Positions 1 to 64,000 of a stretch of 64,000 nt of DNA are shown piece after piece (the first letter of the stretch is position 1; each line of letters begins with the position of its first letter). Under the pieces are notes generated by a model that made no database searches, was not told the origin of the DNA, and was given only the letters and a program-made list of their open reading frames with translations. The stretch covers positions 558,001 through 622,000 of the forward strand of contig LR632930.1 of NCBI GenBank assembly GCA_902167325.1. The letters run 5' to 3'. Made by a program: the position numbers and the translations under genes. This DNA comes from Chitinophaga pinensis. Lineage in GTDB: Bacteria; Bacteroidota; Bacteroidia; Chitinophagales; Chitinophagaceae.

Positions 1-1077
1 TTTGATGAGGCCGAAATGCTGTTGCACAAGACAGATTATAATAGCAAGCGTAAATCCAATTATACTGCCAGCCCCGGCGATGAGAAGGCCCTCTGCGAGA
101 AATATCCTCCTGATGGTGGCCGAACGGGCACCCATAGCTTTGAGAATAGTTATGTCTTTCTGCTTTTCAATCACCAGCATAGACAGGGAACCTATCATAT
201 TAAACGCTGCGATCACTAAGATAAAGCTAAGGAACACGTACGTCACCCATTTCTCCACCTGCATCACGTTATAGATAGTGGCATGCTGTTGCACGCGTGT
301 TTGTACTTTTATTCCTTCCCCCAATAAATCTTCCAGGGCACTTTGCACGCTCCCTTCGCGGGCGCCTTTTTGCAATGCTATCTCTACAGCGGTAAGTTCT
401 CCGGGCTGCATATCGAGCAAATTTCGCAGAAACTTAATATCCACCAACACGTACTTACTGTCGAATTCCTGCTGAATTGCGAATGAACCTGCCGGGAACA
501 CAGTGCCGGACACAACAGACTGATCGGGCATCACTGCACTGAAAGCCGCTTCATCGCGGCGGGGCATATAAATACTGAGAGGCACACGGCTTCGCTCCAC
601 ATTCACGCCAAGGCCCATTTCCACTCCAAGCCCCATCACTGCAAGCGGACCACTGGAATCGCGCAGGGCGTATTCTCCGGTTACCATTTTATCCTGCACT
701 TTGGCAACCTGTGTGAAATTATTATCAACACCTTTAATGACGGCGATGGTCTGCTTCTTGTTTTCTCCGTTGATCACTACGGCCTTTTCTTCTACAGTGG
801 CAGATATATGGGCAACACCCGGCACAGTAGCTATCTGCTTCAGCTGCTCAGGAGTTAGCATAAATGTTTTGCCCGTGACGGGTACAACGCGAAGATCGGG
901 GTAGAAAGAAGAGTAGAGTGATTTAACCAGCCCGGTAAATCCATTGAATACACTGAGCACAGTAATAAGCGCTGCGGTACCCACAGCAATAGCACTCATA
1001 CTCACCCACGCGATGATATTGATCGCAGTAGTGGATTTACGGGCGCGGAAATAGCGTGTAGCGAACTGCCAGATCAT
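1..1077 (-). CDS. FtsX-like ABC transporter permease, LolC/LolE type (partial, C-terminus outside window)
   Basis: The reading frame starts at ATG 1077 (MIWQFATRYFRARK) and stays open to the window edge, giving 359 residues. A first membrane segment lies at about residues 20-44, then a large extracytoplasmic MacB-like region of some 200 residues. A second membrane segment follows, and after it the FtsX-type stretch AMGARSATIRRIFLAEG, which in this family contacts the ABC ATPase. Proteins of this shape are inner-membrane subunits of lipoprotein-release (LolCDE) or related exporters. Only the last membrane helix or helices should be missing. The start lies 18 nt after the rbfA stop, so the two are probably cotranscribed. 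The exact substrate cannot be told from sequence; no ATPase gene is in the window. Confidence 0.85.
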   Translation of the reverse strand, partial: MIWQFATRYFRARKSTTAINIIAWVSMSAIAVGTAALITVLSVFNGFTGLVKSLYSSFYPDLRVVPVTGKTFMLTPEQLKQIATVPGVAHISATVEEKAVVINGENKKQTIAVIKGVDNNFTQVAKVQDKMVTGEYALRDSSGPLAVMGLGVEMGLGVNVERSRVPLSIYMPRRDEAAFSAVMPDQSVVSGTVFPAGSFAIQQEFDSKYVLVDIKFLRNLLDMQPGELTAVEIALQKGAREGSVQSALEDLLGEGIKVQTRVQQHATIYNVMQVEKWVTYVFLSFILVIAAFNMIGSLSMLVIEKQKDITILKAMGARSATIRRIFLAEGLLIAGAGSIIGFTLAIIICLVQQHFGLIK

Positions 1078-1095
1078 GCGGAAGGGAACGCGGGA

Positions 1096-1464
1096 TTAGG
1101 GTTGCTGTGGTTTATCGTCGTTAATCTTTTTGAACAACTCTTCCATTTTAAATACATGATCGAGCGTATCATCAAGGAAGAAAGTTAGTTCCGGCACGCG
1201 GCGCAATTGCTTGCCTACCCGGTTTCCCAGATCACGGCGGATTTCACTCATGCGCTCATTCATCCGCCCCAGCATTTCAACCGGATTCTTAATCTGGAAC
1301 ATGCTCAGATAAACACGGGCTTCCAGCAAATCGGGCGTCATCTTCACAGAAGAAATGGAAATCATTCCGCCTTCTGTTACGTTAAAGCCCATGCGGGTGA
1401 AAATATCGCTGAGCTCTACCTGCACCAGCTGTCCTACCTGCTTTTGTCTTTTAGTTTCTTGCAT
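1096..1464 (-). CDS. rbfA: Ribosome-binding factor A
   Basis: A 122-residue protein starting MQETKRQKQVGQLVQ. An in-frame ATG eleven codons upstream (1497) is possible but adds residues unlike the family. RbfA binds the 30S subunit and assists late 16S rRNA maturation. The family pattern is visible: an N-terminal helix with the QVGQLVQVELSDIF stretch, a central segment ending in SVKMTPDLLEARVYLSMF, and a KH-like fold ending in PELTFFLDDTLDH. The acidic/basic C-terminal tail is short. It lies directly upstream of the FtsX-like permease. Nothing is anomalous. Confidence 0.92.
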   Translation of the reverse strand: MQETKRQKQVGQLVQVELSDIFTRMGFNVTEGGMISISSVKMTPDLLEARVYLSMFQIKNPVEMLGRMNERMSEIRRDLGNRVGKQLRRVPELTFFLDDTLDHVFKMEELFKKINDDKPQQP

Positions 1465-1635
1465 ATATACACCGTTTAAGCTGAACAATCCATGCATCCA
1501 AAGCCTGATGTGATGTAAAATTAGCCTTTTTTTAGCGGTTCTCGCGCAGGCCCTCTCCCATTATGGTATCATTTTTGGGGACAAGTGCCTGCCAAAGGGC
1601 ACTGTAATTGTTCACAAAAACCATTATTGACGCCT

Positions 1636-3177
1636 ATGATTTCAGTCGTTATACCCGTGCTCAATGAGGGCGCAACTATCCGGCAGGTTATCCGAACCAT
1701 CCGAAAAACTTCCCGAACCATAGAAATTATTGTAGTTGATGACAACTCCACCGATAATACGGTAGATGAAGCCCTCAAGGAACGGGTGCGTGTTATTACC
1801 AGCAGCCAGCGCGGAAAAGGAATTTCCATGCGCGAAGGAATGATGGCCGCCAAGCATGATATCATCATGTATGTGGACGGTGATATCCTCACTTATCCTG
1901 ATAGTCTTGTGGAGCTGTTGACAGACGGTATCGTAAATGATGAAGCCGATTTCACCAAGTCTTACTTTGATCGCCAGGCAGGCCGTGTAACACAGCTGGT
2001 AGCCAAACCGCTGCTCAGTATCCTTTTTCCGGAACTGGCGCATTTCAACCAACCGCTGAGTGGCATGATAGCCGCCCGCAGGCATATGCTGCAACAGGTG
2101 CATTTTGAAAATGATTACGGGGTAGACATCGGGCTGCTGATCGATATGCACCTGATGGGTGCCCGTATCTGTGAAGTTAACATCGGCCGGCTCGAGAACG
2201 CAATGCAAACATGGGAGCAGCTCAGTAAAATGAGCCGTGAAGTGAGCCGTACCATTCTTCGCAAAGCAGAAAGCATTCCGCAGCAGAACCTCGAAACACT
2301 GGGCAATATCAACATCATCCGCGAGCAGATGGAATATTCCATTCTCGAATCGATCGACAAGCTGCAGAAGATGGTAATCTTCAATCTCGACGAGACCATT
2401 TTCCGCGAGAACTACCTGTTTACCGCTGCCGCTGCGTTTGATCAGGAAGATTCACTTATGCAGGTGCTGCAACATTATACCGACCCATTATCCATACTCA
2501 CCCGGAGCGCTGCCTTATTCCAGGGACGCAACCTCGCAGAGCTGCTGGAAGTAGCTGATGCTATTCCCGTAACACCGGATATTCGCCATGTGATCCGCGA
2601 ACTCAAGCGGCGCGGATATATATGTGGGTTCATTACGGATGGGTTCGAATGTGTTGCCAACCACATGAAAAACAAGCTGGGGGCAGATTTTGCTTTTGCT
2701 AACCGGATGCACCTCGTACACAGCGTAGCTACCGGTGAAATCACGGTACCTGATTATTTCCTAAACGGGAAAAACGGTAACACACAATATTGCAAGAGTA
2801 ATATCCTCCGTTACATTTCGGATAAATACCACATCCAGTCACAGAATATTATCTATGTAGGCAACGGTGAAACCGATGCTGAACTGTTGCAGGATGCGGG
2901 CATTGGTGTGGCGTATCATCCACAATATGTAGAAGCCGCAACGGTGGCCGATAAAGTAATAGAAGATAACTGCATGGCGCCGTTGCTGGATATTGCGCAG
3001 GCAAGTCCGGAGCGTGTAACTAAACGCTGGCCAACGAAAAGCCAAGCATTGAATATTGGATTGGGAAGTTTAGCAGCACTTGCCACAGCCGGACTGCTAT
3101 ACCTCGCAGCACGGCAGGTTCAGAAAGCATTTCGTGGTTCACCTGACTGTGATGAAAAAGCACTAAAGCCCGCATAA
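1636..3177 (+). CDS. Family 2 glycosyltransferase fused to a degenerate HAD phosphatase-like domain
   Basis: A 513-residue protein from ATG 1636 (MISVVIPVLNEG); a GTG at 1585 would add 17 residues without family resemblance. The N-terminal ~220 residues are a GT-A glycosyltransferase: nucleotide-binding VDDNSTDNT, GKGISMREGM, and a DGD metal motif in YVDGDI. Residues about 245-440 resemble a phosphoserine-phosphatase-type HAD domain, with motif II in FITDG and motif IV in GNGETD. The motif I nucleophile is missing: the expected DxDxT reads N250-L-D252-E-T, and the first acid of motif IV is N410. This half is therefore probably not a normal phosphatase. A single membrane segment (about residues 470-490) and a short charged tail close the protein. 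Glucosyl- or mannosyl-phosphoglycerate-type synthase/phosphatase pairs are a loose analogy; the substrate is unknown. It stands alone, followed by a strong terminator. Confidence 0.8.
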   Translation: MISVVIPVLNEGATIRQVIRTIRKTSRTIEIIVVDDNSTDNTVDEALKERVRVITSSQRGKGISMREGMMAAKHDIIMYVDGDILTYPDSLVELLTDGIVNDEADFTKSYFDRQAGRVTQLVAKPLLSILFPELAHFNQPLSGMIAARRHMLQQVHFENDYGVDIGLLIDMHLMGARICEVNIGRLENAMQTWEQLSKMSREVSRTILRKAESIPQQNLETLGNINIIREQMEYSILESIDKLQKMVIFNLDETIFRENYLFTAAAAFDQEDSLMQVLQHYTDPLSILTRSAALFQGRNLAELLEVADAIPVTPDIRHVIRELKRRGYICGFITDGFECVANHMKNKLGADFAFANRMHLVHSVATGEITVPDYFLNGKNGNTQYCKSNILRYISDKYHIQSQNIIYVGNGETDAELLQDAGIGVAYHPQYVEAATVADKVIEDNCMAPLLDIAQASPERVTKRWPTKSQALNIGLGSLAALATAGLLYLAARQVQKAFRGSPDCDEKALKPA

Positions 3178-3201
3178 CAATTATTTGAATCGATATTTTT
3201 T

Positions 3202-3236
3202 AAACGCTTCTCCAACAAAACGGGGAAGCGTTTTTT
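3202..3236 (+). terminator. Rho-independent terminator of the GT2-HAD gene
   Basis: A 12-bp stem (arms 3202-3213 and 3222-3233, one G-U pair) with an 8-nt loop, continuing into TTTTTT. It lies 25 nt after the stop codon. Confidence 0.85.
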
Positions 3237-3675
3237 AGTTTCTCCGAAATTCGGAGAAATCCTCTTCCCGCACTGAGATATTCTCACCCTTTTTTTCACT
3301 GTCGGGTTACATTACTCGTTAGTTTCGCTGTGTTGATTTTGATGAATGCTTACACCTTCATCTCAACATGGGATTAACTGAGGAGACCGTGTTCTCACGG
3401 TCTCGGATTTCTTGCAACGAAAGAAATAAGATTACTGTTTACGCATCGATTAACGGAAACCTGCAATATGCCGGGGTTACAATAGAAGCATGAAAAAGGG
3501 CTGTTCTTCCGGACAGCCCTGTCTTTCTATCTTATTCAAATTTGGTGAACGAATGAAAGCCCATACCATAACACAGCTTCAATAAGCTGACCTGTGATTA
3601 CGACGTGTTTGAAAACATTGGAACTAATTGAACGAAAGCAATTGAACAACCATCATGTTAACAAACACTTTAAAA
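3237..3675. other. Gene-free, hairpin-rich gap upstream of the RhuM-Fic gene
   Basis: About 440 bases with no credible coding frame. It contains three compact inverted repeats: TCTCCGAA/TTCGGAGA around one base (3241-3257), 9-bp arms GAGACCGTG/CACGGTCTC with a 4-nt loop (3383-3404), and AGGGCTGT/ACAGCCCT (3497-3520). The last could be a weak terminator, although its T-tract is poor. The region sits on the left flank of an accessory gene. Confidence 0.6.
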
Positions 3676-4671
3676 ATGAAACAAAACGAATCAATTATTT
3701 TTTATCAAACCGAAGACAATAATATTTGTCTTGAAGTAACTGTTGAAAATGAAACTGTCTGGCTTACCCAGCTACAAATGGCTCAGTTGTTTGACACGAC
3801 CAAACAGAATGTCAGCCTTCACATCAAGCATGTCTTTTTAGAGAAGGAGTTAGAGAAGTCGGCAACTGTTAAGGATTACTTGACAGTTCAATTAGAGGAT
3901 AAAAGGTCCGTAAAGCGTAAAATCATACGCTATTCACTGGATGTAATCATTTCAGTGGGGTACCGGGTAAAATCCATGCGGGGCACCCAATTCAGGATAT
4001 GGGCAAACAAAGTGCTCAAATCATATATGTTAAGTGGATACGTTCTGAATGAACAGCAGCTCCGCAGGCAGCCCGGGAATCTGACGACATTGACGAACAC
4101 CATCCATTTGATGGGGAAATTGCTGGAGTCAAACCAATTATCCAATGATGAAACCGGCGATTTAATCCGCGTAATTAAATCGTATGCGTATGCTTTGGAT
4201 ATTCTGGACCGGTATGATCACCGGACGCTGACGCTTGAGAACGTACGATCCGGGCCATCTTTTATCCCGACTTATGCAGATGCGGTGCAGGCAATAGCAG
4301 CATTAAGAAATAGTGTTGGCGGCACTACACTCTTTGGCAAAGAGAAAGATGCATCTTTCCGTAGTTCCATCGCTGCTATCCATCAAACTTTCGACGGACG
4401 GGACCTATATGCGAGTGTAGAAGAAAAAGCTGCGCATTTACTGTATTTCATTGTAAAGAATCATTCTTTCACGGATGGTAACAAGCGCATTGCTGCTTTT
4501 ATGTTTGTATGGTATATGGATAAGAACGATATCCTGTACAATAAGGATGGTTCCCGCCGAATAGCTGATAATGCTTTAGTGGCCCTTACATTGATGATTG
4601 CAGAAAGTAATCCGGAAGATAAAGATGTAATGGTAAGTGTAGTGGCTAACCTGATCAATGCAAACAATTAA
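3676..4671 (+). CDS. RhuM-type N-terminal domain fused to Fic/Doc domain protein
   Basis: 331 residues from ATG 3676 (MKQNESIIFYQ); an ATG at 3655 would add seven residues. The first ~130 residues carry the RhuM pattern: FYQTEDNN, ETVWLTQLQMAQLFDTTKQN, a helix-turn-helix-like stretch, then YSLDVIISVGYRVKS and RGTQFRIWA. The C-terminal ~130 residues are Fic/Doc-like with H263-SFTDGNKR-271 as the active-site motif, between Fic (HxFx[DE]GNGR) and Doc (HxFxxANKR) types. Fic proteins transfer AMP or phosphate to target proteins; Doc is a toxin that phosphorylates EF-Tu. No partner antitoxin gene is adjacent. The 5' part is more AT-rich than its neighbours and the gene interrupts core genes, which suggests horizontal acquisition. 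Function as toxin or phage-defence effector is inferred. Confidence 0.85.
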   Translation: MKQNESIIFYQTEDNNICLEVTVENETVWLTQLQMAQLFDTTKQNVSLHIKHVFLEKELEKSATVKDYLTVQLEDKRSVKRKIIRYSLDVIISVGYRVKSMRGTQFRIWANKVLKSYMLSGYVLNEQQLRRQPGNLTTLTNTIHLMGKLLESNQLSNDETGDLIRVIKSYAYALDILDRYDHRTLTLENVRSGPSFIPTYADAVQAIAALRNSVGGTTLFGKEKDASFRSSIAAIHQTFDGRDLYASVEEKAAHLLYFIVKNHSFTDGNKRIAAFMFVWYMDKNDILYNKDGSRRIADNALVALTLMIAESNPEDKDVMVSVVANLINANN

Positions 4672-4710
4672 AAGTGCTGCTTTGCTGATGCAGGGTGGCA
4701 GTCAAATAAA

Positions 4711-4736
4711 AAAGGCTGTCCGGTTGGACAGCCTTT
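4711..4736. terminator. Bidirectional terminator between the Fic and DksA-like genes
   Basis: Perfect 11-bp stem AAAGGCTGTCC with a 4-nt loop, flanked by A-rich and T-rich runs on both sides. It separates two convergent genes. Confidence 0.85.
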
Positions 4737-4756
4737 TCATTATTTTTTGCTTTCGG

Positions 4757-5830
4757 TTATTTGCTTTTGGCGAGTTTCGCTTCGATGCTGAGGGTAGCAT
4801 GCGGAACTGCTTTGAGACGTGCTTTTTCGATGAGCTTACCGGTTTCGCGGCAGATGCCGTAGCTTTTGTTTTCGATACGTACGAGTGCTTTCTCGAGGTG
4901 ATCGATAAACTGAATCTGGCGGCTGGCCATCTGGTTGAGCTGCTCACGTTCCTGGGAACCGGAGCCGTCTTCCATACTCATGTATTTGTTTTCGGTATCA
5001 TCGGTACCGGCTTCGTCTTTACGCGTGATAAGACCCTGGAGGAAAACCAGTTCTTTCTTGGCTGCTTCCAGTTTCTTCAGGATAATTTCCTTAAATTCCA
5101 GCAGCTCAGGATCACTATAGCGATAAGTAGGGCCTGTGGGTGCATCGGGCTGATCGAGTACGGATTTCGTGAATTCCGGAACATAAGCCACGGCTTTAGC
5201 GGATGAACGGGAGCTTCCGGCTGAGCGGGAAGTCGTTTTTCCAGAAGGTCTCTCAGCAACCCGTTTCGCAGGCTCTTCTGCTTTGGCCTTCTTTACCGGC
5301 TCCTTTTCTGATTTTTCCTGTTTGCTCTTTGCCATTATATCTACTTTTTCTACGGGTTTAGCAATAATCGGCCCATTTTCGGCTACTACAGTTTTAGCTG
5401 CAGGTGCCTTTTTGGATTTGGGTGCAGGTACCGGCACCGCTTTTACGGTAACGGCCTTTACCAGTTTCTTAACGGGGGCTTTCGCCACTACGGCCTTTTT
5501 CGCTGAGGGAGCAGCTTTAACAGCCGCTTTCTTCACGACAGGAGCCGCTTTTTTGGCAACAACCGCCGGTTTCTTTGCCGGCGCAACTTTCTTGGAAGGG
5601 GATGCTTTCACTGCCACTTTCTTAGCCGCAGCTTTCTTTGGAGCAGGTTTCACAACTTTAGCCGCGGGTTTCTTCGCCGCTGCCTTTTTAGGCGCAGCAG
5701 CCGGCTTCTTTTTCACAGGCGCAGCTTTGGCCGCTGCCTTCTTAGGCGCCGCCACTTTCTTTGCTACCGCTTTTTTCGCAGGAGCCGCCTTCTTGATAGT
5801 CTTACCAGCAACCTTCTTCTTTGTTGCCAT
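4757..5830 (-). CDS. DksA/TraR-family protein with a long lysine/alanine-rich histone H1-like N-terminal tail
   Basis: 357 residues. Residues 1 to about 165 are almost pure Lys/Ala/Pro/Val in KKAAPAKK-type repeats, like bacterial histone H1-like proteins and AlgP. Residue M166 (MAKSKQEKSEKEP) looks like the start of an ordinary Bacteroidota DksA-like protein: a linker, a coiled-coil hairpin at about 240-320, and the C-terminal signature YGICRETGKLI...RLKAVPHATLS. DksA binds the RNA polymerase secondary channel and works with ppGpp. Only one (Cys327) of the four usual zinc cysteines remains, so the finger probably folds without zinc. The gene starts 4 nt after the ileS stop, so it is cotranscribed with ileS. 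The tail probably binds DNA or RNA; this is inferred. A separate product from M166 is possible. Confidence 0.85.
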   Translation of the reverse strand: MATKKKVAGKTIKKAAPAKKAVAKKVAAPKKAAAKAAPVKKKPAAAPKKAAAKKPAAKVVKPAPKKAAAKKVAVKASPSKKVAPAKKPAVVAKKAAPVVKKAAVKAAPSAKKAVVAKAPVKKLVKAVTVKAVPVPAPKSKKAPAAKTVVAENGPIIAKPVEKVDIMAKSKQEKSEKEPVKKAKAEEPAKRVAERPSGKTTSRSAGSSRSSAKAVAYVPEFTKSVLDQPDAPTGPTYRYSDPELLEFKEIILKKLEAAKKELVFLQGLITRKDEAGTDDTENKYMSMEDGSGSQEREQLNQMASRQIQFIDHLEKALVRIENKSYGICRETGKLIEKARLKAVPHATLSIEAKLAKSK

Positions 5831-5834
5831 GGGA

Positions 5835-8800
5835 TTAGCGTTTTTTGTTAACTAATACGTTGAATTTAAATTCGTTAACTTCTACTTCTGTTCCTTCCTG
5901 TAATTGCGGCACTATTTCCAAACTATCTGCCAAAATTTCCGTGCAAATATAGTCATTAAAGTTCATTAACGCCGATTTCAGGGCCGGAACGTCCGGCACT
6001 TTAACATTGATCCTGTCGGTTAACTCAAATCCACTGTCCTTCCGGATCTTCTGAATGCGGTTCACCAGCTCTCGCGCATTGCCCTCGTCTAATAATTCAG
6101 GTGAAATGGTGATATCCAGGGCCACGGTTAACATTCCTTTATTGGCTACTGTCCACCCCGGTATATCTTCAGAAATGATGTCTACATCACTCAGCACAAT
6201 CGGAATACGCTCATTTTCAACATTTAAGCCAAATTCGCCGTCTTTCTCCAATACCGCTATATCGTGCTGTTCCATTCCGCCTATCGCGGCTGCTACAGCC
6301 TTCATTTTTGCACCCATTCGGGTACCGAGAGATTTGAAGTTTGGCTTAATCTTTTTCTTGATGAACCCTTCCGTTTCCGTAAGATACTCAATAGTTTTTA
6401 CATTCACTTCACTTTTTATCAGGTGCTCAACAAGCGTAATTTGCGCCTTCATATGCTCGTCCGTAACCGGAATGAGGATCTTTTGCAACGGCTGTCTCAC
6501 CTTATTGTTGGTCTTTTTCCGCAGGCTCAGTACCAGCGAGGAAATATCCTGTGCCAGCTGCATCCTTTCCTCCAGCTCCTTATCCACCGCAACTTCGTTC
6601 ACTGCCGGGAAATTGGACAGGTGTACGGAACTCTCAGAACGTAAACCACTGACACTGTTCAGATTACGGTACATCCAGTCGGAGAAGAACGGTGATACCG
6701 GCGCCATCAGCTGGGAAACCTTCTCAAGGCACTCATACAACGTCTGGAATGCGCTGATCTTATCGTGCTCATACTCCCCTTTCCAGAACCGGCGCCGGCA
6801 AAGCCGTACATACCAGTTGCTAAGGTGCTCATCCACAAACTCCTGCACTGCACGGCCGGCCTGGGTAGGCTCAAACTCGTCCATATTACCCGTCACTTGT
6901 TTCACCAGGGTATTCAGCACGGAAATGATCCAACGGTCAATTTCAGGGCGCTCTTCCAGCGGTATGTACTTCTCCTCGAAACGGAATCCGTCCAGGTTCG
7001 CGTACATCGCGAAGAAATTGTAGGTATTATATAAGGTGCCGAACAGCTTCCGCTGTACTTCCTTAATGCCTTCCACGTTGAACTTCATATTGTCCCACGG
7101 AGAGGCATTCGTGATCATATACCAGCGGGTAGCATCTGCGCCATATTGGTCGATGGTCTGGAACGGGTCCACCACATTGCCCAGGCGCTTGCTCATCTTG
7201 TTGCCGTCTTTATCCAGCACCAATCCGTTGGATACTACTGTTTTATATGCTACGTTATCGAAAAGCATTACACCCAGTGCGTGCAGGGTATAAAACCATC
7301 CACGGGTCTGATCCACGCCTTCGGCAATGAAATCAGCCGGGAAAGCCTGTCCTTTATCGATATTCTCTTTATTCTCAAAGGGATAATGCCATTGTGCATA
7401 TGGCATGGCGCCGGAATCAAACCATACGTCTACCAGATCCGGCTCACGGCGCATGGGTTTGCCGGAGGGGCTCACGAGGATGATCTCATCCACATACGGT
7501 TTATGCAGGTCGAGGATACCGTCGTGCAGATATGCCTTGTTCACATCTCCGCCCAATACTTCATTCGCTTTCCGGATACCGTCGTTCAGTTCGGCAATGG
7601 AGCCGATGCAGATCTCTTCGGTCCCGTCTTCCGTCCGCCAGATAGGCAGGGGTGTGCCCCAGTAACGGCTGCGGCTCAGGTTCCAGTCCACCATATTCTC
7701 CAGCCACTGACCAAAACGGCCGGTACCTGTAGCGGCGGGCTTCCACTGGATGGTTTTATTCAGTTCCACCATCCGGTCTTTCACCGCGGTGGTACGGATG
7801 AACCAGGCATCAAGGGGGTAATAAAGCACGGGTTTGTCTGTCCGCCAGCAGTGGGGGTAGGTGTGCTCATATTTTTCCACGCGGAAAGCGCGGTTCTCTT
7901 TCTTCAGTTTTACCGCGATGTCTACATCAACGTCTTTATACTCAGTTTCGTTCTTGTAGTTCTTCACATAGCGGCCGGAGAATTCGCCGACGTTATCGGT
8001 GAATTTACCCTGGCGGTCTACCAGTGTGAGGATGCCAATGCCGTATTTCTTACCAACGCGGTTATCGTCTGCACCAAATGCAGGTGCGGTATGTACGATA
8101 CCGGTACCATCTTCGGTAGTTACGAAATCGCCCAGCAGTACGCGGAAGGGATCTCCTTCTTCGGGTTGTGCAAATGGCAGCAGTTGTTCGTAACGGATAT
8201 TTTCGAGCTGGCGGCCTTTGAAGCCTGCCACTACTTTCCAGGGAATAATTTTGTCTTCAGGAGTCCAGGCGGAGAAGTCTCCATTTTCGCCTTCTGCCTT
8301 GAAGTATTTACCGGCAAGGTCTTTCGCTACCACTACATTCACGGGGAGGTGTGTGTAGGGGTTGAATGTTTTAACCAGCTGGTAATCTATGTTTTCGCCA
8401 ACGGTAAGGCCGAGGTTGGAAGGGAGGGTCCAGGGAGTGGTGGTCCATGCGAGGAAAAACACTTCTTCTCCTGCGCCGGCGGCATCGAAGAGGAATTGTG
8501 ACTTATCGGAAGCAATGGCTTTGAACATGGCCACTACGGTAGTGTCTTTCACATCTTTATAGGTGCCTGGCTGGTTAAGCTCATGAGAGCTGAGACCGGT
8601 GCCTGCGGCAGGGGAATAAGGCTGGATGGAAACGCTTTTATACAGCAGTCCTTTTTTATAGAGCTGCTGCATGCACCACCAGAGGCTTTCGATATAGTCA
8701 TTCTCGAAAGTGATGTATGGATGCTGGAGGTCGACCCAATATCCCATTTTACGGGTGAGTTCTTCCCAAACGTCTTTATATTTTAATACTTCTTTTCTGC

Positions 8801-9164
8801 AGGTTTCGTTGTATTCGGCGATGGAGATTTTTTTGCCGATATCTTCTTTAGTGATACCGAGTGCTTTTTCCACGCCCAGTTCCACCGGGAGGCCATGGGT
8901 ATCCCAGCCGCTTTTGCGTTTCACCTGGTGCCCTTTCATGGTTTTATAGCGGCAAACAAGATCTTTAAGAGACCGGGAGATTACGTGGTGGATACCGGGG
9001 AGGCCGTTGGCGCTTGGAGGGCCTTCATAAAACACGAAGGGAATGGCGCCGTCGCGGTTAGACACGCTTTTTTCGAAGATCTGGTGCTGTTCCCATTCCT
9101 TCCGGATTTCCTGTTCTATCTGCGGTAAATTCAGCTGGTTATATTCCTGATATTTGCTGGCCAT
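5835..9164 (-). CDS. ileS: Isoleucyl-tRNA synthetase (IleRS2-like, GxHH signature)
   Basis: 1109 residues from ATG 9164 (MASKYQEYNQLNLPQ). An upstream in-frame start at 9293 would add 43 residues without family resemblance. This class I synthetase charges tRNA-Ile. The class I HxGH site reads G57-I-H-H60 in PPSANGLPGIHH, and the second signature is KMSKR in DKDGNKMSKRLGN. The editing (CP1) domain lies between them, with WTTTPWTLPSN and GTGIVHTAPAFG. The anticodon-binding and C-terminal regions follow. Overall similarity is to the eukaryote-like IleRS2 class; in part of that class a GxHH swap is reported to go with very strong mupirocin resistance. The gene is first in an ileS-dksA-like operon. 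Confidence 0.97.
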   Translation of the reverse strand: MASKYQEYNQLNLPQIEQEIRKEWEQHQIFEKSVSNRDGAIPFVFYEGPPSANGLPGIHHVISRSLKDLVCRYKTMKGHQVKRKSGWDTHGLPVELGVEKALGITKEDIGKKISIAEYNETCRKEVLKYKDVWEELTRKMGYWVDLQHPYITFENDYIESLWWCMQQLYKKGLLYKSVSIQPYSPAAGTGLSSHELNQPGTYKDVKDTTVVAMFKAIASDKSQFLFDAAGAGEEVFFLAWTTTPWTLPSNLGLTVGENIDYQLVKTFNPYTHLPVNVVVAKDLAGKYFKAEGENGDFSAWTPEDKIIPWKVVAGFKGRQLENIRYEQLLPFAQPEEGDPFRVLLGDFVTTEDGTGIVHTAPAFGADDNRVGKKYGIGILTLVDRQGKFTDNVGEFSGRYVKNYKNETEYKDVDVDIAVKLKKENRAFRVEKYEHTYPHCWRTDKPVLYYPLDAWFIRTTAVKDRMVELNKTIQWKPAATGTGRFGQWLENMVDWNLSRSRYWGTPLPIWRTEDGTEEICIGSIAELNDGIRKANEVLGGDVNKAYLHDGILDLHKPYVDEIILVSPSGKPMRREPDLVDVWFDSGAMPYAQWHYPFENKENIDKGQAFPADFIAEGVDQTRGWFYTLHALGVMLFDNVAYKTVVSNGLVLDKDGNKMSKRLGNVVDPFQTIDQYGADATRWYMITNASPWDNMKFNVEGIKEVQRKLFGTLYNTYNFFAMYANLDGFRFEEKYIPLEERPEIDRWIISVLNTLVKQVTGNMDEFEPTQAGRAVQEFVDEHLSNWYVRLCRRRFWKGEYEHDKISAFQTLYECLEKVSQLMAPVSPFFSDWMYRNLNSVSGLRSESSVHLSNFPAVNEVAVDKELEERMQLAQDISSLVLSLRKKTNNKVRQPLQKILIPVTDEHMKAQITLVEHLIKSEVNVKTIEYLTETEGFIKKKIKPNFKSLGTRMGAKMKAVAAAIGGMEQHDIAVLEKDGEFGLNVENERIPIVLSDVDIISEDIPGWTVANKGMLTVALDITISPELLDEGNARELVNRIQKIRKDSGFELTDRINVKVPDVPALKSALMNFNDYICTEILADSLEIVPQLQEGTEVEVNEFKFNVLVNKKR

Positions 9165-9294
9165 ATTCGATACCCACCTGGTTGTTAATGAATGGATTTT
9201 AAAATTCTGCGAAGTTACGAAAATAGCCGGAGCTTTCCCCGCGGGCCTGTCAGCCATAAAAAATAATGGAATTTTAAAAAAAATGACAGGCAAA

Positions 9295-9327
9295 TTGGGT
9301 AATTTACAATAAACTGTACTTACTTTG
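9295..9327 (+). promoter_or_regulatory. Bacteroidota-type promoter of the PepSY-like gene
   Basis: TTG at 9295-9297 and TTACTTTG at 9320-9327, 22 nt apart. This is one mismatch from TAnnTTTG, and about 64 nt before the start codon. Confidence 0.45.
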
Positions 9328-9391
9328 CGTTTTTGGCAAGGTTTTGGTATCGAAAGAGAAGACCGTATAACAGAGAAAAACCATATCTTTT

Positions 9392-9859
9392 ATGAAAAGA
9401 GTAACGTTACTTCTTTGCGCAGCTATCTTCACTTCCGGCATAGCGTTTTCGCAACAGAAATCCATCAAAAAATCCAAAACTACAGCTAAGAAAGTAGAGG
9501 CCCCGGCGCCTGTTAAAGAAGCATTTTTGCAGAACGCCCAATATGCGGGTACTGCGGATGCAGCCTGGGCTAAAACTGCCAGCGGCAACTGGATCGCGTC
9601 TTTTAATAAAGACAGTGTAAAGACAGCCGTTGAGTACAATGCCGAGGGCAGCTGGGTAGCCACCCGCAGTGAATATGCGAATGGCGCCGTACCCGAAACT
9701 GTTTTGGGAACTTTGAAGAACAAATATCCGTCTGCCGTTGTTAAAGAAGGGTGGAAAATTGAAAGAGCAGACGTAGCATCGTACTACAAAGTCAGCATCG
9801 AAGAAAATGGCACTGCCAAAACGGTACTGCTTAATGATGCTGGCACTATTGTTGATTAG
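9392..9859 (+). CDS. Secreted PepSY-like protein
   Basis: 155 residues starting MKRVTLLLCAAIFTSGIAFSQ, a Sec signal peptide probably cleaved after FS or SQ. A short lysine-rich spacer follows. The body has the two-strand pattern of small Bacteroidota PepSY-like periplasmic proteins: AWAKTASGNWIASFNKD, AEGSWVATRSEY, then an LKNKYPSAVVKEGWKIE segment with VSIEENGTAKTVLLNDAG near the end. Such proteins resemble half of a beta-lactamase-inhibitor fold; their role is not established. It is monocistronic, between its own promoter and a terminator. Confidence 0.8.
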   Translation: MKRVTLLLCAAIFTSGIAFSQQKSIKKSKTTAKKVEAPAPVKEAFLQNAQYAGTADAAWAKTASGNWIASFNKDSVKTAVEYNAEGSWVATRSEYANGAVPETVLGTLKNKYPSAVVKEGWKIERADVASYYKVSIEENGTAKTVLLNDAGTIVD

Positions 9860-9914
9860 TAGTACTTACAACACATAATTAAGTATTTCATAGGTATAGG
9901 GATAAATAGGACAG

Positions 9915-9942
9915 ACCCTGCTCTTTTGGGCGGGGTTTTTCT
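9915..9942 (+). terminator. Terminator of the PepSY-like gene
   Basis: A 9-bp stem (9915-9923 with 9928-9936, two G-U pairs) and 4-nt loop, followed by TTTTTCTTT. Confidence 0.75.
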
Positions 9943-10502
9943 TTGCCCATAACTCCCGTATTACTTGTATTATACGCTTTCTCAAACACTTTTATACCTC
10001 CCCCGCCAACCTGTTCCATCTCTTACACTCATTTATAACAAACCTATACTGCACAACACTCCTGTCATTTCTACAATTATTAATGACTTTGTAAAAAGAT
10101 CACTGCCAAAATGTTGCCGCAACAGCTGTAGATGAAATTTCACGGCTGTGAAAAAAACACCGCTATCGCTTCCACAATTTCATTTGCGGCACATGATTAT
10201 TTCGGGAAAATTTAGATGGCGGGAATAAAAAAAAGCCGCTACAGAAAGTAACGGCTTTATGCAAATTACGGTGGAAAAAACTTACGGATCGCAGCGCCCG
10301 CTCTTTGTCGTGAGTGGTGTTTGATAAGGCGCCGCATTAATGGCTTTACTAACCGCAAGCCCTTCCGATTTAGGTCAAATCTGATAAGGAAGCTTATGAG
10401 GAAACCAGATTGATATCCAGTATCGTGCTACAAAGATGCATCGATCCTGAAAAATGCAATAGTCAAATCGGGAAAAGAAATGATCGTACCGGGAAAAACG
10501 CC
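9943..10502. other. 560-base gap without a recognised gene
   Basis: No plausible coding frame or tRNA. It holds one bulged hairpin with A- and T-rich flanks (AAAGCCG at 10232-10238, CGGCTTT at 10252-10258) that could terminate transcription in either direction. The right part, 10259-10502, is downstream of the AraC gene. A small RNA cannot be excluded. Confidence 0.5.
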
Positions 10503-11432
10503 TTAGCGAAGTAATAACTCACAGGGTTTCAGGCCTGTATGTTTTTTAAAGGCGGTAGAAAAATGTGAAATACAGGAGTATCCCATCATCATGGCTACTT
10601 CAGAAACAGACATACCCTTCTCATAAAGAAGCCCCCGTGCCTTCTCCATCCTTTCCTTCTGGAAATAATCGTAGATGGTAGTGCCGTACATGGCTTTAAA
10701 TCCTTTCTTCAGGTAACATTCGTTCATCGCCACTTTGCGCGCCAGTTCACGGATCGTGATAGGCGCATCCAGCTGTTCCAGGAGGATGGAACGGGCTTTA
10801 TCAATCTTCGCACGGTCTTCCATCTGCGTCAGGAAGCGGCAGCCGTAGCGCTCTTCCGTATCGTTCTGGATAAACTGGTCGGAACTGAAAAGGAGCAACT
10901 CAAGTGATTTGCTCTGTAAAAAGATGTTTTTCAACACCCCTTCATAATTATGATGCACCATCTGCTCCAGTACCGCTTTGGATTTGGTACAAGGCTGAAT
11001 GGTTTTCATGAAAGGCTTGCGCGATTGCAGCTCGAATAACGTGCTGCTGGTATTGCTCTTCTGTAAAGACTGAATAAACCCGGGATGGAAACGCACGGTG
11101 ATCAGATCGATCGAAGGCATTTTATCACTTGAACAATCGGCCGCTTTATGTCCTTCAACACATACACGGTCACTGCAATTGGGCTTTTTGCAGTACTTGT
11201 TCCCTGCCACACAATAACGCAGCTCAATAGCTGCGCTTTTGCCACGTTTGGCAGGCTGGTACACTACCATCGCCACATCTTCCACAGGAAGCGGACGATC
11301 GTACACATACCGTTGCAGGGTGAAATCCAGGCAATCCGGCACCGCAATCGATTCGGTAACCGCCAGCTCCAGCTGGTCGCTCATAGCGGGTTGCGCCATC
11401 GCGAGTTGTAATATTTCCTGTATTTCTTTCAT
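10503..11432 (-). CDS. AraC-family transcriptional regulator with a cysteine cluster
   Basis: 309 residues. The C-terminal ~100 residues are a typical AraC/XylS double helix-turn-helix: ITIRELARKVAMNECYLKKGF, then VSEVAMMMGYSCISHFSTAFKKHTG. The N-terminal region is not a recognisable cupin. It carries Cys74, Cys81, Cys86, Cys91 and Cys100 with His95 in a 27-residue stretch (NKYCKKPNCSDRVC), which suggests metal binding or a redox switch. A PchR-like general layout fits. Its target is unknown; no adjacent transporter or enzyme gene shares its strand. The gene diverges from the AsmA-like gene. Confidence 0.88.
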   Translation of the reverse strand: MKEIQEILQLAMAQPAMSDQLELAVTESIAVPDCLDFTLQRYVYDRPLPVEDVAMVVYQPAKRGKSAAIELRYCVAGNKYCKKPNCSDRVCVEGHKAADCSSDKMPSIDLITVRFHPGFIQSLQKSNTSSTLFELQSRKPFMKTIQPCTKSKAVLEQMVHHNYEGVLKNIFLQSKSLELLLFSSDQFIQNDTEERYGCRFLTQMEDRAKIDKARSILLEQLDAPITIRELARKVAMNECYLKKGFKAMYGTTIYDYFQKERMEKARGLLYEKGMSVSEVAMMMGYSCISHFSTAFKKHTGLKPCELLLR

Positions 11433-11548
11433 AAAAAGTTCGACAAAAGTAAGGAATGATTGTTATTATGTTATCATACTGACAAAGACGTTACAATTCA
11501 AAGACCTTTCAGGGGAATTGGTATAAATTTAGCACCAGTAGCTTACAC

Positions 11549-13219
11549 ATGAAGAAATCCTGGAAAATCATCCTGATCACCGCCGGCACCCTCACCGCCA
11601 TCCTCCTTATTACGGGATGGTACCTCAGCGCTCACTGGAAAAACCTCCTCGACAAAGAGCTTCGCAGATATGTGGCCGAAGGGTCAGACAGCCTCTATAC
11701 GCTCGCTTACGGCAAAATAAACCTCAACTTACTTACGGGAAGCGTTGCTATTCAGCATGTTGCGCTTGTTCCCGACTCGGCCGTTTACGAAAGGCTCGTG
11801 AAAGAGCAGCGGGCACCGGAAGTATTGTACAACGCCAAACTGGGCCGCGTGCAGGTAACCGGCTTCAAAATATGGCGCTATTTCCTGGATAAAGAAGTGG
11901 ATGCTGTTTCTTTCCGCCTCCGCGACCCTGAACTCGTTATCATCCACGATTTGCGCAGTCAGGATACCACACCCCGGCGCAGCTTCTATGAATCCGTATC
12001 GCGCTCCATCAAACAATTCCGCATCGGGGAAATTGAACTGGCCAACACCAGCCTTGCCTATACCCAGATCGGGAAAGACAGTAGCCTCAAAATCACGAAA
12101 CTTGGCAATCTCGACGTGGTTTTACGCAATCTCGCCATAGACTCCATTTCCCAGAACGATCTTTCACGGGTGCTTTATGCGCAGGACTTCACCGTCAGCC
12201 TCAAAAAATGGGAATACCGGACACCCGACAGCCTGTACTGGCTCCGACTGTCAGACATCTCTTTTAATGCTGTAGCCAAAAAGCTGACAGTGGGCAGCAT
12301 ACGGCTGGACCCCAGGTATAATAAGGAGCAGTTCGACAAGCAGATTGGCACACAAAAGGACCGTTTCCAGCTGGCATTCAACAACTTAACTGCTGAAGGC
12401 ATCTATCTGCAACACATCCTGCTGCAACAGGCCATCGTCCGTAAGGCGAATATAGACGGGGGTGAATTGAATGTATACCGCAACCGGGGACTGCCTGTGG
12501 CACCGGGCGACAAATACGGCCAGTTCCCTAACCAGCTGCTCATGAAACTGGAGATGCCCCTCCGGATCGATACCCTGACCGCTCAGGGTGTAAATGTCAC
12601 TTATGCAGAGGTAAACCCTAAGAACGGGCAAACCGGCGAGATGGCTTTCCATCAGGCAGGGGGCACTTTCCGGCATATCTCCAATATAGACTCCGTGGTG
12701 CAAAAGCACCCGCATGCCACGATAGACCTCCACGCCATCCTCATGCGCACAGGTAAGCTCCGCGCCCATTTCGACTTTACGCTTAACAGCACGCAGGGCG
12801 CCTTTGGCGTAAACGGAAAGCTGAATGATATGGACGGTAAAGAAATGAACCCCGTCACCCGTGCCCTGGGAGATGTGGCCATCCGGTCGGCCAGGATCCG
12901 GGAATTGGATTTCAATATCAGGGGAAACGAACGTTCTGCCGGGGGCACGGTAACATTCAGATATGACGATCTGAAGATTGAGTTCCTGAAAGATGTGGAG
13001 GCGAAAGGGAAAAAGCGGAAGAAAGGGCTGGTAAGCCTGATCGCTAACCTGATGGCACTCCATAATGAAAACCCCTCACCAGGACAGCCACTACGGGTGG
13101 CAAAGCCCTATTCTGCCCGCGATCCTCAAAAATCGTTCTTCAACCTGGTCTGGAAAACCATCTTTACGGGCATAAAGGAAACGGTTCTTACCGACGTTGC
13201 CGCGGGCGCCCTCAACTAA
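11549..13219 (+). CDS. AsmA/DUF748-like envelope protein
   Basis: 556 residues with one N-terminal membrane anchor (about residues 7-27) and a large extracytoplasmic region made of beta-rich segments. The stretch with FGVNGKLNDMDGKEMNPVTRALG followed by IRSARIRELDFNIRG resembles the conserved core of DUF748/AsmA-like proteins. That family includes long bridge-like proteins of the cell envelope, some linked to lipid transport. A lysine-rich KGKKRKKG motif and a C-terminal hydrophobic segment (about 530-550) are present. The gene has no partner in an operon. Assignment is by pattern only. Confidence 0.65.
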   Translation: MKKSWKIILITAGTLTAILLITGWYLSAHWKNLLDKELRRYVAEGSDSLYTLAYGKINLNLLTGSVAIQHVALVPDSAVYERLVKEQRAPEVLYNAKLGRVQVTGFKIWRYFLDKEVDAVSFRLRDPELVIIHDLRSQDTTPRRSFYESVSRSIKQFRIGEIELANTSLAYTQIGKDSSLKITKLGNLDVVLRNLAIDSISQNDLSRVLYAQDFTVSLKKWEYRTPDSLYWLRLSDISFNAVAKKLTVGSIRLDPRYNKEQFDKQIGTQKDRFQLAFNNLTAEGIYLQHILLQQAIVRKANIDGGELNVYRNRGLPVAPGDKYGQFPNQLLMKLEMPLRIDTLTAQGVNVTYAEVNPKNGQTGEMAFHQAGGTFRHISNIDSVVQKHPHATIDLHAILMRTGKLRAHFDFTLNSTQGAFGVNGKLNDMDGKEMNPVTRALGDVAIRSARIRELDFNIRGNERSAGGTVTFRYDDLKIEFLKDVEAKGKKRKKGLVSLIANLMALHNENPSPGQPLRVAKPYSARDPQKSFFNLVWKTIFTGIKETVLTDVAAGALN

Positions 13220-13287
13220 CCTTTCCACAGGCTATGCACACCCCTCAAATTAGGCTTGTTTTTCATGGAAATTAGCCTGATTTTCCG

Positions 13288-13295
13288 TATTTTTG
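13288..13295 (+). promoter_or_regulatory. -7 box of the gyrB promoter
   Basis: TATTTTTG matches TAnnTTTG fully and lies 46 nt before the gyrB start. No TTG is seen at the expected -33 position. Confidence 0.55.
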
Positions 13296-13341
13296 CTGGA
13301 TATTCAATGGATTTGTTCAAAAAAGATTTTCAGCTAAAAAT

Positions 13342-15321
13342 ATGAGTGAAGAATTAGTGCAAGCACCTCCTGCTAACAATAGTTACGGCGCCGATAACAT
13401 TCAGGTATTGGAAGGGCTGGAAGCCGTGCGTAAGCGCCCGGCGATGTACATTGGCGACATTGGCGTCAAGGGTTTACATCACCTTGTATATGAGGTGGTA
13501 GACAACTCCATCGACGAAGCCCTCGCCGGTTACTGCAAGAACATTGATGTAACAATCTGTGAAGACAACTCCATCCGCGTGAAGGATGACGGCCGTGGCA
13601 TCCCCACGGGCATGCACCAGAAAGAAAAGCGCTCTGCGCTTGAAGTGGTGATGACCGTTCTGCACGCCGGTGGCAAGTTCGATAAAAACACCTATAAAGT
13701 ATCCGGCGGTTTGCACGGTGTGGGTGTATCCTGCGTAAACGCACTCAGCGATCCCCTGCACGTTACCGTTCACCGCGAAGGCAAGGTCTTCGAACAGGAA
13801 TACAGAATGGGCCACCCCCAGTATACCGTTCGTGAGATCGGAGATAGTGATATCACCGGCACCATCGTTCACTTCAAGCCCGATACCACCATCTTCACTG
13901 AAACGGTGTATAACCGCGAAACCCTCGCAGGCCGCCTCCGTGAGCTGGCCTTCCTCAACCGCCGCATCCGTATCACACTGAACGATGAGCGGGAGAAAGA
14001 CGAGAACGGCAACATCTTCAGCGAAACCTTCTTCAGCGAAGGCGGTATCGTGGAATTCGTACAGCTGATCGATAAGAACGGCCGCCGCAACCCGCTGCTG
14101 CCTTCTCCTATCTATATCGAAACACACGACACCAACTCTAACGTTGCCGTGGAAGTAGCACTGCTCTACAACGATTCGTTCAACGAGCACATCTTCTCCT
14201 ACGTAAACAATATCAATACTATAGAAGGCGGTACCCACGTGGCCGGCTTCCGCAGGGCTATCACCCGCGTGTTCAAGTCGTATGGCGATAAGAACAAGCT
14301 GTTCGAGAAATCCAAAGTGGAAGTTACGGGCGACGACTTCCGGGAAGGCCTCTCCTGCATCGTGAGCGTAAAAGTTCCCGAACCGCAGTTTGAAGGACAA
14401 ACCAAGACGAAGCTGGGTAACTCCGACGTAATGGGTATTGTGGACAGTGCTGTAGCTAACGTACTGGACGCATACCTCGAAGAGCATCCGAAAGAAGCCA
14501 AGCAGATCATCAATAAGGTGGTACTGGCAGCGCAGGCCCGTGAAGCAGCCCGTAAAGCCCGCCAGATGGTTCAGCGCAAAAGCGTGATGACCGGCAGCGG
14601 CCTCCCCGGTAAACTGGCAGACTGCTCCGACAACGACCCTAAGAAATGTGAGCTGTTCCTTGTCGAAGGAGACTCCGCGGGTGGTACGGCTAAACAGGGC
14701 CGTAACCGTAACTTCCAGGCCATCCTGCCCCTCCGCGGTAAGATCCTCAACGTGGAAAAAGCACTTGAGCATAAAATCTACGAGAACGAAGAGATCAAGA
14801 ATATCTTTACCGCCCTCGGCGTAACTATCGGAACACCGGAAGACGATAAAGCCCTCAACCTCACCAAACTCCGCTACCACAAGCTGATCATCATGACGGA
14901 TGCTGACGTGGACGGTAGCCACATCGCCACCCTCATCCTCACCTTCGTATTCCGCTACATGCGCGAAATGGTGGAGCAGGGTTATGTATACCTCGCCCAG
15001 CCCCCGCTGTACCAGGTAAAGAAAGGCAAGGAGTTCCAATATGCCTGGACGGACGAACAGCGTAAAGCTGCCGTTACCCGCCTCGCAGGTGGTGGTAAAG
15101 AAGACAGTGTTACCATCCAGCGCTATAAAGGTCTTGGTGAGATGAACGCAGAGCAGCTCTGGGACACTACCATGGACCCGGATGTGCGTACGCTCAAACA
15201 GGTGTCTATCGATAACCTGCCTGAAGCCGACCGTGTATTCACCATGCTCATGGGCGATGAAGTTCCCCCGCGCCGCGAATTCATTGAATCGCACGCCAAA
15301 TACGCGAAGATCGACGCTTAA
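13342..15321 (+). CDS. gyrB: DNA gyrase subunit B
   Basis: 659 residues. GyrB supplies the ATPase and part of the cleavage core of gyrase, which introduces negative supercoils. The GHKL ATPase motifs are clear: EVVDNSIDEALAGYC, DDGRGIPTGMH and GGLHGVGVSCVNALS. The transducer domain follows, then the TOPRIM domain with LVEGDSAGG and DADVDGSHI, and the C-terminal QRYKGLGEMNAEQLWDTTM. The length fits gyrases without the ~170-residue gammaproteobacterial insert. It is monocistronic and ends at a strong terminator. ParE is an alternative, but PLRGKILNVEKA and QRYKGLGEMN fit gyrase. Confidence 0.96.
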   Translation: MSEELVQAPPANNSYGADNIQVLEGLEAVRKRPAMYIGDIGVKGLHHLVYEVVDNSIDEALAGYCKNIDVTICEDNSIRVKDDGRGIPTGMHQKEKRSALEVVMTVLHAGGKFDKNTYKVSGGLHGVGVSCVNALSDPLHVTVHREGKVFEQEYRMGHPQYTVREIGDSDITGTIVHFKPDTTIFTETVYNRETLAGRLRELAFLNRRIRITLNDEREKDENGNIFSETFFSEGGIVEFVQLIDKNGRRNPLLPSPIYIETHDTNSNVAVEVALLYNDSFNEHIFSYVNNINTIEGGTHVAGFRRAITRVFKSYGDKNKLFEKSKVEVTGDDFREGLSCIVSVKVPEPQFEGQTKTKLGNSDVMGIVDSAVANVLDAYLEEHPKEAKQIINKVVLAAQAREAARKARQMVQRKSVMTGSGLPGKLADCSDNDPKKCELFLVEGDSAGGTAKQGRNRNFQAILPLRGKILNVEKALEHKIYENEEIKNIFTALGVTIGTPEDDKALNLTKLRYHKLIIMTDADVDGSHIATLILTFVFRYMREMVEQGYVYLAQPPLYQVKKGKEFQYAWTDEQRKAAVTRLAGGGKEDSVTIQRYKGLGEMNAEQLWDTTMDPDVRTLKQVSIDNLPEADRVFTMLMGDEVPPRREFIESHAKYAKIDA

Positions 15322-15347
15322 TAAGCTCGAAGAGAATACATTACAGC

Positions 15348-15389
15348 AAAGGCCGTTTCCGCTAAACAGGGAAACGGCCTTTCTTTTTT
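15348..15389 (+). terminator. gyrB terminator
   Basis: Perfect 13-bp stem (15348-15360 with 15370-15382), 9-nt loop, then a T-rich tract. Confidence 0.9.
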
Positions 15390-15459
15390 CCCCTCACTTC
15401 TCCCCCATTCCCAAACTTTATTTATAATTAATTTTTATAATTTGTATTTGCTGCGTATA

Positions 15460-15489
15460 TTGCACTCGCTAGCAACACCTGTACCTTTA
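15460..15489 (+). promoter_or_regulatory. Promoter of the small lipoprotein gene
   Basis: TTG at 15460-15462, a 19-nt spacer, and TACCTTTA at 15482-15489, one mismatch from TAnnTTTG. The box ends 13 nt before the start codon. Confidence 0.6.
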
Positions 15490-15502
15490 GAATCGTATAC
15501 CT

Positions 15503-16024
15503 ATGAAAATCGCAAGCATCCTGCCGGCTTTAGGCATGGCGGCTGTCATGTGCCTGACCGCCTGCAAGAAGAAAGATATTTTCGAGGACAACCGCAGCCA
15601 GGGCTATCTGTCCATGAAGATCGACGGGCAGGAACTCGCAGTATCCAAACAGCTGACCGGCAGTTTGTACGACACCGCCAACGATATTATGAGCCACCTC
15701 ATCGTGAGCGGGATGACCAGCGACAACCAGTTCCTCACTGTTAATGTTTCCTTCCTGAATAAAGAGTTGAAGCCCGGTACTTACCGCCTGAATGATTTCG
15801 GCTATAATACTATTGGCTGGATACAGCGCCTCAGCGACGCAATGGGCTATGCCGCCGACGATACCGGCCTGGGAGCCAGCGCCACCATCATCATCGAATC
15901 CATAAGTGAAACCAAAGCCAAAGGCACTTTTTCAGGCATTATGATCCATGATGTGGACGCCGATAAGAAAAAGACGGTGACCGACGGAAAGTTCGAAGTA
16001 ACGGTGATGAAACACACAAAATAA
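15503..16024 (+). CDS. Lipoprotein of unknown function (DUF6252-like)
   Basis: 173 residues with a lipoprotein signal peptide; lipobox LTAC, acylated Cys about residue 21, followed by KKKD. The mature part is beta-rich: GYLSMKIDGQELAVS near the start, LKPGTYRLNDFGY in the middle, then SISETKAKGTFSGIM and DGKFEVTVMK at the end. This layout is common among Bacteroidota outer-membrane lipoproteins of the DUF6252 kind, whose function is unknown. It has its own promoter and a terminator shared with the convergent SIMPL gene. Confidence 0.75.
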   Translation: MKIASILPALGMAAVMCLTACKKKDIFEDNRSQGYLSMKIDGQELAVSKQLTGSLYDTANDIMSHLIVSGMTSDNQFLTVNVSFLNKELKPGTYRLNDFGYNTIGWIQRLSDAMGYAADDTGLGASATIIIESISETKAKGTFSGIMIHDVDADKKKTVTDGKFEVTVMKHTK

Positions 16025-16193
16025 TACTGAAAAACCATCGCAACATAAGTCCGTCCTATTTATCCCAACTTACCTGACTTCGGCTAAAGGCCGCGAGTAG
16101 CAAAATAGACTGAAAAGACAGTTAAAACGACAGTAGAAATTAGACAGCGTCATACGCCTTTTGGCGTTATGTGACCTACCATCAAGACAATGA

Positions 16194-16228
16194 AAAAGGG
16201 CTACCGGTGAAACCGGCAGCCCTTTTTT
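16194..16228. terminator. Bidirectional terminator between lipoprotein and SIMPL genes
   Basis: A long stem (AAAGGGCT-ACCGGT pairing with ACCGG-AGCCCTTT, one internal mismatch) with a GAAA-type loop, A-rich on the left and TTTTTT on the right. Confidence 0.85.
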
Positions 16229-16246
16229 CGTTTGCGTTGAGTTTAG

Positions 16247-16972
16247 TTATTTGATTCCGAATACGGCACGCACTTCCGCACGGATCTTGATGGTCTTGAA
16301 ATCGATATCGGAATCGGGAGCACCACCTGCAGCATCATAAGCTACGGCTTTACGGGCCATCATGTTCGCCATTTCAGGACGCACATCGCTGTACTGATCG
16401 GTATTGAACTCCTGGATTTCGATTACGCCACCCAGCTTCTCGTCAATGGCAGCTACCATGTATTCCGCTTTGGCTTTAGCAGCCTTCAGGGCGGCGATCT
16501 TCACCTGCTTGCGGTATTCTTCCATCTTACTGCTGCTGAAAGATGCTACGTTAGCACTTTCGATACCTTCTTCATCCACAGCTGCGAGGATGCTGTTGAT
16601 CTTGTCCAGACGGGCCAGTTTCAAACGGTATTGCTTGCGGGCCATGAAGTCAGGAGCATCTTTCTTCTTTTTCCACCATTGCTCGTAATTGTAACCAAAT
16701 ACGTTGGCGATAGTGAAATCCGCTTTCGGGATACCGGCAGCTTCCACGGCTTTCTGCAGCTTCTGTTCCAGTTCGGAGATCGATACCTTCTGCGTTTTCG
16801 TTTTCATGTATTCGCGCAGGGTGATGTTAAAATAGATCTCATCAGGCGTGATCTCCAGTTCGGCACTGCCGTTCACTTCGATCTTCTTTACCGGGGGCTT
16901 GTTGTCGGTAGTTTGTGCAAAGGAAGTTGCTGTCATAACAAGGGCCATTAAAAGTACGGTTAATCTTTTCAT
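16247..16972 (-). CDS. SIMPL (DUF541) domain periplasmic protein
   Basis: 241 residues from ATG 16972 (MKRLTVLLMALVMTATSFAQ, a Sec signal peptide); an ATG seven codons upstream is less likely. The mature protein has the SIMPL pattern: KKIEVNGSAELEITPDEIYFNI at the start, an alternating helical centre with ALKAAKAKAEYMVAAI, and a C-terminal IKIRAEVRAVFGIK strand. SIMPL proteins are periplasmic or surface proteins, in one mammalian case a signalling adaptor; the bacterial role is unclear, with stress links reported. The gene stands alone. Confidence 0.85.
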   Translation of the reverse strand: MKRLTVLLMALVMTATSFAQTTDNKPPVKKIEVNGSAELEITPDEIYFNITLREYMKTKTQKVSISELEQKLQKAVEAAGIPKADFTIANVFGYNYEQWWKKKKDAPDFMARKQYRLKLARLDKINSILAAVDEEGIESANVASFSSSKMEEYRKQVKIAALKAAKAKAEYMVAAIDEKLGGVIEIQEFNTDQYSDVRPEMANMMARKAVAYDAAGGAPDSDIDFKTIKIRAEVRAVFGIK

Positions 16973-17121
16973 TGCTTTCAGTTTTAAATTCACCAGCAGG
17001 ATGCGGGGAATGGATGTGTTTCCATATGCGATCGCCGGCTTTAACTTTTCTTTAATTTTTAGTCAGGTAAAATGTTTGTGTCAGCCGGTGTAACGATTAA
17101 AACAAAAATATGTTACAAAAG

Positions 17122-20100
17122 TTAATTGCGGGCGTCGGTCATTTTCCGGAGGAAGTCGTGCAGTTTGGTCATGGAGTCGATACGATCCACGATCAGCATA
17201 AAGTTTTTACCTACCTGTTTCAGCCGTGCATTATTGGTGCGCGTTTGAATATAATGCAGGATATGCTGGAAAGTGGGTGATTCAAAATAGGGGCTGTCGG
17301 GGTTATTAATAAAATAACAGCGGAGGGTTTCCTCTTTCAGGATCATCTTCTCAAAGCCAAGTGCAATGGCCATCCAACGGCAGCGGATGGTGGTATACAG
17401 GTCTTCCACGGGAGCGGGTGCGGCACCGAAACGGTCTTCCAGCCCGGCGGCAAACTCCAGTAGTTTGGACTCCTGCGTAATATTATCCAGTTCCTGGTAG
17501 AGGTTCAGTCTTTCCTGAATGCTTTCAATATATGTATCGGGGATAAGGATCTCAAGATCGGTATCAATGGTACAGTCAGATACATAATCCTTCTTCTCTT
17601 CCAGCTGATCTTTGAAGAGATCCTTAAAGTCGGTCTGTTTCAGTTCGCGGATAGCTTCGTCGAGGATCTTCTGATACATGTCGAACCCGATCTCCGCCAC
17701 AAAACCACTTTGTTCTCCACCCAGCAGGTTACCTGCGCCACGGATATCGAGGTCGCGCATTGCTATCTGGAAGCCACTGCCCAGCTCGCTGTGCTGCTCC
17801 AGTGTTTGCAAACGCTTGCGACTGTCGGACGGCAGCGTGCTCATGGGAGGCGCCAGCAGGTAACAGAATGCTTTCTTATTACTTCTGCCCACACGGCCGC
17901 GCAGCTGATGCAGATCGCTCAGGCCAAAGTGATGGGCGTTATTGATGATGATGGTATTGGCATTGGAGATATCCACGCCGCTTTCCACGATATTGGTACA
18001 CACCAGCACGTCGTACTTGCGGTCAATGAAATCGAGGATTACTTCTTCCAGCTTATGCCCTTCGAGCTGGCCATGTGCGGTGGCAATACTCAGATCCGGG
18101 CAAAGCTCCTGTATGAGGCCCGCCATTTCGCGCAGGCCGTTAATACGGTTATGAATGAAATAAACCTGGCCCCCACGTTCTGTTTCGTAATAAATAGCGT
18201 CGCGGATCTGCTCCTTGTCGAACACCATTACTTCTGTTTCGATGGGCTGCCTGTTAGGTGGCGGGGTATTGATGATGGAAAGGTCGCGCGCACCCATGAG
18301 GGAGAACTGCAGGGTACGCGGGATAGGCGTTGCCGTGAGGGTAAGCGTATCCACGTTCACCTTCATCAGTTTCAGCTTTTCCTTGGCGGTTACCCCAAAC
18401 TTCTGCTCTTCATCGATCACCATCACGCCGAGGTCTTTGAACTTCACTTCCTTCCCCAACAGGGCGTGTGTGCCGATGATGATATCGATCTTCCCTTCTG
18501 CCAGCTTCTGCAGCGTTTCCTTTTTCTGCTTGGCGGATTTAAACCGGTTGATGTAATCAACGGTACAGGGGAAATCTTTCAACCGGTCCGAGAACGTTTT
18601 CCAGTGCTGGAAAGCGAGGATGGTGGTGGGTACTAACACAGCAGCCTGCTTGCCATCCACCACGGTTTTGAAAGCTGCGCGTACGGCAACTTCGGTTTTA
18701 CCAAAGCCCACGTCACCACATACGAGGCGGTCCATCGGTGAGGGGGATTCCATATCCCGCTTCACGTCTGCCGTGGATTTGGACTGATCCGGCGTGTCTT
18801 CATAAATGAAAGACGCTTCCAGCTCGGTTTGCAGATAAGTATCCGGACTATGCTGGAAACCTTCCTGCGCTTTACGTGCGGCGTACAGCTTAATGAGATC
18901 TTTGGCGATATCCTTTACTTCCGTTTTCGCCTTCTCTTTCAGCTTCTCCCACGCATCACTGCCGAGCTTATTCACTTTCGGCGTAACGCCTTCCTTGCCG
19001 GTATATTTGCTGATCTTATGCAGTGAGTTGATGTTCACATACAGCAGATCGTTGTTTTTGTAGATGATACGGATCGCTTCCTGCATCTTCCCTGCCACCT
19101 CAATTTTCTGCAGGCCGCTGTACACGCCCACACCATGATCGATGTGGGTCACGAAGTCGCCGGACTGCAGTTCCTGTAAGGTTTTGAGGGTGATGGCCTT
19201 GTTTTTATTATAGGCCTGCTTCACTTTGGATTTATGGAAGCGCTGGAAGATCTGGTGATCGGTATAGCACACGATCTTCAGTCCTGTATCCACGAACCCT
19301 GCACTGATGGGTACGGGGATGGGATAGAAGAGGAAATCGGCTTTGAGGTCTTCAAAGATACTGCGGAGCCTTTCCAGCTGCCGCGGGTTTTCTGCGAAGA
19401 TGAACAGGGCCGTTTTAGCAGCGTTTTGTGCGGAGAGGTCTTTTATCAGCAGGTCGAACTGGCGGTTAAATACCGGCTGTTCGATGGTTTTGAAAGATAT
19501 CTCTTCCACACCCGCGGGCACCTGCTCAAAATTGAAATGTGACCCGGTCACGATACAGTGGCGTTGCAGCAACTGGTTCATGAGCACATCGGCCTTTTCA
19601 ACATCTTCTTCCTTCAGTTGAATGGCAGTATCGTCAGATACATCGGTGGCGCGGCCGGTTTGCAGCCAGTCGTCGTACCGCTGTTCCATCTGCCCGATCA
19701 CGCCCTGTACATACGCCGGATCTTTGATCCATACTACGGTGTTTGCAGGAAGGAATTCGGGCAGCGACATTTTCTCCACTGCGGTGGCCCTGGTATCCAT
19801 ATTGGCGATGAGGGTCACCTGCATGAGCTTGCGCTCGGAAAGCTGTGTTTCGGGATCGAAGAGCCGGATAGAGTCCACCTCATCACCAAACAGCTCAAAG
19901 CGGTATGGCTTATCGTTCCCGAAGGAATATATATCAAGGATACCACCGCGTACGGCGTATTGCCCTGGTTCGTATACGAAATCGGCATGTTCGAAACCCC
20001 ACTCCACCAGTTTGGCGAGGAGGTCGTCTACTTTAAGGTTCTCCCCCACTTTTACAGACACCATGTTGGTGTTGTAGGCTGTGTTACCCGCTACTTTTTC

Positions 20101-20493
20101 GAAAAGCGCTTCGGGGTAAGTAACCATTACCTTACGGTGCGTTTGCGGACCGGTGAGCTTCATCAGCGCTTCGGTTCGCAACATACTGTGACTGCTGTTG
20201 TAATCGGAGAACACGCCGGTTTTCTTGAAAGAGTCGGGGAAGTAGAAAATGTCCAGCGCCTGGGAAAGATTTTCCAGGTCGTTATGGAAATAAGCGGCTT
20301 CTTCCTTGTCGTTCAGGATAAAGAGATGATTGGCTTCGGAGCTGTTACGGAGGGCGGTGGCTACGAAGGCGGCGGCGCTGCCGGTGAGGCCTGTGAGGTG
20401 AAAATACCGGGGAACGGGCATAAGAATCCCGTCCGCCAGTGATTTCAGGCGGGGGTCTTTCTCAAATAATTGTAATACTCCCTGCAAATTCAT
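17122..20493 (-). CDS. mfd: Transcription-repair coupling factor
   Basis: 1123 residues. Mfd displaces RNA polymerase stalled at DNA lesions and recruits UvrA. Visible in order: the UvrB-like N-terminal region, the RNA polymerase interacting domain beginning at GDFVTHIDHGVGVYSG, a RecG-like translocase with Walker A GDVGFGKTE and Walker B VIDEEQ, motif III TLTATPIPRTL, and motif VI QLRGRVGRS. The C-terminal TRCF domain with a UvrA-binding regulatory part follows. Length matches the family (about 1100-1150). A TATCTTTG box ends 8 nt upstream, predicting a very short leader. Confidence 0.97.
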   Translation of the reverse strand: MNLQGVLQLFEKDPRLKSLADGILMPVPRYFHLTGLTGSAAAFVATALRNSSEANHLFILNDKEEAAYFHNDLENLSQALDIFYFPDSFKKTGVFSDYNSSHSMLRTEALMKLTGPQTHRKVMVTYPEALFEKVAGNTAYNTNMVSVKVGENLKVDDLLAKLVEWGFEHADFVYEPGQYAVRGGILDIYSFGNDKPYRFELFGDEVDSIRLFDPETQLSERKLMQVTLIANMDTRATAVEKMSLPEFLPANTVVWIKDPAYVQGVIGQMEQRYDDWLQTGRATDVSDDTAIQLKEEDVEKADVLMNQLLQRHCIVTGSHFNFEQVPAGVEEISFKTIEQPVFNRQFDLLIKDLSAQNAAKTALFIFAENPRQLERLRSIFEDLKADFLFYPIPVPISAGFVDTGLKIVCYTDHQIFQRFHKSKVKQAYNKNKAITLKTLQELQSGDFVTHIDHGVGVYSGLQKIEVAGKMQEAIRIIYKNNDLLYVNINSLHKISKYTGKEGVTPKVNKLGSDAWEKLKEKAKTEVKDIAKDLIKLYAARKAQEGFQHSPDTYLQTELEASFIYEDTPDQSKSTADVKRDMESPSPMDRLVCGDVGFGKTEVAVRAAFKTVVDGKQAAVLVPTTILAFQHWKTFSDRLKDFPCTVDYINRFKSAKQKKETLQKLAEGKIDIIIGTHALLGKEVKFKDLGVMVIDEEQKFGVTAKEKLKLMKVNVDTLTLTATPIPRTLQFSLMGARDLSIINTPPPNRQPIETEVMVFDKEQIRDAIYYETERGGQVYFIHNRINGLREMAGLIQELCPDLSIATAHGQLEGHKLEEVILDFIDRKYDVLVCTNIVESGVDISNANTIIINNAHHFGLSDLHQLRGRVGRSNKKAFCYLLAPPMSTLPSDSRKRLQTLEQHSELGSGFQIAMRDLDIRGAGNLLGGEQSGFVAEIGFDMYQKILDEAIRELKQTDFKDLFKDQLEEKKDYVSDCTIDTDLEILIPDTYIESIQERLNLYQELDNITQESKLLEFAAGLEDRFGAAPAPVEDLYTTIRCRWMAIALGFEKMILKEETLRCYFINNPDSPYFESPTFQHILHYIQTRTNNARLKQVGKNFMLIVDRIDSMTKLHDFLRKMTDARN

Positions 20494-20501
20494 GAAGGAT
20501 G

Positions 20502-20509
20502 CAAAGATA
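20502..20509 (-). promoter_or_regulatory. -7 box of the mfd promoter
   Basis: On the minus strand TATCTTTG matches TAnnTTTG exactly and ends 8 nt before the mfd start codon. No clear TTG at -33. Confidence 0.5.
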
Positions 20510-20567
20510 AGGCATTTTCAACTTTTATACCGGCCTGGTATTATGACCGTTTCCCCGGAGGAGGCTA

Positions 20568-20684
20568 CTGACATCCTGCTGACATCCTTCAGTGATCCTT
20601 CAGTGGTGTTCAGTGGTGGTATAGGTTTGAGGGTGTTTGACTGAAGGATCACTGAAGGATCACTGAAGGTTCGCTGAAGGTTTA
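20568..20684. repeat. 11-bp-period array A, arranged as an inverted pair
   Basis: Left half 20568-20611: successive 11-mers CTGACATCCTG, CTGACATCCTT, CAGTGATCCTT, CAGTGGTGTTC. Right half 20641-20684: CTGAAGGATCA twice, then CTGAAGGTTCG and CTGAAGGTTTA. A 19-bp segment at 20586-20604 is perfectly complementary to 20640-20658, so the two halves form a long hairpin around a 35-nt centre. It lies between the divergent mfd and reductase genes. Confidence 0.85.
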
Positions 20685-20764
20685 TACCCCAGCCGCCTGT
20701 ATTTCCCGGAAAAAGCGTAATTTATGGGTATTGGCTTTACTCATCTTACATAAATACTTCATGC

Positions 20765-21490
20765 ATGCTCGAACAATGGTACACCGGCGTGGTAACGAAG
20801 ATTGTGAATGAGACGGATAATACGAGGCGGTTCTGGATTCACATCCCTGAAAAGGAAGCATTTCATTTCAAAGCCGGCCAGTTTGTAACGCTGGACCTGC
20901 CCATCCACGAAAAGAAGAACAAGCGCTGGCGGAGCTATTCCATCGCCTCTCACCCCAATGGTTCGTCGGAGATAGAGCTGGTGATCGTACTGTTGGAAGG
21001 CGGGGCAGGTACCACCTACATCTTTAACGAAATTAAGGAAGGCAGTGAGCTGATCCTGCGTGGTCCCCTCGGCAACTTCGTGCTTCCGGAAATACCCGAC
21101 CGCGATCTGTTCCTCATCTGTACCGGTACGGGCATCGCCCCTTTCCGATCCATGGCGAAGTTCCTCCACAAGAACCAGATCGCACATCCTGACATACACC
21201 TGATTTACGGCTCCCGGTATGAGAAAGATATCCTGTACAAAGAGGAAATGCTTGCCCTTGCCGCCGAGATGCCCGGTTTCCACTACCACCCCACCCTTTC
21301 CCGGGAAGATAGTCCGGATTGGAAGGGCCACCGCGGCTATGTGCACCAGGTATACGAAGATCTCCTGGCCGACCGCCGCCCTGCACACTTCTACCTGTGT
21401 GGCTGGAAGGTGATGATCGACGAGGCAAAGCAGCGTATACAGGCCATGGGCTACGACCGTCACGACATACACCTCGAACTGTACGGCTGA
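20765..21490 (+). CDS. FAD-dependent ferredoxin-NADP reductase-like oxidoreductase
   Basis: 241 residues. The N-terminal FAD-binding beta-barrel has RSYSIAS (the RxYS motif) and GTTYIF; the C-terminal NAD(P)-binding half has CTGTGIAPFRS and LCGWKVMIDEA, with a C-terminal ELYG. This is the ferredoxin-NADP reductase superfamily, which moves electrons between NAD(P)H and an iron-sulfur or flavin partner. There is no fused ferredoxin domain, so it is the compact soluble type. The ATG at 20765 is used; an overlapping ATG at 20761 is in another frame. It is monocistronic. Confidence 0.88.
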   Translation: MLEQWYTGVVTKIVNETDNTRRFWIHIPEKEAFHFKAGQFVTLDLPIHEKKNKRWRSYSIASHPNGSSEIELVIVLLEGGAGTTYIFNEIKEGSELILRGPLGNFVLPEIPDRDLFLICTGTGIAPFRSMAKFLHKNQIAHPDIHLIYGSRYEKDILYKEEMLALAAEMPGFHYHPTLSREDSPDWKGHRGYVHQVYEDLLADRRPAHFYLCGWKVMIDEAKQRIQAMGYDRHDIHLELYG

Positions 21491-21530
21491 TAATTATCGC
21501 AGAAACGGTTTGATTTATCGCAATATCAGG

Positions 21531-21560
21531 AGGTCGTCTCAGCAATGAGGCGGCCTTTTT
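21531..21560 (+). terminator. Terminator of the reductase gene
   Basis: A 10-bp stem (21531-21540 with 21547-21556, two G-U pairs), 6-nt loop, then TTTTTCT. Confidence 0.8.
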
Positions 21561-21637
21561 CTATATGTACCCTATTCTTTCCGCCTGCAAGACTGCCTTT
21601 ACCTTCCTGCTACCCTCCAGGATGAAGGTGATATTAC

Positions 21638-21757
21638 TAACCTATAACCCAGGTATGAAACTTATATAAGCTACCTATAAGCTACCCCTTATATAGGGTA
21701 GCTTATAGGTAAGTTATAGGTGGGTTATAGGTAGCTTATAGGTAACTTATATCCATA
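21638..21757. repeat. 11-bp-period array B, arranged as an inverted pair
   Basis: Right half: TTATAGGTAAG, TTATAGGTGGG, TTATAGGTAGC, TTATAGGTAAC and TTATATCCATA at exactly 21703, 21714, 21725, 21736 and 21747. Left half holds complementary units such as AAGCTACCTAT. Segments 21665-21687 and 21696-21718 are complementary at 21 of 23 positions around an 8-nt loop. The array lies between two convergent genes. Confidence 0.88.
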
Positions 21758-21880
21758 TTATCCCTTAGTTGACATTGCTTCAACATGCTATCTAGCAGCT
21801 GGTTAGCACGGGATACGCGGAATTTTGTCCCAGAATGGGCGGGGAGGGGTAAAAGTGCGCATTTCGAAGGGTATAGGCAC

Positions 21881-21906
21881 AAAAAAGGCGCCTCGTGGGA
21901 GGCGCC
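21881..21906 (-). terminator. glyS terminator
   Basis: Perfect 8-bp stem GGCGCCTC/GAGGCGCC with a 4-nt loop; on the minus strand it runs into TTTTTT. It lies 22 nt after the glyS stop. Confidence 0.88.
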
Positions 21907-21928
21907 TGGTTATTTGGGAAAGCATTAG

Positions 21929-23368
21929 TTAATCCATCATCGCTTTCATCACCATTTCCTTTACGGAAGTCAGCGGAATACGCTCCTGCTGCATGGAATC
22001 ACGGTGACGTACAGTTACGGTACCGTCTTCTTTCGTCTGATGGTCGATGGTTACGCAGAACGGCGTACCAATCGCATCCTGACGGCGGTAGCGTTTACCG
22101 ATGCTATCTTTCTCTTCATAGTAGCAGTAGAAGTTCTTTTTGCAATCAGCCATCAGCTCCTGTGCGATCTCAGGCAGGCCATCCTTCTTAGTCAAAGGGA
22201 GGATTGCCAGTTTGATGGGAGCCAGCTTAGCGGGGAACTTCAGTACCACGCGGGAATCCTGTTTTTCCGGTGTGCTCAGGTCCTGCTCTTCGAATGCTTC
22301 AGAAAGTACCATGAAGCAGCAACGGTCCAGGCCGATGGAGGTTTCGATTACGTAAGGAACGTAGTTCTGGTTGATCTCCGGATCGAAGTACTGGAGCTTT
22401 TTACCAGAGAATTTCTGGTGCTGGCTCAGATCAAAGTCGGTGCGGCTGTGGATGCCTTCCACCTCTTTGAAACCAATGGGGAAGTTATATTCGATATCCA
22501 CCGCTGCATCGGCGTAGTGGGCCAGTTTAGCGTGGTCGTGGAACTGGAGGTGTTCGGGTTTCAGGCCAAGGCTCTTATGCCATTTCATACGCTCTTCTTT
22601 CCAGTAAGCGTACCACTCCTGCTGGGTGCCGGGGCGGATGAAGAACTGCATCTCCATCTGCTCAAACTCACGCATACGGAACACGAACTGGCGTGCCACG
22701 ATCTCGTTACGGAATGCTTTACCTACCTGCGCAATACCGAACGGGATCTTCATACGGCCCGTTTTCTGTACGTTCAGGAAGTTCACGAATATACCCTGTG
22801 CAGTTTCCGGACGGAGATAAACTTTGTTATCACCTTCATTCTCTGCAGCAACAGCGCCGAATTCGGTAGAGAACATAAGATTGAACTGACGGATGTCGGT
22901 CCAGTTAACGGTACCGCTCACGGAGCAGGCGATCTTCTTTTCTTCGATGAAAGTTTTCAGGCCTGCATAATCATTCTCCTTCAGGTAATTTTCCATGGCA
23001 GCAATCACGGCATCTTTCTCTGCTTCGGGCAGTGTATCTGCATACCCTTCGATCAGGTGATCTACACGGTAGCGTTTCTTGCTGTCTTTATTATCGATCA
23101 TCGGGTCGCTGAAGTTATCGACGTGCCCGGAAGCTTTCCAAACTGTGGGGTGCATGAAAATGGCCGCATCGATGCCCACGATGTTCTCGTGCATCTGCGT
23201 CATGCTGCGCCACCAATAGTCGCGCACATTCTTTTTCAGCTCGGCACCGTACTGACCATAGTCGTACACCGCGCTCAGCCCGTCATAAATTTCGCTGGAC
23301 GGGAAAATGAAACCGTATTCCTTACAGTGCGAAATGATCGCCTGGAACTTGTTCTGATCTGTAGCCAT
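21929..23368 (-). CDS. glyS: Glycyl-tRNA synthetase, alpha2 type
   Basis: 479 residues. This is the single-chain, homodimeric class II enzyme that charges tRNA-Gly, the type found in Bacteroidota and eukaryotes, not the alpha2-beta2 enzyme. Class II motifs are visible: motif 2 around GIAQVGKAFRNEI, with VFRMREFEQMEMQFF close after it, and motif 3 in ETSIGLDRCCFMVL. YLRPETAQGIFVNF precedes motif 2. The C-terminal anticodon-binding domain contains APIKLAILPL. A perfect TATCTTTG box ends 7 nt upstream of the start. A strong terminator follows. Confidence 0.97.
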   Translation of the reverse strand: MATDQNKFQAIISHCKEYGFIFPSSEIYDGLSAVYDYGQYGAELKKNVRDYWWRSMTQMHENIVGIDAAIFMHPTVWKASGHVDNFSDPMIDNKDSKKRYRVDHLIEGYADTLPEAEKDAVIAAMENYLKENDYAGLKTFIEEKKIACSVSGTVNWTDIRQFNLMFSTEFGAVAAENEGDNKVYLRPETAQGIFVNFLNVQKTGRMKIPFGIAQVGKAFRNEIVARQFVFRMREFEQMEMQFFIRPGTQQEWYAYWKEERMKWHKSLGLKPEHLQFHDHAKLAHYADAAVDIEYNFPIGFKEVEGIHSRTDFDLSQHQKFSGKKLQYFDPEINQNYVPYVIETSIGLDRCCFMVLSEAFEEQDLSTPEKQDSRVVLKFPAKLAPIKLAILPLTKKDGLPEIAQELMADCKKNFYCYYEEKDSIGKRYRRQDAIGTPFCVTIDHQTKEDGTVTVRHRDSMQQERIPLTSVKEMVMKAMMD

Positions 23369-23375
23369 AGTCGCG

Positions 23376-23383
23376 CAAAGATA
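23376..23383 (-). promoter_or_regulatory. -7 box of the glyS promoter
   Basis: TATCTTTG on the minus strand, exact TAnnTTTG match, 7 nt before the start codon. A TTG lies 16 nt further upstream, shorter than the usual 19-21. Confidence 0.55.
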
Positions 23384-23426
23384 AAATCCTATTTTGAAAC
23401 AACGTATTGTATTAAAAATTCATGCT

Positions 23427-23756
23427 TTAGCCCCGGAGTTTCTCATTATCCTGGTGCCGCTGGGCATCCCGAACCGTTTTCTTTTCAAAGTTCTTCTCCA
23501 GCGCTGCCGTGAGGTCGGTACCGGTCTGGTTAGCGAGGCAGAGTATTACCCAGAGCACATCGGCCAGTTCATCCGGCAGGTTCTTATCGCGGTCGGAGGG
23601 CTTGAACGACTGGTCGCCATACTGGCGGGCAATGATCCGGGCCACTTCCCCCACTTCTTCGGTGAGGATGGCCATATTGGTGAGCTCTGAAAAATAGCGG
23701 ACGCCGGTGGTATTGATCCATTGATCTACCCGCTGCTGCGCTTCCTGGATGGTCAT
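23427..23756 (-). CDS. MazG-like nucleotide pyrophosphohydrolase
   Basis: 109 residues of the all-alpha NTP pyrophosphatase superfamily, which hydrolyse (d)NTPs to monophosphates. The metal-binding motif is EEVGEVARI with a following DELADVLWVI, matching the ExxE...ExxD pattern. The length suits the single-domain MazG-like type, not the two-domain MazG. The ATG follows the dtd stop with no gap (TAAATG), so the two are one transcript and may be translationally coupled. Both could act in clearing unusual substrates, but that link is inference. Confidence 0.9.
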   Translation of the reverse strand: MTIQEAQQRVDQWINTTGVRYFSELTNMAILTEEVGEVARIIARQYGDQSFKPSDRDKNLPDELADVLWVILCLANQTGTDLTAALEKNFEKKTVRDAQRHQDNEKLRG

Positions 23757-24209
23757 TTATTCGCGGTTTTTAGTGTCTATAATGATGGTAACGGGCCCGT
23801 CGTTCAGGAGAGACACCTGCATGTCTGCCCCGAAGGTACCGGTACCGATGCTTTTCCCCAGGTCGGCCTCCAGCCGTGCAATGGTGCTTTCGTACAGCGG
23901 AATGGCTGTATCCGGCTTACTGGCGCGGAGGTAGCTGGGGCGGTTGCCTTTTTTAGTGGAGGCATGGAGCGTAAACTGGGAGATGAGGAGCACTTCTCCC
24001 CCGGTTTCCAGTACGCTGCGGTTCATCACCCCGTTCTCATCATTGAAGATGCGAAGGTTGGCTATTTTGGCACTCAGCCAGGCAATATCTTCCGCCGTAT
24101 CGGCGTCTTCGATACCCAGTAGTACAAGCAGGCCGCCGCCGATGGCGGATTTAACCTGCCCGCCGATCGTTACATCGGCCCGGGTCACCCTTTGAATCAC
24201 AGCTCTCAT
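23757..24209 (-). CDS. dtd: D-aminoacyl-tRNA deacylase
   Basis: 150 residues from MRAVIQRVTRADVTIGG. Dtd removes D-amino acids (and glycine) mischarged on tRNA. Family signatures are present: the SQFTLHAST motif near residue 77, RPSYLRASKP in the centre, and a C-terminal NDGPVTIIID carrying the Gly-cisPro motif. Length is typical. It is upstream of and directly abuts the MazG-like gene. Confidence 0.95.
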   Translation of the reverse strand: MRAVIQRVTRADVTIGGQVKSAIGGGLLVLLGIEDADTAEDIAWLSAKIANLRIFNDENGVMNRSVLETGGEVLLISQFTLHASTKKGNRPSYLRASKPDTAIPLYESTIARLEADLGKSIGTGTFGADMQVSLLNDGPVTIIIDTKNRE

Positions 24210-24230
24210 AAAATATACAGTGGAAGGATT

Positions 24231-24238
24231 TACATTTG
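24231..24238 (+). promoter_or_regulatory. -7 box of the arfB promoter
   Basis: TACATTTG, an exact TAnnTTTG match, lies 23 nt before ATG 24262. This also argues against the GTG start at 24220, which would lie upstream of the box. Confidence 0.5.
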
Positions 24239-24261
24239 CGGTTAAAGATAAGGAATGTGTT

Positions 24262-24666
24262 ATGCTTGACGTGACTCAGGAAATAAAATTCAAAACGGCC
24301 CGCAGTGGCGGGAAGGGCGGCCAGAACGTGAATAAGGTGGAAACGATGGTGGAAGGATATTTCAACATCGCGGAATCTGACCTGCTCACGGATGAACAGA
24401 AGGCTTTGCTGCTGCAGAACCTGGGCGGTAAGCTGAATGCCGACGGGCTGCTGCAGGTAAAATCGCAAACGGAGCGGTCGCAGCTGGGTAATAAAGGGGA
24501 AGTGATCCGGAAGATGAATGCTTTACTGGCGCAGGGCCTCTTTGTACCGAAGAAGCGAAAAAAAGTGAAGCCTACCAAAGCCATGATTGAAAAGCGCCTT
24601 CAGTTCAAGAAGCGCCTCAGCGAGAAGAAACAAAACCGCCGCCCGGGATCGGGGGGCGACTATTGA
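24262..24666 (+). CDS. arfB: Peptidyl-tRNA hydrolase / ribosome rescue factor ArfB (YaeJ)
   Basis: 134 residues from ATG 24262 (MLDVTQEIKFKTARSG). The release-factor GGQ motif is in SGGKGGQNVNKVET. The protein has only the catalytic domain plus a strongly basic C-terminal tail (KKRKKVKPTKAM then KKRLSEKKQNRRPGS), which in ArfB enters the empty mRNA channel of stalled ribosomes. It lacks the codon-recognition domains of prfA, found elsewhere in this window. It is divergent from dtd; the flippase gene follows 32 nt downstream. Confidence 0.93.
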   Translation: MLDVTQEIKFKTARSGGKGGQNVNKVETMVEGYFNIAESDLLTDEQKALLLQNLGGKLNADGLLQVKSQTERSQLGNKGEVIRKMNALLAQGLFVPKKRKKVKPTKAMIEKRLQFKKRLSEKKQNRRPGSGGDY

Positions 24667-24698
24667 TACGATTATTTATATTGGATTAAAACCGACGA

Positions 24699-26186
24699 AT
24701 GGGAAATATCAAGAAACTGGCAGGAGCAACGATCTGGTATGGCATACCTACCATCCTACACCGATTCCTGGGCTTTATCCTCCAGCTTTTCCTCACCAGC
24801 GTGTTCCCGGCCGATAAGTTCGGCGAAGTGGGCCAGCTGTATGCCTTTATCCCTTTCTGCAACGTTATTTTCACCTATGGGCTGGAAACCAGTTATTTCC
24901 GGTTTACGCAATCTGTCGATAAAGACCGGTTATATAATACCCTGAGTGTTTCCATGATCGTGAGCACGATCCTGTTTTCAGGTGTGCTGCTGGTGGGCTC
25001 TCCGGTGCTGGCAGATGGTTTGGGCTTCCCCGGCCGCAGCCACCTCGTGATGCTGGCCACGGGCGTCCTCTTCTTCGATACCCTCACCACTATTCCTTTC
25101 GCCCGGCTGCGGCAGGAAGGCAGGCCCCGTAAGTTCGCCGCTGTGAAGCTTGCCACCATCCTGGTGCAGATCGTGCTGACGGTGTTCCTCCTGAAATATG
25201 CGCCCAAGCTCCATGCAGCAGGATACCTTTCATGGTATAACCCAGACCTTGGCGTGGAGTATTTCGTGATCGCCAATATGATCGCCAGCGCCTGTTCGCT
25301 GCTGTTCCTTTCTAAAGAATACAGCGCCTTCCGCTGGAAGTTCGATAAAATGTTATGGAAAGAGGTGATCCTCTACAGCTGGCCGCTGGTAGCCATCGGT
25401 ATCGGTGGGATGATCAACGAGATGCTGAGTCGCCTTATTTTCCCGCAGGTATACCCTGCTACCCGGGAGGTATCGATGAGTTTGCTGGGTATCTTCTCCG
25501 CTAACTACAAGCTGGCGGTACTGGTTACCATCAGTATCAATGCATTCCGGATGGGTGCTGAGCCGTTCTTCTTCAACCAGAGTGGCCGGCAGGATGCGCA
25601 GCAAACCTATGCCCGGGTTATGAAGTACTTCACCATGTTCCTGGGAGCCGTCTTCCTTGTGGTGGCGCTTTTCCAGGAAGTGTGGGTATGGTTCATCACC
25701 CGCGGGGCGGATAAGTCGTATGCCGAGGGTATTAATATCGTACCTGTGCTGGCCATGGCCACGGTATTTCTGGGTATTTACTACAATCTTACCATCTGGT
25801 ATAAACTAACCAACCGCAACCTGATGGGGGTGTGGATCACGCTGGGCGGGGCGCTGGTAACCATCATTCTGAATATCTGGTGGATTCCGCAGTTCAGCTA
25901 TACCGGCTCTGCCTGGGCAACGTTTGCCTGCTATGGGTCTATGATGGCCGCGTCGTACCTTTTGGGGCAGAAGTATTACCCGGTGCCTTACGAGGTATCC
26001 CGCATTCTGGGCTACCTCGCACTGGCGGGGGGCATTTATGTTTTGCAGAACCTGCTGCGTGTGGAAGGATTCGGTTTCTGGCCCATCCAGATCGCCGGTG
26101 TGGCAGGGATGGGTGTATACCTGGCCGTTATAGCCTGGCCGGAAAGGAAAATTATTTCCCGGCTGCTGTTACGCAAGGCGGGTTGA
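24699..26186 (+). CDS. Polysaccharide/oligosaccharide flippase (MOP/Wzx-like)
   Basis: 495 residues with about 12-14 hydrophobic helices. The start MGNIKKLAGATIWYGIPTILHRFLGFILQ is typical of the MOP superfamily of lipid-linked oligosaccharide and polysaccharide exporters. Further family-like stretches are DKFGEVGQLYAFIPF in the first helices and SYTGSAWATFACYGSM near the C-terminal half. No glycosyltransferase cluster surrounds it, so the substrate is unknown. Its last 18 nt overlap the convergent MBL gene. Confidence 0.85.
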   Translation: MGNIKKLAGATIWYGIPTILHRFLGFILQLFLTSVFPADKFGEVGQLYAFIPFCNVIFTYGLETSYFRFTQSVDKDRLYNTLSVSMIVSTILFSGVLLVGSPVLADGLGFPGRSHLVMLATGVLFFDTLTTIPFARLRQEGRPRKFAAVKLATILVQIVLTVFLLKYAPKLHAAGYLSWYNPDLGVEYFVIANMIASACSLLFLSKEYSAFRWKFDKMLWKEVILYSWPLVAIGIGGMINEMLSRLIFPQVYPATREVSMSLLGIFSANYKLAVLVTISINAFRMGAEPFFFNQSGRQDAQQTYARVMKYFTMFLGAVFLVVALFQEVWVWFITRGADKSYAEGINIVPVLAMATVFLGIYYNLTIWYKLTNRNLMGVWITLGGALVTIILNIWWIPQFSYTGSAWATFACYGSMMAASYLLGQKYYPVPYEVSRILGYLALAGGIYVLQNLLRVEGFGFWPIQIAGVAGMGVYLAVIAWPERKIISRLLLRKAG

Positions 26187-26831
26187 GGGGTCTTCCGGTA
26201 CGAAGGGGTTGTGTACTTTCTCGAACCCTATCGTAGTTTCGGGACCGTGGCCGGAATACACGACGGTATCGTTCGGCAGCTTGTAAAGCTTTTCCCGGAT
26301 ACTCTTTGCCAGTGTTTCAAAATTACCTCCGGGAAAGTCGGAACGGCCAACGCTCTGTTTAAATAACACGTCTCCCGCAATTACGAAGTTTTGTTTTGCG
26401 CAGTAAAAAGAGATGCTGCCGGGGGAATGGCCGGGGGTAAGGATCACTTCCAGCTCATCGTCTCCCAAAATCACTTTATCCCCTTCTTCGAGGTAGCCGG
26501 CCGGCTCGGGAGATGGCTCGAAGGGAATGTTATACATCTGGCCTGATTGGGGTGCCCGGTCGAGCACTACCTGGTCTAAACGATGTATTTCAGGGCCTTT
26601 ACCAAACATTTTCTGCACCAGCCTGTTGCTGAATATATGGTCCAGATGGCAGTGAGTATTAAGCAGCCGGGCCACGGTCAACCCATTGTCTGTCATGAAC
26701 CTGGTGAACTTTGCCCGCTCTTCTTCATAATAAAATCCCGGGTCTATAATGATACACTGCTTTTTTTCGTTAATTAGTACGTATGTATTCTCCTGAAAAG
26801 GATTAACCGTGAAGCACCTGATTTCAAACAT
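26169..26831 (-). CDS. MBL-fold metal-dependent hydrolase (glyoxalase II-like)
   Basis: 220 residues. The metallo-beta-lactamase motif is THCHLDH, with further metal ligands at TPGHSPG, GDVLF and SGHGPETT. The layout (QENTYVLINEKKQCIIIDPG at the N-terminus) is that of glyoxalase II-like thioester hydrolases. The real substrate is not determined by sequence. The 3' end overlaps the flippase gene by 18 nt in convergent orientation. Confidence 0.9.
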   Translation of the reverse strand: MFEIRCFTVNPFQENTYVLINEKKQCIIIDPGFYYEEERAKFTRFMTDNGLTVARLLNTHCHLDHIFSNRLVQKMFGKGPEIHRLDQVVLDRAPQSGQMYNIPFEPSPEPAGYLEEGDKVILGDDELEVILTPGHSPGSISFYCAKQNFVIAGDVLFKQSVGRSDFPGGNFETLAKSIREKLYKLPNDTVVYSGHGPETTIGFEKVHNPFVPEDPSTRLA

Positions 26832-26887
26832 TGTTGACGTTTTTTACTAATTTTAATTCGCAACACAATATTATCAATACTTTCCGT

Positions 26888-29800
26888 ATGAACCGATTTA
26901 TTACTAGGTCATTTATTCCATGCTTATTCTTCCTGCTGATAGGTTATGTTCACGTTCAGGCACAGACGAATACGGTGGAATTCGGGCAGAACCGGGTGCA
27001 ATACAAGAACTTCAAGTGGCGGTTCTATACCACCCGGCACTTCAACACCTACTTCGCCCAGAATGGCCTGGAGCTCGGAAAGTATGTTGCCCAATGCGCG
27101 GAAAAGGAACTCCCCCAGCTGGAGGAATTCATGGAATTCACCTTCCGGCAGAAAGTAAATATTATTGTGTACAACAACTTTGCCGAGTTTAAACAGTCGA
27201 ATGTAGGCATCGGGGTCGACTGGCAGAATACCGGCGGGGTCACTAAACTGGTAGGTAACAAACTGCTGGTTTATTTCGATGGCGACCATGCCAACCTCCG
27301 CCGCCAGATCCGCCAGGGCATAGCCCGGGTAATGCTCGAAACCCTCCTTTTCGGTGAAGATATCGGTGAATTTGCCGGTAACGCCGTATTGATCGACTTC
27401 CCCAACTGGTTCACCGACGGCTTTATCGCCTATGCCGCCGAAAACTGGAATCCCCAGCTGGACGATCAGCTGAAATCCGTCCTCAACTCCGGAAGATATA
27501 ACACCTTCAACCAGCTTACTTTCGACAAACCCCTCCTCGCCGGCCAGGCTTTCTGGTATTATGTGGAAAGTAAGTATGGGAAAGATGCCGTGCCATACCT
27601 CATGTACATCACCCGTATCAACCGTGGCCTTAAGAAAGGCTTCGAGCAGGTGCTGCATATGAAACCCAAAGCTGCCCAGGCCGATTTCATGATGTGGTTC
27701 CGGAAGCGTTACCAGGAAGACGGGCGCCGCCGCCGGCAGGTAACCCGTGGTACCGGGGTGATCTCCAAAGAACTCGGTAAAAGAGGTGAAAAAGATTACT
27801 ACCGCTTCCAGGCCAACCCTAAAAACAGCATGGTAGCCCTCGTGGAATACAGCAAAGGCACCTATAAAGTGAAGATCAACCTTGGCTGGACCACCCAGAA
27901 GGTACTCCTGAAAAGCGGTGTAAAACAGCTGACCTCCAAGCTGGACCCTAACTATCCCCTCCTCGCCTGGAACCAGAAAGGTAACCGGCTGGCCGTAGTA
28001 TATGAATCTGAAGGCAAAACCCGCCTCATGATTTATGACCTGATCTCGAAGATCACCATTAAGCAGGACCTTCCGATGTTCGAAAGGATCATAGACATGA
28101 AGTACTTCTTCGAGTTCGATAACTCCCTCCTGCTTTCCGCCGTACGTAATGGCCATACCGATATCTTTACCTATAGCATCACCAATAGTAAGGTAGACCA
28201 GATCACGAACGACGTCTGGGACGACCTCGACCCCTCCTTTGCCGCATTCCCCGGTAAAAGCGGGATCATTTATTCCTCCAACCGCCCAAGCCCCAAAGCC
28301 CGTACTTCCGACACCGTGATGCCGCATAACCGGTACAACATCTTCATGGTGGATAACTGGAACAAATCTTCCGAAAAACAAATCTCGCAGCTTACCAACC
28401 TGCCCTATGGCAATGCAAGGCTGCCCGTACAATATAACACCACCCACTTCACCTTCGTGAGCGATGCCAATGGTATCGCCAACCGCTATGCCGGCTTCTT
28501 CAGGGCTGAAAGAGCAGGGGTGGATTCTCTTTACTTCGTGGGTGCAGAAATACTCTATAACCCCGACAAGGAAGACCTCGACTCTGCATTGATGGATTAT
28601 GGCGCTACGGCACCTGATTCCATACAGGCCATAACCATTACCAACGACTCTACGTATGTGTTCCCCGTTACCAACTACTCGTTCGGTATCAAGGAATCGC
28701 GGATTGCGGGAGATCAGGGCATGGTGTCTGAAGTGGTGCAGATAGGAGACTGGAAGCGCCTGTATAAGCTGAAGGTGGATACCAACACGCTGCGTAAACG
28801 TAATGTATCTGCCCGGCCTACCAACTTCAGGCTGCAGCAAATGCGTGATGACTCCTTACGCCTGGGGCTGCCCAGTTACTATGCCAAACAGGATACTGCT
28901 GCCAAGCAACCCAACTTCTTCCAGAACGAATTTGGTAACGAGCCTGCAGATACTACCAAAACGGAAGCAGAACCGCTGCTGAGCGGGGAGAAAAAAGAAC
29001 CGGGTATCCTGAAAAGTGCACGCCTTGGTAATTACCGGCTGAAATTCAGTTCCGATTACCTGGTAACGCAGATCGATAACTCGGTGCTCATGAACCGCTA
29101 CCAGCCTTACTTCGGCTGGCCGCAGGGGCCCATCCGCCTCCAGGACCCGGTGAATGGACTCATCCGCCTCGGCATCAGCGACCTGATGGAAGACTTCAAG
29201 TTCAACGGTGCCTTCCGTATCCCCCTCGCCCTCGACGGTACGGAGTACCTGTTCTCCTTCTCTTATCTTAAGAAACGCTTCGATTATAAGCTGACCTACT
29301 ACCGCAAGGTGGAAAAGGCCGCGTTTGAGTTCCAGGATGGCAGCAGCCTTCCTATCAAGAACAAAACCAACATCTACCAGGCGGAAGTACGCTATCCGTT
29401 TGATCAGGTACGCAGCTTGCGCCTGCAGGCCGGACTCCGTACCGATGAGCTGGTGGTACTTGCCAACGACGAAGCATCGCTTAAAGAGCCGAACTACAAG
29501 GAATCCGCTGTACTGGCGCGCCTGGAATATGTGCACGACAATGTGCTCAACCCCGCCATCAACATCTACAAAGGCACCCGTTACAAGGTGTATATGGATA
29601 TGATTGCACAGGTGCAAAGCAACCGCAACACCTTGTTCGGCCAGGTTACGCCTAAAGGCAAGTTCACATACAACATGGGTATTGATGCCCGTCATTATGT
29701 GGAGATCCACCGTAACTTCATCTGGGCCACCCGCTTTGCGGCTGATCTTTCGTGGGGTACGCGCAAGCTGATCTACTTCCTCGGTGGTGTAGACAACTGG

Positions 29801-30268
29801 ATGATCAAGCCGGATATCTACGGCAACCGGGCACCCAACCCCAATGAAAACTATGCATACCAGACGCTGGCTGTTAACATGCGCGGTTATAAACAGAATA
29901 TCCGCAATGGTAATAACGTGATGCTGATCAATACGGAGCTTCGCCTGCCGGTGTTCACCACGTTCATTGACAAGCCGATCAATAGTGCGTTCCTCCGCAA
30001 CTTCCAGCTCATGTCTTTCGTAGACATCGGTACCGCCTGGAACGAGAAGCTGAAATTCAAGGATGCCAACTATACCGAATACACGACTGCGGAAGGCGTG
30101 GTGATCCGTATTAAAGACGGGTTCCTCGGGCCCTTCGTAGGAGGCTATGGTTTTGGTGCGCGCACCACGGTACTGGGTTATTTCGCCCGCTTCGATGCAG
30201 GCTGGCCCATGACCGGGTTCTTCCGCGGCAAACCGCAGTTGACCTTTGCACTGGGGGTAGACTTCTAA
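26888..30268 (+). CDS. Very large envelope protein: peptidase-MA-like region, TolB-like propeller, C-terminal outer-membrane barrel
   Basis: 1126 residues from ATG 26888, with a signal peptide (SFIPCLFFLLIGYVHVQAQ). Residues ~25-270 resemble a peptidase-MA/gluzincin-like domain, but where the catalytic HExxH would sit the helix reads FPNWFTDGFIAYAAE, so it is probably inactive. The middle (about 300-560) has WD40/TolB-like blades such as LLAWNQKGNRLAVVYES and IIYSSNRPSPKA. The C-terminal ~400 residues are strand-rich, with aromatic-ended strands, and end LTFALGVDF as outer-membrane barrels do. Such proteins are widespread in Bacteroidota and often named TolB-like. Function is unknown. The gene is alone and ends in a strong terminator. 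Confidence 0.75.
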   Translation: MNRFITRSFIPCLFFLLIGYVHVQAQTNTVEFGQNRVQYKNFKWRFYTTRHFNTYFAQNGLELGKYVAQCAEKELPQLEEFMEFTFRQKVNIIVYNNFAEFKQSNVGIGVDWQNTGGVTKLVGNKLLVYFDGDHANLRRQIRQGIARVMLETLLFGEDIGEFAGNAVLIDFPNWFTDGFIAYAAENWNPQLDDQLKSVLNSGRYNTFNQLTFDKPLLAGQAFWYYVESKYGKDAVPYLMYITRINRGLKKGFEQVLHMKPKAAQADFMMWFRKRYQEDGRRRRQVTRGTGVISKELGKRGEKDYYRFQANPKNSMVALVEYSKGTYKVKINLGWTTQKVLLKSGVKQLTSKLDPNYPLLAWNQKGNRLAVVYESEGKTRLMIYDLISKITIKQDLPMFERIIDMKYFFEFDNSLLLSAVRNGHTDIFTYSITNSKVDQITNDVWDDLDPSFAAFPGKSGIIYSSNRPSPKARTSDTVMPHNRYNIFMVDNWNKSSEKQISQLTNLPYGNARLPVQYNTTHFTFVSDANGIANRYAGFFRAERAGVDSLYFVGAEILYNPDKEDLDSALMDYGATAPDSIQAITITNDSTYVFPVTNYSFGIKESRIAGDQGMVSEVVQIGDWKRLYKLKVDTNTLRKRNVSARPTNFRLQQMRDDSLRLGLPSYYAKQDTAAKQPNFFQNEFGNEPADTTKTEAEPLLSGEKKEPGILKSARLGNYRLKFSSDYLVTQIDNSVLMNRYQPYFGWPQGPIRLQDPVNGLIRLGISDLMEDFKFNGAFRIPLALDGTEYLFSFSYLKKRFDYKLTYYRKVEKAAFEFQDGSSLPIKNKTNIYQAEVRYPFDQVRSLRLQAGLRTDELVVLANDEASLKEPNYKESAVLARLEYVHDNVLNPAINIYKGTRYKVYMDMIAQVQSNRNTLFGQVTPKGKFTYNMGIDARHYVEIHRNFIWATRFAADLSWGTRKLIYFLGGVDNWMIKPDIYGNRAPNPNENYAYQTLAVNMRGYKQNIRNGNNVMLINTELRLPVFTTFIDKPINSAFLRNFQLMSFVDIGTAWNEKLKFKDANYTEYTTAEGVVIRIKDGFLGPFVGGYGFGARTTVLGYFARFDAGWPMTGFFRGKPQLTFALGVDF

Positions 30269-30290
30269 AACATAAGAATTTGCGATACAC

Positions 30291-30322
30291 AAAAAAGCCG
30301 GCTGATGAAGCCGGCTTTTTTT
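30291..30322. terminator. Bidirectional terminator between the large envelope gene and dgkA
   Basis: Perfect 13-bp stem AAAAAAGCCGGCT / AGCCGGCTTTTTT with a 5-nt loop. It touches the dgkA stop codon. Confidence 0.9.
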
Positions 30323-30677
30323 ATAGCATTTTAGGGAGGAAGATGCACCCTGCGGCAACCACTGCCGCAATGGCTGCAATGAGTACTGCGCCGGCAGCCA
30401 TATCCTTGATGTTCTTAACGAGGGGGTGATGATCGGGGTGAAGGAGGTCCATCGATTTTTCGATGGCCGTATTGAGTAATTCGGCCGTCCATACACTGCC
30501 GGTGGCGATGGCGAGTACGGCCCATTCTCCGGGGGAACAGCGGAAGTAGCAGGCGGCTGCAATTACTACCGCAGTGGCTGCGAGATGGATGCGGGCATTG
30601 GGTTCGCTGCGGAGGGCAGTGAAGATGCCGCGGAAGGCATGGCGGAAGCTGGAGGCGGTACCTGTTCTCCGATTCAT
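30321..30677 (-). CDS. dgkA: Diacylglycerol kinase family protein
   Basis: 118 residues with three membrane helices, the small integral-membrane kinase family that phosphorylates diacylglycerol or undecaprenol. The signature ELLNTAIEKSMDLLHPDHHP...KNIKDMAAGAVL is present. The start ATG (30677) shares TGATG with the stop of the upstream wHTH gene, so translation is probably coupled; a GTG one codon earlier is less likely. The Gram-positive members act on undecaprenol; which lipid is used here is not shown. Confidence 0.9.
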   Translation of the reverse strand: MNRRTGTASSFRHAFRGIFTALRSEPNARIHLAATAVVIAAACYFRCSPGEWAVLAIATGSVWTAELLNTAIEKSMDLLHPDHHPLVKNIKDMAAGAVLIAAIAAVVAAGCIFLPKML

Positions 30678-30973
30678 CACTGCGTAAATTTAATCATGGC
30701 TTCCAGTGCGGCGAGGTGGCCCTTGAAGGCCTTTTCACCCACCTTGGTTATGGAATAGGTGGTATTGGTTTTCCTACCAACAAATCCTTTATGTACTTTG
30801 ATATACGCGTTTTCCTCGAGGGTAGACAGGTGGGAGGCCAGGTTACCATCGGTTACGTCCAGCATAGCCTTCAGGTCGTTGAAACTGACTTCTTCATTGA
30901 CCATCAGCATGCTCATCACACCCAGCCGGATGCGGCTTTCAAACAGTTTATTCAGATGCTCGATCGGATTCAT
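30677..30973 (-). CDS. Small winged-helix transcriptional regulator
   Basis: 98 residues, a compact winged-helix protein of the HTH_34/ArsR-like group: VSFNDLKAMLDVTDGNLASHLSTLEE is the recognition region, followed by the wing GFVGRKTNTTYSIT and a C-terminal dimerisation helix. No cysteine-based metal site is visible. It lies in an operon between a membrane protein (12-nt gap) and dgkA (4-nt overlap). In similar loci such regulators control the adjacent membrane-protein gene; this is inferred. Confidence 0.88.
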   Translation of the reverse strand: MNPIEHLNKLFESRIRLGVMSMLMVNEEVSFNDLKAMLDVTDGNLASHLSTLEENAYIKVHKGFVGRKTNTTYSITKVGEKAFKGHLAALEAMIKFTQ

Positions 30974-30985
30974 GCAAACAGGGGT

Positions 30986-31648
30986 TTATGCCGCTTCGGG
31001 AGCGCGTTCGTATTTCCACCACATGATGATGCCATATAAAATATGTACCAGTCCAAACCCGATGGCCCAGAACAGGAGTCCGAAGCCCAGCCAGAAAGTG
31101 GCGAGGATGCCAAGGAGGGTTTCTATGAAACCAACATACCGCAGTTCTGGCATCGTGAATTTACTGGCATTGATAAGTGCAAGGCCGTAAAATACCAGGC
31201 ACGTAGGTGCGATGAGGTAGTAGATGCCGTTGTAGATCATGCCGAGGATGAAGAGGCCGCCTGCCACCAGGGGTATGCCGAGGTGGATGGTAACTTTACG
31301 CGCCGTGGAGTCCCAGATGGGGAGGCCCTGCTGGCGGGCTTTACGCCAGGTAAAATAGCACCCGGTGGTAAGGGCACACAGCAATACCGCTGCGGCGATG
31401 AGGATCAGCTTCAGCAGTATCCCCTCTTCCGTATACGTTTGGTCAGATGTAGCAGGGTCGTAACTACCGCCGTCGAATACCGAGGCCGCCCTGAACGCTG
31501 TTAATGTACGCCAGGCAAACCAGGCGCCTATGAGGGCACTAAGCCCTGCACCTATACCACCCAGGCCGCTGAGCGACATAAACCGGGTACTGCGCTCCAT
31601 AATGCGCTTAATGTCTTTAAGGGTATCGAGATGTTGTTGCTCATTCAT
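30986..31648 (-). CDS. Polytopic membrane protein of unknown function
   Basis: 220 residues from ATG 31648 (MNEQQHLDTLKDIKRIMERSTRF). ATGs at 31681 and 31711 are in frame, but a TAGCTTTG promoter box at 31669-31676 lies downstream of both, favouring 31648. A short cytoplasmic N-terminal helix is followed by five or six hydrophobic segments. It is first in the operon with the winged-helix regulator and dgkA. No functional motif recognised. Confidence 0.75.
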   Translation of the reverse strand: MNEQQHLDTLKDIKRIMERSTRFMSLSGLGGIGAGLSALIGAWFAWRTLTAFRAASVFDGGSYDPATSDQTYTEEGILLKLILIAAAVLLCALTTGCYFTWRKARQQGLPIWDSTARKVTIHLGIPLVAGGLFILGMIYNGIYYLIAPTCLVFYGLALINASKFTMPELRYVGFIETLLGILATFWLGFGLLFWAIGFGLVHILYGIIMWWKYERAPEAA

Positions 31649-31668
31649 AGATAAAGCACTTTGTACAT

Positions 31669-31676
31669 CAAAGCTA
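31669..31676 (-). promoter_or_regulatory. -7 box of the membrane-wHTH-dgkA operon
   Basis: On the minus strand TAGCTTTG matches TAnnTTTG and lies 20 nt before ATG 31648. Confidence 0.45.
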
Positions 31677-31858
31677 CTCATATTTATGGAAAATGGGGCA
31701 TGAATGCCCACTGAGAGAAATTTGGCATGTTATTGTATCAGGGATAGGGGTAAGCCGCCGAACAGGCGTCTTTGAAAGGGCAGCACCTTTGTTATAAAAC
31801 TGTCCCATTTAACAACAGTCCCATAAATTCGTCCGAAAATATCTAATTTGCCTCGCAA

Positions 31859-34369
31859 ATGAACGGCTGGAAACGAACCATAGCTTTTGTAATTACGATC
31901 ATCAGCTTCTTACCCATCCATGCGCAGCAGCATAAAGTCAGGGGAATAGTAAAAGACGCGCACACCCAGGAACTGATCCCATTCGCCACACTCCAATTTG
32001 TGGGAACCAACACGGGCATGGTTACCGACGCCAATGGCGCTTTCCTTTTCGAACTTCCTTCCATCCCCTCAGACTCATTGCTCGTACGTGTAATGGGTTA
32101 CCAGCGTACCGTTTTATTCGTCGATAAAAAACGGGCCGAGCAAACCCTCAACTTCGAGATATCCCGTGGCGATGTTTCCCTCAAAACATATGAGATCAAA
32201 GCCAACGTTAACTTCGCCATCATTCTCCTTCGCAACATCGTCCGCCGCAAACCGTTCAATAACTACGACCGCCTCCAAAGCTATAAATACGAAATTTACA
32301 ATAAGCTGGAACTTGACATCAAAAACCTGAATACCGTTAAGCTTTCCAAAAACCGCTTCACCAAACCGTTCTCCTTCATTCTCAAGAATATTGACAGTAC
32401 TACCGAAAACCAGCCTTTCCTCCCCGTATTCATTACAGAAAGTATTTCGGATTACTACTTCCAGCGTAACCCAAAGAAAACAAAGGAGATCATCAAAGCC
32501 TCCCGCACTTCAGGACTCGATAACGAAAGCGTGACCAAGTTTCTCGGTGGCATGTATCAGAACATCAACGTGTACGACAACTACATTCCCGTGTTCGATA
32601 AAAGCTTCGTAAGCCCTATCAGCTCCAGCGGTACCATCTTCTACAATTACCGCATCACGGATACTCAGTACATCGCCAACCAGCGTTACATCCGCATGAA
32701 CTTTGAGCCGCGCCGCAAAGGTGAGAACGCTTTCATTGGCGACCTTTGGGTGATGGACTCTACGTTTGCCATTCAGAAAATGAGCATGTCCGTCCCGAAC
32801 GATGCCAATATCAACTTCGTCCGCAAGATCTCACTGGTACAGGAGTTTAAGCAACTGGCAGACAGCAGCGGGTGGTTCCTCGCAAAAGATAAATTCATCG
32901 TCGACTTCTGGACACCCAGTCCCAAGCCCACTAAAACCATTGAGTTCATAGGCCGGAAAACCACCACTTACGAAGATCTTGTTTACAACGATACCGCCGT
33001 TACTAATCTGTTTTCCGAAAAGCGTTACCCGCAAAACATTGTGGTGGCCGACAGTGCAAGGGCACGCACCGATTCTTTCTGGAACGATCACCGGCATGAA
33101 TCGCTCAGCCATAATGAGCAGTCGATCTATAACATGGTGGACACGCTGCAGAAGATCCCCCTCTTCCAGAAGTATTCCAATACCATCCGCTTCCTTGCCA
33201 CCGGGTATAAACCTTTTGGTAAGCTCGAATGGGGTCCGTACTGGTACCTCTTTTCCCAGAACCGGCTGGAGGGCTTCCGTACCCGGCTCGACCTTGGTAC
33301 TACTCCCGAGTTCCATAAAGACCTTTACCTGAATGGCTACCTGGCCTATGGCTTTGGAGACGATCGTTTTAAAGGCAAGCTGTCGGCATTATACCTGCTG
33401 AACCGCCATCCGCGTATGTACGTATACGGGTCTTTCATCCGTGACCTTGATAATGGTGCGAGCTATTACGATGAGGTGGGTACGGATAACATTTTTACCC
33501 TGGCTATCCGCAAGCCCGGCGTACCGCAGAAGTTCATGCAGATAGAGGAAAAGCGGGCAGAGTTTTACAAAGAGTATTACAGCGGCTTCTCCCATCACTT
33601 TGCGGTGGTGCACAAGCAATATATGCCATACGACCCGTTACCGGGCGGCAACATCTTCCCGCATTCCGGCGGTAAAACCGACCCTTATACCAATTTGGAG
33701 GTGTCTGTGAAACTGCGGTATGCATTCCGGGAAGAGTTCCTGGAGGGCAATTACTACCGCTTCAGCCTCGGCAGCAAATACCCCATTGTGGAGTTTAAAT
33801 ATGCATTGGGTGTAAAGGGTATCTGGAAGAGCAATTATTCTTATCACAAGGCTTCGGCCACAGTGTCTGACTACCTGAAGATTGCGCCATTCGGACAGCT
33901 GTATTACAACTTCTTCGGAGGTAAGATCTTCAATGCCACGCTGCCTTATCCGCTGCTGGAGGTACACCCCGGTAACGAGATTTACTATTATAACAAATAT
34001 GCGTTCAATATGATGAACCGTTATGAGTTCATCAGCGATCAATATGCGGGCTTCAACCTGGAGCATACCCTTGGCAGTGGTATCTTTAATTATATTCCGC
34101 TGGTTCGGAAGCTTAAATTCCGCCAGTTCTGGACGGCCAAAGGGGTGATAGGCCGCCTCAGCAATGAGAACCGCGCGCTCAACTTCCAGTCTGCCTACCC
34201 TTTCAAAACCTTACAGGGCAACCCTTATATTGAAGTGGGTACCGGTGTGGAGAATATCCTCAAATTCATCCGCATCGATTTCGTGTGGAGGGTGGCACCC
34301 AAGCCGCTTCCGGAAGAAGCGGATAATAAAAAGTTCGGCATCTTCGGCAGCTTCCGTCTACAATTCTAA
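31859..34369 (+). CDS. DUF5686 outer-membrane protein with carboxypeptidase-regulatory-like N-terminal domain
   Basis: 836 residues with a signal peptide (MNGWKRTIAFVITIISFLPIHAQ). Residues ~25-110 are a CarboxypepD_reg-like beta-sandwich: VRGIVKDAHTQELIPFATLQF, then GMVTDANGAFLFELPSI. The remaining ~700 residues match DUF5686: a periplasmic region and a strand-rich C-terminal part ending FRLQF, typical of an outer-membrane barrel. Such proteins resemble TonB-dependent receptors but lack a recognisable plug. Function is unknown. Its stop overlaps the convergent XRE regulator stop by 3 nt. Confidence 0.85.
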   Translation: MNGWKRTIAFVITIISFLPIHAQQHKVRGIVKDAHTQELIPFATLQFVGTNTGMVTDANGAFLFELPSIPSDSLLVRVMGYQRTVLFVDKKRAEQTLNFEISRGDVSLKTYEIKANVNFAIILLRNIVRRKPFNNYDRLQSYKYEIYNKLELDIKNLNTVKLSKNRFTKPFSFILKNIDSTTENQPFLPVFITESISDYYFQRNPKKTKEIIKASRTSGLDNESVTKFLGGMYQNINVYDNYIPVFDKSFVSPISSSGTIFYNYRITDTQYIANQRYIRMNFEPRRKGENAFIGDLWVMDSTFAIQKMSMSVPNDANINFVRKISLVQEFKQLADSSGWFLAKDKFIVDFWTPSPKPTKTIEFIGRKTTTYEDLVYNDTAVTNLFSEKRYPQNIVVADSARARTDSFWNDHRHESLSHNEQSIYNMVDTLQKIPLFQKYSNTIRFLATGYKPFGKLEWGPYWYLFSQNRLEGFRTRLDLGTTPEFHKDLYLNGYLAYGFGDDRFKGKLSALYLLNRHPRMYVYGSFIRDLDNGASYYDEVGTDNIFTLAIRKPGVPQKFMQIEEKRAEFYKEYYSGFSHHFAVVHKQYMPYDPLPGGNIFPHSGGKTDPYTNLEVSVKLRYAFREEFLEGNYYRFSLGSKYPIVEFKYALGVKGIWKSNYSYHKASATVSDYLKIAPFGQLYYNFFGGKIFNATLPYPLLEVHPGNEIYYYNKYAFNMMNRYEFISDQYAGFNLEHTLGSGIFNYIPLVRKLKFRQFWTAKGVIGRLSNENRALNFQSAYPFKTLQGNPYIEVGTGVENILKFIRIDFVWRVAPKPLPEEADNKKFGIFGSFRLQF

Positions 34370-34806
34370 TCGGTCTTCTGTTTAAGTTCGGCAACACGGC
34401 GTGCGGAGTTTTCGCGAAGGGGCCCCAGCATGGAGCGCATGATGCGCATGTGCTCACTCATCAGCTGATCCATTTTGTGAACGGAATCGCGCAGGGAAAT
34501 CATCATTTCCTTCATCAGCAGCTTGTCTTGCCGGAAATACGCCAGTACGTCCTGCAGATCTTTTTCCTGCAGGGCGGGCTTCAGCTTCCGCTGGTGTTGT
34601 GGTGGCGGCGGTTCCTGGAACAGCTCTGAAAAATGGACGCCCAGCACATCTGCAATCTGCATCAACCGCTCAATCGTCAACCGCTTCACTTCATTCCGTT
34701 CTATATTGCCATATGCAGTTGGCCCCATCTTCAGCTGTGCCGCCATGTACTCCTGCGTAAGGTTGCGGTACTCCCGCAAACGCCGGATCGTTCTGCCTAA
34801 ATTCAT
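34366..34806 (-). CDS. XRE-family helix-turn-helix regulator
   Basis: 146 residues from ATG 34806 (MNLGRTIRRLREYRNLTQ); an ORF start at 34884 adds 26 atypical residues. The HTH_3 domain occupies residues 1-65, with LTQEYMAAQLKMGPTAYGNIERNE and LMQIADVLGVHFSELF. After a PPPP linker, a charged, probably coiled-coil C-terminal region rich in methionine follows (LLMKEMMISLRDSVHKMDQLM). Its targets are unknown. Confidence 0.85.
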   Translation of the reverse strand: MNLGRTIRRLREYRNLTQEYMAAQLKMGPTAYGNIERNEVKRLTIERLMQIADVLGVHFSELFQEPPPPQHQRKLKPALQEKDLQDVLAYFRQDKLLMKEMMISLRDSVHKMDQLMSEHMRIMRSMLGPLRENSARRVAELKQKTD

Positions 34807-34954
34807 TCTAAAGGGATTTTTCAAATCGTACAAGGTTAACAATGGTTTCTGCAATATTAAGGTGCTGAGAAATACGTTGATCAAAATCTCCGAAAAGCTG
34901 AGAAGTTCACTTCAAACTCCGGGAATATCCCGGAAATCCGAAGATTTGGGGGTA

Positions 34955-34982
34955 CAAAAAATGCGCCCTTTGTAAGGCGCAT
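34955..34982 (-). terminator. Terminator of the gcvH-vanZ operon
   Basis: Stem ATGCGCC/GGCGCAT with an 8-nt loop; on the minus strand it runs into TTTTTTGT. Confidence 0.75.
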
Positions 34983-35014
34983 ACATTTTCATTTTTCAGT
35001 AAGATGAGCGTTCG

Positions 35015-35437
35015 TTACTGGAGGAACCGCCGGCCAATAAACCGGAAGATCAGTGCTCCTGCAATAGCGCCCGCCGCATCGGCGGCGAGGTCCCACAGAT
35101 CAAAGCTGCGGTTGGGAATAAGGTACTTCTGGATGAATTCTATTGCCAGTCCGTACCCTGTAACCGATAATACTATCAGCGCCAGCATGCGCGTACTGAT
35201 GGAACCTTTCTGCCGGAAATACCCGTACGCCAGCAGCAGCACCATTCCTCCAAAAAGGAAAAAATGCGCCACTTTGTCGATATGCAACATATCCAGGAAA
35301 CCAACAGTTGGCACTGCTTTTCCGGGAAGCGTGCATAAAAAAAGAATGAGGATGACCCATCCCATAGCGGGCAGATAATATCGGATCATCCTCATGCTTC
35401 TTGTGTCTTTATGATTAGCAGACTGTAATTCAGGCAT
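35015..35437 (-). CDS. VanZ-like membrane protein
   Basis: 140 residues (starts at M15 or M17 are also possible). Four hydrophobic helices with the VanZ-like features DKVAHFFLFGGM and IEFIQKYLIPNRSFDLWDLAADAAGA. VanZ proteins are linked to teicoplanin resistance in enterococci, but most homologues have no known function. The gene begins 4 nt after the gcvH stop, a close operon. Confidence 0.85.
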   Translation of the reverse strand: MPELQSANHKDTRSMRMIRYYLPAMGWVILILFLCTLPGKAVPTVGFLDMLHIDKVAHFFLFGGMVLLLAYGYFRQKGSISTRMLALIVLSVTGYGLAIEFIQKYLIPNRSFDLWDLAADAAGAIAGALIFRFIGRRFLQ

Positions 35438-35441
35438 ACAA

Positions 35442-35822
35442 TTATTCTCCTACCAGCGCCTGGTATTGGTCTGCAGTGAGCAGGCCTTCTACGTCAGCAG
35501 GGTTGTTCACGGTGATGGTCACCATCCATCCGTCTCCGTAAGGATCGGAGTTAACCAGTTCAGGACTGCTGTCCAGCTCAGGGTTTACTTCACCAATAGT
35601 GCCGGCTACGGGCAGAAACAGGTCGGAAACGGTTTTCACGGCTTCTACCGTGCCAAAAACCTCTTCAGCACCCAGCGATTTACCGGTTGTGGCAATGTCC
35701 ACAAACACGATATCGCCCAGTTCGCGCTGTGCAAATTCGGTAATACCGATCTTTGCAGTGTTCCCTTCTAATAACACCCACTCGTGGTCTTTGGTGTAAC
35801 GCAGATTCGACGGAAAATTCAT
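35442..35822 (-). CDS. gcvH: Glycine cleavage system H protein
   Basis: 126 residues, the lipoyl carrier of the glycine cleavage complex that shuttles the aminomethyl group between P, T and L proteins. The lipoylated lysine is in [47 protein letters not shown] is the conserved N-terminal part. No gcvT or gcvP is nearby. It forms an operon with vanZ-like. Confidence 0.97.
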
Positions 35823-35909
35823 GTCAAGTTTGATTTTGAGCGGTAAAAATAAAGATTACGTCCAGAATTATAAAAAGTTTGTCATTTTCAAAACGTTAAA
35901 ATGACAGAC

Positions 35910-36575
35910 CTAGAAGAAAAAGAACTTCTTTTTGAGCCGTATTTTCATCCGTACGTCCTGTACCGGCCTGTCGCCCGGGCCTGTACGCTGTGCGGCAATA
36001 CTGTCGATCACATGATACCCTTTCACCACCTGGCCGAACACGGTATAGTTCTGGTCGAGGTGTGGCGATCCGCCCCAGGTTTTATAAACTTCCCGCTGGT
36101 CTACCGGTAGTTTCCTGCCACCGAGCCGGGTTTGCTCCAGGGTATCAAGCCCGCCTTCCGTCCATTTCTTACCCTGAACGATGTAGAACTGGCTGCCGGA
36201 TGATTCTTTGGCCGGGTTATTATCCCGTGCCGCGCCCAGTGCCCCTCTGCGGTGGTAGAGGTCCAGCTGGAACTCTGCCGGTATGCGGTGTTTGGGCCCG
36301 CCATTTCCGAGTGCTACACCGGGTTGGGCGTTTTTACTGTCGGGGTCACCTCCCTGGATCATGAAGTTCTTGATCACCCGGTGAAACAGTACACTGTCGT
36401 AATAATGTGCCTTCACCAGTTTGATGAAGTTGTCGCGGTGCTTCGGCGTCTGGTCATACAACCTGATCACCATCATGCCGTAAGGCGTGTACATCTTTAC
36501 TTTCCGGTTGCGTTGCGCCTGTGCGGCTATGCCGGTCAGGATCAACAGCAGTAAGAGGGGTAGCTTTTTATTCAT
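35910..36575 (-). CDS. Periplasmic cyclophilin-type peptidyl-prolyl isomerase
   Basis: 221 residues with a signal peptide (LPLLLLLILTGIAAQAQ). The cyclophilin core is clear: VLFHRVIKNFMIQGGDPD, SSGSQFYIVQGKKW and YTVFGQVVKGYHVIDSI. An insertion between the active site and last strands and a charged, unusual C-terminal end (KKKFFFF) are notable. Acts on periplasmic protein folding by inference. Confidence 0.92.
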   Translation of the reverse strand: MNKKLPLLLLLILTGIAAQAQRNRKVKMYTPYGMMVIRLYDQTPKHRDNFIKLVKAHYYDSVLFHRVIKNFMIQGGDPDSKNAQPGVALGNGGPKHRIPAEFQLDLYHRRGALGAARDNNPAKESSGSQFYIVQGKKWTEGGLDTLEQTRLGGRKLPVDQREVYKTWGGSPHLDQNYTVFGQVVKGYHVIDSIAAQRTGPGDRPVQDVRMKIRLKKKFFFF

Positions 36576-36655
36576 GGGCTTTTTGGTGTAATCGGCTTCT
36601 GTTCAGGGCTGTGCCGCCGTTGCGTCGCACCCTTCGGCATTGTTGCAGCACCGGG

Positions 36656-37006
36656 CTATTCCAGTTCTCCTTCTTCAAAATAATCGATCACATGCTCTTT
36701 CAGGAATCTTTCCTGCTCTTCGAGGCCCATTTTGGGAACGGGCTGCAATTCTTTGAAGTGGGGCCATCCGTCCTTATCACGGCCTTCCGGCTCAAAATAG
36801 CCGCTGCGGGTCAGCAATACGCACACCGCGATGTGCATCAGGTCCTGTTTCTGCTCCTTTGTGAATTTCTTCTTCAGGCTGTTCAGCTCCTGCACCCCAA
36901 TCATCAGTAACAAAGCTTCCATGTTGGGGGTTTTCCCGAACCGGGTAGTGAGCATGTCTTCCACTTTCTTCCAGCGTATATCGAAATCGTCGTTGTTCAT
37001 TTTCAA
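36656..37006 (-). CDS. Conserved hypothetical protein
   Basis: 116 residues (an ATG two codons later is possible). Soluble, mainly helical, charged: DDFDIRWKKVEDMLTTRFGK at the start, FTKEQKQDLMHIAVCVLLTRSGYF in the centre, and an acidic end. I do not recognise a family. It is 80 nt upstream of the cyclophilin gene on the same strand, possibly one transcript. Confidence 0.7.
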   Translation of the reverse strand: MKMNNDDFDIRWKKVEDMLTTRFGKTPNMEALLLMIGVQELNSLKKKFTKEQKQDLMHIAVCVLLTRSGYFEPEGRDKDGWPHFKELQPVPKMGLEEQERFLKEHVIDYFEEGELE

Positions 37007-37259
37007 TGGCTTTTAATCCGCCTTCCCTGTCTGGCATTCCTATTGCAGGGCTAACGGACGACAAATGTACGGTTTACGCAAAAAATTGATGTAAATATCA
37101 CTGCGTATTCTTAAATTGGAATTTTTTGTAAATCATATCTGCTTTAACAGGAAATCTTCCCGCGAGCGCGATTTAACAGGTTTTTAACTGCGCAATCCCG
37201 CCATGGTAGTAGGTTTAAATGGCAGAATCCTTATTTTAGCAACCTTGAAATAACAATTC

Positions 37260-38261
37260 ATGGAAAATACCTCGAACGACATTCGTCAGATCAACGAAAA
37301 GATTCACCAGGCCAGCTCCTTTGTGGACCTCCTTAATATGGAGATCAACAAAGTGATCGTAGGCCAGAAGTACATGGTGGAGCGCCTTATGATCGGGCTG
37401 CTGGCCCAGGGCCACGTGCTGCTCGAAGGCGTGCCCGGCCTTGCTAAAACGCTTTCCATCAAATCCCTGTCGTCTGCCATTGACGCACGGTTTTCCCGCA
37501 TCCAGTTCACACCGGATCTGCTGCCGGCAGACGTGGTGGGTACCATGATCTATAACCAGCAACGGAACGAGTTCATGGTCCGCAAAGGCCCCATCTTCGC
37601 CAACTTCATTTTGGCAGATGAGATCAACCGTGCCCCCGCCAAAGTGCAGAGCGCCCTGCTCGAAGCCATGCAGGAAAAACAGGTAACCATCGGCGATACC
37701 ACCTTTAAACTCGAAGAACCGTTCCTCGTGCTTGCCACGCAGAACCCCATCGAGCAGGAAGGTACTTATACCCTCCCCGAAGCGCAGGTAGACCGTTTCA
37801 TGCTTAAAGTCGTGATCGGGTACCCCACCAAGGAAGAGGAACGCCACATCATCCGGCAGAACCTGGCCCCTGAAGGCCAGGCCAAGATCAGCCCTGTGGT
37901 TAGCACCGAGGAAATCCTCTCTGCCCGCAAGCTGGTTCGCCAGGTGTATATGGACGAAAAGATCGAACAATACATCCTCGACGTGGTGTTCGCCACCCGC
38001 AACCCCGAAGATTATAAGCTCGCTAAACTGAAACCGCTCATCGCCTACGGCGGATCGCCCCGCGCTTCCATCAACCTGGCCCTGGCTTCCAAAGCCTATG
38101 CCTTCATGAAGCGCCGCGGATATGTGATCCCTGAAGACGTACGGAGCGTTTGCTTCGATGTGATGCGCCACCGTGTAGGCCTTACCTACGAAGCCGAAGC
38201 CGAAAACGTGACCAGTGAAAACATCCTCAGCGAGATCCTGAACGCAGTGGAAGTGCCCTGA
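37260..38261 (+). CDS. moxR: MoxR-family AAA+ ATPase
   Basis: 333 residues. Walker A is GVPGLAKT, Walker B ILADEINRA, sensor 1 ATQNP and the arginine region VDRFML. MoxR ATPases act as chaperones that insert cofactors or mature complexes together with VWA proteins. The gene heads a cluster, moxR-DUF58-BatD-like-batA (gaps 20, 27 and 8 nt), clearly an operon. In Bacteroidota this Bat operon has been linked to aerotolerance and stress. Confidence 0.96.
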   Translation: MENTSNDIRQINEKIHQASSFVDLLNMEINKVIVGQKYMVERLMIGLLAQGHVLLEGVPGLAKTLSIKSLSSAIDARFSRIQFTPDLLPADVVGTMIYNQQRNEFMVRKGPIFANFILADEINRAPAKVQSALLEAMQEKQVTIGDTTFKLEEPFLVLATQNPIEQEGTYTLPEAQVDRFMLKVVIGYPTKEEERHIIRQNLAPEGQAKISPVVSTEEILSARKLVRQVYMDEKIEQYILDVVFATRNPEDYKLAKLKPLIAYGGSPRASINLALASKAYAFMKRRGYVIPEDVRSVCFDVMRHRVGLTYEAEAENVTSENILSEILNAVEVP

Positions 38262-38281
38262 TCCCTTAAACCCGTCATCTG

Positions 38282-39148
38282 ATGGATACAGCAGAAATAT
38301 TAAAGAAGGTCCGCCAGCTGGAAATAAAAACCAAAGGGCTTACCAACCACATCTTCGCCGGTGAATACCACAGCGCCTTCAAAGGCCGCGGTATGTCGTT
38401 CAGCGAAGTACGCGATTACCATTTTGGCGACGACGTAAGGGCCATCGACTGGAACGTGACCGCACGTTTCAACAGTCCATACATCAAAATATTCGAAGAA
38501 GAGCGTGAGCTTACCGTGATGCTGCTGGTAGATGTAAGCGAGAGCGAAACATTTGGCACCACCCGGCAAACCAAACGCAGCCTCGTGACCGAACTGTGCG
38601 CCGTACTCGCCTTTTCGGCCATCAAGAACAATGATAAAGTAGGCGTCATCTTTTTCAGCGACGGCATGGAGAAATACATCCCGCCGAAGAAAGGGAAGTC
38701 ACACATCCTCTTCATCATCCGCGAACTGCTTTCCTTTGAGCCGAAGAAAAAAGGAACCAACATCGCCGAAACGCTCCGGTTCTTCAACAACGCCACCAAG
38801 AAGAAAAGCATCGTGTTCCTGCTGAGCGACTTCTTCTCCGGCAATTACCAGGACGCACTGAACATCGCCGGCAAAAGGCACGATGTGGTAGGGGTTCAGG
38901 TTTACGACCGCCGCGATAAGGAACTCCCCGACGCAGGACTCATCCGCATGACGGATGCCGAAACAGGTACCTCGCAGTGGGTAGACTCCAGCGACAAAAA
39001 AGTGCGCGCTTACTACGACCGTCAGTTTCAGCAACACGCCCAATATTGCCGCAACGCATTCATGAAGAGCGGGGCCGAACTGATCAGTATCCGTACCGAT
39101 GAAGATTACGTAAAAGCATTGCAAACCTTTTTCCTGAACAGGGTATAA
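38282..39148 (+). CDS. DUF58 domain protein
   Basis: 288 residues. The conserved DUF58 start GEYHSAFKGRGMSFSEVRDYHFGDDVRAIDWNVTAR is present, followed by a VWA-like fold with LLVDVSESETFG. It is the usual companion of MoxR and sits 20 nt after it. DUF58 proteins are thought to be substrate or partner proteins of MoxR. No membrane segment. Confidence 0.95.
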   Translation: MDTAEILKKVRQLEIKTKGLTNHIFAGEYHSAFKGRGMSFSEVRDYHFGDDVRAIDWNVTARFNSPYIKIFEEERELTVMLLVDVSESETFGTTRQTKRSLVTELCAVLAFSAIKNNDKVGVIFFSDGMEKYIPPKKGKSHILFIIRELLSFEPKKKGTNIAETLRFFNNATKKKSIVFLLSDFFSGNYQDALNIAGKRHDVVGVQVYDRRDKELPDAGLIRMTDAETGTSQWVDSSDKKVRAYYDRQFQQHAQYCRNAFMKSGAELISIRTDEDYVKALQTFFLNRV

Positions 39149-39175
39149 TCGATAAACGAGCACGATCAAGACCGG

Positions 39176-40180
39176 ATGAAATTCATCAAGAACATATTCG
39201 CGACCGTATTGCTTTGCTGCCTTTGCGCCGGCGCTTTCGCGCAGGAACAGGAGCAGGAGCAATACCAGGATTATTTTAAGGTAACGGCTAAGGCCGATAC
39301 CACACGCATCCGCATCGGGGAACCCATAAAGGTGAACCTCACTGCCAAAGTAATGCTGTACGCCCTCAAAGGTGCCAACATCAAGGTGGTTTTCCCTAAC
39401 ATCCCCGACTCTTCCAATCACATCGAGATTGTGGAACGCAGCCAGCTCGATACCACCGGCTCCGACGAAAACCAGAAAATCTGGCGGCAGGCAGTCACCT
39501 TCACCAGCTTCGACTCCGGCCGCTGGGAACTGCCGCCCATGAAATTCGAAGTGTATTCGGTAACCGACGGGTCGTACGACTCTGTATTCACCGAACCCAT
39601 CTTCATTGACGTTACTACCGTATCCGTAGATACCACCAAGGCCTTCAAGCCCATCAAACCGCTGCGCGTGGTAAAGTTCAACTGGCTCGATTACTGGTTC
39701 TACTTCCTTGGCGGCTTCCTGTTGGTAACACTGATAGTGCTGTACTTCACCATCTGGCGCAACCGGAAGAAAGCACCGAAGCCCATTGTTGTGGTACCTT
39801 CCAAACCACCGTTTGAGCTGGCGCTTGAAGCCCTCGCAAAGCTGGATAAAGAAAAGCCCTGGCAAACCGATGTCAAAGGATATTATACCGAACTGACCGG
39901 TGTGCTGCGCACCTATTTTGAGCAGCAGTTTAACATCCCCGCACTGGAACAGACAACGGCCGAACTGATGGACGACATCAAGCCGGTAACCATCCTGAAC
40001 CAACAGCGCAATGAAATTTACAGCATCCTCAGTCTTGCCGACCTTGCCAAGTTCGCCAGGCTCCAGCCCACACCGCAGGAGCATGAGGATACGCTGCGCA
40101 AAGCCGTGGCCGTGGTAGAATGGACCCGCGCCTCCGCCATGCCTAAAACCGAACTGCCGGTCAACGGCACAAACCCGTAA
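39176..40180 (+). CDS. BatD-like membrane-anchored protein
   Basis: 334 residues: signal peptide (MKFIKNIFATVLLCCLCAGAFA), a beta-rich extracytoplasmic domain with VTAKADTTRIRIGEPIKVNL, one membrane helix (about residues 172-195, YWFYFLGGFLLVTLIVLYF), and a cytoplasmic helical domain with DVKGYYTELTGVLRTYFEQQF. Arrangement and position match the BatD/DUF4381-type gene of Bacteroidota Bat operons. Precise role unknown. Confidence 0.85.
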   Translation: MKFIKNIFATVLLCCLCAGAFAQEQEQEQYQDYFKVTAKADTTRIRIGEPIKVNLTAKVMLYALKGANIKVVFPNIPDSSNHIEIVERSQLDTTGSDENQKIWRQAVTFTSFDSGRWELPPMKFEVYSVTDGSYDSVFTEPIFIDVTTVSVDTTKAFKPIKPLRVVKFNWLDYWFYFLGGFLLVTLIVLYFTIWRNRKKAPKPIVVVPSKPPFELALEALAKLDKEKPWQTDVKGYYTELTGVLRTYFEQQFNIPALEQTTAELMDDIKPVTILNQQRNEIYSILSLADLAKFARLQPTPQEHEDTLRKAVAVVEWTRASAMPKTELPVNGTNP

Positions 40181-40188
40181 AAAGAAAC

Positions 40189-41199
40189 ATGAATCCGGAA
40201 CTCTGGAAAGATATAGCATTCGCATACCCGGCCTTCTTCTGGCTGCTGTTACTCATCCCCGTCTTTATTTGGTGGAGCGTGAGTGCCGGCCGTAAGTTTC
40301 AAGGCTCTGTTAAAGTATCGTCTCTGCAAGGCCTGAAAGATATTCCCGTATCCTGGAAAATCCGTTTCAGGCCCATATTACCCGTATTACGCATCCTCGC
40401 ATTCACGGCACTGGTAATAGCATTAGCACGCCCTCAAACCTCCAACACTTCCGAAAACATCGACAGCGAAGGCATCGACATCGTGCTGGGCATCGATATT
40501 TCAGGCTCCATGCTCGCGGAAGATCTGAAGCCCAACCGTATGGAAGCCGCCAAGAAAACGGCTATGGACTTTGTAGACAGCCGTATCAGCGACCGCATCG
40601 GACTCGTCATCTTTTCCGGTGAAAGCTTCACACAATGCCCCATCACCAGCGATCATGGCGTGCTCAAGCAGCAGCTCATGGCTATCCGCAGCGGTATGCT
40701 GCAGGATGGTACCGCCATCGGGATGGGACTCGCCACGTCGGTAGACCGGTTGCGGGAAAGTAAAGCCAAAAGTAAAATTGTTATCCTGCTGACAGATGGG
40801 GTGAACAACACCGGTCTTGTTGATCCGCTTACCGCGCTGGAGATCGCCAAAGCTTATAAAGTGAAGGTATATACCATCGGCGTAGGCACCATCGGTAAAG
40901 CACCTTCACCCGCCACCATGCCCGATGGCAGTGTTCAGATGCAGATGGTGGATGTGCAGATCGATGAGCCGCTCATGAAAAAGATCGCCGGCGAAACCGG
41001 CGGGCGCTATTTCAGGGCTACCAATAATACTTCCCTGCAGGATATCTATCATGAGATCGATAAACTGGAGCGGACCAAAGTGGAAATCACCTCTTATAAA
41101 CGCTTCAAGGAACACTTCTTCCCCCTGGCCATGATCGCCCTCGCCTGCATCCTGCTGGAGGCAGTATTACGGTATACACTTTTCAAGCGGCTGCCCTAG
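40189..41199 (+). CDS. batA: VWA domain membrane protein BatA
   Basis: 336 residues. A membrane segment near residues 14-30 and another at 60-75 precede a von Willebrand A domain with MIDAS GIDISGSM (DxSxS) and a C-terminal helix (FFPLAMIALACILLEAVLR). VWA proteins of this type bind divalent metal and a partner through MIDAS. It follows the BatD-like gene by 8 nt. The operon lacks the batB/batC genes usually found next; rsgA follows. Confidence 0.93.
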   Translation: MNPELWKDIAFAYPAFFWLLLLIPVFIWWSVSAGRKFQGSVKVSSLQGLKDIPVSWKIRFRPILPVLRILAFTALVIALARPQTSNTSENIDSEGIDIVLGIDISGSMLAEDLKPNRMEAAKKTAMDFVDSRISDRIGLVIFSGESFTQCPITSDHGVLKQQLMAIRSGMLQDGTAIGMGLATSVDRLRESKAKSKIVILLTDGVNNTGLVDPLTALEIAKAYKVKVYTIGVGTIGKAPSPATMPDGSVQMQMVDVQIDEPLMKKIAGETGGRYFRATNNTSLQDIYHEIDKLERTKVEITSYKRFKEHFFPLAMIALACILLEAVLRYTLFKRLP

Positions 41200-41224
41200 T
41201 CGGGATTTGCTTTATCTTTACACC

Positions 41225-42157
41225 GTGCAAGCAACGATCTATAAATCTACCGGCAGTTGGTACGCCGCCAAAACTGATGCCGGCGACTTTTACCAGGCGC
41301 GGATAAAAGGGATATTCAAAATTGATGAGGATATCACTTCCACCAACCCCATCTCCGTTGGCGACCGGGTTACGCTCCAGATGGAGCCGGGTGAAGAAGG
41401 TACCGCCATCATCACCGGTATCGAAAACCGCCGCAATTATATCGTGCGCAGCTCTCCCCAGGGCAAGCACAAAAAGCACATCGTAGCTGCCAACCTCGAT
41501 CAGGCAGTACTCGTGGCCACCGTCCGCGAGCCACGTACTTCACAGGGCTTTATCGACCGCTTCCTCATAACTGCTGCGGCTTACCATATCCCCGTTATCC
41601 TCGTTTTCAACAAAATGGATGTGTACCGCGCCAAGGAAATGGAACAGTTCGAACATTGGCAGGCCGTGTATGAAGAAATCGGATACACCGTGTTACTGAC
41701 GGGTGCTGCGGCAGGAAATGGGATAGCTGAACTGGGAGAATTACTGAAAGATAAAACGTCACTCATATCCGGGCATTCCGGCGTAGGTAAAAGCACTATT
41801 ATCAACGGGCTTATGCCCGGGCTGCAGCTTAAAACCAAACAGGTGAGCGGCTGGAGCGGTAAAGGCCTGCATACCACCACATTTGCAGAAATGTTCGACC
41901 TTCCTAATGGTGGGCGCCTCATTGATACGCCCGGCGTAAGGGAATTCGGGATCGTAGATATACCGAAAACTGAACTCTCGCATTACTTCCTCGAGATGCA
42001 ATCTTACATCCCTAAATGCCAGTTCAATAACTGCATCCACCTCGACGAGCCGGGCTGCGCCGTTAAAGCCGCCGTTGAAGCAGGAGATATCGATCTGGAC
42101 AGGTACGTGAGCTATGCCACCATCCTGGCCACGATCAATGAAAAAGAATACGATTAA
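41225..42157 (+). CDS. rsgA: Ribosome small-subunit-dependent GTPase A
   Basis: 310 residues from GTG 41225 (QATIYKSTGSWY); the TTG at 41207 is possible, but a TATCTTTA box ends only 4 nt before the GTG. RsgA is a circularly permuted GTPase that matures the 30S subunit. Order of G motifs is permuted as expected: NKMD (G4), GHSGVGKST (G1), DTPG (G3). An OB-fold lies first and a zinc motif CQFNNCIHLDEPGC last. The stop overlaps the next small gene by 4 nt on opposite strands. Confidence 0.95.
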   Translation: MQATIYKSTGSWYAAKTDAGDFYQARIKGIFKIDEDITSTNPISVGDRVTLQMEPGEEGTAIITGIENRRNYIVRSSPQGKHKKHIVAANLDQAVLVATVREPRTSQGFIDRFLITAAAYHIPVILVFNKMDVYRAKEMEQFEHWQAVYEEIGYTVLLTGAAAGNGIAELGELLKDKTSLISGHSGVGKSTIINGLMPGLQLKTKQVSGWSGKGLHTTTFAEMFDLPNGGRLIDTPGVREFGIVDIPKTELSHYFLEMQSYIPKCQFNNCIHLDEPGCAVKAAVEAGDIDLDRYVSYATILATINEKEYD

Positions 42158-42315
42158 TTTCTTCTGAAAAGCCCTTTCTTTTTAGGCGCGCTCATCTCAT
42201 CCATCACTTTCTCCGCACCCAGGTTGCGCTTAGGCGTGGGGCATCCCGTTTTCTGGGATCTGCAGGCAGTTGCCAGCATCGATGTCACAAACAAGCATAC
42301 GACAAGGTTCCGCAT
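42154..42315 (-). CDS. Very small lipoprotein 1 (53 residues)
   Basis: 53 residues from ATG 42315. Signal peptide MRNLVVCLFVTSMLATAC with lipobox LATAC. The mature ~35 residues read RSQKTGCPTPKRN, then an acidic/basic tail ending KKKGLFRRN. It shares the pattern C-x-SQK-x-GCP with the next gene, so the two are probably related. Too short to appear in most annotations. The stop overlaps the rsgA stop by 3 bases. Confidence 0.7.
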   Translation of the reverse strand: MRNLVVCLFVTSMLATACRSQKTGCPTPKRNLGAEKVMDEMSAPKKKGLFRRN

Positions 42316-42325
42316 GGCAGGGGTT

Positions 42326-42475
42326 TTAGAATAGTTTCATTTGCTTACCGGCCTTGCTGTTCTGTTTGGCGTTGCCGGAATTGTAAAAAGTGCTGCCGGG
42401 GCAACCTTGCTTCTGAGAGGCGCAGCCCGCAAGCAGGAAGGCCGCCCACAGGCCAATGAGCCATTTGTATTTCAT
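42326..42475 (-). CDS. Very small lipoprotein 2 (49 residues)
   Basis: 49 residues from ATG 42475 (MKYKWLIGLWAAFLLAGC). Lipobox LAGC; the mature part starts ASQKQGCPGST and ends KQMKLF. It is a paralogue of the small lipoprotein 10 nt downstream (both carry SQK-x-GCP after the acylated Cys). The product would be an outer-membrane-anchored peptide with one free Cys. Function unknown. Confidence 0.7.
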   Translation of the reverse strand: MKYKWLIGLWAAFLLAGCASQKQGCPGSTFYNSGNAKQNSKAGKQMKLF

Positions 42476-42521
42476 AGGTCGGGGATTAGACCTGCAATAT
42501 AATGATAATTCATAACATGAC

Positions 42522-43043
42522 TTATACCTGGTCACGGAACCAGTCGGCATACATGATGTAGTTATTGGCAATACGGTCTATTTCTCCGTGGATGAGTTCC
42601 TGGCTGATGGTTTTCACCTTTTTAGCGGGTACTCCGGCGTAAATGCATCCCGCTTCCACCTGCGTGCCTTCCAGCACCACGGCACCCGCGGCAATGATGG
42701 TATTGGAGCCGATATGGGCATTGTCCATTACGATAGCCCCCATTCCGATCAGCACATTATCTTCCACCGTACAACCGTGTACAATAGCATTGTGGCCTAC
42801 AGAAACATTGTTGCCGATGGTGGTTTTCGTTTTCTCATAAGTAGCGTGGATCACGGCGCCATCCTGGATATTCACTTTATCGCCCATCCGGATGCTGTTC
42901 ACATCTCCGCGTACCACGGCATTGAACCATACACTGCAATCTTTTCCCATTACTACATCGCCCACGATGGTGGCGTTTGGCGCAATAAAGCAATTGTCGC
43001 CCATTTGCGGGTGTATACCCTTCACTGGTAATATTACTGGCAT
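42522..43043 (-). CDS. Gamma-carbonic anhydrase family protein
   Basis: 173 residues from ATG 43043 (MPVILPVKGIHPQMGDN). The left-handed beta-helix hexapeptides are obvious: FIAPNATIVGDVVMGKDCSVWFNAVVRGDV, with zinc-ligand histidines in AVIHATY and SVGHNAIVHGC. Proteins like this (YrdA/PaaY type) bind zinc; carbonic anhydrase activity is not always present. An exact TATATTTG box with a TTG 20 nt further upstream (43048-43078) ends only 4 nt before the start. Confidence 0.93.
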   Translation of the reverse strand: MPVILPVKGIHPQMGDNCFIAPNATIVGDVVMGKDCSVWFNAVVRGDVNSIRMGDKVNIQDGAVIHATYEKTKTTIGNNVSVGHNAIVHGCTVEDNVLIGMGAIVMDNAHIGSNTIIAAGAVVLEGTQVEAGCIYAGVPAKKVKTISQELIHGEIDRIANNYIMYADWFRDQV

Positions 43044-43047
43044 GATA

Positions 43048-43078
43048 CAAATATAGAACTTCACTAACTTCGCCCCAA
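43048..43078 (-). promoter_or_regulatory. Promoter of the gamma-carbonic anhydrase gene
   Basis: Minus strand TTG (43076-43078), 20-nt spacer, TATATTTG (43048-43055): the best match to the Bacteroidota consensus in the window. The TTG overlaps the start codon of the divergent aminotransferase. Confidence 0.7.
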
Positions 43079-44259
43079 TGAATAACAGGCAGCTTTTTTT
43101 ACAGCACGTGGCGCAAACTTCCGACGCCCCCCTGGCACTCGAAATGGTGAAAGCGCAGGGAATGTATATGTGGGACGTTTCCGGCAAACAATACCTCGAT
43201 ATGATTGCCGGTATCAGCGTCTGCAACGTAGGCCATTGCCATCCTGATGTGGTAAAAGCCATCCGCGAACAGGCGGAAACCTATATGCACCTCATTGTGT
43301 ATGGGGAATTTGTGCAGTCGCCCCAGGTACAGTATGCACAATACCTCACCCAACATCTCCCTGAAACGCTCAATTCAGTATACTTCACGAATTCAGGCAG
43401 CGAAGCCACCGAAGGCGCCATGAAGCTGGCAAAGCGCCATACCGGCCGCACGGAAATCATCGCATTCCAAAACAGCTACCACGGCTCCACGCAAGGCTCC
43501 CTGAGCATTATCGGGGATGAATACTGGCGTAACGCCTACCGCCCCCTCCTGCCCGATGTGCAGCATTTACAGCATAACGATATGAATATGCTGGAAAATA
43601 TCACCACGCGCACCGCCTGTGTGATTGCAGAAACGGTTCAGGCCGAAGCCGGGGTGCTTCCCCCTTCTGTTGAATGGATGAAAGCCCTCCGCGCCAGGTG
43701 TACCGAAACAGGCACACTCCTCATCCTCGACGAGATCCAATGCGGACTTGGCCGTAACGGTACCCTATGGGCCTTTGAACAATACGGCATCGTACCCGAT
43801 GTACTCCTGCTGGGCAAAGCCCTCGGTGGCGGAATGCCCCTTGGCGCATTCATTACCGACCGCGATGTAATGTGGAGCCTCACCCATTCGCCCGTACTTG
43901 GCCATATCACCACCTTTGGCGGCCACCCGGTTGCCTGCGCAGCAGGACTGGCTGGTATGAAAGCCCTCCTCACGGAGCGTATGATCGACAGCGTTTTTGA
44001 GAAGGAAAAACTATTCCTCAGCCTGCTGAAACATCCGAAAATAAAGGCGGTAAGATCACGCGGACTCATGCTGGCCGTGGAAGTGGAAGACTTCCCCTCC
44101 GCTAAAAAAGTAATTGATTATTGCATTGCCAATGGCATGATTACAGACTGGTTCCTGTTTGCCTCCAATGCCATTCGATTTGTACCGCCGCTGATCATTT
44201 CTGACGCAGAGATCCGCAAGGCCTGCGAGATCCTCTTCGCCGGATTAGATACGTTGTAG
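43078..44259 (+). CDS. Class III PLP-dependent aminotransferase (acetylornithine aminotransferase-like)
   Basis: 393 residues. PLP site: LLLGKALGGGMP with the Schiff-base lysine; other class III motifs are NSGSEATEGAMKLAKRHTG, EIIAFQNSYHGST, and LILDEIQCGLGRNG. The family includes acetylornithine, ornithine and 4-aminobutyrate aminotransferases, so the substrate is open. There is no arginine biosynthesis cluster around it. It is divergent from the carbonic anhydrase gene; a strong terminator follows. Confidence 0.9.
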   Translation: MNNRQLFLQHVAQTSDAPLALEMVKAQGMYMWDVSGKQYLDMIAGISVCNVGHCHPDVVKAIREQAETYMHLIVYGEFVQSPQVQYAQYLTQHLPETLNSVYFTNSGSEATEGAMKLAKRHTGRTEIIAFQNSYHGSTQGSLSIIGDEYWRNAYRPLLPDVQHLQHNDMNMLENITTRTACVIAETVQAEAGVLPPSVEWMKALRARCTETGTLLILDEIQCGLGRNGTLWAFEQYGIVPDVLLLGKALGGGMPLGAFITDRDVMWSLTHSPVLGHITTFGGHPVACAAGLAGMKALLTERMIDSVFEKEKLFLSLLKHPKIKAVRSRGLMLAVEVEDFPSAKKVIDYCIANGMITDWFLFASNAIRFVPPLIISDAEIRKACEILFAGLDTL

Positions 44260-44280
44260 CACTACAGATAACAGATATAG

Positions 44281-44316
44281 AAAAGCCGTCAGGAGCATAG
44301 TCCCTGACGGCTTTTG
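44281..44316 (+). terminator. Terminator of the aminotransferase gene
   Basis: Perfect 13-bp stem (44281-44293 with 44303-44315), 9-nt loop, then a short T run. Confidence 0.88.
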
Positions 44317-44324
44317 TTATTGCA

Positions 44325-44356
44325 TAAAAAAAGTCCTCCCGGAAAGCCGGGAGGAC
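44325..44356 (-). terminator. Terminator of the OmpA-like gene
   Basis: Perfect 10-bp stem GTCCTCCCGG/CCGGGAGGAC with a 4-nt loop; on the minus strand it runs into TTTTTTTT. Confidence 0.88.
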
Positions 44357-44394
44357 CGTTTCAAACTGCTTATGAGAAAATTCAACTAAAAAGC

Positions 44395-45078
44395 TTATTG
44401 CTGACCAGCTTCATTTTTCGCTTCTGATTTCATTTTATCGTTGGCGAAGATGGAGAATTCCACACGACGGTTTTTAGCGCGGTTTGCTTCGCTGTCGTTA
44501 GGGAATTTAGGCTGGGTTTCACCATACCAGAATGTTTGTACGCGGTTAGCGGCAACACCCCGGCCAATGAGATAGTTAGCTACAGATTTTGCCCGGCGTT
44601 CAGACAGGCTGTAATTGTAAGCATCGGCGCCGGTATCGTCTGTATGGCCTTCCACACGAACGTGGGTGTCAGGATATTTATTCAGCACTTGGGCGAGCTC
44701 CTGGATGTTGCTTTGTGCGGTGGAGGTGAGGTCGGATTTATCGAAACCGAAAAGAACACCTGAGTTGAAGGTTACGTTGATACCTTCGCCTACGCGCTCA
44801 ACAGTAGCGTTAGGCACTTCGTTCTTGATTTCTTCTGCCTGCCTGTCCATTTTTTTACCGATCAGAACACCGGCAGTACCGCCTACTGCAGCACCGATAA
44901 TAGCGCCAAGGGCAGTATTACCCGCAGCTTTACCGATAACTGCACCGGCAGCTGCGCCACCGCCAACTCCGATCACGCCGCCTTTCTTGGTATTGTCCAT
45001 GCTCTGCCACGTGCTGCATGAGCCTAAAGTAAGAATACCTGCCATCGCTATCGCCACAAATGCATTCAATCTTTTCAT
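44395..45078 (-). CDS. OmpA-family lipoprotein (YiaD-like)
   Basis: 227 residues. Signal peptide and lipobox (LTLGSC), then a glycine-zipper region (GGVIGVGGGAAAGAVIGKAAG) and an OmpA C-terminal peptidoglycan-binding domain: VLFGFDKSDLTSTAQSNI, VEGHTDDTG, LSERRAKSVANYLI and NRRVEFSI. It anchors the outer membrane to peptidoglycan. No barrel is present, so it is a lipoprotein of the YiaD/Pal kind. Confidence 0.92.
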   Translation of the reverse strand: MKRLNAFVAIAMAGILTLGSCSTWQSMDNTKKGGVIGVGGGAAAGAVIGKAAGNTALGAIIGAAVGGTAGVLIGKKMDRQAEEIKNEVPNATVERVGEGINVTFNSGVLFGFDKSDLTSTAQSNIQELAQVLNKYPDTHVRVEGHTDDTGADAYNYSLSERRAKSVANYLIGRGVAANRVQTFWYGETQPKFPNDSEANRAKNRRVEFSIFANDKMKSEAKNEAGQQ

Positions 45079-45212
45079 CTTAGTTTGTTTTATTGGTTTG
45101 AGTATGCTAGACTAAACAAATTCTTTGCCAATGTTTATTTCCGACAGGTAAATTTGTGTAAATCAATGATTAAGGGATAACGGTAATAAAGATATGGGGA
45201 ATTCCCCTATCC

Positions 45213-45782
45213 TTACTTCCCAAAAAGGCTACCCAGCAGGCCGCCCAGTCCGCCGCTGCTTTGTTGTTGTTTTGCACCATTGGATATCATGGCGGTAAGG
45301 TCCTGCATGTCTACATCACCATCGCCGTCTTTATCCAGACCAAATTTGCCCAGCAGGCCACCAAGGTTGAAGCCGCTTGTGGAGCCACCGGTAAGGGAAC
45401 CGATAATGCCGTCCAGCGAAAAGCTGCTGTCGTTGGGGTCTTTAGTCTTGTTTACGAGGGAACCCAGTACGGAAGGAATGAGGGAGCCGGCCAGTGAAGA
45501 AGCAGCACCACTGTTGAGGTTAAACTTCTCCATCAGGTTTTTGATGAAATTACCCTGGATACCGTTCACAAGCGGGTTTGCACCATCGGGAGCACTATTG
45601 CCATTGAAAAGGCCCATTACTTCCTTCACATTACCGCTGGCAAGTGCAGATTGCAGCCCATCCGCGATAGTGTGGGTGGCTTCGCCAATCACAGCATCGT
45701 TCTGTTCATTGGGGATGGCGGGGTTGGCGACTACTGTATCCTGCGCATTTTCGCGAACCAGTTGCATTAATTGATCTAACAT
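45213..45782 (-). CDS. DUF937-like protein with an EF-hand-like calcium motif
   Basis: 189 residues. The first ~120 residues, rich in Gly/Ser/Asn and hydrophobic helices (MLDQLMQLVRENAQD, ASSLAGSLIPSVLGSLVNKT), resemble DUF937. Near residue 150 DKDGDGDVDMQDL has a DxDxDxD EF-hand/dockerin-like loop, and the tail is GGLGGLLGSLFGK. Homologues occur widely in Bacteroidota without known role. Confidence 0.75.
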   Translation of the reverse strand: MLDQLMQLVRENAQDTVVANPAIPNEQNDAVIGEATHTIADGLQSALASGNVKEVMGLFNGNSAPDGANPLVNGIQGNFIKNLMEKFNLNSGAASSLAGSLIPSVLGSLVNKTKDPNDSSFSLDGIIGSLTGGSTSGFNLGGLLGKFGLDKDGDGDVDMQDLTAMISNGAKQQQSSGGLGGLLGSLFGK

Positions 45783-45851
45783 TTGGTGAAAGTTTAGGGT
45801 GGATAATATAAGAAACCGACAGATTCAGGACATATGCAGGATAATAACAGT

Positions 45852-45879
45852 TCCCTTCTGCAAATTGTTGCAAAAGGGA
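45852..45879 (-). terminator. Hairpin after prfA, possible terminator
   Basis: A 12-bp stem with one G-U pair (45852-45863 with 45868-45879) and a 4-nt loop, downstream of the prfA stop. There is no T run, so termination is uncertain. Confidence 0.4.
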
Positions 45880-45913
45880 CATGCTGCTGAAGGTGAATTA
45901 ACAGGCATACGAT

Positions 45914-46990
45914 TTACACGCCCATCTGGTCTCCGGTCTTCATTTTTTCTGCGTTTTCAGCAAATTGAAGCGCCTGCACCATGTCCTCTATCTCGCCATT
46001 CATAAAAGCATCAAGGTTATAGACCGTCATACCAATACGGTGGTCGGTAACGCGGCCCTGGGGAAAGTTGTAAGTCCGGATTTTGGCAGAGCGGTCGCCC
46101 GTGGAAACCAGGCTCTTACGCTGTGAAGCAATCGCATCTTCATGTTTACGTACGGCCGCTTCATAGATGCGGGTACGGAGCATGCGCATGGCAATATCGC
46201 GGTTGGAGTGCTGGCTGCGGCCTTCCTGACATTCCACTACCACGCCGGTAGGGATGTGGGTAAGGCGTACGGCAGACTCCGTTTTGTTTACGTGCTGGCC
46301 ACCCGCTCCGGACGAACGGAAAGTGTCCATTTTGATGTCGGCATCGCGGATCTCAACGTCCACTTCTTCTGCTTCGGGAAGTACCGCCACAGTAGCTGCG
46401 GATGTATGCACCCTGCCCGATGCTTCAGTTGCCGGCACACGCTGTACACGGTGAACACCAGACTCGAATTTGAGGGTTCCGTACACATCATCGCCCGACA
46501 CTTCCACAACAGCTTCCTTGTAACCGCCAGCCCCGCCGGCATTCTCATTCATGATAGAAGTTTTCCAGCCTTTGTTCTCGCAATAGCGGAGATACATACG
46601 AAGGAGATCACCCGCGAAAAGTGCAGCTTCATCTCCACCGGTACCACCCCGGATCTCAAGAATAGCGTTCTTTTCATCCTGCGGGTCTTTAGGGATCAGG
46701 AGGTTCCGGATATCGGCTTCCATCTGTTCTTTCTGTTCCGCCAGGCCTTCGGTTTCTTCCTTGGCCAGTTCGCGCATTTCCTCATCGCCGCTTTCGAGCA
46801 CTTCACGGTTGAAGGCAATAGCGTCCAGTACTTTGCGATAAGCGTCGTAAGCCACTACGATCTTTTCCAGCTGGCGAAACTCCTTGCTCAGCTTGCTGAA
46901 TTTTTTGTTATCACTCACCACCTCGGGGTTGGTAAGCGCCATGGAAACTTGTTCGTAACGGCCTTTGATGGCGTCCAGTTTATCTATCAT
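45914..46990 (-). CDS. prfA: Peptide chain release factor 1
   Basis: 358 residues. RF1 terminates translation at UAA and UAG. The GGQ catalytic motif is in SSGAGGQHVNKTESAVRL, and the class I release-factor domain EIRGGTGGDEAALFAGDLLRMY is complete. The codon-recognition tripeptide is PAT in VQRVPATEASGR, as in RF1 and not SPF as in RF2. Length is typical. The upstream amidohydrolase is divergent. Confidence 0.97.
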   Translation of the reverse strand: MIDKLDAIKGRYEQVSMALTNPEVVSDNKKFSKLSKEFRQLEKIVVAYDAYRKVLDAIAFNREVLESGDEEMRELAKEETEGLAEQKEQMEADIRNLLIPKDPQDEKNAILEIRGGTGGDEAALFAGDLLRMYLRYCENKGWKTSIMNENAGGAGGYKEAVVEVSGDDVYGTLKFESGVHRVQRVPATEASGRVHTSAATVAVLPEAEEVDVEIRDADIKMDTFRSSGAGGQHVNKTESAVRLTHIPTGVVVECQEGRSQHSNRDIAMRMLRTRIYEAAVRKHEDAIASQRKSLVSTGDRSAKIRTYNFPQGRVTDHRIGMTVYNLDAFMNGEIEDMVQALQFAENAEKMKTGDQMGV

Positions 46991-47125
46991 ACTCGGTTAT
47001 CCGGATTAATTCCCAGCCATTTAGCATGCTGCGCGGCCGGTTCGGGATGCAAAATTACGTTTTTGCCGCTTATTTTGAGCGCCCCCAGACCCTTCTTCCC
47101 GCGAACATTCCCTAAATTCACCCTC

Positions 47126-48292
47126 ATGATCAAAATAACAGCAGACGATATTTTTGACGGGAGAAAGTTTCATGGACCCGACCGGGCGCTGGTATTGGAC
47201 GACGATGGCGTTGTTTCGGCGCTTGTACCACTGTCTTGGGTCGGGGAGGATTATATTAAAGTGGAAGGGGTACTATGCCCGGGATTTGTGAATACGCATT
47301 GCCATCTTGAACTCTCGCACATGAAAGGCGTAATACCGGAAGGCACGAGCCTCCCCGCCTTCCTGACGGCCGTCATGGAAAACCGCCGTCCCCCTGCGGC
47401 CGAGGTGCTTTCATCCGCTATCGACAGTGCCGCGGAAGCCATGCGCCAGAGCGGTATCGTAGCCGTGGGTGATATTGCCAATACCGCTGCCACCGCCTCT
47501 GTAAAGCACCGCACCGCTCAGCAGATGGTATGGCGGACCTTCGTGGAATGCATGGGCGTGGCAGATGCCTTCGCCCCCCACCGGCTGGAGCACTCCCTGT
47601 CTGTTATGGCCCAGTTCCGCCAGGCAGGTATCCCGGCCAGCCTTGTGCCGCATGCCCCCTATTCCGTTTCCCCCACCCTGTTCCGCCTCATTAACGGACT
47701 GAAAAGCAACGGCATAGTATCTATCCATAACCAGGAATCGCAGGCCGAAAACGAACTCTTCCGGCACAAATCCGGACCCTTCCTCGAGTTTTACCGGCAT
47801 TTTAACATGGATGCTTCCGGCATAGGCGGCTCCGGCACCAACAGCCTCCCTTCCTATATCGGGTACTTCGACCAGGATCAGACCCTGATACTCGTCCATA
47901 ATACCTTCACCTCCCGCAGCGATGTGGAAGCGGCCCTCGCTCGCAGCGGCGAAACATACTGGTGCCTCTGCCCCAACGCGAATCTCTATATCGAAGGCAT
48001 GCTGCCCGATGTTCCTATGCTCAGGGATACACCCGGGGTAACGATTACTTTGGGAACCGATAGTCTCGCTTCCAATCACCAGCTATCCATCTGGAGCGAA
48101 ATTGAAACCCTCCGGCATAAATTCCCGCAAATTCCTCTGGAAGAAATGTTGCAATGGGCTACGCTAAATGGCGCGCAGGCACTGGGGATCAGTGATACAT
48201 CCGGCAGCTTCGAAAAAGGCAAATCGCCCGGTGTTGTGCAGATCCTGCATAATGCAACCAAACTGCTCGACCAGAAAGCGCTTATTATGTAG
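47126..48292 (+). CDS. Amidohydrolase-family protein (deaminase-like)
   Basis: 388 residues from ATG 47126. The same frame is open upstream to 46142, but that part is antisense to prfA and does not resemble the family. Metal-binding signature VNTHCHLELSH, then SLVPHAPYSVSP, IHNQESQAE, LVHNTFTSRSDV and LGTDSLASN: the amidohydrolase fold of SAH/thiomethyladenosine/aminodeoxyfutalosine deaminases. The substrate is not decided by sequence. MscS follows 12 nt downstream, perhaps cotranscribed. Confidence 0.88.
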   Translation: MIKITADDIFDGRKFHGPDRALVLDDDGVVSALVPLSWVGEDYIKVEGVLCPGFVNTHCHLELSHMKGVIPEGTSLPAFLTAVMENRRPPAAEVLSSAIDSAAEAMRQSGIVAVGDIANTAATASVKHRTAQQMVWRTFVECMGVADAFAPHRLEHSLSVMAQFRQAGIPASLVPHAPYSVSPTLFRLINGLKSNGIVSIHNQESQAENELFRHKSGPFLEFYRHFNMDASGIGGSGTNSLPSYIGYFDQDQTLILVHNTFTSRSDVEAALARSGETYWCLCPNANLYIEGMLPDVPMLRDTPGVTITLGTDSLASNHQLSIWSEIETLRHKFPQIPLEEMLQWATLNGAQALGISDTSGSFEKGKSPGVVQILHNATKLLDQKALIM

Positions 48293-48297
48293 ATTTG
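48290..48297 (+). promoter_or_regulatory. -7 box before the mscS gene
   Basis: TAGATTTG, exact TAnnTTTG match, ends 7 nt before the start codon and overlaps the end of the amidohydrolase gene. Confidence 0.45.
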
Positions 48298-48304
48298 CAT
48301 CGCT

Positions 48305-49393
48305 ATGAATGATTTCCTGAACCAACAGATCCTGGACAATTCCATCCGCAACTATCTTCTTGTAGCGGGTATTATCTTTTTCATTTTCCTCATCCGGCGC
48401 TTCCTTTCCAAAAGCCTTGCTGCCGGGCTTTACAAGCTCATCCGCCACTGGTCGCCCACCATCGAGCAGCGCGCCTTCGTGGAGCTGCTCCTGAAACCGA
48501 TCGAGTATTTTCTGCTGATGACTGCCATTATCATGGCCAGTAATCACCTCGTGTTTCCGGAAGCACTGAACATCGTGGTCTTCAATCGTGCCGAACCATT
48601 TACGCTGAAAATGCTGCTGGCGCTCGTGCTGAAGATCGTACTGAGCATGACGTTCATTATGATCCTCCTGCGCCTCATCGATTTCTTCGCACTTATACTG
48701 GAAAAGAAAGCAGGGCTCACCAACGATAAAACCGACGATCAGTTCGTCATCTTCTTCCGTGATTTCTTTAAGGCCATCGTGTACATCATCGGTGCAATGA
48801 TCCTCATCAACATACTTTTCGGGAAAGAGCTGGTAGACAAGCTGGTGGCGGGCCTTGGTATCGGTGCGGCAGCCCTTGCACTGGCAGCCAAGGAAAGTAT
48901 TGAGAACCTTATCGGGTCATTTATCATCTTCTCCGACAAACCTTTCCGCGTGGGCGACAGTGTGAAAGTCGATAACATAACCGGTACGGTAGAGAAGATC
49001 GGACTTCGCAGTACACGCATCCGCACGCTGGAAAAAACCTTTGTTACGGTACCCAATAAAAAGATGGTAGACAGTGTGCTCGACAACCTTTCGCTTCGTA
49101 CGCAGCAACGTGTGGCCATGAAACTGGAACTGGCGGGCGATACGCCTCCCGGACCGGTGCTCGCTGTGGTACGGGAATTGCAGGTATACCTGAAATCACA
49201 ACCGGATGTGGAACCCGGTTTTAACGTAAACCTCCACGATTTCGGGAAAGATTCCCTTGTGCTGCAGCTCATTTACATGACCAACATCCTCGATGGCATT
49301 CCGTACCTTGAACTACGCGAACGTGTGAACCTGGAAGCCCTGCGAATCCTTGAGAAAAATGGCGTGCGGCTGGCCATGAAAGAATCTGCATAA
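48305..49393 (+). CDS. MscS-family mechanosensitive channel
   Basis: 362 residues. Four or more hydrophobic helices precede the pore helix and MscS core: GIGAAALALAAKESIENLIGSFIIFSDKPFRVGDSV, then IRTLEKTFVTVPNKKM, as in small-conductance mechanosensitive channels that release solutes on hypo-osmotic shock. The cytoplasmic beta domain follows. A rho-independent terminator lies 6 nt after the stop. Confidence 0.93.
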   Translation: MNDFLNQQILDNSIRNYLLVAGIIFFIFLIRRFLSKSLAAGLYKLIRHWSPTIEQRAFVELLLKPIEYFLLMTAIIMASNHLVFPEALNIVVFNRAEPFTLKMLLALVLKIVLSMTFIMILLRLIDFFALILEKKAGLTNDKTDDQFVIFFRDFFKAIVYIIGAMILINILFGKELVDKLVAGLGIGAAALALAAKESIENLIGSFIIFSDKPFRVGDSVKVDNITGTVEKIGLRSTRIRTLEKTFVTVPNKKMVDSVLDNLSLRTQQRVAMKLELAGDTPPGPVLAVVRELQVYLKSQPDVEPGFNVNLHDFGKDSLVLQLIYMTNILDGIPYLELRERVNLEALRILEKNGVRLAMKESA

Positions 49394-49399
49394 GCCGTT

Positions 49400-49425
49400 A
49401 AAACCGCCAACAAAGTGCGGTTTTA
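49400..49425 (+). terminator. mscS terminator
   Basis: Perfect 8-bp stem AAAACCGC / GCGGTTTT, loop of 9 nt, immediately after the mscS stop. Confidence 0.75.
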
Positions 49426-49470
49426 TATCATATCACAACACAATCATTATCAACTACATGTACGGATCAA

Positions 49471-49605
49471 GTCCACATCATGTCCACCTTTCCTCCACCT
49501 TCTATCCGGGTTTTGTATTAAGTTCTCCCGTAGTTGTCGCGTAGATGCACCATAGATGCGTCGATGTAACTAACTTGTAACCTACTTGTAATCGCATGAT
49601 GGGCT
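49471..49605. repeat. 11-bp-period array C
   Basis: Left block GTCCACATCAT (49471), GTCCACCTTTC (49482), CTCCACCTTCT (49493), ATCCGGGTTTT (49504); right block CGTAGTTGTCG (49529), CGTAGATGCAC (49540), CATAGATGCGT (49551), CGATGTAACTA (49562), ACTTGTAACCT (49573), ACTTGTAATCG (49584). All adjacent units step by exactly 11 bases. It lies between convergent mscS and the thioredoxin-like gene. Confidence 0.82.
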
Positions 49606-49634
49606 TTGCAGGATGTAAGGCATAAATCATAATA

Positions 49635-49675
49635 AAAGAAATCCCCGCCGGTAAAACCGGCGGGGATTTCTTTTT
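49635..49675. terminator. Bidirectional terminator upstream of array C's right neighbour
   Basis: Near-perfect 18-bp stem (AAAGAAATCCCCGCCGGT and its complement) with a 3-nt loop, T-rich on the right. It serves the minus-strand thioredoxin-like gene. Confidence 0.9.
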
Positions 49676-49695
49676 ATAAGGGAGATACCCTAATG

Positions 49696-50184
49696 TTATT
49701 TAGCGTTCATCTTCATGAGGATCTGAGCCAGATCATCTTCAATGGTAGCTTTAGCAGCACCGGAGATACGGCCTTCTTCTTTACCGTCTCTCATCACGAG
49801 GATGGTGGGGTACTTCTTCACCTTATAACCATCGGCCTTTTCGTTGCCGGTGTTGCCTGCATTATCGGTGCCGTACATGTGAATGCTTTCTTCAGGCACG
49901 CTGGCGAGGATCATCACTTTATAGAATTCGGGGAGCAGTTTGCGGCTCGCTTCGTCGGCAGTATTTACCAGCGCCACCAGCTGGATTTTATCTTTGTTGG
50001 TCTTGATATAGTTGACCATGGTGGAATTGGCGTTGTAACGGTTGACGCCGGTGTAGAACCAGGCGTAGGAAGAATCGTTGATGAGCTGTTTCATCTCGAA
50101 TTTGCCCTTGAGGGGCTGGCTCTGGCCCATGGTCACGGTTGACAGCAACAAGCCGCATCCCAGTAAAACTGTTTGTAAACGCAT
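49696..50184 (-). CDS. Secreted thioredoxin-like protein lacking the CxxC motif
   Basis: 162 residues with a signal peptide (LGCGLLLSTVTMGQ). The fold is thioredoxin-like: a LVALVNTADEASRKLLPEFYKVM helix-strand pattern and KKYPTILVMRDGKEEGRISG with the cis-proline. But no cysteine is present in the mature protein, so redox catalysis is impossible; a binding or structural role is more likely. Downstream of the MerR-like gene (11-nt gap), possibly in one operon. Confidence 0.75.
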   Translation of the reverse strand: MRLQTVLLGCGLLLSTVTMGQSQPLKGKFEMKQLINDSSYAWFYTGVNRYNANSTMVNYIKTNKDKIQLVALVNTADEASRKLLPEFYKVMILASVPEESIHMYGTDNAGNTGNEKADGYKVKKYPTILVMRDGKEEGRISGAAKATIEDDLAQILMKMNAK

Positions 50185-50195
50185 AATGTCCTATT

Positions 50196-50729
50196 TTATA
50201 ATTGATCTTTTAACTCCGTCAGGAACGTTCTGACTTTCTCGAGGGACTTTACCATTTCGAAGTTGCGGGATGCGATGCGCTTATCTTCCCGCAGTTTCTG
50301 TTTAGCTCCTTCGATGGTGTACTTCCTTTCACGCAGCAGGTGGTAGATGAGTTTGAGATGCTGGATATCTTCCTGACGGAAAAGGCGGTCGCCCTTTCTG
50401 TTCTTTTTAGGCTGGAGGATGTCGAACTCATTTTCCCAATAGCGGATGAGCGAGGTGTTAACCCTGAACATATTTGCCACTTCGCTGATGGAGTAGTACT
50501 GTTTGTCGAGCGTAAGCTTTTCCAGTTCCTGGATTACGTGAGGATCGCCGGACAGCTCTTTGAGACTTTTTCGTCCCCGTTTTTTGCCTTTTGCCGGCGC
50601 TTCGCCTGCGGAAAGCGGGGTACCTGGCACCTCGGTGGTACCGGTTCCCTTTTCGGGATCTCCGTTAACAGGCGGCTTTACGGCAGGGGGCTGCGTCGGG
50701 AGGCCGAATAAGTCCAGTTGCTGCATCAT
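50196..50729 (-). CDS. MerR-family transcriptional regulator
   Basis: 177 residues. Residues 1-60 are a flexible Pro/Gly/Lys-rich segment with a KKRGRKSLKEL AT-hook-like stretch. A MerR helix-turn-helix follows: YYSISEVANMFRVNTSLIRYWENEFDIL, then DRLFRQEDIQHLKLIYHLL. The C-terminal dimerisation helix is short and has no metal-binding cysteines, like the Bacteroidota MerR group found near M23 peptidase genes. Targets unknown. Confidence 0.88.
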   Translation of the reverse strand: MMQQLDLFGLPTQPPAVKPPVNGDPEKGTGTTEVPGTPLSAGEAPAKGKKRGRKSLKELSGDPHVIQELEKLTLDKQYYSISEVANMFRVNTSLIRYWENEFDILQPKKNRKGDRLFRQEDIQHLKLIYHLLRERKYTIEGAKQKLREDKRIASRNFEMVKSLEKVRTFLTELKDQL

Positions 50730-50824
50730 AACCGAAACTAATTGATAATGAAAAAGATTACGGATACAATATTACGGAATCCATCCCATGAACTGAACCG
50801 CCTTTTCTCTCAATAATCATTCCA

Positions 50825-51796
50825 TTAATCGAAAGACTGGTTACCCGAACGGGCGATCTTCAGCATGCGGTCGAATTGCTCGGGAGTAAGATCATTATAA
50901 AAAAAGTAGACAGGATCTACTTTGACGCCGTTTTTCATCACTTCGTAGTGGCAGTGCGGCCCGGTAGATTTACCGGTGCTGCCCACCCATCCAAGCACAT
51001 CTCCACGCTTCACCGCCTGGCCACGCTTGGCTTTGATGCGGACCATGTGCCCGTAGAGGGATTTGTAACCATATCCATGATTCACTACCACATGGTTGCC
51101 ATAACCTACATCGCTGAGGCTCGATTCCTCAATGGTACCATCCCCCGTGGCATAGATAGGCGTACCGGAAGGCGCAGTGAAATCGAGACCGGAGTGGAAT
51201 TTCACGGTTTTATAGATCGGGTCGATGCGGTAACCAAAGCCGGAGGCGATCCGGTCGAGGTCTTTGTTGGCCACGGGCTGGATAGCCGGGATCGAGGCCA
51301 GCATCTTCTGTTTGTTCTTGATCAGGTCTTCTATCTGCAGGTACGACTTTTCCTGCAGCTTCACGCGGGATCCCAGTTCGTCCAGCATAGTACGGGTGGC
51401 GGCGATGATCTCGCTTTCAGGCTTCACAGCCAGCGACTGGTTGGCATCTTCCTTCACATTCTGCCCTGCCCGCACACTATCCGGTATCGGGGCAGCTTCG
51501 AAAATCACACGGTAAATCTCATTATCGCGGTGCTGAAGCTCTCCCAGCTGGGATTTCATTTCTCCCATCCGTTCGCGGAGCGTATTATATTCCTCCTTCA
51601 TATTGTCGAGGTCACGGCGGAGCATCGTTTCTTTGGGAGAATCCAGGAAACGGTAGGATACGGAGAGAAAAAGGATGCCGGTCACAATAGCGGCCGACAG
51701 GAAACCGAGTATCCGGAGGACTTTCACCTTCACGGAAACTACGAGCTTTTCGTATTTAAGCGTTTGTGTATTATAGAAATACTTGACTTTCTTCAT
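50825..51796 (-). CDS. M23-family peptidoglycan endopeptidase
   Basis: 323 residues. One membrane helix (about 28-48), a long coiled coil (60-110), and the LytM domain: GFGYRIDPIYKTVKFHSGLDF (H and D zinc ligands), YGHM, and GPHCHYE with the HxH pair. It cleaves peptide cross-links from the periplasmic side; similar to factors that regulate cell division and outer-membrane growth. Divergent from alaS, and the MerR gene lies downstream on the same strand. Confidence 0.93.
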   Translation of the reverse strand: MKKVKYFYNTQTLKYEKLVVSVKVKVLRILGFLSAAIVTGILFLSVSYRFLDSPKETMLRRDLDNMKEEYNTLRERMGEMKSQLGELQHRDNEIYRVIFEAAPIPDSVRAGQNVKEDANQSLAVKPESEIIAATRTMLDELGSRVKLQEKSYLQIEDLIKNKQKMLASIPAIQPVANKDLDRIASGFGYRIDPIYKTVKFHSGLDFTAPSGTPIYATGDGTIEESSLSDVGYGNHVVVNHGYGYKSLYGHMVRIKAKRGQAVKRGDVLGWVGSTGKSTGPHCHYEVMKNGVKVDPVYFFYNDLTPEQFDRMLKIARSGNQSFD

Positions 51797-52120
51797 GCAC
51801 CTTTTGTGGGTTGATATCAGCGTACGATAGAACGCTTCCCTTAAAAATTTATTATCAATCCGGTTCCCGGGCCGATTTACCCGGAAAAATGGCGGTTAGC
51901 TAGTTATGAATATTTCGATATTTTTGCACCGCATTCCACCCTGCCAAAATTGAACGGTTGTAACCGGGGTCCGCAAACCTAATTGAATTAGGCTAAAACA
52001 TCAACCTTTTGAGTCTCAATTTCCAGGCGAGCCGCTTTGCGATCCTTACAAAATAACGCCAATTTTAGGACGGATGCAATTATAACTATAAAATTAGATA
52101 TTAATACCGACTAATATTTT
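51797..52120. other. Divergent regulatory gap between M23 gene and alaS
   Basis: 324 bases without a gene. It holds the candidate alaS promoter and a perfect palindrome CCTAATT-G-AATTAGG at 51978-51992 inside the leader. In E. coli AlaRS binds a palindrome at its own promoter; whether this one plays a similar role is unknown. Confidence 0.5.
51896..51926 (+). promoter_or_regulatory. Candidate alaS promoter
   Basis: TTA at 51896-51898, 20-nt spacer and TATTTTTG at 51919-51926. The -7 box matches exactly, the -33 element has one mismatch. It leaves a ~190-nt leader before alaS. Confidence 0.5.
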
Positions 52121-54733
52121 ATGACCGCAGCCCAGATCAGGCAACAGTTCCTGGATTTTTTCGCCTCCAAAGGGCACCACATCGTGCCTTCCGCGCCGAT
52201 AGTTCTGAAAAACGACCCTACCCTGCTGTTCACCAACGCAGGCATGAACCAGTTTAAAGACATTTTTCTCGGCAACAAGCCGGCGAACTGGCCCCGCGTG
52301 GCCGACACCCAGAAATGCCTCCGTGTTAGCGGCAAGCATAACGACCTGGAAGAAGTAGGGATCGACACCTACCACCACACCATGTTCGAAATGCTCGGAA
52401 ACTGGAGCTTCGGGGATTATTTTAAGGAAGATGCCATCGCCTGGAGCTGGGAACTGCTCACAGAAGTATACAAGCTCCCGAAAGACCGCCTGTATGTTAC
52501 CGTTTTTGAAGGGGATGCCTCCGAGAACCTACAGGCCGATACCGAAGCCTTCGAATTCTGGAAGCGCCACATTGCGGAAGATCGTATCCTCATGGGTAAC
52601 AAGAAGGATAACTTCTGGGAAATGGGCGAAACCGGTCCCTGCGGACCCTGTACCGAAATTCACGTAGACTGCAGGACAGAAGCCGAAAGAGCTGCCGTTC
52701 CCGGGAAAGACCTCGTGAACAACGACCACCCGCAGGTGATCGAGATCTGGAACAACGTATTCATGCAGTTTAACCGCATGAAAGACCGCTCCCTCGTGCC
52801 TCTGCCTGCCAAACACGTTGATACCGGTATGGGCTTCGAACGGCTGGTACGTGTGATCCAGGGCAAACAGAGCAACTACGACACCGATGTGTTCATGCCC
52901 CTCATCCATGCTACGGAAGCGCTTTGTGGCAAAAAATACGGTCAGACCGAAAAAACCGACATCGCTTTCCGCGTGATCGCTGATCATATCCGCGCTATCT
53001 GCTTCACCATTGCAGATGGACAACTGCCCTCCAACACCGGCTCCGGCTATGTGATCCGCCGCATCCTCCGCAGAGCTGTCCGTTACTATTTCTCTTTCCT
53101 CGACTTCAAACAACCCCTCCTGCACGACCTCGTGCCGAAGCTGGCTGAAGAATTCCGCGAGGTATTCCCTGAGCTGGCCGGGCAGCTCGACTTCGTAAAG
53201 AAAGTGGTGTTTGAAGAAGAAAACAGCTTCCTTCGCACGCTGGAAAGCGGTTTGGGACGACTGGAAACCATCACTTCCGGAGCATCCAAAACCATCGAAG
53301 GACCTGTGGCTTTTGAACTGTACGATACCTACGGCTTCCCGCTCGACCTCACCATGCTCATCGCCTCCGAAAAAGGGTTCAGCGTGGATGAAGAAGGATT
53401 CAAGACCGAACTGAATAAACAAAAAGACCGTTCCCGCGCAGCCACCAAGCTCGATATGGGCGACTGGACCCTGCTCAGCGAACAGCCTTCCGGCATTTTC
53501 ATTGGTTATACCGAACTGGCAGCCGATGCCAAAGTGCTGAAATACCGTTCCATCTCCGCCAAAGGCAAAGATCAATTCCAGATCGTGCTGGACAAAACGC
53601 CTTTCTATGCCGAATCCGGCGGACAGGTGGGCGATACCGGAACCCTCTATTTTGGATCAGAAGCCATCTCGGTAACCGATACCAAAAAGGAAAACGACCT
53701 CATTGTGCATTTCACTGACCAGCTGCCTTCCAATCCGGAAGCTCCCGTGAAAGCTGAGGTAGACGTTATCAAACGCCAGGATATTGCCCGTCACCACTCC
53801 GCCACGCACCTGCTGCATGCTGCCCTCCGTCAAACGCTGGGTACACACGTGGCGCAGAAAGGCTCCCTGGTGAACGCTGACTACCTGCGCTTCGACTTCT
53901 CGCACTTCTCAAAGGTGACTGATGAAGAGCTGGCGGCTATTGAAACCATCGTGAACCAGAAGATCCGCGAGAACATTCCGGTGATCATCCGGGAAATGCC
54001 CCGCGATGCTGCCATGGAACTTGGCGCTATGGCCCTTTTCGGCGAGAAATACGGCGAAACCGTTCGCGTGGTAACCATCGACCCCAACTATTCCGTTGAG
54101 CTTTGCGGTGGTACCCACATCGGCCACACCGGTGAGCTGGGTATTTTCAAATTCCTGTCCGAAGGCGCGGTAGCTGCCGGTGTAAGGAGGATTGAAGCCG
54201 TAACCGGCGCCAAAGCAGAAGCATACATCAATGAGCAGATTGCCCAGCTGAAAGAGGTAAAGGCCGCCGTTAAAAACCCTAAAGAACCTGCTAAAGCCGT
54301 GGAAACGCTCGTGGCTGAAAAGTCTGCTCTGGAAAAGCAACTGGCCGCCCTCGAACTGAAACAGGCGCAGGCTGCTGCTGCCACATTACCCCGGCAAGCT
54401 GTTGCCGTAAATGGTGTACAGTTCCTCGGAACAGTGGTAGACGCTTCCAGCGCTGATACCGTTAAGCAATATGCAATTGCGTTGAAAGACCTCCTTACCG
54501 CCCCTTACCTCGTGGTGCTTTGCGCTAATGCAGGCGGGAAAGCACAGGTGGCAGTCCTCATTTCCGACGATCTCGTGAAAGACAAGGGCCTCAATGCACA
54601 GAAAATCATCAAAGAACAAATTGCCGGCCTCATTAAGGGCGGCGGTGGCGGCCAGCCTACCCTCGCATCCGCAGGCGGGCAGGATACCAGCCAGTTCGCT
54701 ACGGTGATCGAGAAAGTGAAAAGCATCCTCTAA
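52121..54733 (+). CDS. alaS: Alanyl-tRNA synthetase
   Basis: 870 residues. AlaRS charges tRNA-Ala and edits Ser/Gly mischarging. Catalytic domain at the N-terminus (FFASKGHHIVPSAP, TLLFTNAGMNQFKDIFLG), editing domain with HHSATHLLHAAL and CGGTHIGHTGEL as zinc ligands, then the C-Ala domain with GGGGGQPTLASAGGQ. Length fits the family. A terminator begins 4 nt after the stop. Confidence 0.98.
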   Translation: MTAAQIRQQFLDFFASKGHHIVPSAPIVLKNDPTLLFTNAGMNQFKDIFLGNKPANWPRVADTQKCLRVSGKHNDLEEVGIDTYHHTMFEMLGNWSFGDYFKEDAIAWSWELLTEVYKLPKDRLYVTVFEGDASENLQADTEAFEFWKRHIAEDRILMGNKKDNFWEMGETGPCGPCTEIHVDCRTEAERAAVPGKDLVNNDHPQVIEIWNNVFMQFNRMKDRSLVPLPAKHVDTGMGFERLVRVIQGKQSNYDTDVFMPLIHATEALCGKKYGQTEKTDIAFRVIADHIRAICFTIADGQLPSNTGSGYVIRRILRRAVRYYFSFLDFKQPLLHDLVPKLAEEFREVFPELAGQLDFVKKVVFEEENSFLRTLESGLGRLETITSGASKTIEGPVAFELYDTYGFPLDLTMLIASEKGFSVDEEGFKTELNKQKDRSRAATKLDMGDWTLLSEQPSGIFIGYTELAADAKVLKYRSISAKGKDQFQIVLDKTPFYAESGGQVGDTGTLYFGSEAISVTDTKKENDLIVHFTDQLPSNPEAPVKAEVDVIKRQDIARHHSATHLLHAALRQTLGTHVAQKGSLVNADYLRFDFSHFSKVTDEELAAIETIVNQKIRENIPVIIREMPRDAAMELGAMALFGEKYGETVRVVTIDPNYSVELCGGTHIGHTGELGIFKFLSEGAVAAGVRRIEAVTGAKAEAYINEQIAQLKEVKAAVKNPKEPAKAVETLVAEKSALEKQLAALELKQAQAAAATLPRQAVAVNGVQFLGTVVDASSADTVKQYAIALKDLLTAPYLVVLCANAGGKAQVAVLISDDLVKDKGLNAQKIIKEQIAGLIKGGGGGQPTLASAGGQDTSQFATVIEKVKSIL

Positions 54734-54737
54734 ATAG

Positions 54738-54763
54738 AAAGGCTCCTCCGGGAGCCTTTTTTT
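54738..54763 (+). terminator. alaS terminator
   Basis: Perfect 9-bp stem AAAGGCTCC/GGAGCCTTT with a 4-nt loop, followed by TTTTTTT. Confidence 0.9.
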
Positions 54764-54804
54764 ATGCAGCCAACCCTTAAATGCTGATGAGGAAATGGTT
54801 AATT

Positions 54805-54914
54805 CCTGCCTTTAGACTACGTGGCCACTGCCTCCGGACTGCCTTGTTACTGCCTTTAGACTTCTGTTACACTAAGGGTAGACTGCCTCTACACTGCCTT
54901 ACACAGCCTTTAGA
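54805..54914. repeat. 11-bp-period array D
   Basis: Ten 11-mers in exact register from 54805 to 54904. The core ACTGCCT occurs at 54827, 54838, 54849, 54882 and 54893; intermediate units (54816, 54860, 54871) begin with ACT and diverge after it. A phase shift of 11 rules out a reading frame. It lies between alaS and the PDZ gene, on no obvious stem. Confidence 0.88.
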
Positions 54915-55341
54915 AGTCATTTTCAGGCCTGAATGTTGGCGTTGAGGCAGGTCAGAACGAAACATTTCGTTATTAAAATCAGGTCAGGAAATACCTTCCC
55001 GAATCCAGCATTTCATGGAAACGGGTAAAGTATACATTTGCCCGTTCGCCGTCTTTCATCCTGCTAAAATCAGCCCGTAATACGGGTATGAACCAGGTAT
55101 TGTCTGGCTCTCTTTAACCTTGCTATTGGTTTACATCTGTGTTAGAAAATGCTAACACCTTTTATAGTATCAATCTTAGCACTGCTTATGATTTACAGGG
55201 TGCTTCATTGCTCTGTATACGATTTACAAACCTGTCATCTTCTCTGAGCGTACAGCTGCTGCTGCTGCCGGTTCTTCACTTTTTAACATTCCCTTATCTC
55301 CCCGGCCACCTTTTTAACTTTTCTTTGCCCCTTCCCACCTG
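54915..55341. other. Gene-free gap after array D
   Basis: About 430 bases upstream of the PDZ gene with no credible gene. An open frame from 55139 in + is rich in Leu/Ser and overlaps the PDZ gene in another frame; it is not supported. No clear repeat or tRNA. Confidence 0.5.
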
Positions 55342-55349
55342 TAAATTTG
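55342..55349 (+). promoter_or_regulatory. -7 box of the PDZ-protein promoter
   Basis: TAAATTTG, exact TAnnTTTG match, 25 nt before ATG 55375. A TTG lies at 55325-55327, only 14 nt upstream. Confidence 0.5.
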
Positions 55350-55374
55350 CCCTGTCACTAAAAAACGATGCAAC

Positions 55375-56340
55375 ATGCGTAAACTCCTCTTTTCCGGCAG
55401 CTCTCTTCTCCTCGCTTTTACCCTGGCCTCGTCCGCGGTATCCGCACAGGACAGGCGGATCGGTAAAATGGGAGAGTATGATGAGATCATCATCAAACGC
55501 AAAGGCGATTCGCAAAATGCGAAAGTAACCGTTGAGATTAAAGACGGGGAAGTACTCGTGGATGGTAAGCCGATCAGGGAATTCAAAGGGGAAAACATCA
55601 CCGTGAAGCAACGTATTGTTACGCCACGTAATGGTAATTTCCCTGACGATCATCCGGAAATAGCTTTTGAAGATGCAATCAAACCCGGGCCTGCGGTACT
55701 TGGCGTAATTACCGAGAAAGCCACTGCCGAAGGAGCCACCGTTACGGAAGTAGCCGAAGGCAGCGCCGCAGCAAAAGCAGGACTTAAAGCGGGTGATGTG
55801 ATTACAAAAGTAAACGACACAAAGATCAGTGAGCCGCAGGATCTGTTTGAAACAATCGGCAAGCTTCAACCCGGAGAAGAAGTAACCATTACTTATCTCC
55901 GCGATAAAAAAGAGCAAAAATCAAAAGCGAAACTTCAACCGCGCGATAGTGCGGAAGATGTCATGAAAGGCCGCCGCTACCGCAGCCCGCGCCTGCTCGA
56001 TGAAGAGCCTCGCGCTTTCACGATGCCCCGCAGCTTCGACGAGCTTTTCAATCCTAACGCCCAACCCAAACTGGGCCTTCAGGTACAGGACCGTGAAGAG
56101 AACGACGGAGCTACCGTGCAAACCGTTGAATCCGGTTCAGCAGCGGAAAAAGCCGGCTTTAAAACCGGGGATGTTATTCAAAACGTTGATAGCCAGTCCG
56201 TCAAAAATGCCCGCGATGTATCCGCCGGATACCGTGAAGCGAAAGACAAAACCACCATCAGTTTCGGTATCCTCCGCAATGGAAAATCCGAAACACTGAC
56301 GGTAAAAGTGCCGCGTAAGCTGCGCTCCGAAAACCTGTAA
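55375..56340 (+). CDS. Secreted double-PDZ protein
   Basis: 321 residues with a signal peptide (SLLLAFTLASSAVSA). Two PDZ domains are clear: residues ~105-185 with AEGSAAAKAGLKAGDVITKVN and ~230-305 with ESGSAAEKAGFKTGDVIQNVD. There is no protease domain, so it is a peptide-binding adaptor, not a DegP-like protease. A charged, unstructured segment connects them. Terminator follows. Partner unknown. Confidence 0.88.
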   Translation: MRKLLFSGSSLLLAFTLASSAVSAQDRRIGKMGEYDEIIIKRKGDSQNAKVTVEIKDGEVLVDGKPIREFKGENITVKQRIVTPRNGNFPDDHPEIAFEDAIKPGPAVLGVITEKATAEGATVTEVAEGSAAAKAGLKAGDVITKVNDTKISEPQDLFETIGKLQPGEEVTITYLRDKKEQKSKAKLQPRDSAEDVMKGRRYRSPRLLDEEPRAFTMPRSFDELFNPNAQPKLGLQVQDREENDGATVQTVESGSAAEKAGFKTGDVIQNVDSQSVKNARDVSAGYREAKDKTTISFGILRNGKSETLTVKVPRKLRSENL

Positions 56341-56381
56341 ATTATAAGGCAGATATAGTTTAAGTGTAAAGCAAAGAGAGG

Positions 56382-56410
56382 CGGTCCGGGTTTACCCGGG
56401 CCGTTTTTTT
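56382..56410 (+). terminator. Terminator of the PDZ gene
   Basis: 9-bp stem CGGTCCGGG / CCCGGGCCG (one G-U) with a 4-nt loop and TTTTTTT. Confidence 0.88.
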
Positions 56411-56423
56411 ATTTGATTTCACT

Positions 56424-56822
56424 TTACTCACCCGGCTTCATTAATGATTCGAGCCGCTCCATTCTATTATATACGACAAACAACTTCACCGTTTCCCGAT
56501 GCTTCATCAATGATAATCTTGCATTGCCACTCAGACCTGGATCTTTCAGGCATTCATCAATCCGTTTTAACAAACCCTTACTTTCCCTTGTTGTCCGAAA
56601 AATCCTAATGGATTCATTGATTTCCGGAGAACAAATTTCACAGACATACTTGAAAAACATTGTAATTGGAGGGGCCAACATAACAAGTAAAGTTTTGAAT
56701 GTGTTTCCTTCAGGCAAATATTGGGCTAAGCTAATCAATACCATTCCACCTCCTACACCAAGCACACTATCAAAACTAATCGATACCGTCATGGTGGGAT
56801 GTGTTCTTAATTTTGTTTCCAT
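56424..56822 (-). CDS. Hypothetical membrane protein of an AT-rich two-gene module
   Basis: 132 residues. Two hydrophobic segments (about residues 15-38 and 44-60) are followed by a charged helical domain (ESKGLLKRIDECLKDPGL, SLMKHRETVKLFVVYNRMERL). I recognise no family. The base composition is visibly more AT-rich than the GC-rich neighbours and codon use differs. It starts 11 nt after the next gene's stop, on the same strand, so the two form one operon. See the finding on a possible conflict-system link. Confidence 0.65.
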   Translation of the reverse strand: METKLRTHPTMTVSISFDSVLGVGGGMVLISLAQYLPEGNTFKTLLVMLAPPITMFFKYVCEICSPEINESIRIFRTTRESKGLLKRIDECLKDPGLSGNARLSLMKHRETVKLFVVYNRMERLESLMKPGE

Positions 56823-56833
56823 CCTACTAATAA

Positions 56834-57049
56834 TTATTTGTGTCCTTCAAGTACGTCCATAAATTCAATCATACTATCTGCATCTACTTTCCTCCTTAAA
56901 TCAATCTCAATAGTTTTCCCGTTTTTACTAACGATTCTAAATTTCCTTAGCGGCTTTATCCAGCAAACAAGAAACCTGATGAGATAAATTAAAATCGGTG
57001 CAAGGAAAATTGCTACAGATATTACAGTTAGTACATCATTCGTCGACAT
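56834..57049 (-). CDS. Small membrane protein, EACC1-like pattern
   Basis: 71 residues: one membrane helix (about 8-30) followed by FRIVSKNGKTIEIDLRRKVDADSMIEFMDVL. A helix followed by a beta-strand/'NGKTIEID' turn and an acidic helix resembles the C-terminal part of the EACC1 effector-associated component described in conflict systems, but this is pattern memory without a search. It is AT-rich and precedes the 132-residue membrane protein by 11 nt. Confidence 0.6.
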   Translation of the reverse strand: MSTNDVLTVISVAIFLAPILIYLIRFLVCWIKPLRKFRIVSKNGKTIEIDLRRKVDADSMIEFMDVLEGHK

Positions 57050-57152
57050 AAGAATTACGTTTTAATTGTTCGGTTCAATAATAACAATTAGCGAAACGCA
57101 AAACTTTTTCGACACTGTTTTTTAAAAAAATTTGGAACGACTTTTCTCACGA

Positions 57153-58526
57153 TTATTTCTGCAACATCTTCAGCATTTTCAGCTTGTTGCCGAAGGGAGG
57201 GTATTTCACCGGAACATCCAGCCAGGTACCGGTTTTCATTACACCTTTAATGTGTGTGAATTCATCAAAACTGAAGCGCCCGTGATAACGCCCCATTCCA
57301 CTCGGACCAATACCGCCGAATGGCATTTCAAGGTTAGTAAAATGCACCAGTGTATTATTGATACAGCCACCCCCAAAGGCTACTTTTTCTACCAGTGTTT
57401 TTGCAGTGCGTGCGCTTTTCGTAAACACATATAGTGATAGCGGATAGGGATTCGCTGCAATCATTTTTACCGCTTCCTCCGTACCACTGTATGGCAGAAT
57501 GGGGAGGATAGGCCCGAAGATCTCTTCCTGCATCACCCGGGCATTGGGTTGAATATCGGTGAGGATGGTGGGTGCGATGTATTTATCGGCACGGTCGGTT
57601 TGGCCGCCGGAAAAAACTTTCCCTTCGTTGAGATAAGCCGAAAGCCTGTCGAATTGCCTTTCGTTGATGATGCGTGGATAATCCGGGCTTTTGGCAGGAT
57701 CGTCTCCATAGAATTTCTGAATGGCTTCGCGGAGTTGCTCCAGCAATTCGGGCAATATCTTTTTATCGGCGAGCACATAATCGGGGGCGATACAGGTTTG
57801 GCCGGCATTCCAGCATTTACCCCATATGATGCGTTTTGCAGCGGTTTTAATATCCGCACCGGCATCTACCACACAGGGGCTTTTACCGCCCAGCTCCAAC
57901 GTTACCGGCGTGAGGTGCGGTGCTGCCAGTTCAAGAATTTTCTTTCCCACGGGGATGCTCCCGGTGAAGAAAACGTGATCGAACCGGTACTGCATGATAT
58001 CCGGAACTACTTTTGCCCCATCACCCGTAACAGTAGTTACATGTTCGGGAGCAAAGGCGTCTGCTATTATTTTAACAACCACCGCTTCGGTGGCAGGTGC
58101 CAGTTCAGAAGGTTTTACGATAGCGCAATTGCCTGCGGCTATTGCACCAATCAGCGGGTTTACCACCAGCTGGAAGGGGTAGTTCCAGGGACCGATCAGG
58201 AGCGTAAGCCCTTTCGGCTCGCGATATACCGTACTGGAAGAGGGATAATGCATAAGGGGCGAACTCACCGGCTGCGGACGCATCCACTGCCGGAGGTTAG
58301 TAAGGGTATGATCGATCTCATCATACAAAAGCCCTACCTCGCTGCCGAATGCCTCTACGGGCGCTTTACGGAGATCGGCCTTCAGGGCTGCAAGAATTTC
58401 GCCCTCATGGCGTTTCAGAGACTTTTTCAGCTGCTTAAGCGCTGATTTACGGAAAGATAAGGTACGGGTAGCGCCGGAGTCGAAAAAGCGGCGCTGGGCC
58501 TGGTGAATGTCGTGAATAGCAGCCAT
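57153..58526 (-). CDS. Aldehyde dehydrogenase (class 3-like)
   Basis: 457 residues, short for the superfamily, as in class 3 fatty-aldehyde dehydrogenases. NAD(P)-dependent oxidation of aldehydes. Motifs: IGPWNYPFQL near residue 112, catalytic Glu in ELGGKSPCVV, catalytic Cys in NAGQTCIAPDY, and EEIFGPILPI. The C-terminal tail GNKLKMLKMLQK is basic and may help membrane contact, as in fatty aldehyde dehydrogenases. It is alone, divergent from gatB. Confidence 0.93.
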   Translation of the reverse strand: MAAIHDIHQAQRRFFDSGATRTLSFRKSALKQLKKSLKRHEGEILAALKADLRKAPVEAFGSEVGLLYDEIDHTLTNLRQWMRPQPVSSPLMHYPSSSTVYREPKGLTLLIGPWNYPFQLVVNPLIGAIAAGNCAIVKPSELAPATEAVVVKIIADAFAPEHVTTVTGDGAKVVPDIMQYRFDHVFFTGSIPVGKKILELAAPHLTPVTLELGGKSPCVVDAGADIKTAAKRIIWGKCWNAGQTCIAPDYVLADKKILPELLEQLREAIQKFYGDDPAKSPDYPRIINERQFDRLSAYLNEGKVFSGGQTDRADKYIAPTILTDIQPNARVMQEEIFGPILPILPYSGTEEAVKMIAANPYPLSLYVFTKSARTAKTLVEKVAFGGGCINNTLVHFTNLEMPFGGIGPSGMGRYHGRFSFDEFTHIKGVMKTGTWLDVPVKYPPFGNKLKMLKMLQK

Positions 58527-58583
58527 AGGGTGATTGTTGGATTACCAATTTCGTGAAAATTCCCTGCTTTTTTGCAGTTTGAA

Positions 58584-58591
58584 TATCTTTG
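58584..58591 (+). promoter_or_regulatory. -7 box of the gatB promoter
   Basis: TATCTTTG, exact match to TAnnTTTG, 25 nt before ATG 58617; no TTG at the expected distance. Confidence 0.5.
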
Positions 58592-58616
58592 TACGAATCA
58601 GCTGTGATTTAACATT

Positions 58617-60074
58617 ATGAGCGCGAGCATTGATTATAACAAATATGAAGCGGTAATTGGCCTGGAAGTGCATGCCCAGCTGCTGACAGTCAGCAAATTA
58701 TTCAGCAGTGACTCCGCCTCCTTTGGCGGCCTGCCCAATACACACGTCAGCCCGGTGACCCTCGGGCACCCCGGCACCCTGCCCTTTATGAACCGTAAAG
58801 CAGTGGAGCTGGCCATCAGATTAGGCTTTGCCTGCCATTGCGCCATCGAGAAAGAGAACTTTTTCGCCCGTAAAAACTATTTCTACCCTGATCTGCCCAA
58901 AGGATACCAGATCAGCCAGCATACCGCGCCCATCTGTGTTGGCGGCCATGTACCCATTTTTGTGGACGGCCAGGCCCGCAATGTGCAGCTCAACCGTATT
59001 CACCTGGAAGAAGATGCCGGAAAATCCATCCACGACCAGGACCCATACAATACCATGGTGGACTATAACCGCGCAGGCGTACCCCTCGTGGAAATCGTTA
59101 CCGAGCCTGATTTAAGCTCTGCCGACGAAGCTTATGCCTACCTCACCGAACTCCGCCGCCTCGTGCGCTGGCTCGATGTATGCGATGGCAACATGGAAGA
59201 AGGCTCCATGCGCTGTGATGCCAACATTTCCATCCGCCTCAAGGGTGAAACAGCCCTCGGAACCAAGGTGGAAGTGAAAAACATGAACTCTATCCGAAAC
59301 GTAAAGCGCGCTATCGAAAATGAGATCAAACGCCAGATAGAATTGGTGGAGACGGGTGGCCGCATCGTTCAGGAAACCCGCAGCTTTGATGCCTCCAATG
59401 GCAGCTCTTTCCCGCTGCGCTCCAAGGAAGAAGCCAATGATTACCGGTATTTCCCAGAACCCGATCTGGCCCCTTTCCGCCTTACCGACGGCTTCCTGGA
59501 CCAGGTTCGCCAGTCGCTCCCCGAACTTCCCGAAGAAAAAGTGACCCGCTATACCAGCCAGCTGGGACTCCGTGAATATGATGCCCGTGTGATCTGTGAC
59601 GATCGTGATACCACTTTGTATTTCGAGTCGCTCATGACTGAAACACCCCATTCTCAGGCTGCATCTAACTGGATGCTGGGACCGGTGAAATCGTGGCTGA
59701 ACGAGCGTAATGCCGCTATTTCCGAATTCCCCCTCACGCCTTCCGCCCTCGCCGCACTCATAGCGCTGATTCATGACGGAAAGGTGAATTTCTCTACCGC
59801 ATCTTCCCGCATTATGCCCGCTATGATCGAGCAGCCGGGTAAAACACCGCTGGAAGTAGCCACTGCCCTCAATCTCATTCAGGAAACGGATGCCGGCAGC
59901 ATTTTGCCTGTGATCGAGGAAGTACTGGCTAAATATCCCGGTAAGGTGGCAGAGTTCCGGTCCGGGAAAAAAGGCCTTATCGGGCTTTTCGTAGGAGAAG
60001 TGATGAAACTGAGCGGTGGAAAAGCCGATCCCAAACTCACCAACGAGCTGCTACTCAAGCGCCTCAACGGTTAA
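58617..60074 (+). CDS. gatB: Asp-tRNA(Asn)/Glu-tRNA(Gln) amidotransferase subunit B
   Basis: 485 residues. GatB is the kinase subunit that phosphorylates mischarged Glu-tRNA-Gln/Asp-tRNA-Asn before amidation by GatA. N-terminal signature YEAVIGLEVHAQLLTVSKLFS, GHPGTLPFMNRKAVELAIRLG, NYFYPDLPKGYQISQ, and the C-terminal YqeY-like domain. gatA and gatC are not in the window, common in Bacteroidota where the subunits are scattered. Confidence 0.97.
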   Translation: MSASIDYNKYEAVIGLEVHAQLLTVSKLFSSDSASFGGLPNTHVSPVTLGHPGTLPFMNRKAVELAIRLGFACHCAIEKENFFARKNYFYPDLPKGYQISQHTAPICVGGHVPIFVDGQARNVQLNRIHLEEDAGKSIHDQDPYNTMVDYNRAGVPLVEIVTEPDLSSADEAYAYLTELRRLVRWLDVCDGNMEEGSMRCDANISIRLKGETALGTKVEVKNMNSIRNVKRAIENEIKRQIELVETGGRIVQETRSFDASNGSSFPLRSKEEANDYRYFPEPDLAPFRLTDGFLDQVRQSLPELPEEKVTRYTSQLGLREYDARVICDDRDTTLYFESLMTETPHSQAASNWMLGPVKSWLNERNAAISEFPLTPSALAALIALIHDGKVNFSTASSRIMPAMIEQPGKTPLEVATALNLIQETDAGSILPVIEEVLAKYPGKVAEFRSGKKGLIGLFVGEVMKLSGGKADPKLTNELLLKRLNG

Positions 60075-60252
60075 CATCACCGTTCATCCCGAATCGATCT
60101 TCCCGCGAAGTCCCGTGGGGAGACTGTTTCCCCCATCCCCCCCCCACCGTTGGTGCCTGCGCCGCAGGGAAATGGAACTTTCAGGGGATGGCAGACTCCT
60201 GCCATCTACATAATTTTAACATTTCCGGGAATACCTTCCGGGGATTTAGGAC

Positions 60253-60260
60253 TATTTTTG
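60253..60260 (+). promoter_or_regulatory. -7 box of the TlpA-like gene
   Basis: TATTTTTG, exact match to TAnnTTTG, 28 nt before ATG 60289. It lies downstream of an alternative start at 60262's upstream side, favouring 60289. Confidence 0.5.
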
Positions 60261-60288
60261 ATTGAAAATCCAAATAAAAGAAAAGCCC

Positions 60289-61437
60289 ATGAAACAATTT
60301 GCGATTTGGCTGACAGGAGCGGCCGCCTTACTGGCAAGCTGCAACAGTCACCCGGAGAAAGGAGCGTTTAAGATCGATGTGCAACTGGCGAATACGCCCC
60401 TTGAGAAAGTGTATCTTGAAGAAGTGATGGAAAGCTCCACCAAAATCGTTGATACCACGGCCGTTAAAGACGCTTCCGGAAAAATTACGCTCGACGGTAT
60501 GGTGCCGGAACAGGGACTGTACGCTATCCGCTTCGAAAGCGGTAAATATATCTTCCTCGCCCTCGATGCAGGCGATATGAGTATTACCGGCGATTACAAC
60601 GAACTGGAGAAAATCCAGGTGAAAGGCTCCGAAGCCACCACCGAGATCCAGCAGCTGCTGAACTATTACAGCGAGAAATCGCAGAAGCTCAGCAAGGAAA
60701 TGCAGACGATCGACAGCCTCCGCATTGCCAAAACATCCGATAGCGTGCTTACCGCCCGCCGTCAGGCAATGGAGCAGGAAACCAAAACCTTCCGCGAGCA
60801 TTTCTTCTCCGCCGCACGTGCTTCCCGCAACCCCGTTCCCGCCATCTTCGCAATGGAACTCGCCGGTTTTGAAGACGCGCAGGACAAACTTGCCCATAAA
60901 AAAGATTTCCAGGAAATCGCGAAGCGCTTTCCCGATAACAGTTTCGTAAAACATGCCCTCACCGGACTCGACGCCCTCGAAAAAGGTGCTGCGCCGGAAG
61001 CCAGCAGCGGTCCCGCTTCCATGATCGGACAGGTTGCACCTGACTTCGTGCTCCCCGACCCGGCAGGTAAACAGGTAAGCCTCGGCTCCTTCAAAGGGAA
61101 ATATGTACTGGTAGATTTCTGGGCCAGCTGGTGCGGACCCTGCCGTCAGGAAAACCCCAACGTAGTGGCTGCCTATAATCAATACAAAGGCAAAAACTTC
61201 ACCATCCTCGGCGTATCGCTCGACAAAGAGAAGGGCGCATGGATGAAAGCCATCGCCGACGACCAGCTTACCTGGCCGCAGGTTAGCGATCTCAAGTTCT
61301 GGGAATCGTCCGTTGTACCGCTGTATGGCATCAACGCCATCCCTACCAACATCCTGGTAGATCCGCAGGGCAAAATCATTGCGGCTAACCTTCGTGGCAG
61401 CCAGCTTGAAAGCAAACTCGCCGAAGTACTGAAATAA
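60289..61437 (+). CDS. Thioredoxin-family lipoprotein with DUF4369-like N-terminal domain
   Basis: 382 residues from ATG 60289 (MKQFAIWLTGAAALLASC, lipobox LASC); a start at 60262 adds 9 residues without purpose. Residues ~25-125 have the DUF4369-like beta pattern (VQLANTPLEKVYLEEV), and the C-terminal ~140 residues are TlpA/ResA-like thioredoxin with FWASWCGPCRQENPN and INAIPTNILVDPQG (cis-Pro). Such proteins reduce or isomerise disulfides near the outer membrane in Bacteroidota, often near SusC/SusD loci as here. A strong terminator follows. Confidence 0.9.
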   Translation: MKQFAIWLTGAAALLASCNSHPEKGAFKIDVQLANTPLEKVYLEEVMESSTKIVDTTAVKDASGKITLDGMVPEQGLYAIRFESGKYIFLALDAGDMSITGDYNELEKIQVKGSEATTEIQQLLNYYSEKSQKLSKEMQTIDSLRIAKTSDSVLTARRQAMEQETKTFREHFFSAARASRNPVPAIFAMELAGFEDAQDKLAHKKDFQEIAKRFPDNSFVKHALTGLDALEKGAAPEASSGPASMIGQVAPDFVLPDPAGKQVSLGSFKGKYVLVDFWASWCGPCRQENPNVVAAYNQYKGKNFTILGVSLDKEKGAWMKAIADDQLTWPQVSDLKFWESSVVPLYGINAIPTNILVDPQGKIIAANLRGSQLESKLAEVLK

Positions 61438-61461
61438 TCTACAGTCGTTACTGTATCATAC

Positions 61462-61503
61462 AGCAAAAGGCCGCCTCATTTGATTGAGGCGGCCTTTTGC
61501 TTT
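61462..61503. terminator. Bidirectional terminator after the TlpA-like gene
   Basis: Perfect 17-bp stem (61462-61478 with 61485-61501) and a 6-nt loop, T-rich on the right. Confidence 0.88.
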
Positions 61504-61521
61504 ACTGACTATTCCGTTAAT

Positions 61522-61551
61522 GGGGCCACCTCAAAGGAATGAGGCAGCCCC
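61522..61551 (-). terminator. Hairpin after the SusD gene
   Basis: Stem GGGGC-CCTCA with its complement around 61522-61551, containing a 2-nt internal mismatch on each side. It lies just past the SusD stop; T-run on the minus strand is weak. Confidence 0.5.
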
Positions 61552-61583
61552 TGATTTTCTTTTATACCTTCTAGCCGGCTTTA

Positions 61584-63041
61584 TCAATTATACCCGGGAT
61601 TCTGTGCAAGGTTCGTATTCTGTTGGGTTTCCTGGAAAGGAATCGGCCAGGGGGTAAACTGATCGTTCCAGCTATGTTCAGGCTGGGTGGCGCCACGTGC
61701 AGGAATATTCCGTTTCGTGCGTACGAAATCAACCATCCCGAATCCTTCAAACGCCAGCTCTATCCTCCTTTCGTTGAGTATCACATCAATCAGTTCCTGT
61801 TTGGTGGCAGGCACTGCAATGGGGTCTGCGTTAGAACGAGCGCGTATCTCGTTAATGATATCCAACGCATCGGTACTCACACCCGCATCTATCCGGGCCA
61901 ATGCTTCCGCTTTGTTCAGCATGATCTCCGCAAGCCGCATTACCGGTACCCATGAATCAAATGGCGTTTCGAAAAACTTTCCGGTATATCGGTTGTTGCC
62001 GATCTGAACAATCATTGTATCAGCGCTTTTCCTCCGGTCGTTCGCTCCAAAATTTGGCAGATTGAGGTAGGCAGTGCTTACCGTGATATCTCCCCTGCCC
62101 TGGCCGCTATAATGCTGTCCAATGGCATTATTGGTGTTAGGGTTATCGTTGCTGTTCATGGCAACATTGAAGATGATCTCAGAGGAAGAGATATACTTGT
62201 CTTTATCGAAATTCGCATAGGGAGCGCTTTCAAGTGCATATCCCATGGGAGATGCCAATACTTTATCCGCAGCGGTATTTACATTCGCCCAATTCTCTGT
62301 CAGCAGATACACCCGCGACAGCAAACCGTTTGCCGCCGCCTTGGTGGCACGTGCATGGTTGAAATACCCATCGCCCCAGTCGTCCGGCAGGCCTGCCTCC
62401 GCCTCTGTCAGATCTTTAATGATGAGGTCGTACGTTTGCTTCACAGTGCTTCTGGCCACACGGTACTTCGGATCAAAAGCTTCAGCACCCGTTTGAGGAG
62501 GCGGCATGGTCATCAGGGGTATACCCAAATGACTGCCATCTGCACTAAAACCATATGTTTGCGCATAGATGTTTACGAGGTAATAGTATACCAGTGCGCG
62601 TACAAATTTTGCTTCCGCCACATACTGTTTGATCTCATCCGCACTGAGTACACTCCCTGCCTTTTCTACATTGAACAGGAAATTATTCGCTTCGAAAATG
62701 GTACGGTAACCTCCCGTCCATGCCAGCAAAGCTGTACCGTTGTTGGAAAGCATATTGAATGTGGGAATCTGCCCGAAGAAGGAAGATACGTTCACATCGT
62801 TCCCGCGCTGATCAATATAGATCAACGCCCGCCCGCCAAGGAATTCGGCATTCTGCAATGCATGATACATACCGATGGCAGCAGACTCTATGCGCGTGGG
62901 ATTATTAAAAACATCGCTCGGATTCACCCCTTCATATGGGTCTTGCTCATTAACCTTTGAACAGGATCCAAGCATTAATATGGCACAAAGTCCATACGTT
63001 AGAACCGATCGGAAACTATACTTGATTTGTAAGGATTTCAT
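61584..63041 (-). CDS. SusD/RagB-family outer-membrane nutrient-binding lipoprotein
   Basis: 485 residues with signal peptide and lipobox (LMLGSC). The SusD alpha-helical core with TPR-like helices is seen: AEAKFVRALVYYYLVNIYAQTYG, RATKAAANGLLSRVYLLTENW, RLAEIMLNKAEALARI, and VILNERRIELAFEGFGMVDFVRT near the end. SusD proteins cap TonB-dependent SusC transporters and bind glycans or peptides. The ligand is unknown. The SusC gene lies just upstream on the same strand (17-nt gap). Confidence 0.95.
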   Translation of the reverse strand: MKSLQIKYSFRSVLTYGLCAILMLGSCSKVNEQDPYEGVNPSDVFNNPTRIESAAIGMYHALQNAEFLGGRALIYIDQRGNDVNVSSFFGQIPTFNMLSNNGTALLAWTGGYRTIFEANNFLFNVEKAGSVLSADEIKQYVAEAKFVRALVYYYLVNIYAQTYGFSADGSHLGIPLMTMPPPQTGAEAFDPKYRVARSTVKQTYDLIIKDLTEAEAGLPDDWGDGYFNHARATKAAANGLLSRVYLLTENWANVNTAADKVLASPMGYALESAPYANFDKDKYISSSEIIFNVAMNSNDNPNTNNAIGQHYSGQGRGDITVSTAYLNLPNFGANDRRKSADTMIVQIGNNRYTGKFFETPFDSWVPVMRLAEIMLNKAEALARIDAGVSTDALDIINEIRARSNADPIAVPATKQELIDVILNERRIELAFEGFGMVDFVRTKRNIPARGATQPEHSWNDQFTPWPIPFQETQQNTNLAQNPGYN

Positions 63042-63058
63042 GATGATTAAGTTTTAGA

Positions 63059-64000
63059 TCAGAAAGATGCGTTTAAACCAACGGAGATCGTTCTGCCCAG
63101 CGGCACGCCACGGTTATCTACACCAAAGGCGATGTTGGCTGTGCGGTTCGTATTGATCTCGGGATCTGCTCCCTTGTATTTGGTAAGCAATGCCAGATTG
63201 TCTCCTGATACAAATACACGCAGGGTGTTCAATCCCATTTTATCTTTAATACCCGGGAAGGTATACCCAAGCGCTACCGTTTTCAACCTGAGGTAATCAC
63301 CTTTCTCCAGCCAGCGGGTGGATGTTTGCGTGGTTACGGCATCACGCAGGAATATTTTCGCCACATCGGTATTCTTGTTCTGAGGTGTCCAACGCTCAGT
63401 CATCTCATGCAGGTTGTTGTTAAGGAAGTTGGTCATGAGTCCCTGCCTTGTGGCGTTAAAGATGTAATTACCGCCACTGAACTGTATGGCAATGTTGAGC
63501 GAAAATCCTTTATAGGTAATCGTATTATCAAGGCCGCCATACCATGTGGGGTAACCGGATTTGCCTTCCAGATAATTGGCATCATTAGCAGTTACGGATG
63601 AAACTACCTTAGTGCCGTCAGGAGTAGTCCAGCGGTTGGCTGTAGCTACACCGGGAGATGGGTTGTACATCTTCACCGTACCGTCTTTCGCGCGGAACAT
63701 GCCATATCCGGTTTCAGGATTTACGCCCGCCCAGTCGATCATGTACCAAACACCAATGGGCCGGCCAACGCTTGCACGGTTGGAGCCGCTGATGATATCA
63801 CTACCATCAACCAGTTTCGTGATCTTATTTTTCAGGTGAGTAAAGTTGGCGGAAACGTTCCATTCGAATTGCTTGCTGGCCACATGTGTACCGCGCACTG
63901 TAACTTCAATACCGCGGTTCCACATTTCTCCAATATTCCTCGATACAACTGAACCGGGTATACCGGTAGTACGAAGTGTGGGCGCATCCAGCACCAGGTT
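63059..64000 (-). CDS. SusC/RagA-family TonB-dependent transporter (partial, C-terminal part)
   Basis: 313 residues visible, open to the window edge; N-terminal plug and most of the barrel are outside. The C-terminal SusC barrel pattern is clear: NRGIEVTVRGTHVASKQFEWNVSANFTHLKN, GKSGYPTWYGGLDNTITYKGFSLNIAIQFSGG, and the last strand GRTISVGLNASF. It imports nutrient oligomers with the SusD partner and TonB energy. Substrate cannot be inferred. No sigma/anti-sigma pair is in the window. Confidence 0.95.
   Translation of the reverse strand, partial: NLVLDAPTLRTTGIPGSVVSRNIGEMWNRGIEVTVRGTHVASKQFEWNVSANFTHLKNKITKLVDGSDIISGSNRASVGRPIGVWYMIDWAGVNPETGYGMFRAKDGTVKMYNPSPGVATANRWTTPDGTKVVSSVTANDANYLEGKSGYPTWYGGLDNTITYKGFSLNIAIQFSGGNYIFNATRQGLMTNFLNNNLHEMTERWTPQNKNTDVAKIFLRDAVTTQTSTRWLEKGDYLRLKTVALGYTFPGIKDKMGLNTLRVFVSGDNLALLTKYKGADPEINTNRTANIAFGVDNRGVPLGRTISVGLNASF

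What the first reader, a model, noticed from the sequence alone, without database searches (positions are those of the whole stretch)
54805..54914. Exact 11-bp-period array without a coding or known repeat explanation (array D)
Ten consecutive 11-mers keep perfect register from 54805; the core ACTGCCT occurs in five of them (54827, 54838, 54849, 54882, 54893), with diverged units between. Three other intergenic regions (arrays A, B, C below) repeat unrelated sequences with the same 11-bp step. Shared period without shared sequence suggests a process or a protein that imposes the period, e.g. an array-growing mechanism or a DNA-binding filament contacting one helical turn per unit. 11 is not a multiple of 3 and the arrays are short, so coding, CRISPR and ordinary satellites do not fit. 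I know of no described element like this.
Basis: seen in the sequence. Interest (0 to 1): 0.75.

Follow-up and report, generated by a model that had tools for sequence, protein, structure and literature searches.

The report
Dispersed 11-base repeat arrays between genes
The array is one of many copies of a repeat family scattered between genes, all built of 11-base steps although the families differ in sequence; it resembles known short tandem repeats, but the fixed 11-base step and a mobile element that lands on the arrays in the sister species are unusual.

Summary
Array D (54801-54914) holds ten in-register 11-mers: lag-11 score 22.6, reached by 0 of 2000 dinucleotide shuffles.

Array D is not a singleton. 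It is one of 18 matches in this genome, also multicopy in a sister species, G205. The window's other arrays belong to other families, matched in 11, 8 and 22 of 79 genus genomes. Arrays found fill about 4% of intergenic DNA and are rare between divergent genes. Units resemble neighbours more than distant units. Orthologous arrays differ by whole units in two clean cases.

In G205 an IS-like element has 11 of 11 long right-end matches within 44 bp of such arrays; 15 other contig ends have none. Eight insertions in family D fall within one base of one unit phase.

Best reading: largely neutral, REP- or minisatellite-like dispersed arrays grown by local duplication with a lineage-typical 11-nt step, and used as landing sites. 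What sets 11 is unknown.

The parts
54801..54914 (+). Array D: 4-bp lead (AATT here, GATT in most copies) and ten 11-bp units, consensus ACTGCCTNNNN; one of 18 matches in this genome
54764..55279 (.). Extra intergenic DNA that holds array D; absent from the orthologous gap of the nearest named relative (own 612763-613280 against about 0 bp in L086)
52121..54733 (+). Upstream gene, alanyl-tRNA synthetase
   Evidence: PF01411, E 7.2e-199
54740..54765 (+). Terminator-like hairpin and T run after alaS, before the array; read by eye, not listed by the scan
55375..56340 (+). Downstream gene, protein with PDZ domains
20565..20682 (+). Array of another family (ATCCTTCAGTG / CACTGAAGGAT, inverted halves, strong hairpin); 20 matches at E 1e-10 or better in own genome, matches in 11 of 79 genus genomes
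21632..21808 (+). Array of another family (TATAAGCTACC / GGTAGCTTATA, inverted halves); matches in 8 of 79 genus genomes
49457..49593 (+). Composite array (CAAGTCCACAT ... CGTAGATGCAC ... TAACTTGTAAC); mostly short matches in 22 of 79 genus genomes; one 11-bp unit longer in G205

Best explanation
Array D is a copy of a dispersed, non-coding repeat element of ten 11-bp units. The genome holds many such arrays, in sequence families unrelated at the level tested, while arrays of other steps are rare in it. Most likely they are largely neutral, minisatellite- or REP-like DNA. New units arise by local duplication of a neighbouring 11-mer, probably a replication or repair slip whose step is set by a contact length of the machinery in this lineage; units then drift, and whole arrays are copied to other gaps by recombination or mobile DNA. 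They are kept where they do little harm, mostly next to gene 3' ends, and serve as landing sites for an IS-like element in the sister species. Shown: family, copy number, period, location, neighbour similarity, unit-step length change in two cases, IS association and its unit phase. Inferred: the slip mechanism, neutrality, the copying route, and what fixes the step at 11.
For: 18 matches in own genome, the window copy and 17 others at 73-91% identity; 15 own copies align over 118 columns with no gap, mean column identity 86%. Lag 11 dominates the intergenic DNA sampled in own genome and in syntenic G205 (24 segments, against 0-3 at lags 7-25 other than 22). 53 arrays in 1.642 Mb cover 6176 bp, against 153,894 intergenic bp; 47 of 196 gaps of 250 bp or more hold one; 4 of 52 placed arrays lie between divergent genes, against 59 of those 196 gaps. 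Identity of units falls from 0.615 at one step to 0.307 at eight, off-phase 0.25-0.26 (26 arrays of 99 bp or more; steps 1 and 2 are inflated by how arrays were picked). Two clean length changes, of one and three units, between orthologs. Arrays diverge faster than other intergenic DNA (67.5% aligned at 80.5% identity, against 88% at 89.6%). In L086 no lag-11 segment was found, and the two gaps that hold arrays here are about 517 and 229 bp shorter there.
Against: Neutral slippage alone does not explain one step length in many unrelated seeds. D copies keep register and unit-specific letters, and 47 of 118 columns are invariant in 15 copies. A post hoc split finds unit positions 1, 2, 5 and 6 changing less than the rest (8.2% against 15.2%, p 0.003). 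Eight of nine D ortholog pairs compared by alignment show no length change inside the units (the pair of L012 was rearranged and left out), so growth is not fast. Many other array gaps align poorly, and some length differences there are not multiples of 11. No copying route or target duplication of D itself was found.
Confidence: 0.5

Rival explanations
1. Protein-binding arrays: one subunit per helical turn binds direct repeats of 11 bp, as the partition protein ParR on plasmid R1 parC or OmpR/PhoB-type regulators on their boxes (both recalled). The families would be sites of different proteins or of one protein that reads spacing.
For: Seven-base core and four-base spacer in D; register kept in dispersed copies; IS insertions keep unit phase in D, which would fit a bound target.
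Against: Core and spacer change at the same rate between orthologs; arrays evolve faster than other intergenic DNA; they are rare in divergent promoter gaps; no motif shared by the families was seen; periods 7 and 10 in relatives.
Confidence: 0.2
2. The arrays belong to mobile DNA: each family is a MITE- or REP-like element, like BrickBuilt of Porphyromonas gingivalis, moved by a transposase in trans, and the IS-like element of G205 is tied to that system.
For: Dispersed copies of fixed length and left border GATTCC; 11 of 11 long IS right-end matches at arrays; a related IS end in G247 stops 15 bp before an array match.
Against: No terminal inverted repeats were seen at the borders of D; D arrays exist in own genome, where that IS end gave no match at E 0.01; own orthologs of seven hit D loci carry D without the IS.
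Confidence: 0.2
3. Termination arrays: C-rich, G-poor RNA with C residues every 11 nt that loads Rho downstream of genes.
For: Arrays are rare in divergent gaps and lie 48 bp or more from gene 3' ends; 23 of 34 arrays between co-directional genes have C over G on the sense strand (p 0.035); the upstream gene is co-oriented for 13 of 17 D copies and for the window copy.
Against: Gaps without arrays (79 of 141) and the non-array rest of array gaps (22 of 33) show a similar lean (Mann-Whitney p 0.07 and 0.61); a terminator-like hairpin already precedes array D; no conserved RNA structure in 15 copies of D.
Confidence: 0.1

Closest known systems
Long simple sequence repeats of 5-11-nt units and heptamer intergenic arrays of cyanobacteria, Beggiatoaceae and some Bacteroidetes (PMC4679880 and PMC4060949, passages of both)
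   Same: Short-unit tandem arrays, often intergenic, sporadic between species; PMC4679880 reports a proposal (of Mrazek et al. 2007, not held) that the unit length may be what contacts the polymerase, and shorter gaps without obvious repeats in close relatives
   Different: Heptamers are the commonest category there; here 11 nt with drifting units, many families in one genome, whole arrays dispersed, and an IS landing on them
BrickBuilt, MITE with a 23-bp minisatellite in Porphyromonas gingivalis (PMC4596501, abstract and passages)
   Same: Bacteroidota; dispersed intergenic element (19 copies in one strain) made of tandem units
   Different: Unit of 23 nt, with leader, tail and terminal inverted repeats like those of IS5-family elements; none seen in D
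REP/BIME elements and IS that target them (recalled)
   Same: Multicopy intergenic elements, some families palindromic, used as IS targets
   Different: Built of 11-bp tandem units; D itself does not fold better than shuffles

Membership tests
Short-unit tandem repeat arrays (LSSR / STRR type) | Head-to-tail copies of a unit of 5-11 nt, longer than chance | tested here: met
   unit 11, 0 of 2000 shuffles; but only 54 of 99 lag-11 matches, so degenerate
Short-unit tandem repeat arrays (LSSR / STRR type) | Mainly intergenic | tested here: met
   49 intergenic, 4 coding segments
Short-unit tandem repeat arrays (LSSR / STRR type) | Heptamer unit (STRR proper, recalled) | tested here: not met
   lag 7 gives 4 intergenic segments, lag 11 gives 49
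BrickBuilt / MITE | Multicopy, dispersed, non-coding, intergenic | tested here: met
BrickBuilt / MITE | Terminal inverted repeats shared with an IS | tested here: not met
   none seen at the borders of D; the G205 IS ends differ from D
BrickBuilt / MITE | Target-site duplication | tested here: inconclusive
   the empty site in L086 lies in a T run and the insert is larger than D
REP / BIME | Palindromic unit, multicopy, extragenic | tested here: not met
   D z-score -0.94; two other families of the window do fold (z -6.55, -3.25)
CRISPR | Identical repeats of about 20-45 nt with unrelated spacers of similar size (recalled) | tested here: not met
   11-nt units without spacers
Binding-site arrays (ParR-parC, OmpR/PhoB type) | Cognate protein binds the units | not testable with these tools
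   needs binding assays
Binding-site arrays (ParR-parC, OmpR/PhoB type) | Core positions more conserved than spacers | tested here: inconclusive
   core 66 of 532, spacer 40 of 306, p 0.83; post hoc positions 1, 2, 5, 6 lower, p 0.003
Rho utilisation sites | C over G on the transcribed strand beyond background | tested here: inconclusive
   23 of 34, p 0.035, but not different from controls

The most novel reading that the evidence does not exclude
A group of Chitinophaga has a sequence-independent process with an 11-nt ruler that grows arrays from unrelated seeds, while relatives use other rulers (7 or 10), and a transposable element has evolved to read array register, landing polar and in unit phase, so that arrays act as safe landing strips.
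Probability: 0.3. Interest if true: 0.8.

Novelty: new variant of a known kind. Interest (0 to 1): 0.6.

Why it matters
Why short tandem repeats in bacteria have preferred unit lengths is an open question; a genome where many unrelated arrays share one step, with a close syntenic relative and with relatives that show other steps, makes it testable. If an IS really reads the register, the arrays are also a new kind of landing site. In the sister genome, contigs end at the IS copies that sit on these arrays.

Tried and rejected
Replichore polarity: strands of the 18 D copies looked sorted along the map, but GC skew of the sampled parts changes sign near 0.9 Mb and 4.0-4.1 Mb, and the sorting does not follow the two replichores so defined; dropped. 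A primase-primer ruler of about 11 nt (recalled) stays an idea without test. Rho arrays: see rivals. RNA element: no conserved pairs in 15 copies; Rfam gave 4 matches, all below gathering scores. D in plasmids or phages: no match at E 1e-5. Genus sampling: 5 genus genomes, 40 kb each, gave 0 lag-11 segments, which misled until searches showed matches to the window's other array families in 11, 8 and 22 of 79 genus genomes, two of the five sampled genomes among them. In 80 alaS loci of other genomes lag 11 has no overall excess (11 segments at threshold 12, against 49 at lag 7 and 2-29 at the other lags from 8 to 33); at threshold 20, low-complexity stretches removed, it gives 5 against 15 at lag 7, 6 at lag 14 and at most 5 elsewhere. 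Homogenisation test was biased by picking arrays in one genome; not used. Literature: ten searches; no listed title or abstract start, and no passage I read, describes 11-bp arrays in Chitinophaga; the library is open-access only.

Full report
OBSERVATION. Ten 11-mers in register run from 54805 to 54914, with ACTGCCT at the five places named. 54 of 99 positions match at lag 11, so the array is periodic but degenerate. The lag-11 score of the gap, 22.6, is reached by 0 of 2000 dinucleotide shuffles; 0 of 300 shuffles reach it at any lag from 5 to 40. Tandem Repeats Finder sees it as a 22-bp and a 10-bp array.

I took 1.2 Mb of the 6.28 Mb chromosome and the window. With an ORF mask (ORFs of 300 nt or more), intergenic 44-bp windows with at least 27 matches number 1275 at lag 11, 714 at 22 and 218 at 33; all other lags from 5 to 40 give 0-32. 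By segments, lag 11 gives 49 intergenic and 4 coding; lag 22 gives 41 and 5, lag 33 18 and 27; other lags from 7 to 34 give 0-10 intergenic. The excess is intergenic and specific to 11 and its multiples. In 80 alaS loci of other genomes there is no such overall excess.

WHAT ARRAY D IS. The array is one of 18 matches in this genome. The copies share a lead GATT and ten units with unit-specific letters, aligned (29 copies: 18 own, 11 G205) and, for 15 own copies, without a gap over 118 columns. Three own copies (L022, L024, L025) are shifted or diverged and were left out. Family D was found in 3 of 79 genus genomes, the own one included and one of them by a single 27-base match, and in 1 of 195 family genomes, the own one. 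In the nearest named relative, L086 (uncultured Chitinophaga), the alaS-PDZ gap lacks D and about 515 bp around it; the gap of the 49457 array is 94 bp there against 323 bp here.

OTHER FAMILIES. In 1.642 Mb without overlap there are 53 arrays, 6176 bp, against 153,894 intergenic bp, in 50 gaps; one array could not be placed in a gap. Arrays were picked by lags 11 and 22, so arrays of other steps are not in this count; one search shows they are few. Single-linkage BLAST grouping gives 18 groups, sizes 16, 9, 7, 5, 2, 2 and twelve singles; the group of 16 joins composite arrays in a chain, and some singles are AT-rich and may be weak. 13 of 53 have inverted halves. The window's other arrays have matches in 11, 8 and 22 of 79 genus genomes, own included; for the third family most matches are short (about 24-60 bases).

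POSITION AND EVOLUTION. Arrays are rare in divergent gaps (4 of 52, against 59 of 196 gaps of 250 bp or more) and stay 48 bp or more from gene 3' ends. Unit identity falls with distance: 0.615, 0.532, 0.457, 0.410, 0.351, 0.332, 0.326, 0.307 over 1-8 units, off-phase 0.25-0.26. G205 is syntenic over 400 kb, at 77-93% identity per block, mostly 88-93%. There, arrays align over 67.5% of their length at 80.5% identity, other intergenic DNA 88% at 89.6%, coding 98.2% at 91.2%. Clean unit changes: one unit more in G205 at own 607389-607708 (aligned as 10 and 1 bases; gaps of 1 and 3 bases lie beyond the array) and 33 bases, three units, more in the ortholog of the D copy at 3404273 (aligned as 30 and 3). 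Eight of nine D ortholog pairs compared show no length change inside the units. Many other array gaps align too poorly to count units, and some length differences there are not multiples of 11. Between D orthologs, 66 of 532 core and 40 of 306 spacer positions differ (8 pairs).

THE IS-LIKE ELEMENT. Four G205 contigs begin with the same ~124 bases directly before different D copies. Searching that end found 11 long matches in G205 and none in own, G270 or G271; a twelfth, 34-base match was left out of the count. All 11 right ends have an array starting within 0-44 bp: eight family D, two TAATCGGCCTG, one TTACAATACGG. Four led me to the element; seven did not. Left ends do not share this: 3 of 9 have an array segment within 300 bp, at 1, 5 and 115 bp. 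Fifteen other contig ends of G205 have none within 300 bp; not all of these are shown to be IS ends or intergenic. In own genome 308 of 2456 sampled positions in gaps of 250 bp or more lie within 60 bp of an array, so 11 of 11 has p about 1e-10 under random landing in such gaps, 7 of 7 about 5e-7 (the 60-bp limit was set after the distances were seen). Survival of insertions only in harmless DNA could add to the pattern. In the eight D insertions the unit phase is 2 in six, 1 and 3 in the others. Flank pairs read by eye suggest a 3-bp target duplication (TCC twice, TTG once where own orthologs fix the pairing); one such pair shows none and one is rearranged. In another species, G247, a weak match to the same end stops at 1729786 and an array match starts at 1729801; the other seven matches outside G205 have no match of the four tested families beside them in the lists, which are capped. 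The 12th G205 match (C12:27413-27446) also lies 44 bp before an array match at C12:27490. The inside of the element could not be read.

MECHANISM. The best reading is neutral growth by local duplication with a lineage-typical step, spread of whole arrays, tolerance next to gene 3' ends and use as landing sites. A proposal, reported in PMC4679880 (passages) from work that is not held, ties heptamer repeats to a polymerase contact length. Period 7 in other Bacteroidota loci (15 segments in 80 loci) and a period 10 array in C. eiseniae fit a lineage-set step better than a helical turn. None of this is shown directly.

KNOWN OR NEW. The kind (short-unit intergenic arrays; dispersed tandem-unit elements) is known; PMC4060949 (passages) reports strong excess of 6-11-bp tandem repeats in intergenic DNA of a few archaea, and PMC4596501 (abstract and passages) describes BrickBuilt. 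The many-family, one-step, drifting form and the IS association are what I did not find in the ten literature searches, of which I saw listings and, for three papers, passages.

Noticed in passing
L103:20317, L135:15018 and 20722, L090:4433 and others: Drifting intergenic arrays with period 7 in other Bacteroidota loci (15 segments of score 20 or more in 80 loci).
   Followed up: partly
L088:3804-3933: 130-bp intergenic array with period 10 in Chitinophaga eiseniae.
   Followed up: no
L291:10194, L292:3583: Two viral contigs share 11-bp drifting arrays (CCTACTGCCTA) flanked by GTGCTTG and GTAAGCACC, perhaps a replication origin.
   Followed up: no
G000:C1 before 21944, 70671, 205770, 3249723, 3369228: Five paralogous proteins (254-260 aa; one called as 352 aa) each followed at about 140 bp by an array of the CCGCATCACCTCC kind; the one tested has no Pfam match.
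   Followed up: partly
L009, L010, L015, L022, L025, left of D: Clusters of TTTTGGCCG-like words just upstream of several D copies, with irregular spacing.
   Followed up: no
G230:C1:4288294, 628175, 274473, 2520794, 2051136, 1894416: The CACTGAAGGAT hairpin element comes in tandem pairs at six places in this genome.
   Followed up: no
G000:C1 near 0.9 and 4.0-4.1 Mb: GC skew of the sampled parts changes sign there, a guess at origin and terminus.
   Followed up: no
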